Of a stretch of DNA of 64,000 nucleotides, positions 1-64,000 are shown one piece after another; the stretch's first letter is position 1; each line of letters opens with the position of its first letter. Both the position numbers and the translations under genes were made by a program. The notes under the pieces were generated by a model, which did not search any database, had not been told where the DNA came from, and saw nothing but the letters and a program-made list of their open reading frames with translations. This stretch comes from Anaerolineae bacterium (GTDB taxonomy: Bacteria; Chloroflexota; Anaerolineae; Aggregatilineales; J027), in contig JAJTXY010000005.1 in assembly GCA_021463865.1 (NCBI GenBank), positions 124,001 through 188,000 on the forward strand. The letters are read 5' to 3'.

Positions 1-2622
1 CTGACCAAGAACTTCCATTTTCAGGAGGCCGAGAGCCGCCTGTATGACTGGTGGTGGCAGTCGGGCTATTTTAAACCCGAAATCGCCCCCAAAGATGCCG
101 AGCCGTATGTTATCAGTATGCCGCCACCAAACGTGACCGGAGCACTGCATAACGGCCATGCCATGTTTGTCAGCTTAGAAGACATGATGATTCGTCATGC
201 CCGAATGAAGGGTCGCGCCGCGTTGTGGGTCCCGGGGGCGGATCATGCCGGAATTGCCACACAGTTACAGGTCGAAAAGATGCTGCGGGATGAAGGCAAG
301 AGCCGCGAAGAAGTGGGCCGCGAAGAATTCCTATACCGCACATGGGAATGGAAAGAAAAGTATGGCGGCGAGATTCAAAATCAACTGCGTAAACTCGGCG
401 CATCCTGTGATTGGGATCGTGACCGCTTTACGCTGGATGATGGCCTGTCTGTTGCGGTGCGTGAGGCCTTTGTTCGCCTGTGGGAACAGGGTTTGATTTA
501 CAAGGGCACACGTCTCATCAACTGGTCACCGGGATTGAAAACGGCGGTCAGCGATTTGGAGGTGGAAGACAAAGAAATTGAGGGCAAACTCTATTTCTTT
601 AAATACCCTGTTGAAGGTGGCGAGTATATTCCAGTGGCGACGACCCGCCCCGAAACCATCTTGGGGGATACGGCGGTGTGTGTCCATCCCGAAGACGAAC
701 GCTATCAACGGTTTATCGGCAAGATGGCGTATGTGCCGATGCTGAATCGCTCGATTCCGGTGATCGCCGATGAATACGTCACCCGCGAATTTGGTACGGG
801 GGCACTCAAGGTGACACCGGGCCATGACTTTAACGACTATGAATTGGGTCAAAAACATAGGTTGGAGATTATCAGTATCCTCAATCGTGACGCCAGCCTA
901 AACGAAAATGCTGGCCCCTATGCCGGGATGGATCGGTTTGAGGCGCGTAAAAAGCTGTGGCAGGATATGGAAGCGGCGGGGTTGACCATTGAGACCAAGC
1001 CCTATTCGATGGTCGTCCCCGTTAGTCAGCGGGGCGGAGAGATCATTGAGCCGATGATTTCCGAACAGTGGTTTGTCAAAATTCAGCCGCTGGCCGACAA
1101 AGCGATTGCAGCCGTGCGTGATGGTCGCATCAAGATCGTGCCGGAACATTTTGAGAAGGTCTATTTCCACTGGCTGGAAAACATCCAAGACTGGTGTGTC
1201 AGCCGTCAGTTGTGGTGGGGACACCGTATCCCAGCGTGGACACACCGCGAAACAGGGGAAATCCGTGTGACTCGTGACGGCCCACCGGATGTGTCGGGCA
1301 AGTGGGAACAGGACGAAGACGTGTTGGATACGTGGTTCAGCAGTGGGTTGTGGCCGTTTAGCACGCTCGGCTGGCCCAACAACACGGCGGATTTGCAGCG
1401 GTTCTACCCGACCCATATGATGGAAACGGGCTATGACATCCTGTTTTTCTGGGTGGCCCGTATGATTATGATGGGCTTGTGGTTCACCGATGAACCGCCC
1501 TTTGAGACGGTCTATCTGCATGGCCTCGTGCGCGACGAGCAGGGCCGTAAGATGAGCAAGACCACTGGGAATGTGATTGACCCACTGGAAATCGTGCAGG
1601 AATTTGGTGCGGATGCCTTGCGGTTTACCTTGCTGACAGGCGGCGCCCCCGGCAGTGACATGAATCTGGCGATGAGCCGTATCGAACACAGCCGCAATTT
1701 CGGAAACAAGCTGTGGCAGATTGCCCGGTTCATTCTGAGCAATCTTGAAGACGATCAGCCGCTAGATTTGCCCAAGCCTGCCACGTTAGATCTGCCGAGT
1801 CGCTGGATTCTCAGCCGCTTGACTGAACTGATTCAGAATGTGGATCGGTTATTCGAGGGGCATAATTATGGAGAGGCCGGACGCCAAATTCTTAGCTTTG
1901 TGTGGGACGAATTTGCCGACTGGTATGTGGAAATCAGCAAGGCAGCATTGTATGGTGGTGATCTGGAAGCCAAAGCCAGCACACGTGCTACGCTCCTCTA
2001 CGTGTTGGATACCTGCCTGCGGCTACTGCATCCCTATATGCCATTTATCACGGAGGAAATCTGGCAAGCCATTCCGCACACAGGCAAAGCGTTGATTATC
2101 GCGCAGTGGCCCATCGCCCATACGGAATATGCCGACAGCGCCGCCGAAAACGTGTTGGCGACTATCCAAGAACTGGTCATTGGGATTCGCAATACCCGCC
2201 AGCAATATGACGTTGATCCAGCCAAACGGATCGCGGCGGTCATTGCTCCCGGCTCGATGCGGCAGGTGTTGGAAAATCACAATTATGTCTTTGGGCGGTT
2301 GTGCAATGTCCATGATGTCACAATTGCCGAAGATGGCGCACCTGCACCGGAGAACGCCGCGACGATTGTGGCCGCCGATGTGACGATCTATCTGCCGCTG
2401 GCGGGCATGATTGACCTTGAAAAGGAGCGTCAACGCTTAGAAGATGAACTGGCGAATCTGTTCAAACAAATTGAACGTTCGCAAGGGACGCTGAGCAATG
2501 AAAATTTTGTCAGCCGTGCCAAGCCAGAAGTGGTGCAGCGCGAGCGGGATAAATTAGCAGACTTGTTGGCGAGTCAGGAACGGGTGCAGTCGCGGTTGGA
2601 TGCGCTCAAGAGTACAGCGTAG
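1..2622 (+). CDS. valS: Valyl-tRNA synthetase, 5' end outside window
   Basis: Charges tRNA-Val in the cytoplasm. The frame is open from base 1 (in-frame residues LTKNFHFQEAESRLYDWWW precede the first ATG at 118), so the true start lies upstream and the 118 ATG is internal. Class I signatures are clear: PPPNVTGALHNGH (HIGH motif, about 121-159) and GRKMSKTTGNV (KMSKS motif, about 1543-1575). The CP1 editing domain lies between them, followed by the anticodon-binding helical domain. The Lys/Glu-rich C-terminus (IDLEKERQRLEDEL onward) is the coiled-coil arm usual in ValRS. About 873 codons are visible, so only a few N-terminal residues are missing. An intrinsic terminator follows directly. Confidence 0.97.
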   Translation: MTKNFHFQEAESRLYDWWWQSGYFKPEIAPKDAEPYVISMPPPNVTGALHNGHAMFVSLEDMMIRHARMKGRAALWVPGADHAGIATQLQVEKMLRDEGKSREEVGREEFLYRTWEWKEKYGGEIQNQLRKLGASCDWDRDRFTLDDGLSVAVREAFVRLWEQGLIYKGTRLINWSPGLKTAVSDLEVEDKEIEGKLYFFKYPVEGGEYIPVATTRPETILGDTAVCVHPEDERYQRFIGKMAYVPMLNRSIPVIADEYVTREFGTGALKVTPGHDFNDYELGQKHRLEIISILNRDASLNENAGPYAGMDRFEARKKLWQDMEAAGLTIETKPYSMVVPVSQRGGEIIEPMISEQWFVKIQPLADKAIAAVRDGRIKIVPEHFEKVYFHWLENIQDWCVSRQLWWGHRIPAWTHRETGEIRVTRDGPPDVSGKWEQDEDVLDTWFSSGLWPFSTLGWPNNTADLQRFYPTHMMETGYDILFFWVARMIMMGLWFTDEPPFETVYLHGLVRDEQGRKMSKTTGNVIDPLEIVQEFGADALRFTLLTGGAPGSDMNLAMSRIEHSRNFGNKLWQIARFILSNLEDDQPLDLPKPATLDLPSRWILSRLTELIQNVDRLFEGHNYGEAGRQILSFVWDEFADWYVEISKAALYGGDLEAKASTRATLLYVLDTCLRLLHPYMPFITEEIWQAIPHTGKALIIAQWPIAHTEYADSAAENVLATIQELVIGIRNTRQQYDVDPAKRIAAVIAPGSMRQVLENHNYVFGRLCNVHDVTIAEDGAPAPENAATIVAADVTIYLPLAGMIDLEKERQRLEDELANLFKQIERSQGTLSNENFVSRAKPEVVQRERDKLADLLASQERVQSRLDALKSTA

Positions 2623-2649
2623 GGCTGAGGTTTAGGGATAAGTTTGAGA

Positions 2650-2680
2650 GGGGCGGTTCAAGGCGAACCGTCCCTTTTTT
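2650..2680 (+). terminator. Rho-independent terminator after valS
   Basis: The arm GGGGCGGTTC (2650-2659) pairs with GAACCGTCCC (2665-2674), including one G-U pair, around a 5-base loop. Six T follow (2675-2680). The hairpin sits between the convergent ends of valS and the small HEAT-like gene. Confidence 0.9.
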
Positions 2681-2921
2681 AGACCGCACCTTCGTTTCCG
2701 CTTTTCGTTGCAAAAAAGATGGTTCGCCCTGCGCGATGGGCGGCTTCTTTGACATTTGGATCGGTGGCGGATTTATATACAGCCTCCAATGCCGGAAGGG
2801 CGCGTTCGGCCTTTGCACCAAATTTAAGCAATTCTTCAATGGTTCTTAACAAAACTTCAGCTTGTCTATCTTTTAGGCGTGAGATATGAAAATCTATCAT
2901 TTTATCTTCAGAGCTTGCCAC
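2679..2921 (-). CDS. Small HEAT-repeat-like protein
   Basis: An 80-residue all-helical protein with no signal peptide or membrane segment. The pattern of hydrophobic pairs (LLRTIEELLKFG, ALPALEAVYKSA, VKEAAHRAGRTI) resembles one or two HEAT-like repeats, so a protein-protein contact role is possible, but I do not recognise a specific family. The start taken is a GTG at 2919-2921 preceded by AGGACGG about 8-12 bases upstream. An alternative ATG at 2898-2900 would remove seven residues. It converges on valS, and its stop codon lies at the end of the valS terminator T-run. Confidence 0.6.
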   Translation of the reverse strand: MASSEDKMIDFHISRLKDRQAEVLLRTIEELLKFGAKAERALPALEAVYKSATDPNVKEAAHRAGRTIFFATKSGNEGAV

Positions 2922-3016
2922 AATTCACCGTCCTGTGGAAATGCTTTGAACCCACTATTTGGAAATGGTTTCGTTTACACTATTGACAAGTATAGCAGGA
3001 TTTTTTGGAGAGTCGC

Positions 3017-3022
3017 TATAAT
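3017..3022 (+). promoter_or_regulatory. Candidate -10 box (TATAAT)
   Basis: A perfect TATAAT lies about 110 bases upstream of the nucleotidyltransferase start, in the AT-rich gap between divergent genes. No good -35 hexamer sits 16-18 bases upstream; a TTGACA at 2983-2988 is too far away. Confidence 0.35.
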
Positions 3023-3132
3023 CTAGGTTTGAATTTGTGGATATTTTCATAATTTCTCAATTCAATTGGCTAACGCTATTAGATTATTGGCAGTGCCAGA
3101 CAACAATCTACAGACTTGTGAGGATGGGTGGG

Positions 3133-4098
3133 ATGATTCAACAAGCGGTGATTTTGGCGGCGGGGCGCGGTTCACGGCTTCAGACACTTTCCAAAGATGT
3201 TAGCAAAGCCATGCTACCCGTTTTGGGGAAACCGATCATGGTACGGGTGATGGATCGGTGCTTGGAGGCTGGTATTAAGCGGTTTGTCGTGGTGATTGGG
3301 GAGCAGGAAGGGGGGTTGGCATCCTATCTCAGCCATTCGTGGTATCCGCATACCGAAGTCAAATATGTGCTGCAAATTACCCCGACTGGCTCGGCAGATG
3401 CGTTGGCGCTGGCGGGCAAACAAATTGAAGGCGATTTTCTGGTCTTGGCGGCGGATACCCTGCCTTTACCCGATCACATCCCGGCCCTCATCAAGCGATT
3501 TAACGACACCAAAGCGGATATGGTCATCAGCGTGACCACCGCACCCGCCGCTGAAATTCAACAATCCGCCGAGGCAATCCTTGATGGAGATTGGGTGACG
3601 CACATGGTCGAAAAACCTGAAACCCCCACCGGAAATCAATTGGCGTTTATGGTGTATGCCGCTAAGAAAGAATTTTTGAATCACCTCTCCAAAGTGACTT
3701 TTTCCAACCGAGGTGAAAAAGAATTGGTCAGTGGTATTCAGCAGTGGATTGATTCAGGCGGCAAGGTGGCCTATCAATCGGCCCCTCAGCGCTACCATTT
3801 TATGAAGGATACCGACCTCTATAAAATCAGTCGTGCCTATTTGGACGAGGGCCGCGATGCCCATATTCTCAGTGAACTGCCCGGCTCGGTGACGATAATC
3901 CCGCCCATACGCATTGACCCCGGTGTGGTGGTTGGGCAGAAAGCCAAGATTGGCCCCTATGTCTATCTGGAAAGCGGCAGTTCAGTGGGTGAGGGCGCGA
4001 CGGTGGTGGAATCGCTCGTGCTGCGAAACTCGGTCATTCCTAAGGGCGAGGTCTGTAAGCGGCAGATTATCAGCCGTACCAATCGGATATCCATTTAA
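3133..4098 (+). CDS. Sugar-phosphate nucleotidyltransferase
   Basis: Probably transfers a nucleotidyl group to a sugar-1-phosphate to make an NDP-sugar for glycan synthesis. The N-terminal Rossmann-like domain starts with AVILAAGRGSRL, the GxGxRL signature of the family. It continues with SKAMLPVLGKPI, a variant of the usual PKP(M/L)LP(V/I) motif. The last ~70 residues (GVVVGQKAKIGPYVYLESG) have hexapeptide spacing of a left-handed beta-helix, as in bifunctional or GlmU-like enzymes. I chose the ATG at 3133 because GAGG lies about 10 bases upstream; an ATG at 3124 is too close to it. This gives 321 residues. The sugar and nucleotide specificity cannot be read from the sequence. Confidence 0.85.
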   Translation: MIQQAVILAAGRGSRLQTLSKDVSKAMLPVLGKPIMVRVMDRCLEAGIKRFVVVIGEQEGGLASYLSHSWYPHTEVKYVLQITPTGSADALALAGKQIEGDFLVLAADTLPLPDHIPALIKRFNDTKADMVISVTTAPAAEIQQSAEAILDGDWVTHMVEKPETPTGNQLAFMVYAAKKEFLNHLSKVTFSNRGEKELVSGIQQWIDSGGKVAYQSAPQRYHFMKDTDLYKISRAYLDEGRDAHILSELPGSVTIIPPIRIDPGVVVGQKAKIGPYVYLESGSSVGEGATVVESLVLRNSVIPKGEVCKRQIISRTNRISI

Positions 4099-4131
4099 TC
4101 GTAGAAAACCAGTTTTAAGAGAGCGGCTACA

Positions 4132-4728
4132 ATGTCTATCAATCGGGAACAGGCATGGAATATCGTCACGGAATTTGTGCAGTCGGAGAGCCTACGCAAC
4201 CATATGCGCTCAGTCGAGGCGGCCATGCGAGTCTATGCCGAGAAATTTGGCGAAGACGCGGAGACATGGGGGGTGGTGGGCCTGCTGCATGATTTTGATT
4301 GGGAGATTCACCCCGATTTGGAGCGTCACCCTATCGCGGGGGCGCCGATTTTACGTGAGCGGGGTGTGCCGGAAGATGTTATTAGGTCTATTTTAAGCCA
4401 TGCCGATGAGTTAAAAATCCCGCGTGAGAGCCTGCGCGATAAAACCCTGTACGCGGTGGATGAATTGACGGGGTTGATTACAGCGGCGGCGTTGGTGCGT
4501 CCTTCAAAAGATATTCGGGATGTCGAGGTGAGTTCGATCAAAAAGAAGTGGAAGGATCGCGCTTTTGCAGCTGGGGTCAACCGCGAGGATGTTGAGCATG
4601 GCACGGCTGACTTGGGTGTAGATTTGTGGGGCGAACATGTGCCGACTGTCTTGAAAGCGATGCAGGCGATTGCCGGGGACTTGGGTTTGGATGGACGCCT
4701 AGCCAAACCCGTCGAACCAGCAAACTAA
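4132..4728 (+). CDS. HD-domain (HDIG-type) phosphohydrolase-like protein
   Basis: A 198-residue soluble protein of the HD superfamily of metal-dependent phosphohydrolases. The expected ligands are visible: His24 (LRNHMRSVE), His53-Asp54 (GLLHDFDWE), His66 (RHPIAG) and His90 (SHADEL). It matches the HDIG group often annotated 'HD domain-containing protein', whose substrate is generally unknown. It begins 33 bases after the nucleotidyltransferase, so co-transcription is plausible. No fused regulatory domain is present. Confidence 0.85.
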   Translation: MSINREQAWNIVTEFVQSESLRNHMRSVEAAMRVYAEKFGEDAETWGVVGLLHDFDWEIHPDLERHPIAGAPILRERGVPEDVIRSILSHADELKIPRESLRDKTLYAVDELTGLITAAALVRPSKDIRDVEVSSIKKKWKDRAFAAGVNREDVEHGTADLGVDLWGEHVPTVLKAMQAIAGDLGLDGRLAKPVEPAN

Positions 4729-4802
4729 TAATTCGCCAAGTCGGTAGAAATGGGTAAAATCGGGGAGTATTCATTTTTTGAACTTATCTAAAGACTGTCG
4801 CT

Positions 4803-5753
4803 ATGCACCTACGTCAACAATATGATGCCCACCGCGAGTCATTGAAGTCGGTATTGGGAGCGCCGCCAGACGAGGCCCCCCTCATTCCGCAAACGCTACA
4901 AGTCGAGATTTTAGATGGCTATCGGCGGGAAAAAGTTCGCTATCAGGTCACGACCAATCAGTGGGCGTATGCCTATGTTTTGATTCCGCAGGGGACACCT
5001 CCTTTTCCGGCGGTGATTTGTCATCATCGGCATAACCGTGAATGGGCCATCGGCAAGAGTGAAATTGTGGGTATCAAAGGGGATCCAAACGAGGCGATTG
5101 GCGTTGATTTGGTCAAACGCGGCTATATGATTCTCGCGCCGGATGCAATTGCTTTTGAGGAGCGATGTCCCAAAGAAATTGATCACAACGATGCGCTGGC
5201 AGCCTATGAAAATAACTTCCGCGAACTAGCGGTGCGGCTGTTACGTGGTGAGACGCTGTTGAAAAAAGTGATCTGGGACGCCACGCGCAGCATGGATTAC
5301 CTGATGACCCGTGAGGAAGTAGATAGAAAACGGGTGGGGTATATGGGGCACGGCTATGGCGCGAAAATGGCGATGTGGACAGCCGCGATGGATGAGCGGG
5401 TTGCGGTTGGGGTGGCGCATGGCAGTGTTGGAAGTATGCACCGTGCCCTCAAAATGGGACATATGGTGCAGTTTGAATTCGCTGTGCCACGTTTACTGCA
5501 AGTGGCGGATTATGACCGGATTTTGACCCTGATCGCCCCGCGTCCGTTTTTGCTTTCTGCCAGCAAAGATGACCCAGACAGCACCGACGTAGTGGAGGTG
5601 TTTGAAAAAGCGGAACGGGCCTATGCTCGAATGGGAGCCAGCAGTCGTTTGACTTTGTATCATTACAATCCCCGCGACGGAGACGGTTGGTTTACTTTGC
5701 AATCGCGGCATCGAGCTTATGATTGGCTAGATAATTGGCTGAAGCCGTACTGA
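4803..5753 (+). CDS. Alpha/beta-hydrolase-fold protein lacking the nucleophile Ser
   Basis: A 316-residue protein with the layout of the dienelactone hydrolase / Abhydrolase_7 group: a strand and oxyanion region (FPAVICHHRHN), the nucleophile elbow, a late acidic loop (SASKDDPDS) and a C-terminal His before AYDWLDNWL. The elbow that should read GHSxGG reads GHGYGA (residues 182-187), so the catalytic Ser at position 184 is Gly. It has no signal peptide, so it is cytosolic. The acid and His303 are retained. It may be a non-catalytic member or one using a different mechanism. The frame is intact, so it does not look like a pseudogene. Confidence 0.75.
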   Translation: MHLRQQYDAHRESLKSVLGAPPDEAPLIPQTLQVEILDGYRREKVRYQVTTNQWAYAYVLIPQGTPPFPAVICHHRHNREWAIGKSEIVGIKGDPNEAIGVDLVKRGYMILAPDAIAFEERCPKEIDHNDALAAYENNFRELAVRLLRGETLLKKVIWDATRSMDYLMTREEVDRKRVGYMGHGYGAKMAMWTAAMDERVAVGVAHGSVGSMHRALKMGHMVQFEFAVPRLLQVADYDRILTLIAPRPFLLSASKDDPDSTDVVEVFEKAERAYARMGASSRLTLYHYNPRDGDGWFTLQSRHRAYDWLDNWLKPY

Positions 5754-5841
5754 GCCGAACGCTTGATAGTTAAGCCATCTGAGATAAGCATCTATTTACC
5801 CACGTTCATATAATGTTCACCTGACGACGGCGGAACAGCCA

Positions 5842-5871
5842 TTGTATTGGGTTTTGTCGGACTGCTATAAT
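5842..5871 (+). promoter_or_regulatory. Sigma-70-type promoter with extended -10
   Basis: TTGTAT (5842-5847) and an extended -10, TGCTATAAT (5863-5871), are separated by 18 bases. The expected transcription start is near 5878, about 30 bases before the LysM gene at 5909. Confidence 0.6.
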
Positions 5872-5908
5872 CCCCGCCTTGATTAACTTTGAAACTGATT
5901 GAACACGC

Positions 5909-7297
5909 ATGGCAAGCACACGAAATAATCAGCGTTGCCCAAATTGTGGGGCGAACAATCCGGGAAATGTGGCGGAATGTCTCATTTGCGGTACTTTGCT
6001 CTCTTCACGCAAAGCTGCTACGGCAGCCGCTGCCCCTGAAGGCAAAAAGGTCAACTTTAAAGTGACCTATGATCCGGATGAGGGCGAAGATGATTTGATG
6101 GTGCGGGGGATATGGAACTCCCCCATAGCGACGATTATTGGCCTGCTGCTGTGCCTATTGGCGACAGGTGGGGCGATTGTGGCAGGGGTGATGTTTATCC
6201 CTGATGATGAAAAAAACGAAACACCCCGCGTTGAAGTAATGGCCTCTGGAACGGTGTTTACAGGCACACCCGAAAACTCTCCAACGCCCGCGCCAACCGC
6301 CTTACCAACTAACACACGGCCCGCGCCGCCGCTTTTGCCGACGATTACCGTAACTGCATCCAATACCCCAGAGCCGACGCCGTGTACCAAAATTGCCGCA
6401 GCGGGGGATACGCTGTATGGACTGGCGCAGGAATGTGGACACCGCCATTTTGTGATAGTGCAAGTCATCTTGACACTGAATCCGCAAGTTGAATGCGAAA
6501 ACTGCTTGGCACAGGGGGATACAGTGATCATTCCTTGGCCCACCGCAACGACTGACCCAAACGCGGATACGGGGGTGCTGCCTGCTGGCGAAAGCGATAA
6601 CTCAACCGGGGATGTGCTGGCAGTAGCGCAAGACTCCGGCGGGGAAGCGGCATCCAACGAATTTGGCACACCCGATGCGCTGGCGACGTTGTATGTCGAA
6701 CCGACGCTGCGTCCGGGCTTGGCTTGGCATACCATCCAACAAGATGAGACACTATATACGATTATCAGTATTTACAATGCCGATGCCAAAGTGATTGCCG
6801 ATTTGAACCCCGAAATTGAATTTTTGCAATGCGATTATGGCGAAAAATTCGGCGGGCCAAACTGCTCGGTGTTTTTCTCGATAGGGCAGCGGATTCGTGT
6901 GCCGGTGCCGCCGCCAACCGCTACGTTATCCCCAACACCGTCGGGCAGCGAAACCCCAACACCAACTATTACCCCAACGTTTAATGCGCCGCAGCCGTAT
7001 CAACCGCTTGAAGATGCGATTTTTGATGGTGACAGCTTAGTGACACTGCGTTGGACGGCGACAGGCACGCTGGACATCAATGAAAATTACCTTATCACGG
7101 TGACGAACCTTGATACTGAAGACATTTTTCGCGCCCGAACCCGCGACCAATTTCTGATTTTGCCGGAAGATTGGAAACCGGGAGGGAGCAAAGTCCAAGA
7201 TTTTGAATGGGTTGTTGAGATTGCTGTTCTTGATGGTGACGAGATCGTTTCTACGCGCCAACCCACTGCGCCACGTCATTTTTCGTGGGGCGGCTGA
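5909..7297 (+). CDS. Membrane-anchored protein with zinc ribbon and two LysM domains
   Basis: A 462-residue envelope protein. The N-terminus carries a zinc ribbon (Cys10/Cys13 and Cys24/Cys27). One membrane helix follows (about residues 73-97), then a Thr/Pro-rich linker. LysM 1 is about 157-210 (AAAGDTLYGLAQECG, then VIIPWP), with extra cysteines that may form disulfides. LysM 2 is about 275-336 (TIQQDETLYTIIS). A second Pro/Thr linker leads to a beta-sandwich-like C-terminal domain (about 365-462). LysM binds GlcNAc-containing glycans such as peptidoglycan, so the outside part probably grips the wall while the ribbon stays in the cytoplasm. The C-terminal domain resembles that of the next gene, indicating duplication. 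Confidence 0.8.
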   Translation: MASTRNNQRCPNCGANNPGNVAECLICGTLLSSRKAATAAAAPEGKKVNFKVTYDPDEGEDDLMVRGIWNSPIATIIGLLLCLLATGGAIVAGVMFIPDDEKNETPRVEVMASGTVFTGTPENSPTPAPTALPTNTRPAPPLLPTITVTASNTPEPTPCTKIAAAGDTLYGLAQECGHRHFVIVQVILTLNPQVECENCLAQGDTVIIPWPTATTDPNADTGVLPAGESDNSTGDVLAVAQDSGGEAASNEFGTPDALATLYVEPTLRPGLAWHTIQQDETLYTIISIYNADAKVIADLNPEIEFLQCDYGEKFGGPNCSVFFSIGQRIRVPVPPPTATLSPTPSGSETPTPTITPTFNAPQPYQPLEDAIFDGDSLVTLRWTATGTLDINENYLITVTNLDTEDIFRARTRDQFLILPEDWKPGGSKVQDFEWVVEIAVLDGDEIVSTRQPTAPRHFSWGG

Positions 7298-7397
7298 GGC
7301 AAAGACTGATGTTATATGACACGGGGCTAAAGCCGCCGTGCTGAATTTAAACTTAAGGCAGAGCAACCCCTATAAGGTTTCTGCTAGAAGGATGCTT

Positions 7398-8498
7398 ATG
7401 CGGAAAAGATTATGGATGCTGCTTCCGGTGCTACTGCTGGCGGCCTGTGGCAAGAATGAAGAACCTAAAGCGACCAATACACCCCCTGCGCCGACGCAAC
7501 CACCAACTGTCGAAATTGTCATGGCTCCATCCAATACACCGGGTGGGCCAACGCTGACACCTTCACCGACCTTTCCGGCGACGGCAACACCCCATCCGAC
7601 GGATTTGCCACCTGCCGCGCAACCAACGGCGACCATTACGCCCCCGCCGCCACCTTATATCACGACTATTGCAGCGGGGGATACCTGCGGGAGTATTGCG
7701 GTGCGGTTTGGGCTGGATGTGGTGAGCGGCGCACGCGCGATTATTGAAGCCAATGGCCTGAACAGTCGCTGCACCAATTTGCCTTCGGTGGGGGCGCAGA
7801 TTATTGTGCCACGCCCGACTTTGATGCCTACCCAGCCGGGGTTAGACTTGACGCAAACACAAATCGCAACTTTACTACCAACGGCTTTGCGGCATGTGAC
7901 ACCGTATGCCATCTATGAATACTGCCCCCAAGAAGACGATACACTGACCAGCATCGCACTCAACAGCGGGACTACGAATCAGCGTATCTGTGAACTCAAT
8001 CCGCTGCCAGATGGGATTGATTGCAGTGGATGTGATTTTAGTGAATCAGCGGTTGGGTATTGTCCAGTGCCGCCAATTATCAGCCCATTCAACTGCCTGA
8101 ATGTCCCCGGCCCAACACAAACCCCCACCCCGACAGCGACCTTAAGTGGATCGGAAACGCCAACCGCCTTGCCAACGTATGTACCGCCGCGTCCCCTCTA
8201 TCCGCAAGATGGGGCGACGCTCACTGGGCCAATTCTGCTGAGTTGGTTGTCGGTTGGCGAATTAAATCCGGGTGAGGCCTATGTGGTATCACTGGCCGAT
8301 GAAACAAGCGGACAGCCATTTTACATCACGACGCGCCAAACCAGTGCCGCTATTCCCTCCATTTGGCAGCCCGCCGCCGGACAAACCCGTAATATCGTGT
8401 GGTCGCTGCAAGTGGCTGTGAGAGACCCGAATACTGGAATGTATGTCCCAGTATCCGGACGGTCAATTAATGCGCGATTTGTGTGGCAGGGTGAATAG
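7398..8498 (+). CDS. LysM lipoprotein
   Basis: A 366-residue lipoprotein. The signal peptide ends in a lipobox (LLLAAC, Cys17) and is followed by a Pro/Thr-rich linker, two LysM-like modules (TIAAGDTCGSIAVRFG and a more divergent, Cys-rich one from YCPQEDDTLTSIAL) and a C-terminal beta-rich domain (PRPLYPQDGATL to the end). The start at 7398 has AGAAGG six bases upstream; the frame stays open further upstream but has no better site. Domain order and C-terminal domain match the preceding gene, so the two are probably tandem paralogues with different anchors (membrane helix versus lipid). It converges on the aldo-keto reductase with a 9-base gap. Confidence 0.8.
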   Translation: MRKRLWMLLPVLLLAACGKNEEPKATNTPPAPTQPPTVEIVMAPSNTPGGPTLTPSPTFPATATPHPTDLPPAAQPTATITPPPPPYITTIAAGDTCGSIAVRFGLDVVSGARAIIEANGLNSRCTNLPSVGAQIIVPRPTLMPTQPGLDLTQTQIATLLPTALRHVTPYAIYEYCPQEDDTLTSIALNSGTTNQRICELNPLPDGIDCSGCDFSESAVGYCPVPPIISPFNCLNVPGPTQTPTPTATLSGSETPTALPTYVPPRPLYPQDGATLTGPILLSWLSVGELNPGEAYVVSLADETSGQPFYITTRQTSAAIPSIWQPAAGQTRNIVWSLQVAVRDPNTGMYVPVSGRSINARFVWQGE

Positions 8499-8507
8499 AT
8501 CGGTAGT

Positions 8508-9476
8508 TTAGCTCCACACCGGGAAGCGATCCCCCACAACGGCACCCTTAGGTAGAGCCGAATCAATCAGAGCCAATTCGTCGGCGGTCAGATGGACAGC
8601 CATCGCGCCGACGTTTTCTTCTAGATAGGTGCGGCGTTTGGTGCCGGGGATGGGAATAATATCCTCGCCTTGAGCCAAGACCCATGCAAGGGCCAATTGA
8701 GCCGGGGTGCAGCCTTTTTCGGCGGCCAAGTCTTCCAACTGAGCCACCAATGCTGCATTCTTATCCCAATTTTCGCCTTGAAAACGCGGGATGCGATGAC
8801 GGGCATCATTCTGTTCGAGGTCGTCAGTTTTCTTGATCTTGCCAGTCAAGACCCCACGCCCCAGCGAGCTAAAGGGTACAAACCCAATGCCCAATTCACG
8901 ACACAGAGGCAAAATTTCGTTTTCGACATCACGGCTAAATAGTGAATATTCGGATTGCAAAGCCGCAATGGGATGAACAGCGACGGCACGGCGAATTTGT
9001 TCGGCATTGGCTTCTGAGAGGCCGAGGAAACGCACCTTGCCTGCTTTGACCAATTCAGCCATCGCCCCGACGGTTTCTTCGATAGGGGTGTCGGGGTCAA
9101 CGCGGTGCTGATAGTAGAGGTCAATCACCTCGACCTTGAGACGGCGCAAGCTGGCTTCTACCGCAGATCGGACATATTCGGGTTTGCCACTGATGCTGCG
9201 ACTGTTCATGCCTTTTTCGCGCACGATGCCAAACTTGGTGGCTAGGAACACCTCATCGCGGCGGCCTTGAATGGCACGTCCAACCAATTCTTCATTATGA
9301 CCGATGCCATACATATCAGCGGTGTCGAGGAAGGTGACGCCTAGATCAAGAGCGCGATGAATGGTGGCGATGGATTCGGCTTCATCGGCTGTTCCATAGA
9401 ACTCGGACATGCCCATGCAGCCCAAACCGAGGGCGGCGATTTTGACTCCACTATGACCCAACGGACGTTGATTCAT
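8508..9476 (-). CDS. Aldo/keto reductase
   Basis: NADPH-dependent carbonyl reductase of the (beta/alpha)8 AKR superfamily, cytosolic, 322 residues. The catalytic tetrad is visible: Asp51 and Tyr56 (DTADMYG), Lys81 (LATKFG) and His124 (YYQHRVD). The late [19 protein letters not shown] region is the cofactor-binding segment typical of the general-stress/aldehyde AKR subgroup. It is translated from within the end of the merR gene (26-base overlap) with a strong AGGAGG site. Coupling to a MerR regulator suggests induction by an aldehyde or electrophile, which this enzyme would detoxify. Confidence 0.92.
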
Positions 9477-9855
9477 GCTGCTGTTCCTCCTGCAATTTTT
9501 GATAGAGGGCGATTTTGTATTCGATCACCTTCAGGTACTCCTGTAACAAGCGCAGTTGCTCGGTGACGACAGCGTGATGGCTTTTGAGCATGGCCTGACG
9601 TTCGGCAAGGGTGCTTTGGCCCTGACGCCGCAGTTCGGCATAATGCTGCATTTCGCGGATGGGCATTCCGGTGGCGCGTAGTTTGTTGAGAAACTCGATT
9701 TCCCGGATGGTGTCATCGGTATAACGACGATGCCCGTTGGCGGCCCGAACTACCGAAGAGAGCAGGCCGATGCGCTCATAGTAGCGCAGGGTATGGCCGC
9801 TCAATCCGGTTATTTCGGCAACTTGTTGAATGGTGTACTCTGTTTTTGTGACCAT
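9451..9855 (-). CDS. MerR-family transcriptional regulator
   Basis: A 134-residue regulator. The N-terminal winged helix-turn-helix is typical ([20 protein letters not shown], then GLLSS and NGHRRYTDD). A long dimerisation helix follows (about 75-125). There is no cysteine near the C-terminus, so a metal-sensing role is unlikely; it fits the aldehyde/electrophile-responsive AdhR/NmlR-like group. It is first in a two-gene operon with the aldo/keto reductase. Its own promoter has the 19-base spacer and dyad expected for MerR activation. The predicted transcript starts almost at the ATG, so the mRNA may be leaderless. Confidence 0.9.
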
Positions 9856-9862
9856 GTTTCAC

Positions 9863-9893
9863 AGTCTACAACTTTGAGCGCACTCTAAGTCAA
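9863..9893 (-). promoter_or_regulatory. MerR-type promoter and operator
   Basis: On the minus strand, -35 TTGACT (9893-9888) and -10 TAGACT (9868-9863) are 19 bases apart. This is the over-long spacer that MerR proteins correct by twisting DNA. The spacer holds an imperfect dyad, CTTAGAGTGCGCTCAAAG (9889-9872), with 7 of 9 positions symmetric, close to operators known for AdhR/NmlR-type regulators. Confidence 0.85.
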
Positions 9894-9911
9894 GGGGGCA
9901 GCTATTGTCAA

Positions 9912-10373
9912 TTAACTGGTGGGGGTTTCTTCGGTTGCTTCGGGCGATGGGGTGCGCGGATCGGGGGTTGCCTCGATAGAGGGCACATTGACTGTTACAC
10001 TGCGGCCTTTTGGCACGTTGGCGATGGTGCCTTCATCAATATTGTAACAGCGCATCCCATTTTCATCTGGCTCGGAATTGGTGTCGAGAACATACGAATA
10101 AACAGTGTTGGGTTCAACTTTGGCGGAAGTGCGCTGACCCGCTTTGGCCTTGAGGGTGATAATTTCCCCATTTGATTGATTGGTCAGGGTAAGTGTGACT
10201 TCGGGGCATTGACCTGTATTATCCAAGTAAACTAGGGTGTCGTCCTCACCTTGTTGGAGAAAAAGGAAAGCCGCCGCAATAATGACGACCAAGACGAGTC
10301 CAATCAATACTGCCGCCAAACCAATATTTCCCGTAATGAGTTCTTTCAAATTTTTAGCCGATTTATTTTCCAA
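9912..10373 (-). CDS. Hypothetical single-pass membrane protein
   Basis: 153 residues: a short cytoplasmic N-terminus, one strong membrane helix (about 19-40, GLAAVLIGLVLVVIIAAAF), then an extracellular beta-rich domain of about 85 residues with two cysteines (TGQCPEV and GMRCYNI) that could pair. It ends in a Pro/Thr/Glu-rich tail. I do not recognise the family. The architecture matches other small surface proteins in this window. It is divergent from the dehydrogenase gene across a 165-base gap. Confidence 0.65.
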   Translation of the reverse strand: MENKSAKNLKELITGNIGLAAVLIGLVLVVIIAAAFLFLQQGEDDTLVYLDNTGQCPEVTLTLTNQSNGEIITLKAKAGQRTSAKVEPNTVYSYVLDTNSEPDENGMRCYNIDEGTIANVPKGRSVTVNVPSIEATPDPRTPSPEATEETPTS

Positions 10374-10538
10374 CTGTACATGACTCCTTCAAAAAACGAC
10401 GCTAAGGCGTTGGCATTGTAACGATGTGCGGCATGGTTTACAAGAGGTGGTAGAATTGCCTCAATATCTCATTCCACTCCCCACTGTATATTACTGCGGG
10501 ACAGGGTTTCTTGGTTCATCACACGAAGGAAATAAATA

Positions 10539-11492
10539 ATGAGGCGGGCGGTTGTTTTTGACGAAACAGGTGTGCGGGTCGTTGAACGGGCGATCCCAGC
10601 ATTACAGTTGGATGAGGCACTTATTGAGCTAAGTGTGGCGGGGGTATGCAGCACAGACTTGGCGCTGACACGCGGGTATATGAACTTTCGGGGTGTGTTG
10701 GGCCATGAGTTTGCCGGGGTGGTGACACAAGGGCCAGCCGAATGGGTGGGACAGCGGGTGGTGGGGGAAATCAATATCGCCTGTGGCAAGTGTGACTTGT
10801 GTTTGATGGGAACTCCGACCCAATGCCGCAATCGCTATACTTTGGGGATTTCGGGGAATTATGATGGGGTGTTTGCAAACGTATTTAAGCTGGCGGTGCG
10901 GAATTTACATCGTATCCCTGATAATGTCAGCGATATTGAGGCGGTTTTCACCGAGCCACTGGCGGCGGCCTGCCAAATTTTGCAGCAAGTCCATCTGCGC
11001 CCAACCGAACCCGTTTATATCTTGGGGGTAGGGCGTTTGGGGATGTTGTGCGCTCAGGTGATTCATCAAGCAGGGGTGCCTGTGATTGGGATTGTACGAC
11101 ATGATCGGCAAGTTGAACTTCTAGAAAAATGGGGGATTGAGTCGCGGTGGCGCGAGGATATTCCAGACGCCCGTGCCTCAGTCGTGGTAGATTGTACGGG
11201 GAATGCGGCTGGGTTTGCGGAGGCGCTGACGTTGGTGCGCCCACGCGGAACGATTGTTTTGAAAAGCACCTATGAAGGTATTCCACAGGCAAACTTGAGC
11301 AAGGTGGTGGTGGACGAAATTACGGTGGTGGGTAGCCGCTGTGGGCCATTTGATGTGGCACTGCGACTGCTGGCCCAAAAACGAATTGATGTGCTGAGTA
11401 TGATTGATGGCGAGTATGCGCTTAGTGAGGCTCCGGCGGCGTTGGCACGGGCGGCGCAAGGCGGCGTCTTAAAGCTGCTGCTGCGGCCCTAA
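10539..11492 (+). CDS. Zinc-dependent medium-chain alcohol dehydrogenase
   Basis: NAD(P)-dependent oxidoreductase of the MDR superfamily, 317 residues, cytosolic. Catalytic zinc ligands: Cys37 (GVCSTD) and His56-Glu57 (GHE). Structural zinc cysteines: 81, 84, 87 and 95 (CGKCDLC...C). The Rossmann motif is VYILGVGRLGMLCAQ. It is shorter than classical ADH (about 350) and resembles the threonine/sorbitol dehydrogenase-like branch; the substrate cannot be named. The start has AAGGA eight bases upstream. Its 3' end overlaps the convergent TolB-like gene by 71 bases. Confidence 0.9.
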   Translation: MRRAVVFDETGVRVVERAIPALQLDEALIELSVAGVCSTDLALTRGYMNFRGVLGHEFAGVVTQGPAEWVGQRVVGEINIACGKCDLCLMGTPTQCRNRYTLGISGNYDGVFANVFKLAVRNLHRIPDNVSDIEAVFTEPLAAACQILQQVHLRPTEPVYILGVGRLGMLCAQVIHQAGVPVIGIVRHDRQVELLEKWGIESRWREDIPDARASVVVDCTGNAAGFAEALTLVRPRGTIVLKSTYEGIPQANLSKVVVDEITVVGSRCGPFDVALRLLAQKRIDVLSMIDGEYALSEAPAALARAAQGGVLKLLLRP

Positions 11493-12465
11493 TTACCCCA
11501 ATTGGCAGCAAGATCAAAAGATTAACCAGTAGTAGACCTGCTGCATGAAAGTTGGGTGCAGGGGAGGGTGGCGACCATGTAGGGTAGACGTTATCGCCTC
11601 GGCTGTTGGTTAGGCGGGTTTTCTCGCTGCCATCGGCCCGCATTCGATAAATCTCAATTTCGCCTTCGCGCTCTGAGACATAGGCGATGTAACTACCATC
11701 GGGTGACCATGCGGGTACAGTGTTGGCTGTGCCCTCGTGGGTCAACTGCTGCACCTGTGAGCCATCCACGCGCATCTTGTAAATTTGATAGACCCCGCCG
11801 CGATTGGAGGCAAAGGCGATCCATTGACCATCGGGCGACCATGTGGGGTAGTAGTTGAAGCCGCGACTGTTGGTGAGGCGTTGTTCATCGGTACCATCAG
11901 GTCGGATGCGATAAATCTCAGGCGCACCCTGCCGTTCTGAAACAAAAGCGATCCATTGCTCATCGGGCGACCAAACTGGATTACGATTGGAGCCAAAGCT
12001 ATCGGTCAGGCGATATTCTGTGCCATCCATCAGATTCATAACAAAAATTTCTGCGGTGCGGCCTAAACGATTCGAGGCATAGGCCATCCATTTGCCGTCG
12101 GGCGACCAACTTGCACTGCCATTGCCGCCTGTAAGGGTGGGGGTGATTTGTTCGGTATTGCCACCAATAGCGGGGACTTTGAAAATTTGAAGGCTGGTCG
12201 TACTCATGGAGGTAAAAGCAATCCAATCGCCATCGGGTGACCAACTTGGGGCCATACGGCGGGTTGGGCCAACGGTCAACTGCTCGACAATTTTGCCATC
12301 GGCACGCATTCGATAAAGTTGCTGATCGAGGCGTTTGGTGCGACTGGAAAGGAAACCAATCCAGTAAGACACGGGATGATCGTCTTGATGGATGACCAAA
12401 TTGAGAGTGACAAGCGATAAGGACAACGCAAAAATGACGCTGGTCAGTTTGGCTAGACGACGCAT
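11422..12465 (-). CDS. TolB-like PD40 beta-propeller membrane protein
   Basis: 347 residues. An N-terminal hydrophobic segment (about 8-25) acts as a signal or anchor. Five clear PD40 repeats follow, each with a WSPDG(D/K/Q)WIA(F/Y) core and alternating (Q/E)IYRMRADG strands, plus one degenerate repeat (PTWSPPSP). Together they form a six-bladed propeller of the TolB C-terminal type. A second membrane helix and a basic tail close the protein. Without an outer membrane or other tol genes nearby, it is not a TolB of a Tol-Pal system; a surface-exposed binding propeller is more likely. Its 3' end overlaps the dehydrogenase gene. Confidence 0.82.
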   Translation of the reverse strand: MRRLAKLTSVIFALSLSLVTLNLVIHQDDHPVSYWIGFLSSRTKRLDQQLYRMRADGKIVEQLTVGPTRRMAPSWSPDGDWIAFTSMSTTSLQIFKVPAIGGNTEQITPTLTGGNGSASWSPDGKWMAYASNRLGRTAEIFVMNLMDGTEYRLTDSFGSNRNPVWSPDEQWIAFVSERQGAPEIYRIRPDGTDEQRLTNSRGFNYYPTWSPDGQWIAFASNRGGVYQIYKMRVDGSQVQQLTHEGTANTVPAWSPDGSYIAYVSEREGEIEIYRMRADGSEKTRLTNSRGDNVYPTWSPPSPAPNFHAAGLLLVNLLILLPIGVIRAAAAALRRRLAPPVPTPPEPH

Positions 12466-12576
12466 AATGTCAATATCCCACTACACACTTTTTTAGATTG
12501 TATGCCAATTCGGGATAAATTCGGCCATTCTATTTCCGCCCACATATAAAATTTATCTAATAATTATTGAATCACC

Positions 12577-12606
12577 TTGACAATTTGGGCGTAATTTCGC
12601 TACCCT
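12577..12606 (+). promoter_or_regulatory. Candidate topA promoter
   Basis: A perfect -35 TTGACA (12577-12582) and a weak -10 TACCCT (12601-12606) have an 18-base spacer. The predicted start lies about 60 bases before topA. The region around it is AT-rich. Confidence 0.45.
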
Positions 12607-12673
12607 GTGGTTTCATTTATTTAATTATCTTTGCAGCAACCCATAGATACCTGTAGATAATTCGAGGACATCA

Positions 12674-15358
12674 ATGCGACGATTGGTTATTGTTGAGTCG
12701 CCAACTAAAGCGAGAACCATTAGCAATTTTTTGCCCAAAGGCTATGATGTAGAAGCCTGTATGGGGCATGTTCGGGATTTGCCCGCCTCGGCCAAAGAAA
12801 TCCCTGCTGCCTATAAGGAACAAGCGTGGTCGCGGATTGGGGTAGATGTTGAACGAAATTTTGAGCCACTGTATGTTGTGCCGGGTGACAAAAAGAAGGT
12901 CGTCAAGGAACTGAAGGCCCGTCTTAAAGATGTGGATGAACTGATCCTCGCCACCGACGAAGACCGGGAAGGGGAGAGTATCGGGTGGCACTTGACGGAA
13001 GTGTTAAAGCCGCAAGTGCCGATTCGCCGCATGGTATTTCATGAAATTACCCGCGAGGCGATTCAAGAGGCACTGGGCCAGACCCGCGAGATTGACCAGC
13101 AGTTGGTACGTGCCCAAGAAACACGTCGTATCCTTGACCGCTTGGTAGGGTATACCGTGTCACCGCTGCTGTGGAAAAAAGTTGCCAGTGGGCTTTCGGC
13201 GGGGCGGGTGCAGTCCGTCGCTATGCAGATGTTAGTTAAACGGGAACGCGAACGGATTGCCTTTCGGTCAGCGACCTATTGGGATTTGAAGGCGCTGTTG
13301 GAGGCGAATAAACAAAAATTCAGCGCGGTGCTGATTTCAGTAGGCGGACGCACAATTGCCAGTGGGAAAGATTTTGATGAGACCACCGGGCAACTGAAGA
13401 AAAACGCCAAAGTGCTGCTGTTGGATGAAAATGCCGCCAGAGCCTTACGTGACCGACTGCTCAAGGGTGAAAATGGCAAGCCGACGGTCTGGACGGTGAT
13501 TGAGGTCAATGAGCGAGTGCAAAAGCGCCGACCTCCGCCCCCCTTCACGACCAGTACCTTGCAGCAAGAGGCCAATCGTAAACTGCGCTTATCTTCTAAA
13601 GAAACCATGCGGGTGGCCCAGCGCTTGTATGAGCAGGGGTATATCACCTATATGCGTACCGACTCGGTGACGCTGTCCTCAGAGGCGATTCACGCGGCCC
13701 GTAATGCAGTACAGCGGCGCTATGGCAAAGAATATTTGAGCGACCAACCCCGTCAATACTCCACTCAATCGAAAGCGGCACAGGAAGCGCATGAAGCCAT
13801 TCGTCCCGCTGGTACCCAGATGATGACGGCGGTAGAACATGGCCTATCGGGTACGGAAGCCAGCGTGTATGACATGATTTGGAAGCGTACTATTGCGACC
13901 CAGATGGCCGAGGCGATACTGAAATTTAACACGGTCAATATTCAGGCGCAGGACGCGATTTTCCAAGCGACGGGTAAGGTGATTGAGTTTCCCGGTTATT
14001 TCCGTGCCTATGTGGAAGGGTCAGATGACCCCGACGCGGCGTTAGAAGATCAGGAGATGATTCTGCCGCCACTGAAACAAGGGGATGTGGTCAATTGCAA
14101 AGATATTGAAGCCTTGAAGCATGAGACCAAGCCGCCCGCTCGATATACGGAAGCGGCGTTGGTGCAGGCATTGGAAAAAGAAGGGGTGGGACGACCCAGC
14201 ACCTATTCTACGATTATCAGCACGATTTTGGATCGAGGTTATGCCCAAAAAACGAGTAACCAACTGATCCCCACTTATGTTGCATTTGCGGTCAGCCGCC
14301 TGCTCGAAAATCACTTCCCCGACTTGGTAGATACCCAATTTACGGCGCGGATGGAAGAAGTGCTCGACGAAATTGCAGAAGGGAAGGCTGAATGGCTGCC
14401 GTATCTGCGCGAATTTTATCAGGGCGAAGAAGGGCTGGAATCGCAGGTTAAGGAAAAAGAGCAGACCATCAATCCGCGAGATATTTACGCACTGGATTTG
14501 ACCGATATGGATGCTAAAGTGCGTGTTGGGCCATATGGGGCTTATATTGAGCGCGAAAATGGTGGAGGAGAAGCGGTGCGTGTCTCTATTCCCGAATCTA
14601 TCGCTCCGGCGGACTTGAATGTGGTGGAAGTAGAGCGTCTGATTCGGCAAAAAGATGAAGGGCCGGACATTATCGCGCATTTCCCCGACACAAATGAGCC
14701 AATTTATCTGCTACAAGGGCGCTTTGGGTATTATGTGCAGTTGGGGCAGAATGGCGAAGATGGGGTCAAGCCCAAACGGGCTTCGTTGCCCAAAGGAGTG
14801 CAACCGCAAAATGTTACCCCGCAAATGGCGATTAACTTGCTGAGTTTGCCGCGCACGCTGGGGAATGACCCGGAGTCGGGCGAAGAAATTCAGGCTGCGA
14901 TTGGACGGTTTGGTCCCTATGTGCGGCGGGGTGATACCTTTAAGTCACTCGGTAAAAACGATGATATTTTTACAATAGACCTAGATCGGGCACTCGAATT
15001 ATTGAGTCAGAGTAGTTCCAAAGCCTCGCAGTTATTACGGACGCTGGGTGAGCATCCGGCTGATGGCAAACCCGTGACGGTCAATACGGGGCGGTATGGA
15101 CCGTATGTTAAACATGGCACGACCAATGCCAAACTAACCAAAGGGATGGATGCCGAAACCGTCACAATGGAGCAGGCCTTGGGTTTATTGGCGCAAAAGC
15201 CGCCCAAGAAGACGGCGAGATCAACCGCTAAACGGGCGTCGCGGACATCGGCGAAATCGTCAGCGGGGAAAAAACCACAAACCACAGCCAAAAAATCTAC
15301 CACTAAGAAAACAGCGACCAAAAAGACGACAACCACCAAGAAAAAGACCACGAAATAG
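12674..15358 (+). CDS. topA: DNA topoisomerase I (type IA)
   Basis: Relaxes negative supercoils by single-strand passage. The 894-residue protein starts with the TOPRIM domain (LVIVESPTKA, then DEDREGE). The active-site tyrosine is Tyr326 in YMRTDS. After the core come C-terminal repeats of the Topo_C_Rpt type (GPYGAYIERENGG, GRFGYYVQLG, GRFGPYVRRG, GRYGPYVKHG), with no CxxC zinc fingers, unlike E. coli TopA. The last ~55 residues are an almost pure Lys/Thr/Ala tail resembling histone H1, likely for nonspecific DNA binding. GAGGA lies about seven bases before the ATG. A terminator follows. Confidence 0.96.
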   Translation: MRRLVIVESPTKARTISNFLPKGYDVEACMGHVRDLPASAKEIPAAYKEQAWSRIGVDVERNFEPLYVVPGDKKKVVKELKARLKDVDELILATDEDREGESIGWHLTEVLKPQVPIRRMVFHEITREAIQEALGQTREIDQQLVRAQETRRILDRLVGYTVSPLLWKKVASGLSAGRVQSVAMQMLVKRERERIAFRSATYWDLKALLEANKQKFSAVLISVGGRTIASGKDFDETTGQLKKNAKVLLLDENAARALRDRLLKGENGKPTVWTVIEVNERVQKRRPPPPFTTSTLQQEANRKLRLSSKETMRVAQRLYEQGYITYMRTDSVTLSSEAIHAARNAVQRRYGKEYLSDQPRQYSTQSKAAQEAHEAIRPAGTQMMTAVEHGLSGTEASVYDMIWKRTIATQMAEAILKFNTVNIQAQDAIFQATGKVIEFPGYFRAYVEGSDDPDAALEDQEMILPPLKQGDVVNCKDIEALKHETKPPARYTEAALVQALEKEGVGRPSTYSTIISTILDRGYAQKTSNQLIPTYVAFAVSRLLENHFPDLVDTQFTARMEEVLDEIAEGKAEWLPYLREFYQGEEGLESQVKEKEQTINPRDIYALDLTDMDAKVRVGPYGAYIERENGGGEAVRVSIPESIAPADLNVVEVERLIRQKDEGPDIIAHFPDTNEPIYLLQGRFGYYVQLGQNGEDGVKPKRASLPKGVQPQNVTPQMAINLLSLPRTLGNDPESGEEIQAAIGRFGPYVRRGDTFKSLGKNDDIFTIDLDRALELLSQSSSKASQLLRTLGEHPADGKPVTVNTGRYGPYVKHGTTNAKLTKGMDAETVTMEQALGLLAQKPPKKTARSTAKRASRTSAKSSAGKKPQTTAKKSTTKKTATKKTTTTKKKTTK

Positions 15359-15378
15359 CTTAACCAATCCGTTGTTTG

Positions 15379-15416
15379 AAAGGGCGATTGGCAGAGGTGC
15401 GAACCGCCCTTTTTAT
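15379..15416 (+). terminator. Rho-independent terminator after topA
   Basis: AAAGGGCG (15379-15386) pairs with CGCCCTTT (15405-15412), with a T-rich run after the stem. It lies between the convergent ends of topA and the small membrane-protein gene. Confidence 0.75.
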
Positions 15417-15420
15417 TTGC

Positions 15421-15831
15421 CTATTTGCCGCTGCCCAAGAGTTGGCGTTTGACGTGCGGGAGCAAAAACGCACCGCCAACAATGGTACCAGTGAGTGGAT
15501 AGGGCACACCCGCGACGATACCCATCGCAAAGCCTTTGGCAAGGGCCGAACTTAGATAATCACGCTCGACGAAGTATTGAATTAGGAATACAGCGAAGGC
15601 GTTAATCAGAAAGATAGCAAACGCCGTCCCAAATAGGCCTACAACTGTCGGGGTCGCCAGCAAATCAGGAATTGTCCAAAAGAAATCGAGGGCAATGGTG
15701 ACCATCGCACTTAGGGGATGGATGGGGCCGTTGCTGCGATCTTCTAGGGTATATTCCTCATACTTGTCGAGATAGTCGTCATCTTCGGGTTGAACGATTT
15801 CGCCGCGAATGGGTTGTCGTTTGTCTAGCAT
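15421..15831 (-). CDS. Hypothetical membrane protein
   Basis: 136 residues: an acidic cytoplasmic N-terminus (QPEDDDYLDKYEEY), then two or three hydrophobic segments (about 43-60, 62-86 and 100-125). The last has glycine-rich helix packing (FAMGIVAGVPYPLTGTIVGGAF). I do not recognise a family. It starts 15 bases downstream of galK on the same strand, so it is probably in the same transcript. Confidence 0.65.
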   Translation of the reverse strand: MLDKRQPIRGEIVQPEDDDYLDKYEEYTLEDRSNGPIHPLSAMVTIALDFFWTIPDLLATPTVVGLFGTAFAIFLINAFAVFLIQYFVERDYLSSALAKGFAMGIVAGVPYPLTGTIVGGAFLLPHVKRQLLGSGK

Positions 15832-15846
15832 GATGTCCTCACGGTC

Positions 15847-16989
15847 TTATGGTCTAAAAATGACGTGGCTTCCGGCGGCGGGTTGGAAGGGATAGAGTGC
15901 CGGAGTCAGGCCAGTTTGCGATTGGTAGGGTGGGGTGATGTCGGCGATAAATTTATCCACCGCGTCGGCTTTTACAAGGGCCACGCAACAGCCACCAAAG
16001 CCACCGCCGGTCATACGTGCGCCAAAACAACCAGACATTTGGCGGGCCATCTCGGTAATCAGGTCGGCTTCTGCCCACGAGATTTCAAAGTCATCGCGCA
16101 TACTATAGTGGCTTTCGTTCATCAATTTCCCAGCGGTAAGGGCATCGCCATTTTGCAAGGCACCGGCGGCTTGGAGGGTGCGGGCATTTTCGGTGACGAT
16201 ATGGCGGGCGCGGCGATAGCGAATATCCCCCAACTGCTCCTTATACGCTTCGACCTGCTCACTAGTTGCGTCCCGCAGGTGGGAGACACCCATCATTTGG
16301 GCGGCTTCTTCACATTGGCGGCGGCGATCCACATAGGCCGAACCAACCAACTGGCGGCGCTTGGCGGTGTCAATCACGATAACACTGACACCATCCGGTA
16401 AATGAATGGGGCGGGTTTCCAGCGAACGACAGTCAATCAAAATGGCGTGACCTTCGGAACTGGCGGCAGACGTCATCTGATCCATCACACCGGAAGGCAT
16501 TCCCATAAATTTATGTTCAACTTCGACACCCAGTAAAGCTTTTTGCCCCTGCGTCATCTGCTGATTGGAGAGAGCAAGGCCAAGTTCAATCATACCGATT
16601 TCAATGGCGGCGGAGGAAGACAGGCCCGCCCCGATGGGCACGTTACCCGCAATGGCAATATCGGCAGTTGGGAGCGTGATGCCGCGCTGACCCAAAAGAT
16701 ACCATACCCCACGTACATGGCTTGTCCAGTGGGGAAGGGATGAATCTTGGAATTGATCGCGGGTAAAACTCATTGTGCCGGAATAATCCACTGAATGAAC
16801 GCGGAATTGATGATCGGTGCGGGGGCGGGCAGCGACCCACACGCCGCGTCCGATTGCCATTGGCAGCACAAAACCATCATTGTAATCGGTATGTTCGCCT
16901 ATCAAATTGACACGCCCCGGGGCATAGGTTAAATAGGTGGGGCTAGTGTGGAAAGCAGATTCAAAAGCTGCTATTACAACATCACGCAT
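15847..16989 (-). CDS. galK: Galactokinase
   Basis: Phosphorylates galactose at C1 with ATP, the entry to the Leloir pathway. It belongs to the GHMP kinase superfamily. The galactokinase signature GRVNLIGEHTDYNDG is near residues 25-39. The ATP-binding motif 2 is PIGAGLSSSAA. Motif 3 is MTGGGFGGCCVAL. The 380-residue length is normal. A GAGGAG site precedes the ATG at 16989. No other gal genes are adjacent; the partner is a small membrane protein. It is divergent from proB across 77 bases. Confidence 0.95.
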   Translation of the reverse strand: MRDVVIAAFESAFHTSPTYLTYAPGRVNLIGEHTDYNDGFVLPMAIGRGVWVAARPRTDHQFRVHSVDYSGTMSFTRDQFQDSSLPHWTSHVRGVWYLLGQRGITLPTADIAIAGNVPIGAGLSSSAAIEIGMIELGLALSNQQMTQGQKALLGVEVEHKFMGMPSGVMDQMTSAASSEGHAILIDCRSLETRPIHLPDGVSVIVIDTAKRRQLVGSAYVDRRRQCEEAAQMMGVSHLRDATSEQVEAYKEQLGDIRYRRARHIVTENARTLQAAGALQNGDALTAGKLMNESHYSMRDDFEISWAEADLITEMARQMSGCFGARMTGGGFGGCCVALVKADAVDKFIADITPPYQSQTGLTPALYPFQPAAGSHVIFRP

Positions 16990-17019
16990 GGGGTCTCCTC
17001 AATTGGTGGAAATGCACTG

Positions 17020-17025
17020 TATAAT
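17020..17025 (+). promoter_or_regulatory. Candidate -10 box for proBA
   Basis: A TATAAT (17020-17025) lies 41 bases before proB in the galK-proB divergent gap. No convincing -35 is visible. Confidence 0.35.
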
Positions 17026-17066
17026 ACGGTTTGTCCATAAGATTCAAGACAAGTGCATAAATTCAA

Positions 17067-18185
17067 ATGTCTAAAACAATCGTCATCAAACTTGGTACCA
17101 GTACCTTGACAGAAGGTACTGCGCGTCTTTCCCGCCCTAAATTGCTCGATATTATCCGTCAGGTTGCCGCGTTGGTCAAAGAGGGCATTCGGGTGGTGGT
17201 CGTCACCTCCGGGGCAATGGCGGCGGGCCGGGAAGTGCTGGATAATCCGTCTTTGCCCAATTATCTGCCGGCCAAACAAATGTTATGTTCGGTTGGGCAG
17301 GGTTATCTGATGCAGGTCTACAGCATGTTGTTCGGGCACTACGACACCCACATTGGGCAGATTTTGCTGACCCATGCTGATTTATCGCACCGAACGCGCT
17401 ACCTCAATGCCCGTGACACGCTCAATACCCTGATGGATTATGGGATTGTGCCGATTGTCAACGAGAATGATACCCTTGCTGTTGAAGAAATTAAAGTAGG
17501 GGATAATGACAATTTATCGGCCCATATTGCAGCTTTGCTAGATGCTGATTTGCTCATTTTGGTGACCGATCAGCATGGTTTGTATGACCGTGACCCGCGC
17601 CTTGACCCAGAAGCCAAATTGATTTCGCGCGTTGAGGTCATTGATGACAGCATCTATGCGTTGGCGGGGGGCAGTACATCGGGCTTGGGCACGGGGGGCA
17701 TGATGACGAAAATTCAGGCAGCGCAATTGGCTACGCGGAGTGGGACACGCACGGTAATAGTCAGCGGGAAAGAACCCAATGTGTTGCTGCGCATTATGGC
17801 AGGGGAGACCCTCGGTACGACCTTTGAGCCGTTGGTGACACATTTGGAAAGCCGCAAACGTTGGTTATTGGCGGAGCGCCCACGCGGTTCGATTCAAATT
17901 GATGCCGGGGCAATGAAGGTCTTAAAAAATCGGGGCGCGAGTCTACTGCCCGTTGGGATACGCGCCGTCAAACGTAAATTTGAACGCGGGGCGGTGGTAT
18001 TGGTGGTGGATGAAGAAGAACGACCTTTTGCACATGGCCTAACGAATTACAGCAGTGCCGAATTGGAGAAAATCAGGGGGCATAAATCGCCGGAGATTGC
18101 GGATATTTTGGGCTATACCTATGGCGAGGAAGCGATCCATCGAGGAAATCTGGTATTGGTCAGCACCAAGGAGAAAACACCATGA
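17067..18185 (+). CDS. proB: Glutamate 5-kinase
   Basis: First step of proline synthesis: ATP plus glutamate to gamma-glutamyl phosphate. The 372-residue protein has the amino acid kinase domain (IVIKLGTSTL at the start, VVVVTSGAMAAG, NENDTLAVEEIKVGDNDNLSA) and a C-terminal PUA domain (from about residue 275). Proline feedback normally acts on the kinase domain. No clear ribosome site precedes the ATG. Its stop overlaps proA by four bases (ATGA), so translation is probably coupled. Confidence 0.96.
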   Translation: MSKTIVIKLGTSTLTEGTARLSRPKLLDIIRQVAALVKEGIRVVVVTSGAMAAGREVLDNPSLPNYLPAKQMLCSVGQGYLMQVYSMLFGHYDTHIGQILLTHADLSHRTRYLNARDTLNTLMDYGIVPIVNENDTLAVEEIKVGDNDNLSAHIAALLDADLLILVTDQHGLYDRDPRLDPEAKLISRVEVIDDSIYALAGGSTSGLGTGGMMTKIQAAQLATRSGTRTVIVSGKEPNVLLRIMAGETLGTTFEPLVTHLESRKRWLLAERPRGSIQIDAGAMKVLKNRGASLLPVGIRAVKRKFERGAVVLVVDEEERPFAHGLTNYSSAELEKIRGHKSPEIADILGYTYGEEAIHRGNLVLVSTKEKTP

Positions 18186-19438
18186 CCGTTGATATGCAGA
18201 CCATCGGAAAACGGGCCAAAATTGCCGCACGCCAGCTACAACAATTCGATTCCACCGCCAAAAATCAAGTGTTATTGGCAATTGCCGACGAACTGAATCA
18301 TCAGCGGGAGGCGATTTTATCAGCGAATACGCTTGATTTGGAAGAGGGGCAGAAGAATGGATTGACGACGGCCCTATTGGATCGGCTGAGTCTGCAAAAA
18401 CAATTGGATGGGGTGATTCAGGGCGTATGTGATGTCGTCAATCTGCCTGACCCGGTGGGGATGGAATTCGACCAGAAGACCCTGCCGAATGGGTTGCAGG
18501 TGCGAAAGCGCCGTGTACCGATTGGGGTGATAGGGGTGATCTACGAGGCACGGCCCAATGTCACGGTGGATGTGATCGCATTGACACTCAAAACGAGCAA
18601 TGCCGTCATTTTGCGGGGTGGGTCGGAGACGCTACGAAGCAACATCGCACTGGTGAATGTGGTGCGGGTGGCTTTAGAGAAGCACGGTTTTCCAATAGAT
18701 GCGGTGCAAATGATTGAAGATACGGATCGAAAATATGTTTATGAGCTGCTCCGACTCAGTAATTTTGTAGACATGATTATTCCGCGAGGGGGTAATTCGC
18801 TGCATACGTTTTGCCGCGAGAACAGCACCATTCCTGTGATTACAGGCGGTATCGGCATCTGCCACTTGTATGTGGACGAAACGGCGGATTTAGAGACGGC
18901 GCTGGCGATTGTGCATAACGCGAAAACGCAGCGGCCCTCGGTGTGTAATGCGCTGGATACGCTGCTGGTACAGGAGACGATTGCTGCCAAATTTGTGCCG
19001 ATGGTCGTCAAGCGACTGACCGAGGATAAGGTGCGGTTTAAGGTAGATGAACAGGCTACACACTATACCAATGGAGCGGCGAATGTCGAATTGGCGGGGG
19101 CAGGCGACTGGGATATTGAGTGGCTGGATTTGATTCTGGGGATTCGAGTCGTGCCGCACTTGGATGCCGCGATTGAACATATTCAGTCACATGGGACGGC
19201 CCATTCGGACGGGATTTTGACCCAAGACCTCGCTTCAATGGAGCGCTTTCTGAATGAGGTGGATTCGGCGGCAGTCTACGTGAATGCCTCGACGCGCTTT
19301 ACGGACGGTGGACAGCTTGGATTAGGGGCAGAAATCGCCATCAGTACCCAAAAATTACATGCACGTGGACCAATGGGGTTGGAAGAATTGACTACGTATA
19401 AATGGCTGATTGTGGGGCAGGGGCATGTGAGGCCGTGA
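18182..19438 (+). CDS. proA: Gamma-glutamyl phosphate reductase
   Basis: Second step of proline synthesis: NADPH-dependent reduction of gamma-glutamyl phosphate to glutamate semialdehyde. It is a 418-residue member of the aldehyde dehydrogenase superfamily. The catalytic Cys is in RPSVCNALDTLL, and the family signature (DGGQLGLGAEIAISTQKLHARGPMG region) is near the C-terminus. A GGAG site lies within the end of proB. ProB and ProA usually work as a complex that channels the unstable acyl phosphate. proC is not in the window. Confidence 0.96.
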   Translation: MTVDMQTIGKRAKIAARQLQQFDSTAKNQVLLAIADELNHQREAILSANTLDLEEGQKNGLTTALLDRLSLQKQLDGVIQGVCDVVNLPDPVGMEFDQKTLPNGLQVRKRRVPIGVIGVIYEARPNVTVDVIALTLKTSNAVILRGGSETLRSNIALVNVVRVALEKHGFPIDAVQMIEDTDRKYVYELLRLSNFVDMIIPRGGNSLHTFCRENSTIPVITGGIGICHLYVDETADLETALAIVHNAKTQRPSVCNALDTLLVQETIAAKFVPMVVKRLTEDKVRFKVDEQATHYTNGAANVELAGAGDWDIEWLDLILGIRVVPHLDAAIEHIQSHGTAHSDGILTQDLASMERFLNEVDSAAVYVNASTRFTDGGQLGLGAEIAISTQKLHARGPMGLEELTTYKWLIVGQGHVRP

Positions 19439-19486
19439 GTTGCGTCTGGTCTAAACTCAGCCCCAATTCATAGGAGCAAATTTTCA

Positions 19487-20308
19487 ATGACATATGTTTT
19501 TATCAGTTACTCTAAGCCAGACCGCGAATTTGTTGGAAAACTTGCCGATGATCTTCGAAATGCGGGCATTCAAGCATGGATTGATATTGAAATATTTCCT
19601 GTCGGAGTATCTTGGGAGAAGGCACTCCGAGAGGGGATACGCGAATCTAGCGCATTGATATATGTGGCGAGCGCAAATTCGGTGAATTCCACTTGGATGC
19701 AAAGTGAGGTTTCACATGCAAATGAGATGGGAAAGCCGGTTATTATTGCGGTAATTGATGATGACGGCTTGGGTCAAATTAAAGAATTTTCGACAAAATG
19801 GGTTGATTTTAGGCCAGATTATCATGCGGGACTTAATCTTTTGCTCAAGACCCTACTCTTGTCTTCCGAGGTTGTGAAACCAGAACCTCACGCCATTAAG
19901 GTAGAAGCCACAAAGTCGAAAGGCTACGTTTTTATCAGTTATGCTGAAGAAGATACTGTTTTTGTCATAAAACTGCGCGAATTTTTGAAGGAAAGAGGTT
20001 ATGGTTTTTGGGATTATCAGTCAAGTGACCGTGATTATCACACCCAAATGTTCTTGGAACTTGAAAGTGTAATCCGAGAAGCCTCTGCTACGTTGAGTAT
20101 TTTGTCGCCGGATTGGAAACGTTCGCAATGGGCACCCAGAGAATTTTTGTTTTCTGAAGCTGTTGGTATTCCTGTGTTCTTACTGATGGCTCGTGATATG
20201 GGGCCAACTTTGGTAACTATTGATAAGGCGTACATTGACTTTGTGCGGGATGAGCAAAAAGGTTTTAACGACCTAGATCGTGAACTTCGTCGAAAAGGCC
20301 TCATTTAA
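19487..20308 (+). CDS. Tandem TIR-domain protein
   Basis: 273 residues made almost entirely of two TIR domains (about 1-125 and 146-273). Both begin with the TIR box-1 strand (VFISYSKPD and VFISYAEED). Each has the W-x-x-x-E helix that carries the NADase glutamate in SARM1-like TIRs: Trp70/Glu74 (STWMQSE) and Trp215/Glu219 (SQWAPRE). Thus both domains could be catalytic or one could be a scaffold. There is no sensor domain, signal peptide or membrane helix. A GGAG site precedes the ATG. It lies 48 bases after proA on the same strand but is more AT-rich than proBA, suggesting later acquisition. Bacterial TIR proteins act in anti-phage defence or NAD signalling; no defence partner is recognisable next door. 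Confidence 0.88.
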   Translation: MTYVFISYSKPDREFVGKLADDLRNAGIQAWIDIEIFPVGVSWEKALREGIRESSALIYVASANSVNSTWMQSEVSHANEMGKPVIIAVIDDDGLGQIKEFSTKWVDFRPDYHAGLNLLLKTLLLSSEVVKPEPHAIKVEATKSKGYVFISYAEEDTVFVIKLREFLKERGYGFWDYQSSDRDYHTQMFLELESVIREASATLSILSPDWKRSQWAPREFLFSEAVGIPVFLLMARDMGPTLVTIDKAYIDFVRDEQKGFNDLDRELRRKGLI

Positions 20309-20392
20309 GCCGAGAACTGCGATTGGCTTATGTTTGTATTTATGTTACGCTGAGGGAGACGCTATTCTAGGTTGTTTTAAGGGGGAAATATC

Positions 20393-20836
20393 ATGACAGA
20401 GCAGGCTACGAATGAAGGCCCAAATGCAAATCTGCCTGAAAAAATCGGACAATATGTGACACGCGAGTGGCTTGATAACAAGCACATTGTCCAATTTCGG
20501 TTATATAGCATTACACGCGATGCGATTGACGAGTGGATTAACTCATCACGCGAAATATTTCTGCAATGGCCTGCTCATGAGCCAATCCTGATCATTCATG
20601 ATTTTACGGAATCGGGTGCGCTTAGTTTGACACCCTATATTCGCAAACGCGCCTCTGAACTTGCCAATGTTCGGCCAGAACTCATGGGGCGGGCGGCGAT
20701 TGTCTTTCCGCGCACCATTGGGGCACAGGCCGCCAAAATTTTTGTCCTCATCAGCTTGCAAAAACATCGGGTACGGCGTGTGTTTTTTACAGTGGATGAG
20801 GCTTTGGGGTGGCTGCGCAACTCCGATGCTGAGTAG
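20393..20836 (+). CDS. STAS/SpoIIAA-like protein, paralogue A
   Basis: 147 residues, no signal or membrane segment. The fold pattern (HIVQFRLYSITRDAIDEW, ILIIHDFTESGALSLTPYIR, AAIVFP, then RRVFFTVDEALGWL) resembles SpoIIAA-like/STAS domains, in which a beta-alpha protein ends with a 'VFxxxDEALxWL' helix. This family call is inferred from pattern only. It has a clear paralogue at 21462-21908. A GGGGGAAAT ribosome site precedes the ATG. It may follow the TIR gene in one transcript (84-base gap). Confidence 0.6.
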   Translation: MTEQATNEGPNANLPEKIGQYVTREWLDNKHIVQFRLYSITRDAIDEWINSSREIFLQWPAHEPILIIHDFTESGALSLTPYIRKRASELANVRPELMGRAAIVFPRTIGAQAAKIFVLISLQKHRVRRVFFTVDEALGWLRNSDAE

Positions 20837-20851
20837 ATTGATGTTTGACTG

Positions 20852-21304
20852 CTAGTCATGTTTGCTGAAATAACTGAAAGCAATCAGAGCGATGGAAACA
20901 AGGGCAATCGCAATTCCAAAAAACAGGGTGTCTTCGGCGTGTTTCCATTCGATCAGTTTTTTCAAAAACGTGATTGCCATGACTAGAATAAGTATGCTGC
21001 TGAGTTTGGTTTTGAGGCCATGAAAATCGTGGATAACCAGCCAAGCGGGTAAGTCCAAATCTTCGATAAACAATTCATAGATGGCGAGGGCGAAAATCAA
21101 TAGGGCAGTGGCAATCAGAAATTTGTCTATGATTTGGATGAGCGCCACAGTGATCTTCGACGAGTCGTCATTGTCTGTCACCAGCATAATCATCGCATCG
21201 CCTGTCCGATAGGCCCCCCAAATGAAAGCCCCTACCGATGCGATCAATAAAGAAAAAACGCCAATCAAGGTTAGGTATTTACTGCTTTCTAGTAGCTTCT
21301 TCAT
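20852..21304 (-). CDS. UPF0114 (YqhA-like) membrane protein
   Basis: 150 residues with the YqhA/UPF0114 layout: a cytoplasmic start (MKKLLESSKYLTLIGVFSLL), four membrane helices, and the characteristic acidic-Pro loop (FIEDLDLPAWLVIHDFHGLK). The frame is open further upstream, but the ATG at 21304 has GAGGA nine bases before it and matches the usual family N-terminus. The family function is not established; it is an inner-membrane protein widespread in bacteria. It sits between the two STAS-like paralogues on the opposite strand. Confidence 0.82.
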   Translation of the reverse strand: MKKLLESSKYLTLIGVFSLLIASVGAFIWGAYRTGDAMIMLVTDNDDSSKITVALIQIIDKFLIATALLIFALAIYELFIEDLDLPAWLVIHDFHGLKTKLSSILILVMAITFLKKLIEWKHAEDTLFFGIAIALVSIALIAFSYFSKHD

Positions 21305-21461
21305 GGGAAATCCTCGGCATGAAATGTCGAAATCAAAAAAACTGTATCCATAATAGTTGATTTTGGTGAGTTCAGGGAAAATTAATAGGAGATTATTGAG
21401 TCTGGCAGGCGATTTATGATACAGTTGACCTAACGTCGCAATCAATGATTGATGAAACATC

Positions 21462-21908
21462 ATGCCATCGCCTGAGCTAGAACAATTGAAACGAACCACG
21501 CAAACCGAGTATGTCGCACCCAAAGTTGCCCGTCGCTGGCTAGACAGTGGAGCCATTGTCTGGTTTTCAATCGAGGCCATAGATCGAGAGGTCATTGACG
21601 CATGGGGTCGAGCCGCAGAAGAAGCAATTATGAATTGGCCTGCTGACCGACCATTCTTAACGGTGCAGGATTTTTCAAACTGCGAGGGCTTGGCGCTAAC
21701 ACCCTACATCCGCAAAAAAGGCGAGTATCTTGCCTCACTACGCCCTGATCTGCCGGGCCGAAACGCGGTCATTTTGCGACGCTCAGTGGTGGCACAGGCG
21801 GTGAAGATGTTTTTGATGGCAATGAAAGATAAGCGGCGCGAACGTCGGCTGTTTTTTACCCCCCAAGACGGCATCGAGTGGCTTCAACAATATGGCCGTC
21901 AGGGTTGA
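21462..21908 (+). CDS. STAS/SpoIIAA-like protein, paralogue B
   Basis: 148 residues, clearly related along its length to the protein at 20393-20836. Shared landmarks are RRWLDSGAIVWF, NWPADRPFLTVQDF, LALTPYIRKKGEYLASLRP and RRLFFTPQDGIEWL. It is soluble. The fold assignment to the STAS/SpoIIAA-like group is inferred from pattern. The start codon lacks a good ribosome site. Its last 10 bases overlap the convergent phosphodiester glycosidase gene. The pair arose by duplication, with the UPF0114 gene between them. Confidence 0.6.
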   Translation: MPSPELEQLKRTTQTEYVAPKVARRWLDSGAIVWFSIEAIDREVIDAWGRAAEEAIMNWPADRPFLTVQDFSNCEGLALTPYIRKKGEYLASLRPDLPGRNAVILRRSVVAQAVKMFLMAMKDKRRERRLFFTPQDGIEWLQQYGRQG

Positions 21909-22924
21909 GATTCAATCGGTAGGGCATAAATTCCTAAGTGGTTGGCAACAGGGCGTTCGAGGCCGGGGATGCGGGCATGGATGGGAGAATTAAGTACCTC
22001 CGGTTTGCCGTCTGGACCTTCAATCACTAGCGTCACTGAACCACCACCGTCCATGTTGATAGCGCTGTAGGCCCCATATTCCAATAGCAAATCGGCCAGT
22101 TCGTCCATTGTAACCCCCTCGCTATAATTGGGTTGGCGGCCATCTACCAGCAGTAAAATCATTTTGCGACGCGACTTGTCCAAACCGATGGCGGTACGGG
22201 GATTGGGTTGAAGATGGTAGCCACGATTTAACCAGCGTGTATTTTTGACCCCGTTCCACACCACCAAAATATCGCCTGAGATAGCATTATAAATCTGATC
22301 CTCTGGTGGCATTCCATTAAAAAAGGCGTGGTTGTCTTCTGAGATGAATAATTTGATGTGGGGTGTCCAGATTTTGGGTTCGGCATAAATCACTCCTTCT
22401 GAGGCAGCAAAGCCTGTCACGTTGACCGGATCCCCGACATGGGGGTAGTAGTTCCAGATGTCGGGGAAATTTGCCCACCACGGGTCATAAAAATCGCCAT
22501 TGATGGCAAGCTGCAAATCAAACTCATCCAGAAATGCAGAAGTGGTGCGGGCCTGAGGTATATCGTATTCGCCGTCAGGATCGCCGGGTGTAACCAAAAA
22601 ACGAATACCGGGAGCATCGAGGTCAATGGTGACAACGTGAATCACCAGTGGACGAGGTTCGGAACGGACATCGCGGATGTATTCGATACCTTGAAACAAC
22701 ACCTCGTGTTTTTCAGGCGGGGCAGGGCGATGATAGTACCAATACCAGACGCCACTGGTTAGGAACAGTAATAGAACGACTAGGCTTAATACTCCTGCAA
22801 AAAAACCACTGATGGAGCGTTTTAGACAGCCAGCAGGACAGGTAACAGAGAAAATCCGTTTCCACCACAGGATAACGAGCCAAAATAGGAATGCACCAAC
22901 GAGGGCGGGAGTTAATTGAAGCAT
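21899..22924 (-). CDS. Phosphodiester glycosidase (NAGPA-type) membrane protein
   Basis: 341 residues. Two hydrophobic segments at the N-terminus (about 4-20 and 38-60) place the catalytic part outside the membrane. The NAGPA-like domain follows, with the hallmark sequences LAINGDFYDPW, NPRTAIGLD and the active-site-like AINMDGGGSVTLV. This family removes GlcNAc or related sugars from phosphodiesters and in bacteria acts on cell-wall or exopolysaccharide phosphodiesters. The substrate here is inferred only as a surface glycan. It converges with the STAS-like gene (10-base overlap). Confidence 0.85.
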   Translation of the reverse strand: MLQLTPALVGAFLFWLVILWWKRIFSVTCPAGCLKRSISGFFAGVLSLVVLLLFLTSGVWYWYYHRPAPPEKHEVLFQGIEYIRDVRSEPRPLVIHVVTIDLDAPGIRFLVTPGDPDGEYDIPQARTTSAFLDEFDLQLAINGDFYDPWWANFPDIWNYYPHVGDPVNVTGFAASEGVIYAEPKIWTPHIKLFISEDNHAFFNGMPPEDQIYNAISGDILVVWNGVKNTRWLNRGYHLQPNPRTAIGLDKSRRKMILLLVDGRQPNYSEGVTMDELADLLLEYGAYSAINMDGGGSVTLVIEGPDGKPEVLNSPIHARIPGLERPVANHLGIYALPIESQP

Positions 22925-22971
22925 GGGGTGAGACTATAGCCTTACCCCAATGTCGTGTCAACCAAAAACAG

Positions 22972-24123
22972 CTACTGCAATTCAGCCGTAGTGCAATCGT
23001 CACAATGCAGCGATTCAACGGGTTTGCCACTGGCTAGGTCGGCCACCCAATCGCGGAAACGCATTCCATTGATGGCGTAGTCATAAAAGGCATCGCGTGG
23101 GGTAACACAATGGAGTGTGCCACCGGGGGTGAAGGAGCGATAGTTGGGGGCATTGGTATCAATTTCGGCAAGATGAGCATCCAGTAGGGCACTCCAATCC
23201 TCAGCGTCGCCGCCGCCATTGGGGTAGGTATAGAAGACTTGAACGCGATCACGGATGCTGTTGAATTGGGCAAAGGTGTACGTGGGATAGTAGTTGGCAA
23301 CCGCAATATAATGTTTCGCCATTGTCCATTCGTTCGGCTGCATGTCGGCGAGGGCAGGTATCCATGCAGGGAAATGATCGTGACTGTGCCAATCGGTCTG
23401 CAAATCAACCGTGCCCGTGAACAGCAATGATAGGGAGTCCCCCAATTGATAAACGGGAGTGTTTGGGTAGTGTTCGATGATATAGGGTGTGTGATAAATT
23501 GACCCCGCACTGCCAGCGCTGCATCCAGTCACGAAGACCGAATCCGGCGCGGCAATGTTGGTATAGGCCCAATCAAGTGCAGCAGCGGCATTGACATAGC
23601 CCTTGAAATGAATGGTGACATCCCCTTCTTGGACATCCGCATAGGTATGGATATTGTCACCCCAATGGATGTCCCCGGTACACACCGGAATGTAGACAAA
23701 TGTGTAGTCGGCAAAAGGGTTTTCGGGATGGTCGAAATCCAACATGCCCTGTGACCATTTGGGGTCGTCTTGGTCAGTGATGGCACTGTCATAAAAGCCA
23801 TTAAATTCCTCGCCTGTATCGCGGCAGGTGTCAGCATCCCAACATCCGCCACCCCCTTGAAAATAGACCAATAGATGATTGGATGTGCCGGGACGTACCC
23901 AGTAGGCATAGGGGGTATCGTGCGCACAGGCTGTTTCGCCACCGGGTTCGATTTTGTTCCATCCCCCTGTTAGGGATGTGGGACTAGCATCGCCGCAGAC
24001 ACCATTTACGCGCATTTGACCATCCGGGCAATCTTGAGCAATGGTGGGGGAGGTGAGTGAGAGGGCTAACGAACAAAATCCCACGACAATTACAACCACA
24101 AGCAGCCAATGGCGAATCATCAT
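22972..24123 (-). CDS. Pectinacetylesterase-family secreted protein
   Basis: 383 residues with a cleavable signal peptide (MMIRHWLLVVVIVVGF to about residue 29). The body matches the pectinacetylesterase group: LLVYFQGGGGCWD near the front (oxyanion loop) and the nucleophile elbow VFVTGCSAGSAGS, with the expected Ser in GCSAG. Late Asp and His candidates (DAEDWSAL, TLHCVTPRDAFYDY) are present. Bacterial members are often called 'vtpJ-like' and have poorly known substrates, probably acetylated glycans. Gene order suggests a surface carbohydrate role along with the phosphodiester glycosidase 47 bases downstream. Confidence 0.82.
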   Translation of the reverse strand: MMIRHWLLVVVIVVGFCSLALSLTSPTIAQDCPDGQMRVNGVCGDASPTSLTGGWNKIEPGGETACAHDTPYAYWVRPGTSNHLLVYFQGGGGCWDADTCRDTGEEFNGFYDSAITDQDDPKWSQGMLDFDHPENPFADYTFVYIPVCTGDIHWGDNIHTYADVQEGDVTIHFKGYVNAAAALDWAYTNIAAPDSVFVTGCSAGSAGSIYHTPYIIEHYPNTPVYQLGDSLSLLFTGTVDLQTDWHSHDHFPAWIPALADMQPNEWTMAKHYIAVANYYPTYTFAQFNSIRDRVQVFYTYPNGGGDAEDWSALLDAHLAEIDTNAPNYRSFTPGGTLHCVTPRDAFYDYAINGMRFRDWVADLASGKPVESLHCDDCTTAELQ

Positions 24124-24211
24124 CCCATCCTATTCTTAAAAAAGAATCTACAGTAATTACACCTAAAAATCTATGAAGGTTGCAACAGAACACTTGCTCT
24201 TTTGGTCGGGT

Positions 24212-24250
24212 GGGTGTATCTTGAAATAAGATGTGTATACGGGTGTATAC
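24212..24250 (+). promoter_or_regulatory. Iteron-like repeats in the parM-like promoter
   Basis: Three copies of a GTGTAT core (starting at 24214, 24233 and 24243), in the contexts GGGTGTATC, TGTGTATAC and GGGTGTATAC. Spacings of 19 and 10 bases put them on one face of the helix. A TTGAAA (24221-24226) and TATACA (24246-24251) could be the promoter boxes, so the repeats overlap it. A weak inverted copy (TTACACC, 24157-24163) lies upstream. This resembles the repeated sites of parC centromere/operators bound by ribbon-helix-helix ParR proteins. Confidence 0.6.
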
Positions 24251-24269
24251 AGCGAGGCTAAAGGATTTT

Positions 24270-25307
24270 ATGAACCAAAAAGCGGTTGTGGTATTGGACG
24301 CTGGAAATAGTATCATTAAGGCCAAAATGGAGGGGATCGAGTTAGCCTATCCCCATGCCCTACGCAAGTTGACAGAAGCCGAATATAAGCAGGTATTGGA
24401 TCGGGCGGGCACGAATGGCCCACCTTTGGATTATGTCCGGGTCAATGGGGAGCCGTATGTCGTTGGCGAAAGTGCTGAACGACACGGTACCTTGACACGG
24501 CGTTCCGGCGCGGCTCGCTATACACGGGATTATTACGGGATATTTGTTGCCGCAACTATGGCCCGTATGACGGAATGGGGAACACACATCGCACTTTTTG
24601 GCAGCCATCCCCCCGGCGACGTGATTTATCGGGACAAATTGATGGAAGCAGCGGCAGGCAATTGGAAGGTCGAAATTGCAGGCAAAGAACGCAACTTCCG
24701 CATTACCTATGTTAATACATTTGAGGAACCCGTTGGCGGTTTGATGAATTTGCTGCTGGCGGATGATGGCAAACATTATCAGCGGACGGATTTGAATGGG
24801 CGGACGTTGGTGATTGATGTCGGAGGTCATACGACCGACTGGTTGGCCGTGAATCCGGGTGGTGAAGTAGACTATAGCCTAAGTGAAAGTACACCCATTG
24901 GAATTTTGGAAGTGGTGCGTGATTTTGAACGCAGTTTCCGAGCCAAAAATCGAGATGCCACGCGCGGGTTGGCGACTTTGCCACCGGACCGGGTTCGCAA
25001 GGCGATTGCGACGGGTATCTTCCATGGAGGTGGGCGTGACTATCCCTGTGAAGACGAAGTCCGTGAAGCAACCAGTGCCTTGTTGAACCGTATCGCCGAT
25101 ACTTATCAAAATGTTGCAGGTGGACCGCTTCCGTGGGATAGTATAGTGTTAACGGGTGGGGGAAGCGCAATGCTCTATAGTCGGTTCGTACCCCTGTTAG
25201 AACATAGTTCAATCATTCTTGCGGATACCGCAGGGTCAATCCATCTCGCCAATGTACGCGGGGGATTAAAGCTCTGGCGACTATATGAGTCAATGGGATT
25301 GGTATGA
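24270..25307 (+). CDS. ParM/StbA-like actin ATPase
   Basis: 345 residues of the actin/Hsp70 fold. The phosphate-1 motif is VVLDAGNSIIKAK (about 6-18), the phosphate-2 motif is LVIDVGGHTTDWLAV (about 186-200) and the adenosine motif is VLTGGGSAMLY (about 294-304). This set matches the ParM/Alp-type plasmid-segregation actins, which form filaments that push DNA apart. The ATG at 24270 has AAGGA just upstream; the frame extends to 24231 but that ATG lies in the promoter repeats. It overlaps the next gene by four bases. Being on a chromosome between ordinary genes is unusual. Confidence 0.85.
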   Translation: MNQKAVVVLDAGNSIIKAKMEGIELAYPHALRKLTEAEYKQVLDRAGTNGPPLDYVRVNGEPYVVGESAERHGTLTRRSGAARYTRDYYGIFVAATMARMTEWGTHIALFGSHPPGDVIYRDKLMEAAAGNWKVEIAGKERNFRITYVNTFEEPVGGLMNLLLADDGKHYQRTDLNGRTLVIDVGGHTTDWLAVNPGGEVDYSLSESTPIGILEVVRDFERSFRAKNRDATRGLATLPPDRVRKAIATGIFHGGGRDYPCEDEVREATSALLNRIADTYQNVAGGPLPWDSIVLTGGGSAMLYSRFVPLLEHSSIILADTAGSIHLANVRGGLKLWRLYESMGLV

Positions 25308-25666
25308 GCAGAGTAGTGTCATTTCGGCTGGATGAAGATATTGTCGAAGAGGGTCAGGCGCTGGAGATTTTGGAAGCGTGGCAGGCCAAAGGATATAGCA
25401 TCCGGCAGATTATGACATGGGCGCTGATGGCATTAGAAGGTGCCGAGCCACAGAATAATAGTACCCCCGATGGCGAGACGGGTGCAACGATTGCGGAACT
25501 AAAGTCGGTATTGGGTCAGGCACAGGAATTTTTGGAGGTCTTGCGAGATATGAAGGCCATGCCAGATGAAGTGAAACTTCCCAGCCAGCAGAAGCCCATT
25601 TTGAGTGATACATTTATGGCATCAGTCAAAAAAGCGGTTCGGCCCGGACTGAAATTGGATGAATGA
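25304..25666 (+). CDS. Ribbon-helix-helix protein, ParR-like
   Basis: 120 residues. The first ~45 have a ribbon-helix-helix pattern: a strand (RVVSFRLDE), helix 1 (DIVEEGQALEILEAWQAKG), a turn and helix 2 (SIRQIMTWALMALEG). The rest is a long, probably flexible linker with a short helical C-terminus (LSDTFMASVKKAVRPGLK). ParR proteins bind parC through such a domain and the ParM filament end through the C-terminal tail. The ATGA overlap with the ParM-like gene supports that pairing. Family membership is inferred from fold pattern and context. Confidence 0.7.
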   Translation: MSRVVSFRLDEDIVEEGQALEILEAWQAKGYSIRQIMTWALMALEGAEPQNNSTPDGETGATIAELKSVLGQAQEFLEVLRDMKAMPDEVKLPSQQKPILSDTFMASVKKAVRPGLKLDE

Positions 25667-25671
25667 AGATG

Positions 25672-25704
25672 AAAAAAGGGGCGACCAGAAGACCCAATCG
25701 CCCC
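25672..25704 (-). terminator. Rho-independent terminator for the MFS gene
   Basis: GGGGCGA (25678-25684) pairs with TCGCCCC (25698-25704). The six A at 25672-25677 give a T-run on the minus strand, so it ends the minus-strand transporter transcript. It lies between convergent genes. Confidence 0.85.
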
Positions 25705-25712
25705 TATAACAA

Positions 25713-26993
25713 CTAGGCTGCGACTGCAACTGCCTCTGGGTTAGACTCTACCGCCGAAACGGGTTTGTATTGCCCAGCCCGATGATAGAGATACAAAACA
25801 GGTGAGAGGATTAGTGCGCTGATGCTCAATGCGGCACGGATGGAAACATAGGAACCCACCCCACCGACGGCTGGCCCTCCTGCAATTTGACCGAGGGCGT
25901 TTAGCTGACTGTCCATTGAAAGCACGGTTGCCCGCACTTCGGAGTCAATATGCTGATTGAGCCATGTTTGATACAACGGCCCCGGTAAGCTGCGCATCAA
26001 TCGGGCGACCAACAACGCACTCACCGCGACGATGAAACTCCCGGCCCACGCATAACTGAGAATCGCCACAATCATCATGGCATCGGCAGATAACAAAATC
26101 CGACTGACTAAACGTTGATTGTTGGTGTTGACCCGACGGCGCATCATTTCTGTGACAGCCGCCGCCAGAATCATCCCTACGACGTTGATGATGCCGAACC
26201 AGACAACAGGTTTTAGATCACCTAACAATGGCAGGCTGACATCGGGAAAGTCGAAATTTCGCAGCAAGTGGGCATCACGCAGACGGTCAAAGCCTTCGCT
26301 GTAGAGACCGCCGATAAATGAAATTCCCAAGAAAGTCATCAGGGCAGGGCGCATCCGCACCAATTTAGACCCATTTTTGAAGGTGTGGGCCATGGTTTGC
26401 CACGAATTGCGGTCTTCACGCGGGGTTGGTTTGAAGTTGTGTTCAGGCATAAACAGCATCAGAAAACCACCGAGAGCGATCAAGAGACCGCTGCCCAAGA
26501 TGATCGGCAGATTGATACGGAGGCTGCCGAATGCAACCCCTGCCACCAAGCCAACCAGACCTGTCAATTGACCGACTTGGGCGGCTCGCATAAAGGCAGG
26601 GCCGGATGCTGCCTCGCCGACTTCATCTACCATCCATGCGTTTAATGCCCCACTCATGAACGTTGCGCCGAGACCCCAGCCCACTTGGGCCAACAGGATG
26701 GTGCCAAAATAGGGAAACAGGCCCTCGACCATAAACCCCAGACCGGTCAAAATGATGCCAATGATGACCGATAGACGGCGGCTGTAGACATCGGCCACGA
26801 TACCTGTCGGGACTTCAAACAAAAACACGATGCTTTCTAGCAATGTCCCCACCAAGACCAGTTGTAGGGGGGATAATTTGACCACACTGACCTGATAGAT
26901 CATGCTGGTCATAAAAATCATGGCGAAGGCAAAGGAGGTTACACCTTCGAGAGTCAAATAGACCCGATACGGATTCAAAGGTTTGGTATTCAA
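25713..26993 (-). CDS. MFS transporter
   Basis: 426 residues with about twelve membrane helices of the major facilitator superfamily. The loop 2-3 signature is FEVPTGIVADVYSRR, close to the GxxxDRxGRR consensus. The helix 4-5 region has WGLGATFMSGALNAWMVDEVGE, typical of the tetracycline-resistance/Bcr-like efflux or uncharacterised MFS_1 group. The substrate cannot be deduced. The start is a TTG (26991-26993) with GAGAGGG about 12 bases upstream; the next in-frame ATG would fall in the first helix. Confidence 0.85.
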   Translation of the reverse strand: MNTKPLNPYRVYLTLEGVTSFAFAMIFMTSMIYQVSVVKLSPLQLVLVGTLLESIVFLFEVPTGIVADVYSRRLSVIIGIILTGLGFMVEGLFPYFGTILLAQVGWGLGATFMSGALNAWMVDEVGEAASGPAFMRAAQVGQLTGLVGLVAGVAFGSLRINLPIILGSGLLIALGGFLMLFMPEHNFKPTPREDRNSWQTMAHTFKNGSKLVRMRPALMTFLGISFIGGLYSEGFDRLRDAHLLRNFDFPDVSLPLLGDLKPVVWFGIINVVGMILAAAVTEMMRRRVNTNNQRLVSRILLSADAMMIVAILSYAWAGSFIVAVSALLVARLMRSLPGPLYQTWLNQHIDSEVRATVLSMDSQLNALGQIAGGPAVGGVGSYVSIRAALSISALILSPVLYLYHRAGQYKPVSAVESNPEAVAVAA

Positions 26994-27367
26994 GGATTAA
27001 TCAACCCTCTCGCATGGGAGATAGTTATCAAGATTATGCAAAAATAGTAGCGAGATGGTGTTTGGGGAGCAGCCAATAACTACAATTCCATGAGCCATGG
27101 AACGCAGAGAATCGCTCGCACAGCCATTCAAAAAAAGTCAATGATGCAGCATTGAATGGATGCGTGTAACCTGTCTAGTAGGTTTAGATGGATGAGAGCA
27201 ACCGGACTACTAAATCAGGCACACTCCAACACCCCGTCAAAGGCGATTGGTGCGATTAGTGTGGCTGCAATTGTCATAATGTTTTACCTTGATGATTATG
27301 TGATATGCTGCAATACAAAGTATCATAGATTGGAATTGGTGTCTAGTCCCCCCAAAGGCTGAATTTA
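26994..27367. other. 374-base intergenic region with small repeats
   Basis: No convincing gene. It holds a perfect 7-base inverted repeat, TTCCATG-AGC-CATGGAA (27086-27102), and an imperfect direct repeat beginning ATGGATG (27156-27181 and 27188-27213, with about seven mismatches in 26 bases). The region separates the divergent MFS and DUF456 genes and probably contains both promoters. An open frame at 27156-27362 has no coding signature. Confidence 0.5.
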
Positions 27368-27871
27368 ATGGCGATAATAGGGATTGATTCAGGATTGTGG
27401 ATCGCGTTTGCACTAATGTTGATGTCCCTCGCATTTGTGGTGATTCCCTTTGTACCTGCACCGCTCGTGATGTGGGTTGTCGCAATCGGGTATGCCCTGA
27501 TTGAAGGCTTTGATCGGCTCACGCTCTTGGCGGCGGTGGTGCTGACGGTGCTGATGATTGTCGGGGTGACGGTTGATTTTTGGCTACGGCCTTTGGGGAT
27601 GGGAGAGCATGGCGGATGCTTGACGGCCATAGGCAGTTTAGTCGGCGGTATCTTGGGAACATTTTTAATTCCGATACCCATTCTAGGTTCCATCATCGGG
27701 GCAGTATTGGGCGCATTCTTCATGCAGTTGTTGAGACGGCGTGAATTACAGGAAGCGGTTGGGGCAGGCGGAGCAACCCTTAAGATGATTATTGTAGGTA
27801 AGATGATCGAATTTGCAGTCTGCCTAACTATGTTTGCTGTCTTTTTGGGTAGTGTCTACTTCACCCGGTAG
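27368..27871 (+). CDS. DUF456 membrane protein
   Basis: 167 residues with five or so membrane helices and two glycine-rich hairpin segments. The family landmarks are the FVVIPFVPAPLVMW segment near residue 25 and the glycine-rich GGILGTFLIPIPILGSIIGA near residue 95, which match DUF456. The biochemical function of DUF456 is unknown. AAAGG lies nine bases before the ATG. It is followed 70 bases later by the cyclic-nucleotide-binding regulator on the same strand. Confidence 0.78.
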   Translation: MAIIGIDSGLWIAFALMLMSLAFVVIPFVPAPLVMWVVAIGYALIEGFDRLTLLAAVVLTVLMIVGVTVDFWLRPLGMGEHGGCLTAIGSLVGGILGTFLIPIPILGSIIGAVLGAFFMQLLRRRELQEAVGAGGATLKMIIVGKMIEFAVCLTMFAVFLGSVYFTR

Positions 27872-27941
27872 GATGTGGTTGCACTATACCAAACTGGTCT
27901 ATACTGAAATAGAAAAACATTTTAGGAGGAAGGGAAGCAGT

Positions 27942-28613
27942 ATGGTTGCGGGAGTGGTTCACGGCAAGCTACGCGAAATATCCTTGTTTCAAGACCTGCC
28001 AGAAGCGGCGCTGATAGAGTTAGCAAAACATGCCCGATTGATGGAAGTGCCAGCGGGTGAAGTGTTGTTTGACCAAGACGACCCCGGCGATGCGTTCTAT
28101 TTAATTGATGAAGGGCAGGCCCATATCATGCGAAAGTATGATAATGGTGAAGAGGTGTGCCTAAAAACACTCGGCCCATTTGATGTCGTCGGTGAGCTTT
28201 CGATGGTGGTCGGTCAGCCGCGTACCGGATCGGTTGTTACGGCGTCGGATTGTACGTTGATCGCCCTTGAGCGCGATGCGTTTATGGAGGTAATTGACCG
28301 AGTGCCCGGCGCAGCGCTGAGTGTAATGCAACAACTTGGACTGCGACTGTATCACATGAATTTGCAGGTACGCGAACACGCGATAGGTAATGCAGCGGCG
28401 CGAGTTGCCAGCATAATATTACTATTGGCGGGCGACAAGGCGGGTGAAGTGCCGGGAGTGCAGCGGATTAACCGTATGGGGCGGGCGGCAGGTATGGATG
28501 GCGATGCGCTTGACCGGATGCTGCGTGAATGGGTGCGGCAGGGAATCATTGATTATGATGGGCGACTGTTGGTTGTGAAGAATGTGGATGCCCTGCGGGA
28601 GATTGCAGGCTAA
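27942..28613 (+). CDS. Cyclic-nucleotide-binding (Crp/Fnr-like) regulator
   Basis: 223 residues. The cNMP-binding beta-barrel covers about residues 10-130 (LFQDLPEAALIELAKHARLMEV ... GPFDVVGELSMVVGQPRTGSVV). The phosphate-binding cassette GELSMVVGQPRTGSV has the Gly-Glu and Arg-Thr typical of ligand-binding members. A dimer helix (about 130-150) and a C-terminal winged-helix-like region (INRMGRAAGMDGDALDRMLREWVRQG) follow, so it may bind DNA, although the helix-turn-helix is divergent from CRP. I chose the ATG at 27942 because AGGAGG lies 12 bases upstream. Confidence 0.8.
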   Translation: MVAGVVHGKLREISLFQDLPEAALIELAKHARLMEVPAGEVLFDQDDPGDAFYLIDEGQAHIMRKYDNGEEVCLKTLGPFDVVGELSMVVGQPRTGSVVTASDCTLIALERDAFMEVIDRVPGAALSVMQQLGLRLYHMNLQVREHAIGNAAARVASIILLLAGDKAGEVPGVQRINRMGRAAGMDGDALDRMLREWVRQGIIDYDGRLLVVKNVDALREIAG

Positions 28614-28623
28614 TGTGCGGCAG

Positions 28624-28652
28624 AAAAAGGGGCGATTTTTTGAAGATCGCCC
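28624..28652 (-). terminator. Rho-independent terminator for the cyclase gene
   Basis: GGGCGAT (28630-28636) pairs with ATCGCCC (28646-28652). On the minus strand a T-run follows (A at 28624-28628). It lies between two convergent genes. Confidence 0.8.
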
Positions 28653-28667
28653 TTCATCATCTCAAAT

Positions 28668-29531
28668 TTAGGCGAGGGCTAGGACACGGGCCGGGCCACC
28701 CGAACCCTCTTCCCAACGCGGAACCCCCACAATAACTGTTGCCTGACGATCTTTAATAGCGGCAAGGTTGGCGACCCCTTCGATGCCAAATTTGCCAGCG
28801 CCCAACACCGTGACATGCACATCAAAGGTGGTGGAAGCGCCAATATCAAGGCTGAGGGTATCTACGCCAATGCCGTGAATGTCGCGTTGCTCCACAAGGA
28901 ACGTGGCGGCCTCTGGACTGAAACCGGGGTAATGCTGGACCCCATCGGCATCCGCATTGCGGAAGGCTTCGGGTTCATTCCATTTGGCGTCCCAGCCCGA
29001 ATAGAGGAACACCACTGCGCCAGCCGGGATTTCACCATTGGCACTTTCCCATGCTTCGATGTCGGCAACATCTAGTGTGGCGTCGGCGACCTCGGCGGCT
29101 TTGGCAGAAATGTCTATCACGACAGCGGGGCTGACCAGATTGACCGCATCATAGTTGTCCACCGTTGTGCCGTCAGCAACAAAATGGGCTGGAATATCCA
29201 CATGCGTTCCAGCATGTTCCCCAAAATTCCATTTCTGAATATAGAAGCCGTCCTGCTCGACGGTGACAAAGGTCTCCCGCTTCGGGCCTTCGCCAATCAG
29301 ATAGGTAGGGACATTGACGGAAAACACATGGCTGAGGTCAATGACTTCGGTAGCTTCTTGGGCACGGGCGACTGCCATTCGATTCAATTTATTGGGGCCT
29401 AACATGGAAGCAACCGCCACCCCACCTGCGGTGAGTCCACCCATGCGCAAAAAGCTGCGTCGGCTGACTTGTGGAACTCCTTCACGGGCAATACGTTCAC
29501 GAACGACCTGTGCGACATTTGGTGAGCACAT
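28668..29531 (-). CDS. Tat-exported cyclase-family hydrolase
   Basis: 287 residues. The N-terminus has a twin-arginine signal (SRRSFLRMGG, then a hydrophobic segment to about residue 57), so it is exported folded. The body is the cyclase/kynurenine-formamidase-like fold, with the metal-binding motif HAGTHVDIPAHF and a second late motif (IHGIGVDTLSLD). The family hydrolyses N-formylkynurenine, isatin or related amides; the extracytoplasmic location argues against kynurenine metabolism. The substrate is unknown. It has its own terminator and stands alone. Confidence 0.85.
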   Translation of the reverse strand: MCSPNVAQVVRERIAREGVPQVSRRSFLRMGGLTAGGVAVASMLGPNKLNRMAVARAQEATEVIDLSHVFSVNVPTYLIGEGPKRETFVTVEQDGFYIQKWNFGEHAGTHVDIPAHFVADGTTVDNYDAVNLVSPAVVIDISAKAAEVADATLDVADIEAWESANGEIPAGAVVFLYSGWDAKWNEPEAFRNADADGVQHYPGFSPEAATFLVEQRDIHGIGVDTLSLDIGASTTFDVHVTVLGAGKFGIEGVANLAAIKDRQATVIVGVPRWEEGSGGPARVLALA

Positions 29532-29661
29532 AAGAATATATCCTCCAGAAAAGCAGTAAGTTGTTGGGTATGGTCTAATATGGAGGAGAGTATAGGCTCA
29601 AATCTTGATCTTCGGCAAATTTTTGTCTTGCGGATGATACAAGAATTGAGCCAATCATAGT

Positions 29662-32600
29662 TTATTGGAGTCGCCAGATATTAAAATCGCTGTAATCAGT
29701 GGTTTCGGCAGCAACCTCATTCACCAAGCCAATTGTGAGAGCAAAACCACCACTGGCCGTCAGAGCGCTGAGATCGAGCGATGCGACCCATTGATTGTTG
29801 ATGAATAGGTGACCGAGATGGTCTATCGCTAAGATCGTGATTTGATTTTGCTCACCAGCGCCTGTGTTCAATTGGTCAACATTGCCCTCGGCGAGCGTAG
29901 TGTATTGATTGTTCTTCAAAAGGAATAGAATCCAGTGCTTGGCTGAATCTACTCCGAAAATATAGGTTTCGGATGGGCTGTTGCGGAACAAGAAACCATA
30001 GTCCCACGCATTTGCGCTGGCATCATAAGGATTGATGAAGGTCGTGGTCATGACAAAATCCTTGGCCGAGCCACGCGCAAAGGTGGTTTCAAGATTACCA
30101 TCAGCTTCGTGGTTGAGGCTACCTGCCACCGGGCCATAAATCTGTTCGAGTGACCAGATGGTGAAGTTGCTATAGTTGAAGCGCCACTCGACATCAAATT
30201 CCGTGCCCAAACCAGACGCGACGGACACGTCCCCGGCATCTGGTAGCTGGGTCAACTCTATGGCGGTGACGAACTCATCGTTTAAATAGAGCAGGGCGAC
30301 ATTACCCGCCGCGATAAGTCGGAGTCGATTTGACCCACCCTCGCTGGTGTCGAAACTATTCAAGGTTCCATTGACAAGTGGGGTAGTGCCGCTGTCGAGC
30401 GTCAGCACGACATTCCACTCAAGATTTGAATTAACCGCAATAGTATAGAACTCGGTGCCTTGATCATGGATCAGGAAACCAAAATCCCATGCTTGACGGG
30501 TGGGGGAGGGATTGGCGAATACGACTTCGACCATAAAGTCTTTTAGATTGACTTGGGCAGGTACGTAGTCAATGAGTTCGTTATCCAATGCTGCCAAAAT
30601 GCCAGAGGAAGGCCCAAACACGGGGGCCGCTTGAATCGGCCAGCTAGAGGCATCACCCACTGATGCGGGGGTGGCGGTTGGAATGGTCGGCGTGAGCGAC
30701 GGCGTAAAGGTCGGAGTCGGGGTTGGGGTCGCATCTTGGGCATTCACGGTGGGTAAACTGGTGCAGTCGCCAGTGGTCGTGACAATATCCTCACGAACCC
30801 AGACATTACCCGCTACTTGTAGCCAATTAAATCCATCCTCGCCCGATGTGATGCCAGTAGCTAGGAGTTGATCCCCCAATGCAATATTCGCGGCAACGTC
30901 AGATTCCGTGCTTGGCTCCTCGCGCAGACGGGTTTGTGATTGGGCAGGTGTAAGGATGCAGGCGTTTTCCTGAATGGCCCAAACAGCGAAATCTCGATAG
31001 CGCATAATTTCGCCTTCGGATAGATTACCCTGTACCAAGCTCGTGCCAAAAGAGACGCTCCCACTATCGGTGCGGCTTGAGACATTGAGGGTAACAACCA
31101 AATTGCCGTTGATGAACAAAATGCCTGTTCCATCCACAACCACTAACATGAGATGGTTGGTATCGCCGTCTTCCAAATTTAAGCCGTAAACCTTGCCGGA
31201 TTCAATGTCGGTGACGTTTTCTCCCGTTTGCCAGTTGCTGAGGCTGTAGTTTAGGTTGGAGTCAATAATCAGGCGCAACTGCTCATCGGTGGCGGTTTCA
31301 CGGAATAGAAAGCCTGCATCCCATACGGCTTCGGATGTGGGGTAGGGATTGATAAACGTCACCTCGGCAATGAAGTCGCGGGTATCTGTACCAGAGATGA
31401 CGCTGCGAATGAAACCATCATCCCGATAAGTAAAATTGCCGCTTTGTGGCCCAAAGACCAATTCGCCCGGAACATTCTGCACCAATTGAGGATTGAAGTT
31501 CGCCACGAGTGTCGCAGTTGGTTGCGTTTGCATTGCCAAAATGGTGGCGCGGGTATCTACGGTAGGCGCAGGGGTGTTCGAGGGACGCGGGGTGGCCGTT
31601 GGCGTAGATGATGAAGTTGCCGTCGCAGTTGGCGTGTTGGTGGCCTCTGGTGTGTCCGAAGGCGTTGGCGTTTGTGAAGGTGTATAGGTCAGACTGGCTG
31701 TATGAGTCGCGGAAGGCGTGAATGTCTGGGTTGGCGTCAACGTGTCGGTTGCGGTTGCGGTTCGTGACGGCGTATGGGTTGATGTTGATGTATTGGTAGG
31801 TGTTCTGCTCGGTGTCAATGTGTTGGTAGAAGTGGATGTCGGTGTTTTTGTCCACAAGGTTGCTGTTGCGGTTTCGGCGCGGGCAATCACACCAGCAGCG
31901 ACGGTTTCTTGAAAGGCCGTCTGAGAAGCCTCGATTACCAGCTTGGTGCTTTGGGCGTCAAAAGTCGCTTGAGCGGCTGATTCAGAATCAAATGAAGTTG
32001 CGGTTGGTGATGGAGTATCGGCTACTTCTTCGGTTGGCGTGTCTATTTGGGCAATCGAAGTCGGCGCCGGAGTAGTTTTTTTGTCGTCATCCGGATTGCT
32101 GGCGAGAACAAAGATTACTCCACCTAAGAGCAGCACCACGATACCTGCGATGAGCCATGTGATAGGGTTTTTATGGATAGGGCGAGAGGTCTGTAAAATG
32201 GTGGTGGCCTTTTCGCCTGTGTGTTCTTTGGGCACCGTGCGGGCTGCAACTTTGGTTCGTACTTGCAGTGGTGTGGTAAAGAAAGTCGTTTTTACATCGG
32301 CGAAACCAGAGCACGCATCGGCAAACGCTTCCGCAAAGGCCGTACAATTGGGGTAACGGTCTTCGGGTTGCTTCGCCAGTGCTTGCCCAAGTACGGCAGT
32401 CAGGCTTTCAGGGATACTGCTGCGTTCCAAATGGGGCGGCGGTGGGGTTTCGTTGAGATGCTTGTGCATCAATGCGTAGGGTGTGGTAGCTTCGAAGGGT
32501 AGCTTGCCAACCAATAATTGATAGGTAATAACAGCTAATGAATATTGATCGGATGCTGGGGTGACTTTTTCACCGCGCCATTGTTCGGGGGGCATAAACG

Positions 32601-33153
32601 AAGGCGTCCCCATGGTCATATTGGTGCCCGTTAAGCCCGCACCGGTGCCCTCGATCAATTTAGCGATGCCAAAGTCTACCAAAAATGCCACACCCTGATC
32701 ATCGAACATAATATTGCTGGGTTTGACATCACGGTGGATTACGCCTCTGGCATGGGCATAATCGAGGGCGCTGGCAATTTGCTTGATGAGTTCGGCGACT
32801 TCACGCGGGGCTGGGAGGGGTTTTTCATTGACGAGAGTGTCATTGAGGCGGTCAGCCAAAGTGCCGCCCGTCAATAGACGCATCACGACATAACTGGTGC
32901 CGCGCTGGAGTCCGTAATCATAAACAGGCACAATATGCTGATGTTCAAGGGAAGCGGCGGTTTGGGCTTCACGGTTGAAGCGCTCCAAATAGAGGGTTTG
33001 TCCAGCGAGCGTTGCTGGTAAAACCTTAACAGCAACCCAGCGTTTGAGATTCTTTTGATGGGCGCGATAGACTGCACCCATGCCGCCCGCGCCAAGCAGT
33101 TCTCGTAGCTCGTACTGACCTAGCGTCTGTCCGGCGAGATTATCGACACTCAT
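29662..33153 (-). CDS. Large receptor-type Ser/Thr protein kinase
   Basis: A 1163-residue single-pass kinase. The PknB-type kinase domain (about 1-290) is complete: LGAGGMGAVYRAH, AVKVLP, VIHRDVKPSNIMF, VDFGIAK and GTPSFMPPEQW. One membrane helix follows (WLIAGIVVLLLGGVIFVLA). Outside come a long Ser/Thr/Pro linker (about 400-550), a LamG-like beta-sandwich repeat, an SH3-like module (TRLREEPSTESDVAANIALGD) and two further sandwich repeats, each with (F/V)INPYxxxxxAWDxGFLFR-like cores. The frame is open to 33246, but GGAG sits just before the ATG at 33153. It is divergent from the sigma factor gene. Confidence 0.9.
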   Translation of the reverse strand: MSVDNLAGQTLGQYELRELLGAGGMGAVYRAHQKNLKRWVAVKVLPATLAGQTLYLERFNREAQTAASLEHQHIVPVYDYGLQRGTSYVVMRLLTGGTLADRLNDTLVNEKPLPAPREVAELIKQIASALDYAHARGVIHRDVKPSNIMFDDQGVAFLVDFGIAKLIEGTGAGLTGTNMTMGTPSFMPPEQWRGEKVTPASDQYSLAVITYQLLVGKLPFEATTPYALMHKHLNETPPPPHLERSSIPESLTAVLGQALAKQPEDRYPNCTAFAEAFADACSGFADVKTTFFTTPLQVRTKVAARTVPKEHTGEKATTILQTSRPIHKNPITWLIAGIVVLLLGGVIFVLASNPDDDKKTTPAPTSIAQIDTPTEEVADTPSPTATSFDSESAAQATFDAQSTKLVIEASQTAFQETVAAGVIARAETATATLWTKTPTSTSTNTLTPSRTPTNTSTSTHTPSRTATATDTLTPTQTFTPSATHTASLTYTPSQTPTPSDTPEATNTPTATATSSSTPTATPRPSNTPAPTVDTRATILAMQTQPTATLVANFNPQLVQNVPGELVFGPQSGNFTYRDDGFIRSVISGTDTRDFIAEVTFINPYPTSEAVWDAGFLFRETATDEQLRLIIDSNLNYSLSNWQTGENVTDIESGKVYGLNLEDGDTNHLMLVVVDGTGILFINGNLVVTLNVSSRTDSGSVSFGTSLVQGNLSEGEIMRYRDFAVWAIQENACILTPAQSQTRLREEPSTESDVAANIALGDQLLATGITSGEDGFNWLQVAGNVWVREDIVTTTGDCTSLPTVNAQDATPTPTPTFTPSLTPTIPTATPASVGDASSWPIQAAPVFGPSSGILAALDNELIDYVPAQVNLKDFMVEVVFANPSPTRQAWDFGFLIHDQGTEFYTIAVNSNLEWNVVLTLDSGTTPLVNGTLNSFDTSEGGSNRLRLIAAGNVALLYLNDEFVTAIELTQLPDAGDVSVASGLGTEFDVEWRFNYSNFTIWSLEQIYGPVAGSLNHEADGNLETTFARGSAKDFVMTTTFINPYDASANAWDYGFLFRNSPSETYIFGVDSAKHWILFLLKNNQYTTLAEGNVDQLNTGAGEQNQITILAIDHLGHLFINNQWVASLDLSALTASGGFALTIGLVNEVAAETTDYSDFNIWRLQ

Positions 33154-33347
33154 CGGCTCTCCATTGAGATGTTTTCGATAAAAACCAGACCTTAACATTA
33201 CCAGTTTCGAAAATTGACGGCAAGTTTGAATTCTTGTCCGGCACACTGGTTTGAGAAATGTTAAGGGATTTGATGTAACGGTTTGGCATGACAGGTGTCT
33301 CTAGGGGATGCACGACGAGTGGCTACATCCTTTTGGAGAATGCATGA

Positions 33348-33947
33348 ATGATACAGGTGCGGAGAAAAACATTGTTTCCATCCAATCCAGAAATGGAAAA
33401 TTTGGAAAACGCTGCAACTGAGGCCCGTCAGATGCAAGCTGCGATGCACGACTTGGCACACTTTGCCCCCATTTATGAACAATATTTTGGGCGCATCTAT
33501 CGTTATTGTGTGCGTCGGGTGGGATCGGTTGAAGAGGCCGAAGATTTGACGAGTGTCATTTTTACACGAGCGTTGGTTTCAATCGCAGGCTATCGTGGCG
33601 GTTCGGTGGCGGCGTGGTTATTTCAAATCGCCCATAATGCGGTGGTCAATCACCTAAGAAGTCGTCGAACTCATCTCTCGATTGATGATGCCGAGATTGA
33701 CCTTGTTGCGGATCACCCAGCCCCGCTAGACAACATGATGCGGGATGAAACCCAACAAGCCTTACGAGATTTGGTGGCAACCCTAGCGGATGAGCAACAA
33801 AATTTACTGGCACTCAAGCTGGTAGCAGGTTTAAGCGCCGCCGAAATCGGTCAAGTCATCGGCAAAAACGCCGGGGCGGTGCGGGTGGAATTGCATCGCG
33901 TTATCAGCAAATTACGTGCCCGATATGATGAGTTGGAATTGGATTAA
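33348..33947 (+). CDS. ECF-type RNA polymerase sigma factor
   Basis: 199 residues. Region 2 (about 40-100: FAPIYEQYFGRIYRYC, EEAEDLTSVIFTRAL, AAWLFQIAHNAVVNHLR) and region 4 (about 135-190: LATLADEQQNLLALKLVAGLSAAEIGQVI) are both clear. This is an extracytoplasmic-function sigma factor that would direct polymerase to a specific promoter set. A GGAG site is nine bases before the ATG. The next gene begins five bases after its stop and encodes a membrane protein, the usual position of an anti-sigma factor. Confidence 0.93.
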   Translation: MIQVRRKTLFPSNPEMENLENAATEARQMQAAMHDLAHFAPIYEQYFGRIYRYCVRRVGSVEEAEDLTSVIFTRALVSIAGYRGGSVAAWLFQIAHNAVVNHLRSRRTHLSIDDAEIDLVADHPAPLDNMMRDETQQALRDLVATLADEQQNLLALKLVAGLSAAEIGQVIGKNAGAVRVELHRVISKLRARYDELELD

Positions 33948-33952
33948 ACCCC

Positions 33953-35566
33953 ATGAACGAACACCGATCACAAACCGAACTGCTCGATCTCTATCTGCAA
34001 GCCTTGACCCGCGACCCACAAACACCTGTGCCCCCCGGCCTTGACGAAAAGATGGCAGCATTTGCTCGTCAGTTGATGGACGCGGATGGGATAGAAGCCC
34101 CAGTATTTGCGGTTCAACAGCGTGTGTGGGAAAAAATGATGGTCGCCGCCCAAAAATCTTCGCCGCCTGTTTCTTCAAATGGTCGTACTCACTCGTCACT
34201 TCGGCCACTGCATATGGAGGAAATGATGAACAATACACTTGCCCCTCGTTTGGAAGGGTATTCAACCGGACGGCGTTTGAATTTTTCGCTAGTGGTAGCG
34301 GCGCTGACCGTGATGATATTTGCAGTCGTAGTCATTTTTATGGCAATGTCCCCGCGAGACGACAAAACTATCGGGGCAGTGGGGTTGCAGGGATCGGCGA
34401 CCCCGCAAAGCACGGCGGTCAATACTTTCACACCAGAACCGTCGAATCCGAGTGCTTCTGGCTTTACATTACCTCCCTATCAATCCGCCTTAATTTCGTT
34501 GGAGGTAGGGGGAAGCGTCGAGGGAACGGTTACTGGTGATGAACCCATCTATTACTATCTTGTGCAAGGGCGGGCAGGAGACTTACTCTCTGTCACGGTT
34601 AATGCGTCTGATTTGGTAAATACGGGTTACTTTCTACAATATACTCCCCGTGTAGGCAGTGGCAATGGTGGCGGTGGTGGCGGCGGTGGCGGTGGCGGTG
34701 GCGGCCCAGCAGGTCAGCCCATTACCCAAGTCGTCACCATCCCTATCGCTGAAAACGCCGTGATTATTTTCAGTGTCGAAAATAATGCTGGAGGGCGTCC
34801 AATCACCTATACGATTGACTTGGGGCAGGTCGAAGTTCCAACCCTGACCTATGGCGAGGCAGTAACTAGTACCTATACGCCTGATAATAATCCCGCTTTC
34901 CCGTATACCTACTATGATTTTGTGGGTCAGCGCGGCGACATTGTAGACATATCGGTGGCGGGGGATGGCATGGATGCTGTTATGCGATTGAGCCGTGTAG
35001 GGGAGACCGGAGAACTAACAGTTGATGACGACAGTGGCGCGGTTTATAACCCTGAAATTTTGGGCTTCCAGTTACCTGCCGATGGCACCTATCGTGTTGA
35101 ATTGTTTTTGAGGAATTTCAACGGTGAATTGGAGGGGTCAGAATACACAATTGCGCTCAACAAACGCGAACCCATCGTCCTTACCCTCGAAGAACGTGCC
35201 CAACTTACCTTGCTGGACAAATATCCGGCACTCGTTGCGGTTTTCGAGGGGCAGGCGGGTCAGACCATCGAACTGACGATTGAATACAACGAAACACACT
35301 CGTTGGTCAGCTTTTCGGTTGAGCAGAATGGACAGATACTTGACCAAGCGATAGCCTATCCCAACGTGGGTGTGTCTTCCACATCACCTGAAAACTCGAC
35401 AGGTGGGGGAGTTCCGATGCGAATTGTCCGAGAAATTACGGTTCCAGCAGAGGGTACGGTCAGTATCTTTGTTAATGCGGATGTTTCGTCGGTTAGGCGG
35501 GATGCGAATATGACAGGCTACCCATTGTTCGTTGATATTTTCGATGTCGTGCTGCGAAATCGGTAA
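33953..35566 (+). CDS. Anti-sigma-like membrane protein with PPC-like domains
   Basis: 537 residues. The N-terminal ~105 are cytoplasmic and helical (LLDLYLQALTRD), the expected place for sigma binding, though no ZAS zinc motif is seen. One membrane helix follows (FSLVVAALTVMIFAVVVIFMA). The outer part has two or more pre-peptidase-C-like sandwiches (YYYLVQGRAGDLLSVTVNA, YYDFVGQRGDIVDISV) and a run of thirteen glycines (34667-34705). Coupling to the ECF sigma gene (five-base gap) makes an anti-sigma or sensor role likely, by context. A terminator follows. Confidence 0.75.
   Translation: MNEHRSQTELLDLYLQALTRDPQTPVPPGLDEKMAAFARQLMDADGIEAPVFAVQQRVWEKMMVAAQKSSPPVSSNGRTHSSLRPLHMEEMMNNTLAPRLEGYSTGRRLNFSLVVAALTVMIFAVVVIFMAMSPRDDKTIGAVGLQGSATPQSTAVNTFTPEPSNPSASGFTLPPYQSALISLEVGGSVEGTVTGDEPIYYYLVQGRAGDLLSVTVNASDLVNTGYFLQYTPRVGSGNGGGGGGGGGGGGGPAGQPITQVVTIPIAENAVIIFSVENNAGGRPITYTIDLGQVEVPTLTYGEAVTSTYTPDNNPAFPYTYYDFVGQRGDIVDISVAGDGMDAVMRLSRVGETGELTVDDDSGAVYNPEILGFQLPADGTYRVELFLRNFNGELEGSEYTIALNKREPIVLTLEERAQLTLLDKYPALVAVFEGQAGQTIELTIEYNETHSLVSFSVEQNGQILDQAIAYPNVGVSSTSPENSTGGGVPMRIVREITVPAEGTVSIFVNADVSSVRRDANMTGYPLFVDIFDVVLRNR
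34667..34705 (+). repeat. Gly-codon microsatellite (GGY repeat)
   Basis: Thirteen consecutive GGT/GGC codons inside the anti-sigma-like gene encode a polyglycine spacer in the outer part of the protein. The repeat may vary in length by slippage, in-frame. Confidence 0.85.
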
Positions 35567-35593
35567 TTCAAAAGCCCTTTTAATAAGCGCTTT

Positions 35594-35624
35594 AAGGCAG
35601 GTGAGTTTTGGCCTGCCTTTTTGT
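35594..35624 (+). terminator. Rho-independent terminator of the sigma operon
   Basis: AAGGCAGG (35594-35601) pairs with CCTGCCTT (35612-35619), followed by a T-rich run. Confidence 0.88.
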
Positions 35625-35667
35625 TTATTTTGGACGGTTTGTTAACACAAAACTAACGTTTTTGATG

Positions 35668-35673
35668 TATAAT
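35668..35673 (+). promoter_or_regulatory. Candidate -10 box (TATAAT)
   Basis: A perfect TATAAT about 50 bases before the proposed SWIM gene start. There is no good -35 at the usual distance. Because it lies inside an upstream extension of the SWIM frame, it argues for the later start. Confidence 0.4.
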
Positions 35674-35721
35674 AGAATATATGTTCGGAAACTTGTGCAG
35701 CAGGAGTATCTACATCTAGAT

Positions 35722-36081
35722 ATGAAGCCTAAACACATCAAACAACTGCAAGCGCAGAGCCGAAAATTGCAAGCGCGTCGGGTGGATCATGACACCTTTG
35801 TCGTCGAAAGCGTTTCGAACCCTGTTGCCAACCACGTAGTCACCGTCAAATTTGAGCGTGATGGCACGATTCATACGCGCTGTACGTGCGAATGGGCCGT
35901 CAATCAGGGAATTGCGTGTTCGCATGTCATGGCAGTACTGGAGTATCTGGCGTCCCTGCGAGGCCGCACGCTGAGTTTCTGGCTGACGGAGGAGGAGGCC
36001 AAACGCCAAAAACAGCGCGTGTTTTGTCTGGCAGATCGTCGGCGAGATGAGGGTGTGTGGATTACCAGTCGCGCCGGATAA
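35722..36081 (+). CDS. SWIM zinc-finger protein
   Basis: 119 residues. A SWIM motif is clear: CTCEWAVNQGIACSH (CxC...CxH), which binds zinc and usually contacts DNA or protein. The N-terminal ~60 residues are a beta-rich lead-in typical of small SWIM proteins, and the C-terminus is basic. I placed the start at the ATG at 35722 because a TATAAT at 35668 lies upstream. The frame is open to 35608, and AGGAG (35702-35706) is 15 bases away, farther than usual. It stands alone between two terminators. Confidence 0.75.
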   Translation: MKPKHIKQLQAQSRKLQARRVDHDTFVVESVSNPVANHVVTVKFERDGTIHTRCTCEWAVNQGIACSHVMAVLEYLASLRGRTLSFWLTEEEAKRQKQRVFCLADRRRDEGVWITSRAG

Positions 36082-36090
36082 GCGAGTTAG

Positions 36091-36120
36091 AAGGCGGGGT
36101 CAAACCCTGCCTTTTTATTT
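36091..36120 (+). terminator. Rho-independent terminator after the SWIM gene
   Basis: AAGGCGGGG (36091-36099) pairs with CCCTGCCTT (36105-36113), with one G-U pair and a T-rich tail. Confidence 0.85.
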
Positions 36121-36196
36121 TACTGACGGAATGTAGTCGCATGGGTAACTCAATTGCTATGTTACCCCGACTCTAACTGACTTATAACCGCCTAGC

Positions 36197-36225
36197 GGTA
36201 TATAGTGAAGATATACCTATATAGG
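36197..36225 (+). promoter_or_regulatory. Dyad and palindrome upstream of a LysM gene
   Basis: A perfect 7-base inverted repeat, GGTATAT-7-ATATACC (36197-36217), is followed by a 10-base palindrome, CCTATATAGG (36216-36225), about 20 bases before the start codon. It is a candidate operator or promoter element. Confidence 0.45.
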
Positions 36226-36245
36226 AGTTGTTAAGAGGTTAGAGT

Positions 36246-37385
36246 ATGCGACGAATTACGCTTGTTTTAGTAGCCTTTATCTTCGTTGTAACTATCTTCG
36301 TAGCTCCACAAAAACCCGCCGAGGCAGGCACCCAAGCGCTACCGGGTGGGTGGTCGTTCACCGTTTCACAATATTGCCGCAATGGGTTCACGATTTTTGT
36401 CCAGACACCACCCGCCGGAATTGCCGATACCAACGGGTACCGAGTATCCGTCACTGCTGCGACTCCCGGTGCGTCCCCGCGTGCGATATTTACCGCAAGT
36501 GGTCCCTCTGGCCCACAGACCAGCCCTACTATTGGTGTCTATTGGGTAAACCCTCAATCTCCCGGTACATTGGCAACCGTTACTGTTACGATGTTTATCA
36601 ATGATGCCAATGCCGGGGCTGCGATTGATGCCGACCTCATCCAAGAGTGTTCAATTCCACCGCCAGACGATGGCCGTATGAACAATATCATCGTTGACCC
36701 TGAGCAAACGGTGGCGGTTTACTGTCGGTCAAACGGCATTGAAATCATTAGACCTGTTGGCAACCAACCGGTCACGGTGCTCTTTGCATCTGTCCAAGAA
36801 ATTGCGGCAGTCGGTGTGCCTTATACCAATACCGTCATTAAATCGGGTTATGATGTAAACCTTTATCGCCTGAGCAGTGGGGAATTTCAAGTGAATGCGC
36901 CGGGGTTAGGTGGCAAGCAGTACGTTTTTATCTGGTCGGGATGTCCCGGATTCTCGATCAATACCCCGACGACCACTGGTTCGGCCAGCCCCTATTATCC
37001 GATAGGTCCAGTTTCGACAGGCGGTTTGGTCTATCTGGTTCAGGCGGGAGATACGCTGGCCCTCATCGCACAGCGTTTTGGTGTGGCGTTGTCCACATTA
37101 GCCACCATAAACAACATTGTGAATATCAACCAATTGTATGTGGGGCAGGCACTGGTGATTCCAACTGCCTATACGGTGGCGCCCATCGTCCCAACCACTA
37201 TTGGTTATCCGCCTGTGACGACGACATCTACCAATTACAGCGGGCAGATACATGTTGTTCAGCGTGGTGAAAACCTGTATCGGATTGCGCTGCGCTATGG
37301 TGTTTCGATGAGTGCGTTGATTGCTGCTAATGGCATCACCAATCCGAACCTCATTTATGTGGGACAGGTACTGCGAATTCCATGA
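36246..37385 (+). CDS. Secreted protein with two C-terminal LysM domains
   Basis: 379 residues. A signal peptide (RRITLVLVAFIFVVTIFVA, cleavage near residue 27) exports it. The central ~215 residues are beta-rich with cysteines and no family I recognise. Two strong LysM domains end the protein: LYLVQAGDTLALIAQRFG-like (about 260-305) and IHVVQRGENLYRIALRYG-like (about 335-379), each with the (Q/N)xIYVGQxLxIP finish. It is probably wall-bound through the LysM pair. AAGAGG precedes the ATG. Transcription may be controlled through the dyad just upstream. Confidence 0.82.
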   Translation: MRRITLVLVAFIFVVTIFVAPQKPAEAGTQALPGGWSFTVSQYCRNGFTIFVQTPPAGIADTNGYRVSVTAATPGASPRAIFTASGPSGPQTSPTIGVYWVNPQSPGTLATVTVTMFINDANAGAAIDADLIQECSIPPPDDGRMNNIIVDPEQTVAVYCRSNGIEIIRPVGNQPVTVLFASVQEIAAVGVPYTNTVIKSGYDVNLYRLSSGEFQVNAPGLGGKQYVFIWSGCPGFSINTPTTTGSASPYYPIGPVSTGGLVYLVQAGDTLALIAQRFGVALSTLATINNIVNINQLYVGQALVIPTAYTVAPIVPTTIGYPPVTTTSTNYSGQIHVVQRGENLYRIALRYGVSMSALIAANGITNPNLIYVGQVLRIP

Positions 37386-37446
37386 AAACACGGTGTCCTT
37401 TTTGAAGTATACTAGATAGGTTTATATCTTCGGAAAGGATGTTTAG

Positions 37447-37932
37447 ATGCCTGTCAAAGAGAATGTTCGCCTCGGTAACGGGGTTAGAATCTTCCAGCCG
37501 GATTTGGTGAATTTGTATGGGTGTACGATTGGGGATGATACCAAAATTGGGCCGTTTGTCGAAATTCAATCGGGTGCAACGATTGGGGCACGCTGCAAGG
37601 TTTCCTCCCATTCCTTTATTTGTGAGGGAGTGAAACTGGAGGACGAGGTTTTTATCGGGCATGGGGTGATGTTTACCAATGATATTTATCCACGTTCGAC
37701 CAACCCCGATGGCTCGATGCAGACAGGCGATGATTGGCAGGTGGTTGAAACGATTATCAAAAAACGGGCTTCGATTGGCAGCAACGCCACCATTATCTGT
37801 GGAATCACCATCGGCGAAAATGCTCTTGTTGGGGCAGGCGCGGTTGTGACCAAAGATGTGCCGCCCTATGCGATTGTAGTGGGCGTCCCCGCCAAAGTTG
37901 TCGGGGATGTACGTGACAAAGAAGGCAAATAG
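37447..37932 (+). CDS. Hexapeptide-repeat acyltransferase
   Basis: 161 residues built of about seven left-handed beta-helix turns ([LIV]GxxxxI repeats: [46 protein letters not shown]). The [11 protein letters not shown] segment and the C-terminal [12 protein letters not shown] match the WbpD/VatD-like group that acetylates amino-sugar nucleotides or antibiotics. Surface-sugar acetylation is the more likely role here. A strong AAAGGA site precedes the ATG. A hairpin terminator follows its stop by about 20 bases. Confidence 0.85.
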
Positions 37933-37954
37933 CTCTATACACAAGGATATATGG

Positions 37955-37985
37955 AAAATCGCCAGCCTCAGTTGGCGATTTTTTT
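37955..37985 (+). terminator. Rho-independent terminator after the acyltransferase
   Basis: AAAATCGCCA (37955-37964) pairs with TGGCGATTTT (37973-37982), with an 8-base loop and a T-run. Confidence 0.9.
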
Positions 37986-38005
37986 GCTTAGGAGGGTGAT
38001 GCCCG

Positions 38006-38458
38006 ATGTCCATTATGGAAGTTCGACCCATCCCGGTAGAAGATACCTATGCTATTCGTCGGCGGGTATTGTGGCCGGAGGATCCGCCTGAAACGATCCA
38101 CCGTCCGGGTGATGCAGCCGTTGGGACTACGCATGTGGGGGGTTTTTGGGAAGGGCAGTTGGTCAGCGTGGCAACCGTAATCCAAGATGCACCACCAGAA
38201 ACGCAGCACCCGACCGCATGGCGATTGCGGGCTGTCGCAACCCTGCTAGAATTTCAAGGACGGGGGATTGGTAAAGCGGTGATAAGCCACTGCATTGAGT
38301 ACGCCTTTCAACAAGGTGGGACGCTGTTGTGGTGTAACGCGCGACCAGATGCGGTGGGTTTTTATGAACGGCTTGGCTTTCAGATTGAAGGGGATTTGCA
38401 CACTGGGTTAGGACATGGGCCACGTTATTTCATGTGGCGGTCATTGGTTGTGAGTTGA
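38006..38458 (+). CDS. GNAT-family acetyltransferase
   Basis: 150 residues. The acetyl-CoA loop is RLRAVATLLEFQGRGIGKAVI (Q-x-x-G-x-G/A), and the late FYERLGFQIEG is the usual beta-6/alpha-4 motif. The substrate is not deducible. AGGAGG is 10 bases before the ATG. It converges on the RRM-PHAX gene. Confidence 0.86.
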   Translation: MSIMEVRPIPVEDTYAIRRRVLWPEDPPETIHRPGDAAVGTTHVGGFWEGQLVSVATVIQDAPPETQHPTAWRLRAVATLLEFQGRGIGKAVISHCIEYAFQQGGTLLWCNARPDAVGFYERLGFQIEGDLHTGLGHGPRYFMWRSLVVS

Positions 38459-38497
38459 GACGGGTAAAACAAATGGTGTCCATCTGTTCTACCCGTT
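38459..38497. terminator. Hairpin between convergent genes
   Basis: CGGGTA (38461-38466) pairs with TACCCG (38490-38495), with inner ACA/TGT and ATGG/CCAT pairing. There is no strong T-run on either side, so it may be a weak bidirectional terminator or an mRNA 3' end structure. Confidence 0.5.
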
Positions 38498-38511
38498 CCA
38501 TCAGCATTTTA

Positions 38512-39342
38512 TTATTCGAGGCCGGGATATTCTTTTAGCAGGGCATTGATTTGATTCTTGATCTCGGCGACATCTTTGAGCGCTGTGAATAACCCACCGG
38601 GGGCGCGGCGTGCCCGAATATCTTCCACTTTTTTCTCAGCAGCCTGTTCAGCCTCACGCAGCTCGTCCAACTTGGCACGTAGTTCCTCGATTGGAATGTC
38701 TGGCGCAGGTGGTTCGGCAGGAATTTCAGATTCCTCGAATGCCTCCGTGTCTGAGACAGCCTCGCCGTTCATTTCGCGTTGTTTCTGTTCGGCACGCTTT
38801 TTGAGGCGGGCACGGTCTGGGAAAATCTTATTCCGCACAGTGTCCGGGACACGCTGCCATGCTAGAAAGAGGAAGACCCCGCCAATCGTGCGTCGGCGTG
38901 AACCATCCAGCGTCATCATGCCGCCTTCTTCTTCAATGCGCAGGGTTTCATCAAGCAGCTTTTGGGCAAAGGTACGGCCTTGTGATTCGACAATACGGCG
39001 GAGTTGGAAGCGGGCTTTGGGGTTGGTTTCGTTGAGCTTATCGGCGAGTTCTTCGGCAAACTTACGGCGAGCATCCATCTTTTCTTGTTTAGTGCGCTGT
39101 GGACGGGATTCCCGCACCAAGATTCTTTGCCCCTCATATTCAAAGTTGTTGAACATTTGAATTGCTTGCTGGGCAGCCTCGTCATCGGCCATGTGGACAA
39201 AGCCGAAACCTTTGTATTCGCCCGTTTTTTGATCACGGATTAGTTTTACACCCACCACCTCACCTGCCTGACCGAAGAGCGTTTGCAGATCCTCTTCAGT
39301 GCTGGTAAGTGGTAGGTTTGTTACAAACACTTGTGTTGCCAT
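38512..39342 (-). CDS. RNA-binding protein: RRM fused to PHAX-like domain
   Basis: 276 residues. An RRM (about 4-80) has RNP-2 (VFVTNLP) and RNP-1 (YKGFGFVHM). Next, residues about 90-170 match the PHAX RNA-binding domain: ARFQLRRIVESQGRTFAQKLL, then IEEEGGMM and LDGSRRRTIGGVFLFLAW, whose SRRRTxGGVF core is the family hallmark. A Glu/Ala-rich stretch and a C-terminal coiled coil (about 220-275) end it. In eukaryotes PHAX carries capped snRNA out of the nucleus; in bacteria its RNA partner is unknown. It is cytosolic. AGGA is 10 bases before the ATG. Confidence 0.85.
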   Translation of the reverse strand: MATQVFVTNLPLTSTEEDLQTLFGQAGEVVGVKLIRDQKTGEYKGFGFVHMADDEAAQQAIQMFNNFEYEGQRILVRESRPQRTKQEKMDARRKFAEELADKLNETNPKARFQLRRIVESQGRTFAQKLLDETLRIEEEGGMMTLDGSRRRTIGGVFLFLAWQRVPDTVRNKIFPDRARLKKRAEQKQREMNGEAVSDTEAFEESEIPAEPPAPDIPIEELRAKLDELREAEQAAEKKVEDIRARRAPGGLFTALKDVAEIKNQINALLKEYPGLE

Positions 39343-39609
39343 GCAGTTAAATTCCTTTACAGAATGAGCCAGTCATGGGATGAAAGGCGAACATACTGAG
39401 AGTATTCATGAAGGGTTCTATAGGTTCGGGGAGTATTCCACACACTTGGTAAAAGTTGTTCATCGTACCCATAGAGGGTTAATTGATTAATTGTCAGATA
39501 GCATACCACACAAGTGCTGTTCTTAACCAGAGATTGTGTAAATAGATTAGAAAATTGTGGAGAGAGGTCAATTGCATGACCCCTCTCCTACTGAAGTGAC
39601 GAAGTGAAA
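39343..39609. other. Intergenic region before the RRM-PHAX gene
   Basis: 267 bases between two minus-strand genes. It contains a repeated GAGTATTC (near 39400 and 39430) and the AT-rich direct repeat TTAATTGATTAATTG near 39480. No gene, tRNA or clear terminator is visible. It should hold the RRM-PHAX promoter and perhaps a structured 5' leader. Confidence 0.35.
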
Positions 39610-42111
39610 TTATCGAGGAGCTTTGAAGCGTGATGCGTCGAAAGTAGTGTCAGTCGGCGCCAGTGGGGCTTCGCCGGTGGCATCACTGACGGTGATCTGC
39701 CAATCGGTGAAAGTGCAGTTTTCCGGGGCGTCGTGTACATCTGTGTTTAATATGATGACATAGGCATTGGTATAACCGGATGTATCTACAACCCCCGCTT
39801 GGCCTACCTCAAAGACATCGGCAGTGTCGGAGGTCGTGTCAACCCCCACAACCACCAAACTGATGTTGGGCTGATTGCTGGTGAAGCGATAGACACCGCT
39901 CAGGTCTAGCTGTACATAGTCGGCGGAAAGCTGTTGGACGCCTGAAAAACCAAATGTCCAATCGCCCACCGAATTGATGACATTTTCCAAATAAACTTGG
40001 CGTTCAAAGCGAGGGGCTTGGTCATAGCCGAGCAGGAGGTTGCGGATGGCAAATTGCTCAATAAAGGCCTGTGGGGTTGTCCCAATTTCTTCTAACAAGC
40101 CATATAAAGCTGCCATGCCTTCAACGTTTGCGACGTAGTCCCAAAGACGCTGGACTGCTTGTGGGCCATATAACTGGGCAAGTGTATCAATCGCCAGCCA
40201 ATCGGCATAGACCAACAGACCATCGTCTGAATTGGCACCCACACAAATATCCGTGTACTCAAAGCGGGTTGGGACATAGATGGAAGCGGCTTCATCAATC
40301 GGATAGGCTTGGGTTTCCATCCATGAGGCGGTGGCTTCATAGTACCAGTTCATCGCATCATTGATGTCATAGCCAAATTGGACAACATGATGGAATTCAT
40401 GGGCAACGGTAGCCCGCATGGTTGCCAATGGATTTTGATCGCTAGAGAAATCGTTGTCCACCACAAGATAACCATAGGCAGCATAGGCCTCTCCATTGGC
40501 CGAGGATGGGTTGTCTCCAACTAAGCCTTGCGCTTGGGCAAAGCCATAAACGCCATCATCTTTGATGGTTTCCATCAGATAGACGTCGAAACGACCATCC
40601 CCACCTTCACCGCAGTCGGGTGGAGGGGCAGGCCAGCCGAACTGATTGATTTCGGTCTCATAAACATAACCGAGCGAATCAATGACTTCGTTAAGGTAGT
40701 TTTGCGTAATGGCGTCTTGACCGGAGAAGGTGTAGTGGATGATAAAGTTGTCGGTGACGTAGGTTTCTTCTGAACCACTTAGTGTAGGTCGTTCGGCGAG
40801 CGCGTCGCAGTTGCTAATCGGGATTTCAGTATTGACTTCCGGTTCAGTACCACCGCCAGAGTCTCCACTGACATAGAGTACCGCGATTTCATCGCCGGTG
40901 GGCTGTGCTGTGCCATTGAGAACATCAGGAGCGTCAAGGCCAACCAGAACACGATAATCTCCCGCTGTACCCTCGATGTGGCTGACCAAGATGCTGTAGT
41001 CCCCATCAGCGGGGATGGGGAATTCCACCGCCGAATTGAGGTTGCCGCCGCCATCGTCGTCTTCGATATATACCTCGTTGAAATCAATATCTCCGACATA
41101 GACATAGGGGTCGAGTTCAGGGGAGATGGCTTCAACATAGACGTACAAAGTTTCGCCAGCTTTTAGGCCGTGCAGGTCATAATAAACCCCACTAACATCC
41201 TCAGCCGAACTGCCCGTGATGCTCCCGGTGAATTCTTGCACCCGGGCCAGCCCTGTAGACTCGGCAGGTTCAGCACTGTGATAGAGCACAGCGATTTCAT
41301 CTCCGGTTATTTGGGCTGTGCCGTCTAGGACATTAGGGTCATTGAGGCCAACTAACAAGCGATAATCGCCCGTTGTGCCTTCGATGGCGCTGACATAGAT
41401 GCTGTAATCGCCATCTTCCGGGATGGTAAATTCAATAGCCGGATTGAGGTCGCCGCCGCTGTCGTCATCTTCGAGGATGATCTCTGAAAAGTCGAGGTTG
41501 CCGAGATATAAATAGGGGTCAAGCTGGTCGGTCTGCGCCTCAACATAGAGGTAGAGCGTGTCGCCTGCTACGAGGTCAAACATATCGTAGTATTGCCCCG
41601 TGCCATCCTCAGCAACCGTACCAAAAAACTCTTGGACTTTGGAGGTTGCGTATAAGAAAGCGAATTCTTCGCCCGTTGGAGTGGCTGATCCGGTGAGGAC
41701 ATCCGGTGCATCAATGCCGATTAAATAGCGATAATCACCCGTTGTGCCTTCGATATGGGTCACATAGGTGCTATAGTCCCCATCGACAGGGACGACAAAT
41801 TCGAGCGCTGCATTGAAATCACCACCGCTGTCATCGTCTTCGGCATAAACCTCGGTGAAGTCGAGATTGCCAAAATAGAGATAAGGGTCAAGATCACCCG
41901 AAAGGGCTTCCATGTAGAGGTAAACGGTTTGCCCGGCTTTTAGGTCAAACAAATCGTAATAGAAGCCGTCATCGTTTTTGCCGATGCTGCCAGTAAATTC
42001 TTGAACTCCGCCGCTTTGGGCTGATGTTGTTGGGGGTAGGTGCAGCAGCATGGTCATTATTACAAGACAAAACACTCCTCGCCACAACCTGCTGGTAGGT
42101 GAGTAAGGCAT
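39610..42111 (-). CDS. Secreted metalloprotease with three PPC-like repeats
   Basis: 833 residues with a signal peptide (to about residue 32, TTSAQ). Three ~120-residue repeats follow (about 36-410), each with VQEFTGSI, LDPYLYFGNLDF, EDDDSGG and a GDYSIYVS...IEGTTGDYR ending. They are pre-peptidase-C-like sandwiches, whose Asp clusters suggest Ca binding. The C-terminal half is a zinc metalloprotease: ATVAHEFHHVVQFGYD (HExxH) with a downstream EATASWMET that probably supplies the third ligand. It resembles the MXAN_6640/hyicolysin-like group. It is probably exported to digest proteins. Confidence 0.85.
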   Translation of the reverse strand: MPYSPTSRLWRGVFCLVIMTMLLHLPPTTSAQSGGVQEFTGSIGKNDDGFYYDLFDLKAGQTVYLYMEALSGDLDPYLYFGNLDFTEVYAEDDDSGGDFNAALEFVVPVDGDYSTYVTHIEGTTGDYRYLIGIDAPDVLTGSATPTGEEFAFLYATSKVQEFFGTVAEDGTGQYYDMFDLVAGDTLYLYVEAQTDQLDPYLYLGNLDFSEIILEDDDSGGDLNPAIEFTIPEDGDYSIYVSAIEGTTGDYRLLVGLNDPNVLDGTAQITGDEIAVLYHSAEPAESTGLARVQEFTGSITGSSAEDVSGVYYDLHGLKAGETLYVYVEAISPELDPYVYVGDIDFNEVYIEDDDGGGNLNSAVEFPIPADGDYSILVSHIEGTAGDYRVLVGLDAPDVLNGTAQPTGDEIAVLYVSGDSGGGTEPEVNTEIPISNCDALAERPTLSGSEETYVTDNFIIHYTFSGQDAITQNYLNEVIDSLGYVYETEINQFGWPAPPPDCGEGGDGRFDVYLMETIKDDGVYGFAQAQGLVGDNPSSANGEAYAAYGYLVVDNDFSSDQNPLATMRATVAHEFHHVVQFGYDINDAMNWYYEATASWMETQAYPIDEAASIYVPTRFEYTDICVGANSDDGLLVYADWLAIDTLAQLYGPQAVQRLWDYVANVEGMAALYGLLEEIGTTPQAFIEQFAIRNLLLGYDQAPRFERQVYLENVINSVGDWTFGFSGVQQLSADYVQLDLSGVYRFTSNQPNISLVVVGVDTTSDTADVFEVGQAGVVDTSGYTNAYVIILNTDVHDAPENCTFTDWQITVSDATGEAPLAPTDTTFDASRFKAPR

Positions 42112-42244
42112 AAATACTCCTTGTGAGAAAATTTTGAGTGAAAATCGGTTAGCTTCATTATAAGTCCATTATGGCGTATGGGGTGCGTGGTTTTTCCAAC
42201 AGGGCGGGGTAGAATGTTTTTAAAATCACTGTGGGGAGATTTGG

Positions 42245-43408
42245 ATGCCATCTGAAAATGCCGTATTGATTGAAAATGCTCGGATCATGACCACGTCGGG
42301 TGAGTGGGAGCGCGGTTGGCTGCGTTGGCATGGTTCGCAAATTGTTGGGATGGGGTCGGGAAACGCATTGGATGATGATGACGTTGAGATTATTGACGCC
42401 AGTGGCCTGACCTTGCTGCCCGGTTTTGTAGATGTGCATGTACATGGGGGAGTAGGCTATGATGCGATGGATGCCGACCTAGTTGGCTTGCAAACTGTTG
42501 CCCAATTTTATGCCCGGCATGGCGTTACGGCTTTTTTGGCGACGACATGGACAGATACGCCAACACGCATTACCAAAGCATTAGAAACTATAGCTGCCGC
42601 CAAAGGCCCACAGGTGAACGGTGCGACCTTGATAGGGGCGCATGTTGAAGGGCCATATCTAAATCCCCAGAAATGCGGGGCACAGAATTTGGGCCTGATT
42701 CGACAGGCCGATCCCGAAGAAGCGATGGATTGGCTTGAAATGGGAGTGGTGCGGTTGCTTTCACTCGCCCCCGAATATGAAGAAAACCTGTGGCTGATTC
42801 AGGAATGTGCTAATCGCGGGATTACGGTTTCGGTGGCTCACAGCGCGGCGACTTACGATCAGGTTTTGCGGGCAGTGCAATTAGGATTACGCCATGCTAC
42901 CCATACCTTCAACGCGATGAGCGAACTGCATCATCGAAATCCCGGTACTGTAGGAGCCGTTCTCACCAGTCCCGAAGTTTGCTGCGAACTGATTGCCGAT
43001 AACATCCACGTACATCCAGCGATGATGAAACTGCTGCTGTCGGCGAAAGGGCCGGACGGTGTTGTTTTGATAACCGATGCTATTCGTGGTACTGGGATGC
43101 CAGATGGGGAGTATCCGGTGGATGACCGCACCATCATTGTTAAAAATGGAGTGGCGCGTCTCGCGGATGGGACGTTGGCAGGTAGCACCATCACGATGGA
43201 GAAAGCCCTCGCCAATTTTCTAAAGGCATCAGGTCGCCCCCTTATGGAAATCTGGCAGGTGAGTAGCCTCAATGCAGCACGGGCAATTGGTATTGATGAT
43301 CGGAAAGGCAGCCTTGATGTTCAAAAAGATGCGGATTTGGTGCTACTTGATGATGATATGAATGTCCAAATGACCGTTGCTGAGGGACGGATTGTGTATC
43401 GTCGTTAG
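42245..43408 (+). CDS. nagA: N-acetylglucosamine-6-phosphate deacetylase
   Basis: Deacetylates GlcNAc-6-P to GlcN-6-P in amino-sugar recycling, cytosolic. The 387-residue protein is an amidohydrolase: PGFVDVHVHGGVGYD, GAHVEGPYLNPQKCGAQ (with the catalytic Glu), TVSVAHSAATYDQ, HATHTFNAMSELHHRNPG, LITDAIRGTGMPDG and ADGTLAGSTITM are all as expected. A GGGGAG site precedes the ATG. It would feed fructose-6-P via NagB, which is not in the window. A terminator follows. Confidence 0.94.
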   Translation: MPSENAVLIENARIMTTSGEWERGWLRWHGSQIVGMGSGNALDDDDVEIIDASGLTLLPGFVDVHVHGGVGYDAMDADLVGLQTVAQFYARHGVTAFLATTWTDTPTRITKALETIAAAKGPQVNGATLIGAHVEGPYLNPQKCGAQNLGLIRQADPEEAMDWLEMGVVRLLSLAPEYEENLWLIQECANRGITVSVAHSAATYDQVLRAVQLGLRHATHTFNAMSELHHRNPGTVGAVLTSPEVCCELIADNIHVHPAMMKLLLSAKGPDGVVLITDAIRGTGMPDGEYPVDDRTIIVKNGVARLADGTLAGSTITMEKALANFLKASGRPLMEIWQVSSLNAARAIGIDDRKGSLDVQKDADLVLLDDDMNVQMTVAEGRIVYRR

Positions 43409-43419
43409 AAATGGTTAGT

Positions 43420-43452
43420 GGGGAGATTCAATAACCTCTCCCCGTTTTTTGT
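43420..43452 (+). terminator. Rho-independent terminator after nagA
   Basis: GGGGAGA (43420-43426) pairs with TCTCCCC (43437-43443), with a T-run at 43445-43450. Confidence 0.88.
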
Positions 43453-43453
43453 T

Positions 43454-44212
43454 TTAGAACCCTGTGATGCTGTTGCCCCCGTCCAAGACCAACACCTGCC
43501 CGGTCATATAGCTTGAGCCAGCCGAAGCCAAATAAATGGCGGCTTCGACCACATCCTCGGTTTCGCCAATGCGCCCGGCTGGGGTGCGATCTGTGTAGCG
43601 TTTGCTGATGTCGGGATCGCTCCATAAGGCGGCGGCAAATCTGGTTTTGATGATGCCGGGAGCGATGGCGTTGACCTGAATATTGTTTGCCCCCAGTTCC
43701 ATTGCCAGCGATTTGGTCAACATAATCACGGCGGCCTTGCTGACGCTGTAGACGCCCATCATCGGGGCAGGATTGATACCAGCAACCGATGCCATATTTA
43801 CAATTTTGCCACCACCTGTTTTCTCCATCGCTTCAGCCGCATATTTGCATAAATAAAAATAGCCCAAGAGGTTAACTTCAATAATCTTTTGCCAATGGCT
43901 GGCTTCGGCGGTCATGATCGGCCCAAAATGCGGGTTAGTCGCCGCGTTGTTGACCAAAATATCCACCCGACCATATTCCTCAACGGTACGTTCAATTAGA
44001 CGCTTACATTGGCTTTCATCGCCGGTGTGGGTGACAATCGTCAGCACTTGCCCCCCGGCGGCGCGTAAAGTGGCGGCGACTTCATCTAGTCCCTCTTGTT
44101 TGCGGCTGGCGATGACGACGATTGCCCCTTCGCGCACATAGCCAAGCGCAATGGCTTCCCCGATGCCGCGTGATGCGCCCGTAATAACGGCAATTTTGTT
44201 TTCTAGTCTCAT
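43454..44212 (-). CDS. Short-chain dehydrogenase/reductase
   Basis: A 252-residue NAD(P)-dependent oxidoreductase. The cofactor motif is TGASRGIGEAIAL, with NNAATN and the catalytic Ser (NMASVAG), Tyr and Lys (YSVSKAAV). It has the FabG-like classical SDR layout and a C-terminal SYMTGQVLVLDGG. The substrate is uncertain. The frame continues to a GTG at 44221; I prefer the ATG at 44212 since the family begins near MRLENK. Neither has a strong ribosome site. Confidence 0.88.
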   Translation of the reverse strand: MRLENKIAVITGASRGIGEAIALGYVREGAIVVIASRKQEGLDEVAATLRAAGGQVLTIVTHTGDESQCKRLIERTVEEYGRVDILVNNAATNPHFGPIMTAEASHWQKIIEVNLLGYFYLCKYAAEAMEKTGGGKIVNMASVAGINPAPMMGVYSVSKAAVIMLTKSLAMELGANNIQVNAIAPGIIKTRFAAALWSDPDISKRYTDRTPAGRIGETEDVVEAAIYLASAGSSYMTGQVLVLDGGNSITGF

Positions 44213-44342
44213 GGGTAACACTCACTTTTTGAAAATAAGGATAGGCCAATGATAACCAATTTAGCAGGCGGCTGTCATGGTCAGAAATTCCCCTTTGCGG
44301 TAGGCTTATCCGTATCAACTATAACAGAGGAAAACCACTGCT

Positions 44343-44804
44343 ATGCCGGGAAAATATTTTGACGAATTAGAGCCGGGAATGAAGATCAAGCATTTTACGG
44401 GGCGCACCGTGACAGAAATGGATAATGTGCTGTTCTCGACATTGACCATGAATACACAGGCGCTTCATATCAATGAGGATTTTGCCAGTAAGACCGATTT
44501 TGGACGGCGCATTGTAAACGGCCTATTCACGTTGGGGTTGGTGGTCGGGCTGACAGTGAGTGAATTGACTGATGGTACAATTGTTGCCAATTTGGGCTAT
44601 GAACGCATTATCCATCCCAAGCCCGTGTTTCACGGCGACACAATTTATGTCGAAACCGAAGTGCTCAATAAACGAGAATCTACTTCCAAGCCAGATCGTG
44701 GAATTGTCAATTTAAAACATATTGCGCGGAATCAACATGGAGATGTGGTCTGTGAAGTGGAACGTGCAGTGCTATTTTTGAAACGTCCGGAGGCGCAAAT
44801 TTAA
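44343..44804 (+). CDS. MaoC-family dehydratase (mesaconyl-CoA hydratase-like)
   Basis: 153 residues with the hot-dog fold and the MaoC hydratase signature: ALHINEDFASKTDFGRRIVNGL. It is very close in layout to the single-domain dehydratases that interconvert beta-methylmalyl-CoA and mesaconyl-CoA. The partner is an acyl-CoA lyase whose ATG overlaps this stop (TAATG), so the two act together. GAGGA lies 10 bases before the start. The substrate is inferred from pairing and not proven. Confidence 0.82.
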   Translation: MPGKYFDELEPGMKIKHFTGRTVTEMDNVLFSTLTMNTQALHINEDFASKTDFGRRIVNGLFTLGLVVGLTVSELTDGTIVANLGYERIIHPKPVFHGDTIYVETEVLNKRESTSKPDRGIVNLKHIARNQHGDVVCEVERAVLFLKRPEAQI

Positions 44805-45700
44805 TGAATACACTAGATCAATCCAGTCGGGTACGACGAGCCGTTCTCATTATGCCGGGGGACGACCTCAAGAAGATTACCAAAGGGGCATCGCTTGGGG
44901 TGGACTCGCTCATCATGGATATGGAAGATGGCGTCGCCTTGAACAACAAAGAGGAGGCGCGTCAGGTGATCCAGCACGCCTTGACTTCGCTTGATTTTGG
45001 TAAAACCGAACGACTGGTGCGCCTGAATCAGGCCAAAAAGGGAATGCAGATTGAAGACATAACCATGACGGTCATCGGCAAACCGGACGGTTATGTGCTG
45101 CCCAAAGTCGAAAGCGCCCGCGAGGTACAGCAGCTTTCGCATACACTGTTGGAGCGCGAAATTATTCTGGGAATCGAGCCGGGGACGATCAAGCTGATTG
45201 CGCTGATTGAAACCGCGAAGGGGATTGTCAATCTAGCACAAATTGCCCAAGCGGATGCACGTTTGGTAGCCTTGATGTTCGGGGCCGAGGACTTGGCGGG
45301 CAGCATGGGAGCGATTCGGTCAGAGGGCGCAGAGGAGGTTTTTTATGCCCGGAGCGCAGTGGTGCTGCACGCGGCGGCGTTTGGCTTACAGGCGATTGAT
45401 ACCCCCTATGTCAAACTGCGGGATATGGAAGGCCTTAAGGTTGAGACCACTAAAGCGCGGTGCATGGGTTACACGGGTAAGTTGGCGATACACCCAGATC
45501 ATGTTGGTCTAATCAATGAGATTTTCACTCCCGGCGATGAGGAGATTGAAGCTGCTCGCCGCTTGATTGAGGCTCATGAGGCCAGACAATCAGGGCATAC
45601 GGGGGTTTTTGTTTTTGAAGGGTCCATGGTAGATATGCCAATGGTGCGTTCGGCTGAAAATGTGTTGGCCCGTGCTCGTGCGGCAGGAAAGATTAGCTAA
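44804..45700 (+). CDS. CitE-like acyl-CoA lyase
   Basis: 298 residues of the HpcH/HpaI aldolase, CitE branch. Family landmarks are RRAVLIMPGDDLKKI, DSLIMDMEDGVAL, ALIETAKGIVNL, LMFGAEDLAGSMGA and KLAIHPDHVGLINE. Known members cleave citramalyl-CoA, malyl-CoA or beta-methylmalyl-CoA into glyoxylate or pyruvate plus an acyl-CoA. With the MaoC hydratase it would form a short C5-acid or glyoxylate-type route. The overlap with the hydratase suggests translational coupling. Confidence 0.88.
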   Translation: MNTLDQSSRVRRAVLIMPGDDLKKITKGASLGVDSLIMDMEDGVALNNKEEARQVIQHALTSLDFGKTERLVRLNQAKKGMQIEDITMTVIGKPDGYVLPKVESAREVQQLSHTLLEREIILGIEPGTIKLIALIETAKGIVNLAQIAQADARLVALMFGAEDLAGSMGAIRSEGAEEVFYARSAVVLHAAAFGLQAIDTPYVKLRDMEGLKVETTKARCMGYTGKLAIHPDHVGLINEIFTPGDEEIEAARRLIEAHEARQSGHTGVFVFEGSMVDMPMVRSAENVLARARAAGKIS

Positions 45701-45835
45701 ATGGACGAGAAGCCGGAACACCGCACCAAAATGCTGCCGTTTAACGAGCGGCTCGGAACGATTGTTGCCATTCTGCTCGGTATGATGTGTGCATGTATGA
45801 TCTTATGTGTTTTGGTGATTGTCTGGGGCTTCTAG
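45701..45835 (+). CDS. 44-residue membrane microprotein
   Basis: An ATG immediately follows the CitE stop (TAA then ATGGACGAG). The frame encodes 44 residues: a charged cytoplasmic start (MDEKPEHRTKMLPFNERLG) and one membrane helix (TIVAILLGMMCACMILCVLV) rich in Met and Cys, ending IVWGF. Its 3' end overlaps the convergent metallophosphoesterase by 33 bases. The open frame, position and clean membrane helix support it as a real small gene, probably translationally coupled. The function is unknown. Confidence 0.6.
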   Translation: MDEKPEHRTKMLPFNERLGTIVAILLGMMCACMILCVLVIVWGF

Positions 45836-46681
45836 GGTGAAGACTGTGATTTCGGGTGGGCAGTTGATCCGTATTTGAGGTGCTGCCATACCCAGCCCAC
45901 GATTGGTATATTGCAGCATCCCATTGACGGTATACAACCCGGATGGATATTTATAAGCCATATGAGGCAAAACCATAGGGCCAATCAAAGGGAGTTGGAT
46001 TTGCCCCCCATGCGAATGACCGGACAATTGAAGGTCAAAACGACCCACTTTTGACGAAATGTCGGCGTAGTCGGGTTCGTGGGCTAACAAGATAGCAGCG
46101 CCTTCATCCGGTAAGGTTTCCATCACTAAATCTAGTCGGTGATGCTTCTCCCAAATATCATTGACCCCACATAGATGCAGCATGGCTTTACCGCGCTTGA
46201 TGGTATGGACTGCGTTATTGACATCACCGATGCCGCTTCGGTGAATCGTCCTCAAAATAACGTCGGCATTTGTCCAGTGGTCATGATTACCGAGGATGGC
46301 AACGGTATTATCACGGGGGTTCAGCATTTGCATGGCTTTAACCAGACTATCTTCGAACGACTCTGCATCCCAACTGACAAAATCGCCTGTGACGGCGATT
46401 GCATCCGGGTGCTGCTCATTGACCAACTCCATGAGGCGGATGAGACGATCTTCGCTCATCCACGTATAGTCCATATGTATATCACTGATTTGAATGAGCT
46501 TGTAGCCATGAAAAGCAGGGTCAAGGCGGGGAAGTTTTAGTGTGACGTGATCAATAGACACATGTTCTGGCTCGACCCTCAGACCATAGCCGAGAAAGGG
46601 AGCGCCAATGGAGGTCGTCGCAAGCGTCGAAAAGCCCATTGTTTTGAGAAACTGGCGGCGTGTCATTCGATTGTCGCTCAA
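45803..46681 (-). CDS. Tat-exported metallophosphoesterase, copy 1
   Basis: 292 residues with a twin-arginine signal (MTRRQFLKTMGF) and the calcineurin-like phosphoesterase motifs: ISDIHMDYTW, VTGDFVSWD, LGNHDHW, LLAHEPDYAD and SGHSHGGQI. It is like E. coli YaeI and other exported phosphodiesterases that act on lipid or teichoic-type phosphate. The start is probably a TTG (46679-46681), with GGGAG nine bases upstream; an ATG at 46666 is an alternative. It is the first of three tandem related genes. Confidence 0.9.
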   Translation of the reverse strand: MSDNRMTRRQFLKTMGFSTLATTSIGAPFLGYGLRVEPEHVSIDHVTLKLPRLDPAFHGYKLIQISDIHMDYTWMSEDRLIRLMELVNEQHPDAIAVTGDFVSWDAESFEDSLVKAMQMLNPRDNTVAILGNHDHWTNADVILRTIHRSGIGDVNNAVHTIKRGKAMLHLCGVNDIWEKHHRLDLVMETLPDEGAAILLAHEPDYADISSKVGRFDLQLSGHSHGGQIQLPLIGPMVLPHMAYKYPSGLYTVNGMLQYTNRGLGMAAPQIRINCPPEITVFTLEAPDNHQNT

Positions 46682-46753
46682 GGTAAGGCACTCCCAATGG
46701 ATGACTAGCGAGTCGTTTTCATTACATTATAGGACAAAGGAGTTCTGAAGTTT

Positions 46754-47239
46754 ATGAATATGCAGGCAAATGACCAACTCAATCGCATTAACACAGGTGT
46801 TGTGCTTGAGGTTTTGGCGGGGTTGTTTGGCTTTCTGGGAATTGGTTATCTCTATGCAGGCTTTACCAACGAAGGCATCAAGCGGCTGATTTTGTATTTT
46901 ATAGGCTTGACGGTGGGTTGGATTGTGACGGGGCTTCTGATTTTTGTCCTTGTTGGGTTGTGCTTGGTTCCGGTTATGCTGGTTCTGCAGGTGGGAATTC
47001 CAATCTGGTCGGCGATGTCTCTGAAAAAGCAGGGCGAGCGCCTAATCCCAGTCGGTGGGCCAGTTCCCATGTATGGCTATCCACAATTGCCCGTAATGTC
47101 GGAAGATGAGGCTTTGATTGAACGGGCACGCCGCCTGTATGAGAGTGGGGATAAAGAGGGGGCGATTGCCATTTTACGCACCATCAATCATCCTCGTGCG
47201 CAGGAAATTTTGGCACGCATTCAAGGGACATTTAGCTGA
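46754..47239 (+). CDS. Small membrane protein between two phosphoesterase genes
   Basis: 161 residues. Two or three membrane helices (about 16-85), then a Pro-rich loop and a helical C-terminus (ALIERARRLYESGDKEGAIAILRTI) resembling a single TPR-like hairpin. It is not closely related to a family I can name. A GGAG site precedes the ATG. It runs opposite to the phosphoesterase genes on both sides and overlaps the second by eight bases, so it may have been inserted into the tandem array. Confidence 0.7.
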   Translation: MNMQANDQLNRINTGVVLEVLAGLFGFLGIGYLYAGFTNEGIKRLILYFIGLTVGWIVTGLLIFVLVGLCLVPVMLVLQVGIPIWSAMSLKKQGERLIPVGGPVPMYGYPQLPVMSEDEALIERARRLYESGDKEGAIAILRTINHPRAQEILARIQGTFS

Positions 47240-48110
47240 TCTTTCCTATGTTGCCGCTTCTGAGCGTAAAAACCGTGATTTCAGGTGGGCAATAGAAGCG
47301 TATTTGCGGTGTCACCATCCCCAGTCCTCGGTTGGTGTATTGGTACATCCCATTAACCTTGTAAAGCCCGGCGGGGTAGTTCTGGGCTAACTCAGCTTGA
47401 CCGATAGGGCCAATAAAGGGTAGTCGAACTTGCCCACCGTGCGAATGCCCTGATAGCTGCAAATCGAAGCGACCTGTTTGTGAGGAAACATCGGCAAAGT
47501 CAGGTTCGTGCGCCAGTAATAGAGCTACTCCTTCAGCGGGTAAGGTGTCCAAGACTAAATCTAGGCGCTGTTTGTTCTCCATAATATCGTCTACCCCACA
47601 GAAGTGCAGCTTTGCTTGGCCCCGCTGGACGGTATAGAAACTATTATTGACATCGGCAATGCCACTTTGACGAATGGCTCGCCGAACCACAACCGCATCC
47701 GCCCAATGGTCGTGGTTCCCCAAGACTGCAACGGTGTTATCTCGAGGGGTGAGGGCCTGCAAACCCTTAATCAATGTCGCTTTAAAGGGTTCGGCTTCAA
47801 TACTGACAAAATCCCCTGTAATGGCGACGGCATCCGGTTTTTGCTCGTTGACCAGTTGTATACACTCAAGGAGGCGTTCTTCGCTCATCCATGTGTGGTC
47901 TACGTGCAAGTCACTGATTTGGACGAGTTTGTAGCTGTCAAAGGCCTGATCAAGACGGGGGAGTTTGAGCGTGAGGTGCTCTATTTGGATTTGTTGAGGT
48001 TCGATCTTATAACCATAAATGAGACCAGCGACGCCCGTTGAAGTAGTAGCAAGGGTAGAGAGGGCTGCTGTTTTGAGAAATTGACGGCGGGTCATGCGTT
48101 CCGTACTCAA
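47232..48110 (-). CDS. Tat-exported metallophosphoesterase, copy 2
   Basis: 292 residues, a close paralogue of copies 1 and 3. The Tat signal is MTRRQFLKTAAL. The metal motifs are ISDLHVDHTW, ITGDFVSIE, LGNHDHW, LLAHEPDFAD and SGHSHGGQV. The start again is best read as TTG (48108-48110) at the same place relative to the RRQFLK motif as in copy 1. The substrate is not known. Duplication allows specialisation by substrate or expression. Confidence 0.9.
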   Translation of the reverse strand: MSTERMTRRQFLKTAALSTLATTSTGVAGLIYGYKIEPQQIQIEHLTLKLPRLDQAFDSYKLVQISDLHVDHTWMSEERLLECIQLVNEQKPDAVAITGDFVSIEAEPFKATLIKGLQALTPRDNTVAVLGNHDHWADAVVVRRAIRQSGIADVNNSFYTVQRGQAKLHFCGVDDIMENKQRLDLVLDTLPAEGVALLLAHEPDFADVSSQTGRFDLQLSGHSHGGQVRLPFIGPIGQAELAQNYPAGLYKVNGMYQYTNRGLGMVTPQIRFYCPPEITVFTLRSGNIGKIS

Positions 48111-48173
48111 GCCATCGCCCTTTGGTTACTTGACCTCGATACAAGGCATTATATAACAGGGCGAATCTGAAGT

Positions 48174-49031
48174 TCATACATTTTCGAGGGTGAAGATCGT
48201 AATCTCAGGCGGGCAATTTACCCGAACTTGAGGTGAGACCATACCAAGCCCTCGATTGGTGTACTGGTACATGCCATTGACAGTATACAACCCGGATGGG
48301 TATTTATGGGCCATATGGGGTAGGGCGACAGGGCCAACGAAGGGAACCTGTACCTGCCCGCCATGTGAGTGACCCGACAGTTGAAGGTCAAAACGCCCAG
48401 TTTGCGAGGAGGTGTCGGCATAATCGGGTTCATGAGCCAACAGAATAGCTACGCCCTCATTGGGAAGGTCTTGAAGCACTACATCAAGGCGGTGCTGCTT
48501 TTCCCAAACATCATTCACCCCGCACAGATGGAGCATAGCATCCCCACGCCGCAGCGAATAGACCGCATTATTGAGATCGGTGATGCCACTTTTGCCGATA
48601 GCCCGCCGCACAACGGTGGCGTCTGTCCAGTGGTCGTGGTTGCCCAAGACGGCGACGGTGTTATCACGTGGATTGAGCATTTGCAGTGCCTTGACCAAAC
48701 TATTTTCAAAAGGGGCGGCCTGATCGGTGACAAAATCTCCCGTAATGGCAATGGCATCGGGTTTTTGCTCGTTGACTAATTCCATCAAATCAAGCAACCG
48801 TTCCTCGGTCATCCATGTATGATCCATATGCAAGTCGCTGATATGGGCTAATTTGTAGCCATGAAAAGCAGGGTCAAGACGGGAGATTTTTAGGGTGACG
48901 CGCTCAATGGCAACTTGGCTCGGTTCAATCTCGGTGGCATATACCCAACTGCCACCGCCTAGCGACGTGGTAGCAAAGGTAGATAGAGCCATTGTTTTAA
49001 GGAATTGGCGGCGGCTGATGTGACGGGGCAT
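48174..49031 (-). CDS. Tat-exported metallophosphoesterase, copy 3
   Basis: 285 residues, the first in transcription order of the tandem set. It starts with an ATG and lacks the short extra N-terminal segment of the other two: MPRHISRRQFLKTMAL. All metal ligands are present (ISDLHMDHTW, ITGDFVTDQ, LGNHDHW, LLAHEPDYAD, SGHSHGGQV). It lies 63 bases upstream of copy 2 on the same strand, so they may share a transcript. Confidence 0.9.
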   Translation of the reverse strand: MPRHISRRQFLKTMALSTFATTSLGGGSWVYATEIEPSQVAIERVTLKISRLDPAFHGYKLAHISDLHMDHTWMTEERLLDLMELVNEQKPDAIAITGDFVTDQAAPFENSLVKALQMLNPRDNTVAVLGNHDHWTDATVVRRAIGKSGITDLNNAVYSLRRGDAMLHLCGVNDVWEKQHRLDVVLQDLPNEGVAILLAHEPDYADTSSQTGRFDLQLSGHSHGGQVQVPFVGPVALPHMAHKYPSGLYTVNGMYQYTNRGLGMVSPQVRVNCPPEITIFTLENV

Positions 49032-49138
49032 AACAAACTTCCCTATGATTGGATTCGTTAACTAGTTTTACACACTCCTAACTGGGGAATGCTTTCCCTG
49101 CACGTAGACGATTAATCTTTGATTGCTGTTCCCGTAAC

Positions 49139-49693
49139 CTACTCCGACGCGACTTCGGCTAACTGCTGACCCCGCTCAACCGTATCCCCTTGTTTGACGA
49201 ATAGGCGGGTTACGCGGCCTTCCTGTGGGGCGATGAGACGGATTTCCATTTTCATCGCTTCCAGCAGCATCAACGGTTGGCCTTGTGTTACGGCATCGCC
49301 TTCTTTTACCAAGACCTGCGTAACCTGACCGGGCATTTGGGCAGTCAAATTGCCACTGCCTGCACTCGCGGTTTTTCGGCGGTTACTGGCTTGAGGTTTG
49401 GCGAGTTCATAAAGGCGGGCTTCACGGTCAACAAGGGCTACATGCCGTTTTTGGAGACCTGTTTGGGTATTGCGAGAGGTGGTGGTATAGGCGTGCAGGC
49501 GTTTGCCATTAATCAGCAGCATCATATAGCCGGATTGCAGGCGCTTGACTTCCACCTTGTAGGTTTTGTCGCCGATGAGCGCGGTGTAGTTGCCGTCACC
49601 ACTAGGTTCTAATTGGACACGATGTTCTTGATTTTCATGCTGATAATGAAATTCCAATTTAACGTAATCCCTTTGATTGCAAAATAGTTTCAA
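49139..49693 (-). CDS. Detached BT plus biotin-carrier part of MCC alpha
   Basis: 184 residues. The C-terminal ~70 residues are a biotin-carrier domain: AQMPGQVTQVLVKEGD and EAMKMEI, where Lys is biotinylated. The front ~110 residues (EHRVQLEPSGDGNYTAL, KTYKVEV, INGKRLHAY, ARLYELAKP) match the BT domain that links carrier and carboxylase in methylcrotonyl-CoA carboxylase alpha. It continues, in domain order, the carboxylase at 50934-52442. The ATG at 49693 lies inside the previous gene; a TTG right after that gene's stop is an alternative start. Confidence 0.85.
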   Translation of the reverse strand: MKLFCNQRDYVKLEFHYQHENQEHRVQLEPSGDGNYTALIGDKTYKVEVKRLQSGYMMLLINGKRLHAYTTTSRNTQTGLQKRHVALVDREARLYELAKPQASNRRKTASAGSGNLTAQMPGQVTQVLVKEGDAVTQGQPLMLLEAMKMEIRLIAPQEGRVTRLFVKQGDTVERGQQLAEVASE

Positions 49694-50417
49694 TTTCTTT
49701 CCGCCATTCGGCTGATAGTAGGCCGGGTGGGTCGGCGGAATAATCTATAAATCCCTCATATTCAACGGCATAGGCTTGGGCAAGAGCGGGTGTAAGTAGA
49801 AGGCGGGCTTCTGATTCATCGGGACGCAAGGGCACCGGGAGTACCGGGAAGGGTTCAGCCCAAGTGATACCCCAAGTGTAGGTTTTGGGATATTCGTAGG
49901 CACGGGTGACAAGTGCCATGTATGGGGTATCGAGACGGGTAGTGAGGGGAATGATTTGGCCTTCGCGCAGGAGGTCTATTTCGACCAGATTGATTCCGGC
50001 ATTCAAGAGACGATAGCGTTTGCGGAGATAGCTGTTATATTCGCCCTCTTTGTTAATCGGCGATAAGACCTCAATGACGGTAATGACCTCCCCAGCGTCG
50101 GTCACGATTTCGAGATGAGGCGGGATGTCGAGATCGGAATAGGGCAGCGTCTCGGTTACGAGGGTGGCATCAGATATGGCTGCTGCTATGGGTTGAATGG
50201 TGCCCGTTTTTTGAGGAGTGGATTCAATTCGGAGGTCAGGTCTAAATTTGCCAATATCATCACCAATCGTAAGATAGCGTTCGGTGTGGACGCGGTAACG
50301 GGGACGAATTTGGGGGGCAAGCTGTTGGCCCAGATTTGCCAAAAGATGGAGATGCACCCCGGCCCATGCTGCGCGGTTTTCCATATAGGGGTCCATACCG
50401 GGGAAAGGGGAGGGCAT
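49659..50417 (-). CDS. DUF4058 family protein
   Basis: 252 residues beginning with the family's characteristic MPSPFPGMDPYMEN. It includes YLTIGDDIGKFRPDLR, IVTDAGEVITVIEVLSPINKEG and LVEIDLLREGQ. It is a soluble protein of unknown function, common in Chloroflexota and Cyanobacteria, with some similarity in logic to Uma2-type restriction-like folds (an E-x-D-like core EVLSP...VEIDLL). Here it splits two parts of a carboxylase gene. It overlaps the downstream BT/carrier gene by 35 bases. Confidence 0.85.
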   Translation of the reverse strand: MPSPFPGMDPYMENRAAWAGVHLHLLANLGQQLAPQIRPRYRVHTERYLTIGDDIGKFRPDLRIESTPQKTGTIQPIAAAISDATLVTETLPYSDLDIPPHLEIVTDAGEVITVIEVLSPINKEGEYNSYLRKRYRLLNAGINLVEIDLLREGQIIPLTTRLDTPYMALVTRAYEYPKTYTWGITWAEPFPVLPVPLRPDESEARLLLTPALAQAYAVEYEGFIDYSADPPGLLSAEWRKEIETILQSKGLR

Positions 50418-50583
50418 CTTTTTAGGACTTTCCTCTTAGATTTACTACTTAGCCTTATCTCCAATATTATAACGTGACGGTTTTTTAGTGACAAAAGGCA
50501 TCAGTCAGGAAATTTTATTGCTAAGTTGTTTTTTTTTGTTACCATTTTTAAGTACAATCTGTGATTAAAAATAGGGCTAGATT

Positions 50584-50925
50584 ATGTCGACTGATATGTT
50601 CTGTGGGATAATTATTGCTGTGGCTATTGTTGTGGCTGTTTTATGGGGTATTTTCTGGGGTTGGGTGGAAGGAGAGGCCACCAAATGCCCAAAGTGTAAT
50701 ACCCCTTATGCAAAGCAGGAGGTGAGCAAACGAGAAACTGGTCGTAGGAAGGGTTATAAAACCATTGAACGCGAGGAGAGGAATAGTAATGGCGATGTTA
50801 TTCGCCGCTGGCATGAACAAATTAGGATTTTGACTGTGGATTATGAACATACTTATAAATGCCCGAAATGCGACCACACTTGGACTGCTACCTCATCAAA
50901 AGAATATGACAGTTTTGATGAATAG
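50584..50925 (+). CDS. Small membrane protein with CxxC pairs
   Basis: 113 residues. One N-terminal membrane helix (about 5-27, GIIIAVAIVVAVLWGIFWGW) is followed by a cytoplasmic tail with two CPKC zinc-knuckle motifs (TKCPKCNTPYA and YKCPKCDHTW). They may bind one zinc between them. It is more AT-rich than its neighbours and points opposite to the carboxylase genes, suggesting insertion. No family is recognised. Confidence 0.65.
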   Translation: MSTDMFCGIIIAVAIVVAVLWGIFWGWVEGEATKCPKCNTPYAKQEVSKRETGRRKGYKTIEREERNSNGDVIRRWHEQIRILTVDYEHTYKCPKCDHTWTATSSKEYDSFDE

Positions 50926-50933
50926 TTGTTAGA

Positions 50934-52442
50934 TCATTGCCCTGTCCGAAAGCTGTCGGCGCGACCCCAAGGACTATACAAATCACCATCCCCATTTTCC
51001 CCAGATGGCTGTGTGGCGAGTTGGCCCGCTGGAATCAACAGGTCACTGAGCGCGGCGACAATCAAGGCTTCATCAGGCAGGGCGGCTTGAGGTGGATGCC
51101 AAGGCGTCAAAAACTCGTCTATAAAATGCGTGTTGGTTTCGCCCATGACAAAAGCGGGATGCAGAATGACATCCCGTAAAAATTGCAGGTTGGTGGTCAG
51201 GCCGAGGATGACATACTGCGCCAGCGCCCAATCCATTTTACGGATGGCATCGGGTCGGCTTTCGGCGTACACAATCAACTTGGCGATCATTGGATCGTAG
51301 TAAATCGTGACCTCATCCCCCGAAACCACCCCTGCATCCACACGCACCCCCGGCCCGGCGGGTTCAATCGTCCGCAGGACTGGCCCGATGGCAGGCAGAA
51401 AATTGTTGGCGGGGTCTTCGGCATAGACACGGCATTCAATGGCATGACCGCGCTGATAGATGTCCGCTTGGGTAAAGGGTAGGCGTTCCCCGGCGGCGAT
51501 TTGGATTTGCATTTTGACAATATCCACCCCAGTGACCAATTCAGTGATGGGGTGCTCGACTTGCAGACGGGTGTTCATCTCTAGGAAATAAAATTCACCT
51601 GTTTCGGCCACGATAAATTCAACTGTACCCGCGTTGACATAGTGGACGGCTTCGGCAGCGGCGACGGCGGCTTGACCCATTTTTTGACGGGTTTGCTCAT
51701 TCAGGAAAGGGGAGGGAGTTTCTTCGATAATTTTTTGGTGGCGGCGCTGAATCGAGCATTCACGCTCAAATAGGTGAACGGTGCTGCCACATTTATCCGC
51801 CAAAACTTGAAATTCGATATGCCGTCCGCGATCAATGTATTTTTCAAGGAACACAGTTGAATCCCCGAAGGCATTTTGGGCTTCACGACGGGCCGCTGGG
51901 ATTGCATCCAGCAAGTCAGCACGATTATGAACGATACGAATCCCTTTGCCACCCCCACCCCCAGCGGCTTTGACCATCACAGGGTAGCCAATATCATCAG
52001 CGGCCTGTTGAAAATCGGCGTCTGTCGCATTGGTGCTTTGGAAACCCGGCACAACGGGGACACCTGCCGCCTGCATAATCGAACGGGCCTCCGTTTTGAT
52101 GCCCATTTTGTAAATCGTGTCGGCGGAGGGGCCGATAAAAATCAGACCAGCATCGGTGACGGCTTGGGCAAATTCGGGCGATTCGGATAGGAAGCCAAAA
52201 CCGGGGTGAATCGCCTCACAGCCTGTCTCAAGAGCCGCCGCGATTAACCGATCCCCGCGCAAATAGGAATCGGCAGGAGTCGGGCCACCGATATGCACGG
52301 CTTCATCGGCAAGGCGGGTATGGAGAGCGTTGGCATCGGCATCCGAAAAGACTGCCACCACATAAATGCCCAATTCATGGCAGGCACGGGTGATGCGGGC
52401 CGCGATTTCGCCACGATTGGCAATCAAGATTTTGTTAAACAT
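50934..52442 (-). CDS. mccA: Biotin carboxylase part of MCC alpha
   Basis: 502 residues. The ATP-grasp biotin carboxylase domain is intact: ILIANRGEIAARI at the start, GGGGKGIRIV, FLEKYIDRGRHIEFQ, RECSIQRRHQKI, FYFLEMNTRLQVEHPITE. It carboxylates the biotin of the separate carrier protein using ATP and bicarbonate. After the usual end, the protein continues to SPWGRADSFRTGQ, the sequence that opens the BT domain in full-length alpha subunits, then stops. The rest of the subunit is encoded at 49139-49693. It overlaps the DUF1990 gene by eight bases. The gene symbol refers to the split gene. Confidence 0.9.
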   Translation of the reverse strand: MFNKILIANRGEIAARITRACHELGIYVVAVFSDADANALHTRLADEAVHIGGPTPADSYLRGDRLIAAALETGCEAIHPGFGFLSESPEFAQAVTDAGLIFIGPSADTIYKMGIKTEARSIMQAAGVPVVPGFQSTNATDADFQQAADDIGYPVMVKAAGGGGGKGIRIVHNRADLLDAIPAARREAQNAFGDSTVFLEKYIDRGRHIEFQVLADKCGSTVHLFERECSIQRRHQKIIEETPSPFLNEQTRQKMGQAAVAAAEAVHYVNAGTVEFIVAETGEFYFLEMNTRLQVEHPITELVTGVDIVKMQIQIAAGERLPFTQADIYQRGHAIECRVYAEDPANNFLPAIGPVLRTIEPAGPGVRVDAGVVSGDEVTIYYDPMIAKLIVYAESRPDAIRKMDWALAQYVILGLTTNLQFLRDVILHPAFVMGETNTHFIDEFLTPWHPPQAALPDEALIVAALSDLLIPAGQLATQPSGENGDGDLYSPWGRADSFRTGQ

Positions 52443-53061
52443 CTTCGTATCCTGTTAAATCGAGTAGAACGCCTTTGGCAAGGGTATCGAGGATGGCATG
52501 AGTCACTTTTAGGCGGACACGCTGGGTAATGATCGGGTTAGCCAGTTGAGTCAGCCAATTACCGGGTTTGGAGATGGGCTGCATGGTGAACAGCACGCGG
52601 TCATCGTCCGTCCATGTGAGGGTATAGGTTGAGCAGCCTTTTTCGGGATGACCTTTGACCGTGCTGTATTGCAGGGCGAAGCGGCGCGGCTCATCCACAA
52701 TCTGCGCGATTTGCACCGCCGACAGCACATCTGCCAACCGGAAATTACCCATTTTAAACAGGTGGGTGCGTTGAATCATCAGGTCGCCACCTTGGGGCAG
52801 GCGTTCTTCGACATTCCATTGGGTGGTAATTTCCAATAGCTCTGGCGGTACCACGTCAAAATTGATGAGGCGGGCGCGGGCTTGCTCAAAAATTTTGGCA
52901 GGGTCAAAGCCGGGGACACGGATTTCACACTCCCATTGTTCGTGATCCCAACCGCCACTTTGGGTTTCGTCACCGGGGTGATAGCTCAGGGTGCGATCAC
53001 GCCATTGGCTTATGCGCGTGGTGTCATCGGGGGTTTGGGATGGAAAGAAGTCGAAGTTCAT
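52435..53061 (-). CDS. DUF1990 family protein
   Basis: 208 residues when started at the ATG at 53061 (GAGGT site seven bases upstream). An ATG at 53073 makes an ATGA overlap with the previous gene and is the alternative. The DUF1990 pattern is clear: GFDPAKIFEQARARL, RRFALQYSTVKGHPEKG and FTMQPISKPGNWLTQLANPI. Function is unknown. It sits directly before the carboxylase gene, with an 8-base overlap, implying coordinated expression with leucine-catabolic genes. Confidence 0.8.
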   Translation of the reverse strand: MNFDFFPSQTPDDTTRISQWRDRTLSYHPGDETQSGGWDHEQWECEIRVPGFDPAKIFEQARARLINFDVVPPELLEITTQWNVEERLPQGGDLMIQRTHLFKMGNFRLADVLSAVQIAQIVDEPRRFALQYSTVKGHPEKGCSTYTLTWTDDDRVLFTMQPISKPGNWLTQLANPIITQRVRLKVTHAILDTLAKGVLLDLTGYEDV

Positions 53062-53069
53062 ACGTGACC

Positions 53070-53330
53070 TCATAACAAAACGTGAATATGGCGATTGAGA
53101 TAAAGCACGGCAATTTTGTCGCCCTTTTGAAAATCATGAAATAGCACCGTTGTAAAATAATCCGCTTCAATAGTGGTTTCAGTATCTGGCAGCTGAAATT
53201 GGTAGGTGATTTGCGTTTCTAGCCTGTCGCTGATAGCTTGTTTTATTTCAATTATGTCGCCATAAACGACTTGCCCCTTTTGTTTCAGCTTCTCATAAAT
53301 TTGAGTGGCGTACATCAGATGTGTAATCAT
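53070..53330 (-). CDS. Small hypothetical protein, possibly DUF3592-like
   Basis: 86 residues with no signal peptide. The pattern QKGQVVYGDII...TQITYQFQLPDT...FQKGDKIAVLYLNRHIHVL resembles the beta-rich DUF3592 domain in miniature (a short 'V-x-Y...G-D-x-V-x-V-x-Y-L' frame). This is a pattern guess only. Its start overlaps the stop of the next upstream gene by one base and its stop overlaps the DUF1990 start region, so it is embedded in the carboxylase operon. Confidence 0.5.
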   Translation of the reverse strand: MITHLMYATQIYEKLKQKGQVVYGDIIEIKQAISDRLETQITYQFQLPDTETTIEADYFTTVLFHDFQKGDKIAVLYLNRHIHVLL

Positions 53331-53698
53331 CAGAGATAGCCCGCAGCCATGCTATACACCCCCGCCACGATTACCGCCAAAAGCATACCTGTATCATCTA
53401 AATAGAGCGCCCATTTTAGGTCATTCATGCGCTGGATAAAAGCGATACCGCTGATGGCAAACACAATAGCCCCGCTTAGGAATAACAGCGCTCCTATAAA
53501 TGAAGTGCATCCAATGGCGAAAATTCCGCAACTCCGATAATACTCTGGCGGTTCTAACCATAAACGGCGGTCTAGATTACGGTAGACCTCCTTACGCCGG
53601 TCTAAGTCGCCATGCCTGCCATTGAGAAATGATCGTTTTTTCTTGCCGAGTAATTTGATATCTCGATGCTCTTGTTTGGATTTGAAAAGTGTCAACAT
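53330..53698 (-). CDS. Hypothetical membrane protein in the MCC operon
   Basis: 122 residues. A basic N-terminal half (KKKRSFLNGRHGDLDRRKEV) is followed by two membrane helices (about 60-85 and 98-118). No family recognised. I placed the start at the ATG at 53698, eight bases downstream of the MccB stop, as the frame upstream has no ribosome site. It is the second gene in the operon. Confidence 0.55.
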   Translation of the reverse strand: MLTLFKSKQEHRDIKLLGKKKRSFLNGRHGDLDRRKEVYRNLDRRLWLEPPEYYRSCGIFAIGCTSFIGALLFLSGAIVFAISGIAFIQRMNDLKWALYLDDTGMLLAVIVAGVYSMAAGYL

Positions 53699-53705
53699 AT
53701 ACGGA

Positions 53706-55316
53706 TTACATCCTGAACACGCCGAATTGTGTTTTCTCGGTAGGGGCATTCAGACACGCACTCAAGGCCAACCCCAACACCCTGCGGGTTTCGGCAGGGT
53801 CGAGAATGCCATCATCCCACAGCCGGGCGGTGGAATAATACGGATTGCCTTCACGCTCATATTTTTCGAGGGTGGGGCGCTTAAATTCGGCTAACTGCTC
53901 CTCGGTCATCAGCGCTTCTTTGGCGCGGGTGAGTTGATCTTGTTTAATGGTCGCCAGCACATTGGCAGCTTGTTCACCCCCCATAACACTAATCCGGGCA
54001 TTGGGCCACATCCACAAAAAACGCGGATTATAGGCCCGACCACACATGCCGTAATTACCCGCACCAAAACTGCCGCCGATGATGACGGTCAGTTTGGGGA
54101 CGGTGGCGTTGGCGACAGCATGTACCATCTTCGCGCCGTCTTTGGCAATGCCACCGCGTTCATAATCGCGCCCGACCATAAAGCCCGTGATATTCTGCAA
54201 AAAGAGCAGGGGGATGTTGCGCTGGCAGCAGAGTTCGATAAAGTGCGCTCCCTTGAGGGCGCTTTCGCCGAACAACACGCCGTTGTTGGCGACGATGCCG
54301 ACGGGATAGCCTTCAATCCGCGCAAATCCGGTAACAAGGGTCGTCCCGTAATTCGCCTTAAATTCGCGGAATTTGCTGCCGTCTACGATGCGGGCAATCA
54401 CTTCACGGACGTCATAGGTGGCACGGAAAGATTGTGGAATGATGCCGTAGAGTTCCGACGCATCGTAAAGAGGTTCTTCGGGCGGGGTGATGTCTAAATC
54501 TACCTTTTTGCGGGTGTTGAGGGTTGCCACGATTTCGCGCAGGATTTCGAGGGCGTGGTCGTCATTTTCGGCAAAATGATCGGCGACCCCCGAAATATGC
54601 GTGTGGACGTAAGCCCCACCTAATTCCTCCGCCGATACTTCTTCGCCTGTCGCGGCCTTAACCAGTGGGGGGCCGGCCAAAAAGATCGTACCTGTCCCTT
54701 TGACTATCACGGTTTCATCACTCATAGCCGGAACATAGGCGCCACCCGCCGTACAACTACCCATCACCGCCGACAATTGCGGAATGCCCTCAGCACTCAT
54801 AATGGCCTGATTGTAGAAAATGCGGCCAAAATCGTCGTGGTCGGGGAAGACTTCATCCTGCATCGGTAAAAATGCCCCACCAGAATCTACCAAATAGATG
54901 CAGGGGAGGTGGTTTTGCAGGGCGACCTGTTGGGCACGTAGGTGTTTTTTGACGGTCAGGGGGAAATAACTGCCGCCTTTGACCGTCGCGTCGTTGGCGA
55001 TGATGAGGCATTCACGACCCGACACACGCCCAATACCTGTGATAATGCCAGCGGCAGGGGCTTCGTTGCCATAAATGTCCCACGCGGCAAGGGGCGAGAG
55101 TTCGAGGAAGGGTGATCCGGCATCCAATAATTTATCAATGCGATCCCGCACGAATAGCTTGCCCTGCGCGATGTGACGTTCACGGTATTTTTCACCCCCA
55201 CCCTGTCGCATAAGGGCCAAACGGGAGCGCAGTTCAGCAGTGAGCGCACGATTAAAACTGTCGTTGGACTGAAAAGTCGGGTCAGTACGAGTGATTTGAG
55301 AATCTAATGGTTGCAT
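53706..55316 (-). CDS. mccB: Methylcrotonyl-CoA carboxylase beta subunit
   Basis: 536 residues. Transfers CO2 from carboxybiotin to 3-methylcrotonyl-CoA in leucine breakdown. The beta-subunit landmarks are present: [73 protein letters not shown] and [14 protein letters not shown]. These distinguish it from propionyl- and acetyl-CoA carboxylases. I used the ATG at 55316; a GTG at 55385 is also in frame but not conserved-looking. It is first in the operon that ends with the detached carrier. Confidence 0.92.
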
Positions 55317-55443
55317 ATAGACGCGGTGTCGCTTTAAGAAAATTAAGGATACGGTCAAGTCATTTACAGTGATTAAGTCTAACACGGATTTTGAGAAGGA
55401 AAAGAAATTCTTAGAGCATCAAACCTGCTCCCCGTACAAGGCG

Positions 55444-55452
55444 TGTTATAAT
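55444..55452 (+). promoter_or_regulatory. Extended -10 promoter for pepF
   Basis: TGTTATAAT (55444-55452) is an extended -10 about 40 bases before the oligopeptidase start. No strong -35 is visible, which extended -10 promoters can tolerate. Confidence 0.55.
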
Positions 55453-55493
55453 GACACCCTTGCTGTAAAGTTTAATTTTCTGGAGATTATTTG

Positions 55494-57296
55494 ATGACCC
55501 TTGTAGATACCACCCACACCGGAGCGGAAGATGTTCGGTGGGATTTAAGCGATTTGTACCCCAGCAGCAATGCACCTGAGATTGAAGCAGATGTGGAATC
55601 CATCAATACCCGTCTCTCGGCGTTTGACCAAACCTATCGTGGCAAAGTGGCAGGATTGTCGGCCCAAGAAATGCTGGTGGCATTGCAGGAATATGAAGCG
55701 ATTCAGGAGATGGTTGCCCGAATCGTGGTGTTTGCGCAACTGGCATGGACGACGGACACGATTAATCCTGAAAGTGGTAAGTTTTTGGCAAAGGCCCAAA
55801 AACAGCAAGTCGAATTTGCCCAACGCTTGATGTTTTTTCAACTGGAATGGCGTGCTGCACCGGAGGAAACCGCCAAACTTGCCGATGACCCGGCCCTGAA
55901 AAAATACGAACATTATCTCAAAGTGACCCGCTTATTAGCTCCCTATACCCTCAGCGAAAAAGAGGAACATATTATCACCGAACTCTCGTTGAGCGGGGTC
56001 ACGGGCTGGAATCGTTATTTCACCGAGGTTATGAGCCGGGCCAAGTATGAATTGGATGGGCAGAGTCTAAATCAAGGGCAGATTTTGAAATATCTCTATT
56101 CGGCTGACCGTGACCAACGCCAACGTGCGGCGGATGCCTTTACACGGGGATTGCATGATCTGTCGCATACCTCAACCTACGTTTTTAATATGCTGGCGGC
56201 GCACAAACGCAGTATGGATAAGATGCGCGGGTATCCCAGTTGGGTGGCCTCACGGAATTTGTCCAACGAGTTGGATGATGCTGATGTAGAAGCGTTGGTC
56301 GGGGCCGTCACCAGTCGTTACGACATTGTGCAGCGGTATTATCGCCTGCATAAAAAACTGTTGGGGCATGACCAACTGTATGATTATGATCGCTATGCTC
56401 CCGTGATGGACGAGGAGTGGCATGTGCATTGGGATGAAGCCCGCGAGATGGTCATGGAGTCGTTTGAGAAATTCGATCCCCGTGTGGCGACCATTGCTAC
56501 TAAATTTTTTGATGGACATTGGATTGATGCGGCGCTTGCCCCTAATAAGCGGAGTGGGGCGTTTAGTGCAGGCACTGTGCCCTCGGCCCACCCCTATATT
56601 TTGATGAATTATACGGGTACGCTGCGGGATGTGATGACGTTGGCCCACGAATTGGGGCATGGAGTTCATCAATATGTTTCGCGTCAGCAGGGCTATTTGC
56701 AGGCCAGCACGCCCCTGACGACAGCCGAGATGGCCTCAACGTTCTGTGAAATGTTGGTATTCGATTCGGTCATGGCGGAATTGGATGATCCGCGTGTCCG
56801 GTTGGCGAATCGGATTGAGAAAATCTCGGATACATTTGCGACGGTGTTCCGCCAAATCAGCATGAATCGCTTTGAGGATGCGATGCACACGGCCTGCCGC
56901 ACCGAGGGTGAGCTTTCGAAAGACCGCCTATCGGAATTATGGATGCAGGTACAGCAAGCCATGTTTGGGGACAGCCTGACCCTGCGGGATGAATACAGTA
57001 TTTGGTGGAGTTACGTGCCACATTTCTTGGGAACGCCGGGTTATGTGTATGCCTATGCCTTTGGCGAGTTGCTGGTGTGGGCTTTGTATGCGCGATATCA
57101 AAACGAAGGTTCGAGTTTCTCCGGGAAATATTTGGAGGCGCTCGGCAAGGGCGGGTCACAGTGGCCGCATGAAATTCTTGCACCGCTGGGGGTCAACCTC
57201 AAAGACCCGAATTTTTGGCATGAGGGCTTGTCGCTGATTGAAAATATGGTGATTCAAGCCGAACAAGAGGCCGAGGCGCTGAATTATCAGGTGTAG
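55494..57296 (+). CDS. pepF: Oligoendopeptidase F (M3 family)
   Basis: 600 residues. A cytosolic zinc metallopeptidase that cuts oligopeptides. The active-site helix is TLAHELGHGVHQYVS (HExxH), and the third ligand is in TAEMASTFCEMLVFDS. The front has SDLYPSSNAPEIEADVE, typical of PepF. A GGAG site is eight bases before the ATG at 55494; a TTG just upstream is not needed. It is followed closely by a small gene of unknown function. Confidence 0.95.
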   Translation: MTLVDTTHTGAEDVRWDLSDLYPSSNAPEIEADVESINTRLSAFDQTYRGKVAGLSAQEMLVALQEYEAIQEMVARIVVFAQLAWTTDTINPESGKFLAKAQKQQVEFAQRLMFFQLEWRAAPEETAKLADDPALKKYEHYLKVTRLLAPYTLSEKEEHIITELSLSGVTGWNRYFTEVMSRAKYELDGQSLNQGQILKYLYSADRDQRQRAADAFTRGLHDLSHTSTYVFNMLAAHKRSMDKMRGYPSWVASRNLSNELDDADVEALVGAVTSRYDIVQRYYRLHKKLLGHDQLYDYDRYAPVMDEEWHVHWDEAREMVMESFEKFDPRVATIATKFFDGHWIDAALAPNKRSGAFSAGTVPSAHPYILMNYTGTLRDVMTLAHELGHGVHQYVSRQQGYLQASTPLTTAEMASTFCEMLVFDSVMAELDDPRVRLANRIEKISDTFATVFRQISMNRFEDAMHTACRTEGELSKDRLSELWMQVQQAMFGDSLTLRDEYSIWWSYVPHFLGTPGYVYAYAFGELLVWALYARYQNEGSSFSGKYLEALGKGGSQWPHEILAPLGVNLKDPNFWHEGLSLIENMVIQAEQEAEALNYQV

Positions 57297-57307
57297 GAGG
57301 TGAGTTT

Positions 57308-57643
57308 ATGGCGGTTCGGACAAAGGGGCGGCGTAAAATTGTAGTGGATGGTCGGCACTATATATGGTACGTCACTGAACGCCATGATACAGGAGGAGAT
57401 GAACTCCGCGTAGTGGCTGGGGATAAGTCTATTCATGCGACATACCCGATGTTGAGTAGATTTCCGTTAGTCTTTCTTTCGGGCAAAGGTATAGCGGAGG
57501 ATTTTCGGCATCATTGGGTTCGTTGCCCAAGATTTGAAATCGAGTCAGCTATCACGCCCCAATCGGTGAAAAATCTCATTCAATGGGCTTTGTCAAATGA
57601 TAAACAACTGATACGGGTGGATTACTGGGGTAATCCTATCTAA
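57308..57643 (+). CDS. Hypothetical protein
   Basis: 111 residues, soluble. It starts with a basic segment and a beta-rich core (KIVVDGRHYIWYVTE, DELRVVAGDKSI, LIRVDYWGNPI) seen in small uncharacterised bacterial proteins; no named family. A strong GAGGTGA site lies seven bases before the ATG. It follows pepF by 11 bases, so it is probably in the same transcript. Confidence 0.65.
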   Translation: MAVRTKGRRKIVVDGRHYIWYVTERHDTGGDELRVVAGDKSIHATYPMLSRFPLVFLSGKGIAEDFRHHWVRCPRFEIESAITPQSVKNLIQWALSNDKQLIRVDYWGNPI

Positions 57644-57680
57644 ACGGGCAATCGTCAGCTATTCGCAGGTTAGTGTCTGG

Positions 57681-57710
57681 TTGACATGCTATTTTGCAAC
57701 ATGCTACAAT
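57681..57710 (+). promoter_or_regulatory. Strong sigma-70 promoter
   Basis: TTGACA (57681-57686), an 18-base spacer, and TACAAT (57705-57710), with an upstream TGC that makes the -10 extended. The predicted start is near 57717, about 45 bases before the LysM gene at 57762. Confidence 0.8.
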
Positions 57711-57713
57711 CCG

Positions 57714-57750
57714 CCACGCTTTGGGCAAGCCTAAAGCATGGTGTTTTTTT
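57714..57750 (+). other. Terminator-like hairpin in the 5' leader
   Basis: CCACGCTTTGGG (57714-57725) pairs with CCTAAAGCATGG (57730-57741) with one mismatch and one G-U pair, then seven T (57744-57750) just before AGGAG. It could end read-through from upstream, stabilise the new transcript's 5' end, or act as an attenuator. It starts at or just before the predicted +1. Confidence 0.5.
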
Positions 57751-57761
57751 AGGAGCAAACG

Positions 57762-58904
57762 ATGAAAAATATGATGGTAAAAAACTGGCATAAAGCAGTA
57801 GTGGTCATGCTGCTAATGGCTGTAATGGTGATGGCATATGCTGGCTTGGCCCCTCAACGTGAGGCCGCAGCGCAAGGTTCCAATATCTTGGTCAACCCTA
57901 GCTTTGGGGAAACATGGTATGGCGCAGCGGGTGTAGATGGTCAAATTCCGACTGGTTGGAATATTTGGGCCAATGGTCAAAAACCTGCCACTGATCGCTA
58001 TGTGGATACCGCTTTTACACGTACACCCCCGGCGTGGATTATGAAAGGGGGGTTTGTGCAGTGGACGGCAGGCGGCTATCAAACCGTAGCAGTCGAAAAT
58101 GGCGCGACCTATCGTTTCTCGATTTATGCACTGGTGTATGTCTGTAATGATTTGGCAACCTCCTGCATTGGAAATAATGTTCCGCGTACCTCTGACCAGA
58201 CCATTGGGTCTAAGGTGAAGGTTGGAATTGACCCAACAGGCGGAACCGACCCCAGTTCGGCAAATATCGTTTGGAGTGCATTGACCTCTCCCTACGACAA
58301 ATTTGCTGAGGTGGCAGTAGAAACACAGGCCCGTGCAGGCAGTATCACGGTCTTTACCTTCAATTCAGTAGACTCAGTTCCAAACCTGCGCGAAACGGTG
58401 TGGGATGAGGCATCGCTGGTCAAGACTGCTGCGACGACAGGTACGCCTGCTGCTGGCACGACCATCGTTCCAACCGCACCTCCCGGTGTCCCCTTTGTAT
58501 CGGCACAGGCAGCTCGCCCTGATGGCAGCGTTATCCATACTGTGACCGAGGGCGATACCTTCAGCAGTATTCTCGTGGCGTATCGCCCATTGGGTGTGAC
58601 GCGCGATATGATATTGCAGGCGAATGGCTGGGATTTGCCCCCACAAATCATCGTGCCCGGCCAAGAAATCATCATTTTGCCGCCCGGTTCCGTTAATCCG
58701 GCGACAGGGCAGGTCATTAGCTTACCCGGCGGCGGAAGTGTCGCCCCGGCTCCAACGGCGGGTTCACTGCCCCCTGCCGAAACCCAAGCGGCTCCGACTG
58801 CTGCGCCCGGTCAGGTCGAGACGGTGAATCCACCTGCTGCTCCACCCGCGAGTGGCCCAAGCAGCGTGCGTCCGGCTGACCCTGATGTTGAAAAAGGCGG
58901 CTGA
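57762..58904 (+). CDS. Secreted LysM protein
   Basis: 380 residues. A signal peptide (VVVMLLMAVMVMAYAGLA, cleaved near residue 38 at AAAQG) is followed by a ~185-residue beta-sandwich-like domain (ILVNPSFGETW...TVAVENGATYRFSIYALVYV), like carbohydrate-binding modules of the CBM/galactose-binding type. One LysM (HTVTEGDTFSSILVAYRP ... IIVPGQEIIILP) is near residue 270-310. The C-terminus is a long Pro/Ala/Thr tail. It is driven by a strong promoter and so is probably abundant at the surface. The binding target is inferred. Confidence 0.82.
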   Translation: MKNMMVKNWHKAVVVMLLMAVMVMAYAGLAPQREAAAQGSNILVNPSFGETWYGAAGVDGQIPTGWNIWANGQKPATDRYVDTAFTRTPPAWIMKGGFVQWTAGGYQTVAVENGATYRFSIYALVYVCNDLATSCIGNNVPRTSDQTIGSKVKVGIDPTGGTDPSSANIVWSALTSPYDKFAEVAVETQARAGSITVFTFNSVDSVPNLRETVWDEASLVKTAATTGTPAAGTTIVPTAPPGVPFVSAQAARPDGSVIHTVTEGDTFSSILVAYRPLGVTRDMILQANGWDLPPQIIVPGQEIIILPPGSVNPATGQVISLPGGGSVAPAPTAGSLPPAETQAAPTAAPGQVETVNPPAAPPASGPSSVRPADPDVEKGG

Positions 58905-58947
58905 TTGCGGGTCGGACGGCAAAATCTAGTTTAGCTGATCTATATGG

Positions 58948-58979
58948 GGGCAGGCATTCCAATACCTGCCCTTATTTGC
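58948..58979 (+). terminator. Weak terminator hairpin
   Basis: GGGCAGG (58948-58954) pairs with CCTGCCC (58965-58971), followed by TTATTT, so the T-run is weak. Confidence 0.55.
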
Positions 58980-58994
58980 TGACGGGGAGTCGGT

Positions 58995-60584
58995 GTGAGC
59001 ATCCATTTCCAACTCAAATACTTGATAGTTGCGGTAATCTTAGCGGTGCTGGTGGCCTGTAATGACGCTGACCCAACACCCATCAAGGTTTATGTGACCG
59101 CGACATTTCCCGCCCAAGTCGGCGGTGTGATTCCCGCTTCACCAACGCCTACTTCTACAATTGAGTCCGCTGCTCCGACTGAAACAGCCACCTATGAACC
59201 AAGTCCAACTACGGAAGCCGTATTGAGTCCGTCACCTGATGCAGGGGGGCAAGGCGAAGTTATTGTTCACACACCAACCTCGACTAGCACAACCAGTCTA
59301 ACTGTGACAGCAACATCTAGCCCGACAGCTACTGCGTCTATGGAGGTTATGACTAGCACGCCGACTCTAACCCCTACGGCGACTTTCACGGAAACTTCGA
59401 CGCCTGAGCCAAGCCTAACACCCACTCCTAGCCCGACGAATACCCTTGCGCCACCCAGTTTCCCGAATGTGCCGCCGCAAGATCAATTGCCTGTCCTTCA
59501 ATCGGGCGGGATGGGGATTCAACTACACCCCCTCGTTACCGATGAACAGTGGACACAACTGTTGGTACAGGTCAATGAATTGGGTTTTGAATGGGTCAAA
59601 ATCCAGCTTTCATGGAAACAGCTTGAACCTGCCCCCGGTCAATATAGTGATTTGTTCTACACCTACGTTCGCCGTGTTCAGTGGGCCAGTTTTCAGGTAG
59701 GGTCACACAAAATTTTGTTGAGTGTGGTTGGTGCGCCGGATTGGGCACGCCCACAAGGGTTTGACCCCGCATTGGAAGGGCCACCTGCTGACCCCGCCGC
59801 GCTTGCCAATTTCTTGACGGCGTTTATCCGTGAAACCAAGCCGGAAGATAATCGGATTCAGGCGATTGAGATTTGGAACGAGCCGAATCTGATCCGCGAA
59901 TGGAACGGGCAGGAGATTAGCGGGGCGAATTATATGCGCCTGTTTGATGCGGCCTACGCTGCCATCAAAGCTGTTGCTCCCAATATCACAGTGGTGACGG
60001 CGGGGCTTGCCCCGGTAGGGGATGGGTTACAGGGGGCAGTGGGGGATCGAACCTACTTACGCCAAATGTATGCGGCAGGGTTGGCACGATATACGGATGT
60101 CAAAATCGGTGTGCATCCTTATGGGTGGGCCAATCCACCGGATTCACGCTGCTGCACTTCGGAACGGGGATGGGCGGATAACAGAGTATTCTATTTCTTA
60201 GAGACCATCTCCGATTATGCCGACATCATGCGCCAAAATAACCACGCGACCAAGATGTGGCTAACCGAGATGGGGTGGGGGACATTTAAGGGGGTTGGCC
60301 CCGGCGGGACGGATTTGCCTGCTCCGGCTGTCGCTGGCTTTTTTGATCTCATTACGCCCCAGCAACAAGCCGAATACGGGATACAGGCGTTTGCCCTTAT
60401 TCAGCAGCCCCCGCTATCTGATATTGTGGAACTTGGTTTTTTGTGGAATCTTAATTTTGCCATGATCGGCGATGTGGTCAATGCGCCGCAGGAACAGATG
60501 GGATATAGCTTGTTGGATGCGACAGGTTATCCGCGTTTGATTTATCACTATTTTCAAGTGGCACGAAAAACCCCCTCGTCGTAA
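58995..60584 (+). CDS. Surface lipoprotein with glycoside-hydrolase-like barrel
   Basis: 529 residues with a GTG start. The signal ends in a lipobox (LVACN, Cys near 22). A Thr/Ser/Pro-rich linker of ~130 residues leads to a TIM-barrel resembling clan GH-A hydrolases: GFEWVKIQLSWKQLEPAPGQY, IEIWNEPNLIREW (likely acid/base Glu), VHPYGWANPP and WLTEMGWGT (likely nucleophile Glu). Exact GH family and sugar are not deducible. It probably acts on extracellular polysaccharide. Confidence 0.82.
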   Translation: MSIHFQLKYLIVAVILAVLVACNDADPTPIKVYVTATFPAQVGGVIPASPTPTSTIESAAPTETATYEPSPTTEAVLSPSPDAGGQGEVIVHTPTSTSTTSLTVTATSSPTATASMEVMTSTPTLTPTATFTETSTPEPSLTPTPSPTNTLAPPSFPNVPPQDQLPVLQSGGMGIQLHPLVTDEQWTQLLVQVNELGFEWVKIQLSWKQLEPAPGQYSDLFYTYVRRVQWASFQVGSHKILLSVVGAPDWARPQGFDPALEGPPADPAALANFLTAFIRETKPEDNRIQAIEIWNEPNLIREWNGQEISGANYMRLFDAAYAAIKAVAPNITVVTAGLAPVGDGLQGAVGDRTYLRQMYAAGLARYTDVKIGVHPYGWANPPDSRCCTSERGWADNRVFYFLETISDYADIMRQNNHATKMWLTEMGWGTFKGVGPGGTDLPAPAVAGFFDLITPQQQAEYGIQAFALIQQPPLSDIVELGFLWNLNFAMIGDVVNAPQEQMGYSLLDATGYPRLIYHYFQVARKTPSS

Positions 60585-60629
60585 ACTTTGGCAGATATTC
60601 GGTGTTGAATCTATGCGGAGTTTGACCCG

Positions 60630-61997
60630 GTGGACGATTTGCAGCGTGCGCGAGAATTAGCAGCGGCAGGGGACAGTCATGAAGCCCGCGAAATGCTGGT
60701 GCGGTTGTTATATGAAGACTATGATAACGCCGAAATCTGGCTAGAACTGGCCCAGATTACCGAAGACCGCGAAGAATATGCCCGTGCGGTGCGCGAAGTG
60801 CTGCGGATAGACCCCGAAAATGTGGAAGCACGGCGGATGGCAGTTGAACTCTCGCGGGAGGCAGCCCAAGCCCCACGCCAGCGGGCCGATGGAACACCCT
60901 CGCGGCGCGGCAGTCGAACCCTCAGTTTTATCTACAATCTATTCGTCTTCAGTTTGATTGTAGCCGTTGCTGCGGGTGTCGCTATCTATTGGGTGGAATC
61001 GAATCAAGAAGAAGCGACCCCTGCGACAGTGACGACCCCTGATCCAGCGGTTGTCTGTGCGCGTCAAGTTCAATCCGTCTTACAGCGTTTACCCGCCCGA
61101 TGCAGCCTTACCGAAGCAGGGCAGGTTTGTTTGGGTAATTCAGACGTATTTTTTGCTCCGCAAGAAAGATCACTGCTTCTCCCCGGTGATCGTGGCCCGC
61201 TCACCAATTATATTGCGCTGGAAACCCGACCCTTTGACATTAATACCCAAAATTTTGGCTTATTGTCACTTCGTGCCAAAACTTCGTATGCCGATGACAC
61301 GCCAGAAGATGTCCTATTTGTGATGACCAGCGGGGTACGCCTGCGTGATTATGACCCTCACCTAGAAATGATGACATTTAGCAGTAATCCGGTAGTGAGT
61401 GAATGTGCCAGTGTGCCGCCAGCAGGATTGTTGGTTAGTGGGGTGAAAGACAAATCGGCGCAGTTCGTGGTGAATGGGCTGGCTATTTCATTGGATGGCA
61501 CGGCTTTTTTGCAAGTGGACGCAGCGGCGGGTTTGCGAGTGATTGTTTTGGATGGGACAGCCCAACTTGCAGGCGGTGGGATTGAGATCACAGTATCGGC
61601 GGGACAGTGGATTAGTTGGCCCGTTGACCCAACATTGGCAGTGCGGGATGAGCCAAGTGATCGGTTGACGATGGTAGATACTTTGCGCGGCGATTTAGGC
61701 TTGCTGATTCCATTGGGGCAGGCGGCAGGACTGGCTGTGGAAAATTGGCGTTTGCCGGGACAGGTAAGCCTCCCAGAAATGACGGCAGAAGTGGAAATCG
61801 CAACCCCCGAATTAGTAGAAACCTCCACCCCAACGCCATTGCCACCCGATGCGATGTCACCTGTGCCATTGGTTACTGAGGAAGCGTTGCCGATAGAAAC
61901 TGAGACCTCGACTGCAACCCGCACACCACGCCGTACTGCTAATCCATCGCCAGTGCGTTCAACCGATTCACCTACCAAGACGCCCGCCGATGAATAA
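60630..61997 (+). CDS. TPR plus membrane helix plus FecR-like domain protein
   Basis: 455 residues with a GTG start. The first ~75 residues are a TPR-like helical pair (ARELAAAGDSHEAREMLVRLLYEDYDNAEIWLELAQI, EYARAVREVLRIDPENVEARRMAVEL). A membrane helix (SFIYNLFVFSLIVAVAAGVAIYW) comes next. The outer part has a FecR-like beta repeat domain (FVVNGLAISLDGTAFLQVDAAAGLRVIVLDGTAQLAGG) and a Thr/Pro tail. The arrangement suggests cytoplasmic complex formation with surface sensing. Follows the lipoprotein by 45 bases. Confidence 0.7.
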   Translation: MDDLQRARELAAAGDSHEAREMLVRLLYEDYDNAEIWLELAQITEDREEYARAVREVLRIDPENVEARRMAVELSREAAQAPRQRADGTPSRRGSRTLSFIYNLFVFSLIVAVAAGVAIYWVESNQEEATPATVTTPDPAVVCARQVQSVLQRLPARCSLTEAGQVCLGNSDVFFAPQERSLLLPGDRGPLTNYIALETRPFDINTQNFGLLSLRAKTSYADDTPEDVLFVMTSGVRLRDYDPHLEMMTFSSNPVVSECASVPPAGLLVSGVKDKSAQFVVNGLAISLDGTAFLQVDAAAGLRVIVLDGTAQLAGGGIEITVSAGQWISWPVDPTLAVRDEPSDRLTMVDTLRGDLGLLIPLGQAAGLAVENWRLPGQVSLPEMTAEVEIATPELVETSTPTPLPPDAMSPVPLVTEEALPIETETSTATRTPRRTANPSPVRSTDSPTKTPADE

Positions 61998-62075
61998 AAG
62001 TGATTGCGGGTGGCCCTGTCTCTGGGTATAGTTCCCCTCAACGGAAGGGAATTTAGCGAGGTAGGGAATTGAGCT

Positions 62076-62411
62076 ATGTTGAGATCATGCCTGCTTTTGA
62101 TGGGTTTGCCTTTGTTGGCTATCTTAGGACTACTGTTTTTTGTAGGAAATGAACAAACAAGTGAAGTTGTTCCTGTTCCACAGCCGATTCCGCTGATGCC
62201 GTCTCCCTATTATGTGCCCACCGCGACACCGATTCCACCTCAATATCAAGGACTTGGGCCTGCACAGCAAACGGCAACATTTATCATTCGTTCTGCGACT
62301 GAGACGGCACAGGCGCTGTATGGGACGCCGACCTTTACGCCAACATTTGGCTCACCAACTGCGATTCCCAATTTTGGAGCAACTTCGACACCGTTTCCTA
62401 ACCCAACATAA
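62076..62411 (+). CDS. Small Pro/Thr-rich membrane protein
   Basis: 111 residues: an N-terminal hydrophobic anchor (CLLLMGLPLLAILGLLFFVG) and an extracellular tail of low complexity with many Pro, Thr and Ala residues. It has no catalytic motif. The start is an ATG at 62076 with a GAGG-type site nearby. It belongs to the run of surface-protein genes and may act as a stalk or spacer. Confidence 0.55.
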   Translation: MLRSCLLLMGLPLLAILGLLFFVGNEQTSEVVPVPQPIPLMPSPYYVPTATPIPPQYQGLGPAQQTATFIIRSATETAQALYGTPTFTPTFGSPTAIPNFGATSTPFPNPT

Positions 62412-62500
62412 GCATAAACGCGGATTACTTGTCGAATTAGGACATTGGTGACATAATATTTACCACTCATGAGCCAAGTGATGTCTTTTTATGTACATCG

Positions 62501-62514
62501 AACTGTATACAGTT
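62501..62514 (+). promoter_or_regulatory. Perfect 14-base palindrome before the ABC ATPase
   Basis: AACTGTATACAGTT is fully symmetric and lies 13 bases before the GTG start, next to a GGAGG ribosome site. It is a likely repressor operator. It shares TGTATACAG with the third iteron in the ParM-like promoter. Confidence 0.55.
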
Positions 62515-62527
62515 ATGGAGGTATATT

Positions 62528-63625
62528 GTGGCTAAAGTAGTTTTCGACCATGTTTATAAGAGATTTGGAAACACCGACGCGGTTGCAGATCTAAATATTG
62601 AGGTTGATGACAAAGAATTTTTGGTCTTGGTCGGCCCTTCTGGTTGCGGCAAATCCACTAGTCTGCGTATGTTGGCTGGCTTGGAAGAAATTAGTGAAGG
62701 GCGTATTTTGATCGGGGATCGTGTGGTCAATAATGTTGCCCCGAAAGACCGTGACATTGCGATGGTGTTCCAAAGCTATGCGTTGTATCCCCACATGACC
62801 GTTTATGACAACATGGCCTTTGGTTTGCGTTTACGTAAGACCCCCAAACAAGAAATTGACCGCCGTGTTCGTGAAGCGGCCCAGAGCTTGGGTATTGCCC
62901 ATTTGTTAGATCGTCGTCCCCGTCAGCTATCCGGTGGTCAGCGTCAACGTGTGGCAGTTGGCCGCGCTATTGTGCGTGAACCCAAAGTGTTCTTGATGGA
63001 CGAGCCACTGTCGAACTTGGATGCTAAACTCCGCGTTGAGGCCCGTGCATTTATTAGCAAGCTGCATCAGAGCCTCGGCACCACCTTTATTTATGTGACC
63101 CACGACCAAGTTGAAGCTATGACGATGGGAACCCGCATTGCCGTTCTCAGCGCAGGCAAGCTGCAACAACTTGACACCCCCACCAACCTCTATAACAATC
63201 CGACCAACCAATTTGTGGCCGGATTCATCGGTAGCCCCGCCATGAATTTCTTCAATGGCACACTGCGCGAAGCCGATGGCAAGATGGTGGTGGATGTTGG
63301 CTTCGCTAGCCTTGAGGTACCTGCTGACCGCAAGGAACGCTATCGCCCGCATCTTGGTAAGAAAGTCACGTTCGGCCTGCGTCCCGAAAATATTCATAAT
63401 GTGGAGTTCCGCCCATCGGGTATTGTGGCACAGTCAGTTGAAGCTGAGGTGGACGTGGTTGAATTGATGGGCCATGAAAAGACCGTGTACCTTGTAGTAG
63501 ATGGTGTAACGTTCCTGTCACGTATGGACCCGCGCTCGGATGTCCATATCGGCTTGAAGACCCCGGCTGTCTTCGATATGACTAATATGCACTTGTTTGA
63601 CGCCGACACTGGCTTAACGCTCTAA
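62528..63625 (+). CDS. ABC transporter ATP-binding protein (MalK/UgpC type)
   Basis: 365 residues with a GTG start after a GGAGG site. Walker A is GPSGCGKST, the ABC signature is LSGGQRQRVAVGRA and Walker B is VFLMDEPLSNLD, with switch His in YVTHDQVEAM. The C-terminal ~120 residues are an OB-like regulatory domain (FGLRPENI), as in MalK, UgpC and MsmK, that energise several sugar importers. No permease or binding protein is in the window, so it may serve transporters encoded elsewhere. Confidence 0.94.
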   Translation: MAKVVFDHVYKRFGNTDAVADLNIEVDDKEFLVLVGPSGCGKSTSLRMLAGLEEISEGRILIGDRVVNNVAPKDRDIAMVFQSYALYPHMTVYDNMAFGLRLRKTPKQEIDRRVREAAQSLGIAHLLDRRPRQLSGGQRQRVAVGRAIVREPKVFLMDEPLSNLDAKLRVEARAFISKLHQSLGTTFIYVTHDQVEAMTMGTRIAVLSAGKLQQLDTPTNLYNNPTNQFVAGFIGSPAMNFFNGTLREADGKMVVDVGFASLEVPADRKERYRPHLGKKVTFGLRPENIHNVEFRPSGIVAQSVEAEVDVVELMGHEKTVYLVVDGVTFLSRMDPRSDVHIGLKTPAVFDMTNMHLFDADTGLTL

Positions 63626-63650
63626 ATTCTTCATTCGTTTAGACTTTAAT

Positions 63651-63690
63651 CGCCTGACCCGGGGGGACGCTCTCTGGTCAGGCGTTTTGT
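63651..63690 (+). terminator. Rho-independent terminator after the ABC ATPase
   Basis: CGCCTGACC (63651-63659) pairs with GGTCAGGCG (63676-63684), followed by TTTT. Confidence 0.85.
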
Positions 63691-63719
63691 TCTACATGAG
63701 AAGCGAGAGTATTGGAATC

Positions 63720-64000
63720 ATGCCTCCCAAAAGTATTCCTGTTCCGACCTCAGAAATCCTTGATCTAACCCACGAATTGACCCAAGCCATTGGTCGTGAT
63801 GCTGTTAAATTTGACGAAATTTCCCGTCTGTTGTACAGCAGTGACGCCAGCAATTACCAGATATTTCCGGTGGGGGTGACTTTCCCTAAAAACGCGGATG
63901 AGGTGAGTGCGATTCACGAGATTGCGATGCGCTACCACGTCCCTGTAATGCCGCGCGGTGGGGGCACAAGTTTGGCGGGGCAGTCGGTCAATCGGGCGAT
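63720..64000 (+). CDS. FAD-linked oxidase, 3' end outside window
   Basis: The first 93 codons of a VAO/FAD-binding_4-type oxidoreductase, like GlcD or D-lactate dehydrogenases. After FPVGVTFPKNADEVSAIHEIA comes the FAD phosphate-binding loop PRGGGTSLAGQSVNRA, typical of this fold. I took the ATG at 63720; an in-frame ATG at 63696 would add eight residues. The rest is beyond the window, so the substrate cannot be judged. Confidence 0.85.
   Translation, partial: MPPKSIPVPTSEILDLTHELTQAIGRDAVKFDEISRLLYSSDASNYQIFPVGVTFPKNADEVSAIHEIAMRYHVPVMPRGGGTSLAGQSVNRA

What the first reader, a model, noticed from the sequence alone, without database searches (positions are those of the whole stretch)
24204..25666. 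Plasmid-type ParM/ParR-like segregation cassette with iterons on a chromosome
An actin-like ParM/StbA ATPase overlaps (ATGA) a small ribbon-helix-helix protein with a long tail, and three GTGTAT repeats (cores at 24214, 24233 and 24243; 19 and 10 bases apart, on one helical face) cover the promoter. This is the complete parC-parM-parR layout, but the window is clearly chromosomal (valS, topA, proBA). It may be a captured plasmid system, a chromosomal actin with a new job, or a mark of integrated DNA.
Basis: partly seen in the sequence, partly recalled or inferred. Interest (0 to 1): 0.75.

Follow-up and report, generated by a model that had tools for sequence, protein, structure and literature searches.

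The report
Chromosomal plasmid-type actin partition cassette
An uncultured Chloroflexota bacterium keeps, on its main chromosome, a small filament-forming actin and its DNA-binding partner of the kind plasmids use to pull their copies apart; it is inherited with the chromosome and almost frozen in sequence, which suggests that the cell has taken it over for a job of its own.

Summary
parM (24270-25307) and parR-like (25304-25666) overlap by ATGA. Upstream lie one GTGTAT core and two GTGTATAC cores exactly 10 bp apart. ParM falls in the plasmid ParM/Alp7A/pSK41 actin family by profile and fold, not in a non-filament ASKHA family. The partner's ribbon-helix-helix fold is likely but unproven.

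It is chromosomal and old. Gene order is the same in all five sampled species of the genus, composition is native, and no mobility gene was recognised among the flanking genes examined. parM is the 2nd of 130 and 4th of 181 most conserved genes on its contig (dN/dS 0.004-0.018). The promoter-iteron stretch is 68/75 identical in the most distant species, where the next 70 bp are random. Paired 10-bp iterons recur in three further genomes of two genera and are missing where ParR's DNA-reading strand has changed. Cousins (49-53%) sit on plasmid-like, phage and integrase-bearing contigs.

Chromosome-encoded ParMR is already published (Desulfitobacterium, Clostridium; cyanobacterial FcmBC), so this is a new member, apparently the first from Chloroflexota. 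New context: its order has nearly lost canonical ParB (4/154 genomes, against 172/200 elsewhere in the phylum). A segregation role is plausible but unproven; most of the order carries neither system.

The parts
24194..24222 (+). candidate sigma70-type promoter: TTGCTC (24194-24199), 17-nt spacer, TATCTT (24217-24222)
   Evidence: read from sequence; both hexamers invariant in five species; TTGCC plus an AGCAT-type element recurs just before the iterons in G007 and G009. Not found by the consensus scan, so weak as a promoter call
24214..24219 (+). outlying partial iteron GTGTAT(C), overlapping the candidate -10
   Evidence: invariant in all five genus members
24233..24240 (+). iteron 1 GTGTATAC
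   Evidence: invariant in five species; same pair spacing in G007, G009, G018
24243..24250 (+). iteron 2 GTGTATAC, 10 bp from iteron 1; with it the putative ParR operator / parC
   Evidence: paired motif unique in genome without mismatch
24260..24265 (+). ribosome-binding site AAAGGA of parM
24270..25307 (+). parM-like actin ATPase, 345 aa (motifs DAGNSIIK, DVGGHTTD, TGGGS)
   Evidence: Pfam ALP_N and MreB-like_C over cut-off; PHROG 691 'partition protein' 2e-27; PDB profile hit pSK41 ParM 9e-10; fold matches Alp7A, CorM, ParM; motifs
25304..25666 (+). parR-like partner, 120 aa, overlapping parM by ATGA
   Evidence: downstream of parM in relatives; no convincing Pfam, NCBIfam or PHROG family match
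25310..25435 (+). N-terminal strand-helix-helix of ParR-like (residues 3-44), putative ribbon-helix-helix
   Evidence: pattern VVSFRLDE + helix 13-28 + helix 33-44 (low confidence); conserved block in alignment
25598..25651 (+). conserved C-terminal tail motif (LSxxFxASVKKAxRPG), putative ParM-contact helix
   Evidence: conserved in chromosomal and plasmid-like ParR, echoed in the partners on phage-type contigs; role inferred from R1 ParR, whose C-terminal peptide binds ParM (PDB 4a62, listed)

Best explanation
This is a chromosome-domesticated ParMRC (type II partition) module derived from plasmid/phage-type systems. Shown here: ParM belongs to the ParM/Alp actin family; it overlaps the gene of a small partner, as in an operon; a conserved promoter-iteron stretch lies upstream; the module is vertically inherited in the genus and under very strong purifying selection. 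Inferred: dimers of the ParR-like protein bind the paired 10-bp GTGTATAC sites through their N-terminal beta strand, repress the parMR promoter, and by the C-terminal tail nucleate or cap ParM filaments at this one chromosomal site. Most likely use (inferred, about 0.35 on its own): the growing filament pushes or positions this locus on sister chromosomes and so helps segregation in a lineage that lacks canonical ParABS. A non-segregation cytoskeletal use is the chief alternative. The confidence given is for domesticated ParMRC with a host function and iteron autoregulation.
For: Family. Vertical chromosomal inheritance: same order proBA...NAGPA-(PAE)-parMR-MFS-DUF456-Crp-STK in five species; cassette GC 0.511 against window 0.513. 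Selection: dN/dS 0.004-0.018, lowest of the genes compared in the locus in every pair; 2nd of 130 and 4th of 181 conserved genes on the contig. Iterons: 10-bp pairs in G000, G001, G009, G007 and four pairs in G018; 68/75 identity of the promoter stretch against 16/70 next to it in G001; absent in G024/G152, whose ParR strand reads INLQFD/IHLQFD instead of V(V/I)SFRLD. Mobile cousins: plasmid-like L037 with a ParA-type ATPase, phage contig L072 with terminase, L073 with integrase. ParB over cut-off in 4/154 genomes of the order against 172/200 elsewhere in the phylum; ParM-like actins in 51/154 against 13/200.
Against: No experiment. The RHH fold of the partner is unproven (pLDDT 47). There are only two full iterons plus one partial one, few for a centromere, and no second perfect site in the genome, so they may be just an operator. 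Only 11 of 154 genomes of the order carry this clade, so it cannot be the order's general replacement for ParABS. The chromosomal clade is not resolved as one origin (32% of bootstrap trees), and its position differs between genera.
Confidence: 0.7

Rival explanations
1. Repurposed cytoskeleton: as with cyanobacterial FcmBC, the actin and its partner now shape or organise the cell, and the iterons serve only to autoregulate the operon.
For: Precedent FcmBC (PMC12645912): chromosomal ParM-type actin acquired from a plasmid system, acting in cell morphology beside MreB. The present genome also has two true MreBs. The CorM filament is among the two best structural matches (Z 16.1). Few iterons, a single site.
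Against: Iteron spacing and the ParR DNA-reading strand are kept together, so DNA binding is probably still under selection. The sequence profile prefers pSK41 ParM (9e-10) to CorM (0.07). Structural Z values are tied among ParM types and the model is only of medium quality.
Confidence: 0.25
2. Relic or passenger of an integrated plasmid, phage or integrative element, with no host role.
For: Closest non-chromosomal cousins are on plasmid-like and phage contigs.
Against: Same place in five species; parM almost invariant while silent sites change (dS 0.2-1.1). No tRNA in the window, native GC, flanking genes are host genes.
Confidence: 0.05
3. The chromosome supplies ParMR in trans, for a plasmid or phage that carries the iterons, or as an incompatibility trap against incoming elements with related par sites.
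For: ParM-bearing mobile elements occur in the same order, one of them in a genome (G024) that also has the chromosomal copy.
Against: The paired iteron has no other perfect site in the genome (plasmids missing from the assembly would be missed). Mobile cousins do not carry the GTGTATAC pair.
Confidence: 0.08
4. The actin is not a filament former but another ASKHA enzyme, and the small gene is an unrelated regulator.
For: Only that filament formation is untested.
Against: All top structure matches are filament-type actins, with Hsp70-type chains far below; PHROG 'partition protein'; a small partner gene follows parM in chromosomal, plasmid-like and phage copies.
Confidence: 0.03

Closest known systems
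Chromosome-encoded ParMR: Dh-cParM1 of Desulfitobacterium and Cb-cParM of Clostridium botulinum (J Biol Chem 2025, PMC12270681)
   Same: ParM on a bacterial chromosome, syntenic in a genus, among the most conserved genes, RHH-type partner next to it, repeats at the cassette (three palindromic repeats in Cb-cparC).
   Different: Different phylum; only distant similarity (about 16% identity in structural alignment to 8x1i). Here iterons are paired 10-bp sites just after a candidate promoter, and the lineage lacks canonical ParB.
pSK41 ParM / pCBH ParM / Alp7A (plasmid ParMRC systems)
   Same: Best profile match in the PDB (3js6, 9e-10) and among the best folds; parC-parM-parR layout.
   Different: Those are on plasmids; this one is chromosomal, with only two or three iterons.
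FcmBC / CorMR of filamentous cyanobacteria (PMC12645912; PDB 9rmi)
   Same: A plasmid-type ParM-ParR pair moved to the chromosome and kept, beside MreB.
   Different: Weak sequence match (E 0.07); no evidence of a shape role here; DNA-site conservation suggests that DNA binding is kept.
Phage and plasmid-type homologues L072 (phage contig), L073 (61-kb integrase-bearing contig), L037 (plasmid-like contig of G024)
   Same: Same wider clade of ParM (49-53% identity) followed by a small RHH-like partner with a similar tail.
   Different: Next to terminase, integrase or a ParA-type ATPase; no GTGTATAC pairs upstream.

Membership tests
ParMRC (type II plasmid partition) | Actin-fold ATPase of the ParM/Alp family with its nucleotide-binding motifs | tested here: met
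ParMRC (type II plasmid partition) | ParM-closed beta-barrel domain | not testable with these tools
   model pLDDT 64, C-terminal part under 50
ParMRC (type II plasmid partition) | Adaptor gene next to parM with an N-terminal ribbon-helix-helix | tested here: inconclusive
   gene adjacent and conserved; strand-helix-helix pattern, but model pLDDT 47 and no family hit
ParMRC (type II plasmid partition) | Iterated parC/operator at the promoter | tested here: met
   paired 10-bp iterons, conserved across genera; binding itself untested
ParMRC (type II plasmid partition) | Carried by a plasmid and stabilises it | tested here: not met
   chromosomal and syntenic in five species; stabilisation untested. 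So it is not filed as a plasmid partition system
ParMRC (type II plasmid partition) | Nucleotide-dependent dynamic filaments capped by ParR | not testable with these tools
   needs purified proteins
Chromosome-encoded ParMR (cParMR, PMC12270681) | ParM and ParR-like pair on the chromosome, syntenic and highly conserved in a genus | tested here: met
Chromosome-encoded ParMR (cParMR, PMC12270681) | Polymerises in vitro | not testable with these tools
   needs purified protein
FcmBC / CorMR morphology actin | Close sequence relationship to FcmB/CorM | tested here: inconclusive
   CorM 9rmi E 0.07 by profile; fold tied with other ParMs
FcmBC / CorMR morphology actin | Membrane-bound filaments that control cell shape | not testable with these tools
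   needs cells
MreB | Matches PF06723 MreB_Mbl | tested here: not met
   not listed for this protein at E up to 1; two true MreBs lie elsewhere in the genome

The most novel reading that the evidence does not exclude
In a Chloroflexota order that has lost canonical ParB, a captured plasmid-type actin module has become part of the chromosome's own segregation machinery, with its promoter iterons as a minimal chromosomal centromere: the first actin-driven chromosome partition in a bacterium.
Probability: 0.22. Interest if true: 0.88.

Novelty: new member of a known kind. Interest (0 to 1): 0.56.

Why it matters
Whether any bacterium moves its chromosome with a ParM-type actin is an open question; [quoted passage not shown] This locus is a clean natural case: a near-invariant actin, conserved DNA sites, and a lineage without the usual ParB. 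It also gives three separable states for testing ParR-iteron co-evolution: two to four sites, eight sites, and changed strand with changed sites.

Tried and rejected
Integrated element: rejected. MreB replacement: rejected, two MreBs are present. Extra parC sites around the chromosome: none beyond chance (2-mismatch hits 17, reversed-pattern control 13). Close relatives on known plasmids or phages: none, best about 24% identity over the full length. Close clade outside the order: none in the class draw at E 1e-30; that search scored only five candidates a genome and drew only part of the class. PF06406 StbA_N did not ring anywhere, controls included, so that search says nothing. Direct PDB search with the single protein gave only chance matches to antibodies and designed proteins; the alignment profile gave ParMs. 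ParR fold: model too poor to search. The tree could not decide whether the chromosomal copies have one origin. Position relative to oriC: cumulative GC skew of the 267-kb contig was not decisive. Literature: nothing found on ParM in Chloroflexota or on ParB loss in this group in the held library. The DNA pair-statistics were run on upstream stretches chosen because the pattern was seen there, so the P values are descriptive; the independent support is the recurrence in other genera.

Full report
OBSERVATION. The true parM start is most likely ATG 24270, preceded by AAAGGA. The mechanical start at 24231 lies in the iteron region. GTGTAT by itself is common (26 seen, 21.6 expected), but two TGTATAC-type sites 9-11 bp apart are rare in shuffles (P=0.001), and the paired motif has only one perfect place in the 4.9-Mb assembly, this one. 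The first core is weaker: 19 bp away and lacking AC.

WHAT THE PROTEINS ARE. ParM hits ALP_N and MreB-like_C over their cut-offs and PHROG 691, 'partition protein' (2e-27). A profile of nine relatives finds pSK41 ParM (9e-10), pCBH ParM and, weakly, CorM in the PDB. A medium-quality AlphaFold model (pLDDT 64, four sequences) matches ParM, Alp7A, the archaeal actin Ta0583, Dh-cParM1 and CorM chains ahead of everything else; the large rmsd probably reflects poor relative placement of domains. The three nucleotide motifs are present. The partner has no convincing family match. Its N-terminus reads as strand-helix-helix and its C-terminal tail is conserved through chromosomal and plasmid-like copies, as expected of ParR, but the fold model is unreliable (pLDDT 47).

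WHERE IT IS. The window is part of a 267-kb contig. All five sampled species of the genus carry the cassette in the same gene order between NAGPA/PAE and the MFS gene; in G001 the PAE gene is missing, yet the promoter-iteron stretch remains (68/75 identical, against 16/70 in the next 70 bp). In two species of a sister genus (G007, G009) it sits at another but shared place near an acyl-CoA dehydrogenase gene, and in G018, G024 and G152 next to other host genes (pst/phoU, xseA/ychF, a P-type ATPase, named from the reading of the ORFs). In all, 11 of 154 genomes of the order have this clade. Its composition equals that of the window and there is no tRNA. A 49% cousin in G024 lies with a ParA-type ATPase on a plasmid-like contig, a 53% cousin lies on a phage contig with a terminase gene, and a 49% cousin lies on a 61-kb contig with an integrase. 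So the kind is mobile, and this branch has settled.

SELECTION. In four species pairs parM has the lowest dN/dS of the genes compared in the locus (0.004-0.018; proB 0.019-0.031; most others 0.03-0.13). By protein identity it is 2nd of 130 and 4th of 181 genes on the contig, in the company of a LepA-like GTPase. parR is at the 84th-89th percentile.

ITERONS. The 10-bp-spaced GTATAC-type pair recurs in G009, in G007 and four times in G018, in otherwise unalignable upstream DNA. G024 and G152 lack it, and their ParR strand reads INLQFD/IHLQFD instead of VVSFRLD/VISFRLD. In RHH proteins this strand reads the DNA (established knowledge), so the two change together. Only one such switch is seen, so this is suggestive. 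In g1 and g4 the pair sits just after a candidate promoter, which fits autorepression; with so few sites a centromere role is possible but not required.

CONTEXT. The same search that finds canonical ParB in 172 of 200 other Chloroflexota genomes, all 24 from other orders of the class listed among them, finds it over cut-off in only 4 of 154 genomes of this order and not in this genome. ParM-like actins (PHROG 691) are in 51 of 154 against 13 of 200 (Fisher values ignore shared ancestry and must not be read as independent evidence). Many of those are other actins, probably some on plasmids. The link between ParB loss and actin gain is therefore a hypothesis. Two true MreBs are present.

KNOWN OR NEW. 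Chromosome-encoded ParMR pairs have been described in Desulfitobacterium, where cParM1 is syntenic and among the most conserved proteins, and in Clostridium botulinum with three palindromic repeats in a sequence bound by its ParR (PMC12270681). A cyanobacterial case acts in cell shape (PMC12645912). The present cassette is a new member of that kind, with comparative evidence that its DNA sites are kept, and in a lineage where a segregation role would fill a visible gap. How it is used remains open.

Noticed in passing
order-wide (G000 and 153 relatives): Canonical ParB (TIGR00180) is nearly absent from this order of Anaerolineae: 4/154 genomes over cut-off against 172/200 in the rest of the phylum.
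   Followed up: partly
L029 10036-11325 (G004); L003 2757-3764: In the CFX5 genome a 335-aa RRXRR-domain (PF14239) protein, with about 200 nt of non-coding DNA before it, is inserted exactly at the parM/parR junction and leaves both reading frames intact; it looks like an IscB/IsrB-type transposon gene.
   Followed up: partly
19487-20308: Protein with two TIR domains next to proA, not found at this place in the four other species of the genus: possibly a recent insertion.
   Followed up: no
20393-20836 and 21462-21908: Two paralogous STAS-like proteins of 147/148 aa (about 40% identical) without a family name, both conserved in the genus.
   Followed up: no
L038 (G000:C52, 4.7 kb): Small contig with a distant ParM-like protein (370 aa), a preceding 145-aa ORF, a MerR regulator and a 564-aa protein of repeated CTGxxCGGxWxPLDxF units: likely a plasmid or phage piece.
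   Followed up: partly
L037 (G024:C239): Plasmid-like contig carrying a ParM-ParR pair directly followed by a ParA-type ATPase and another small gene: two partition ATPases of different types side by side.
   Followed up: partly
L056 (G009:C20:41-388): A second parR-like gene (60%) at a contig edge in G009, so that genome may hold two cassettes.
   Followed up: no
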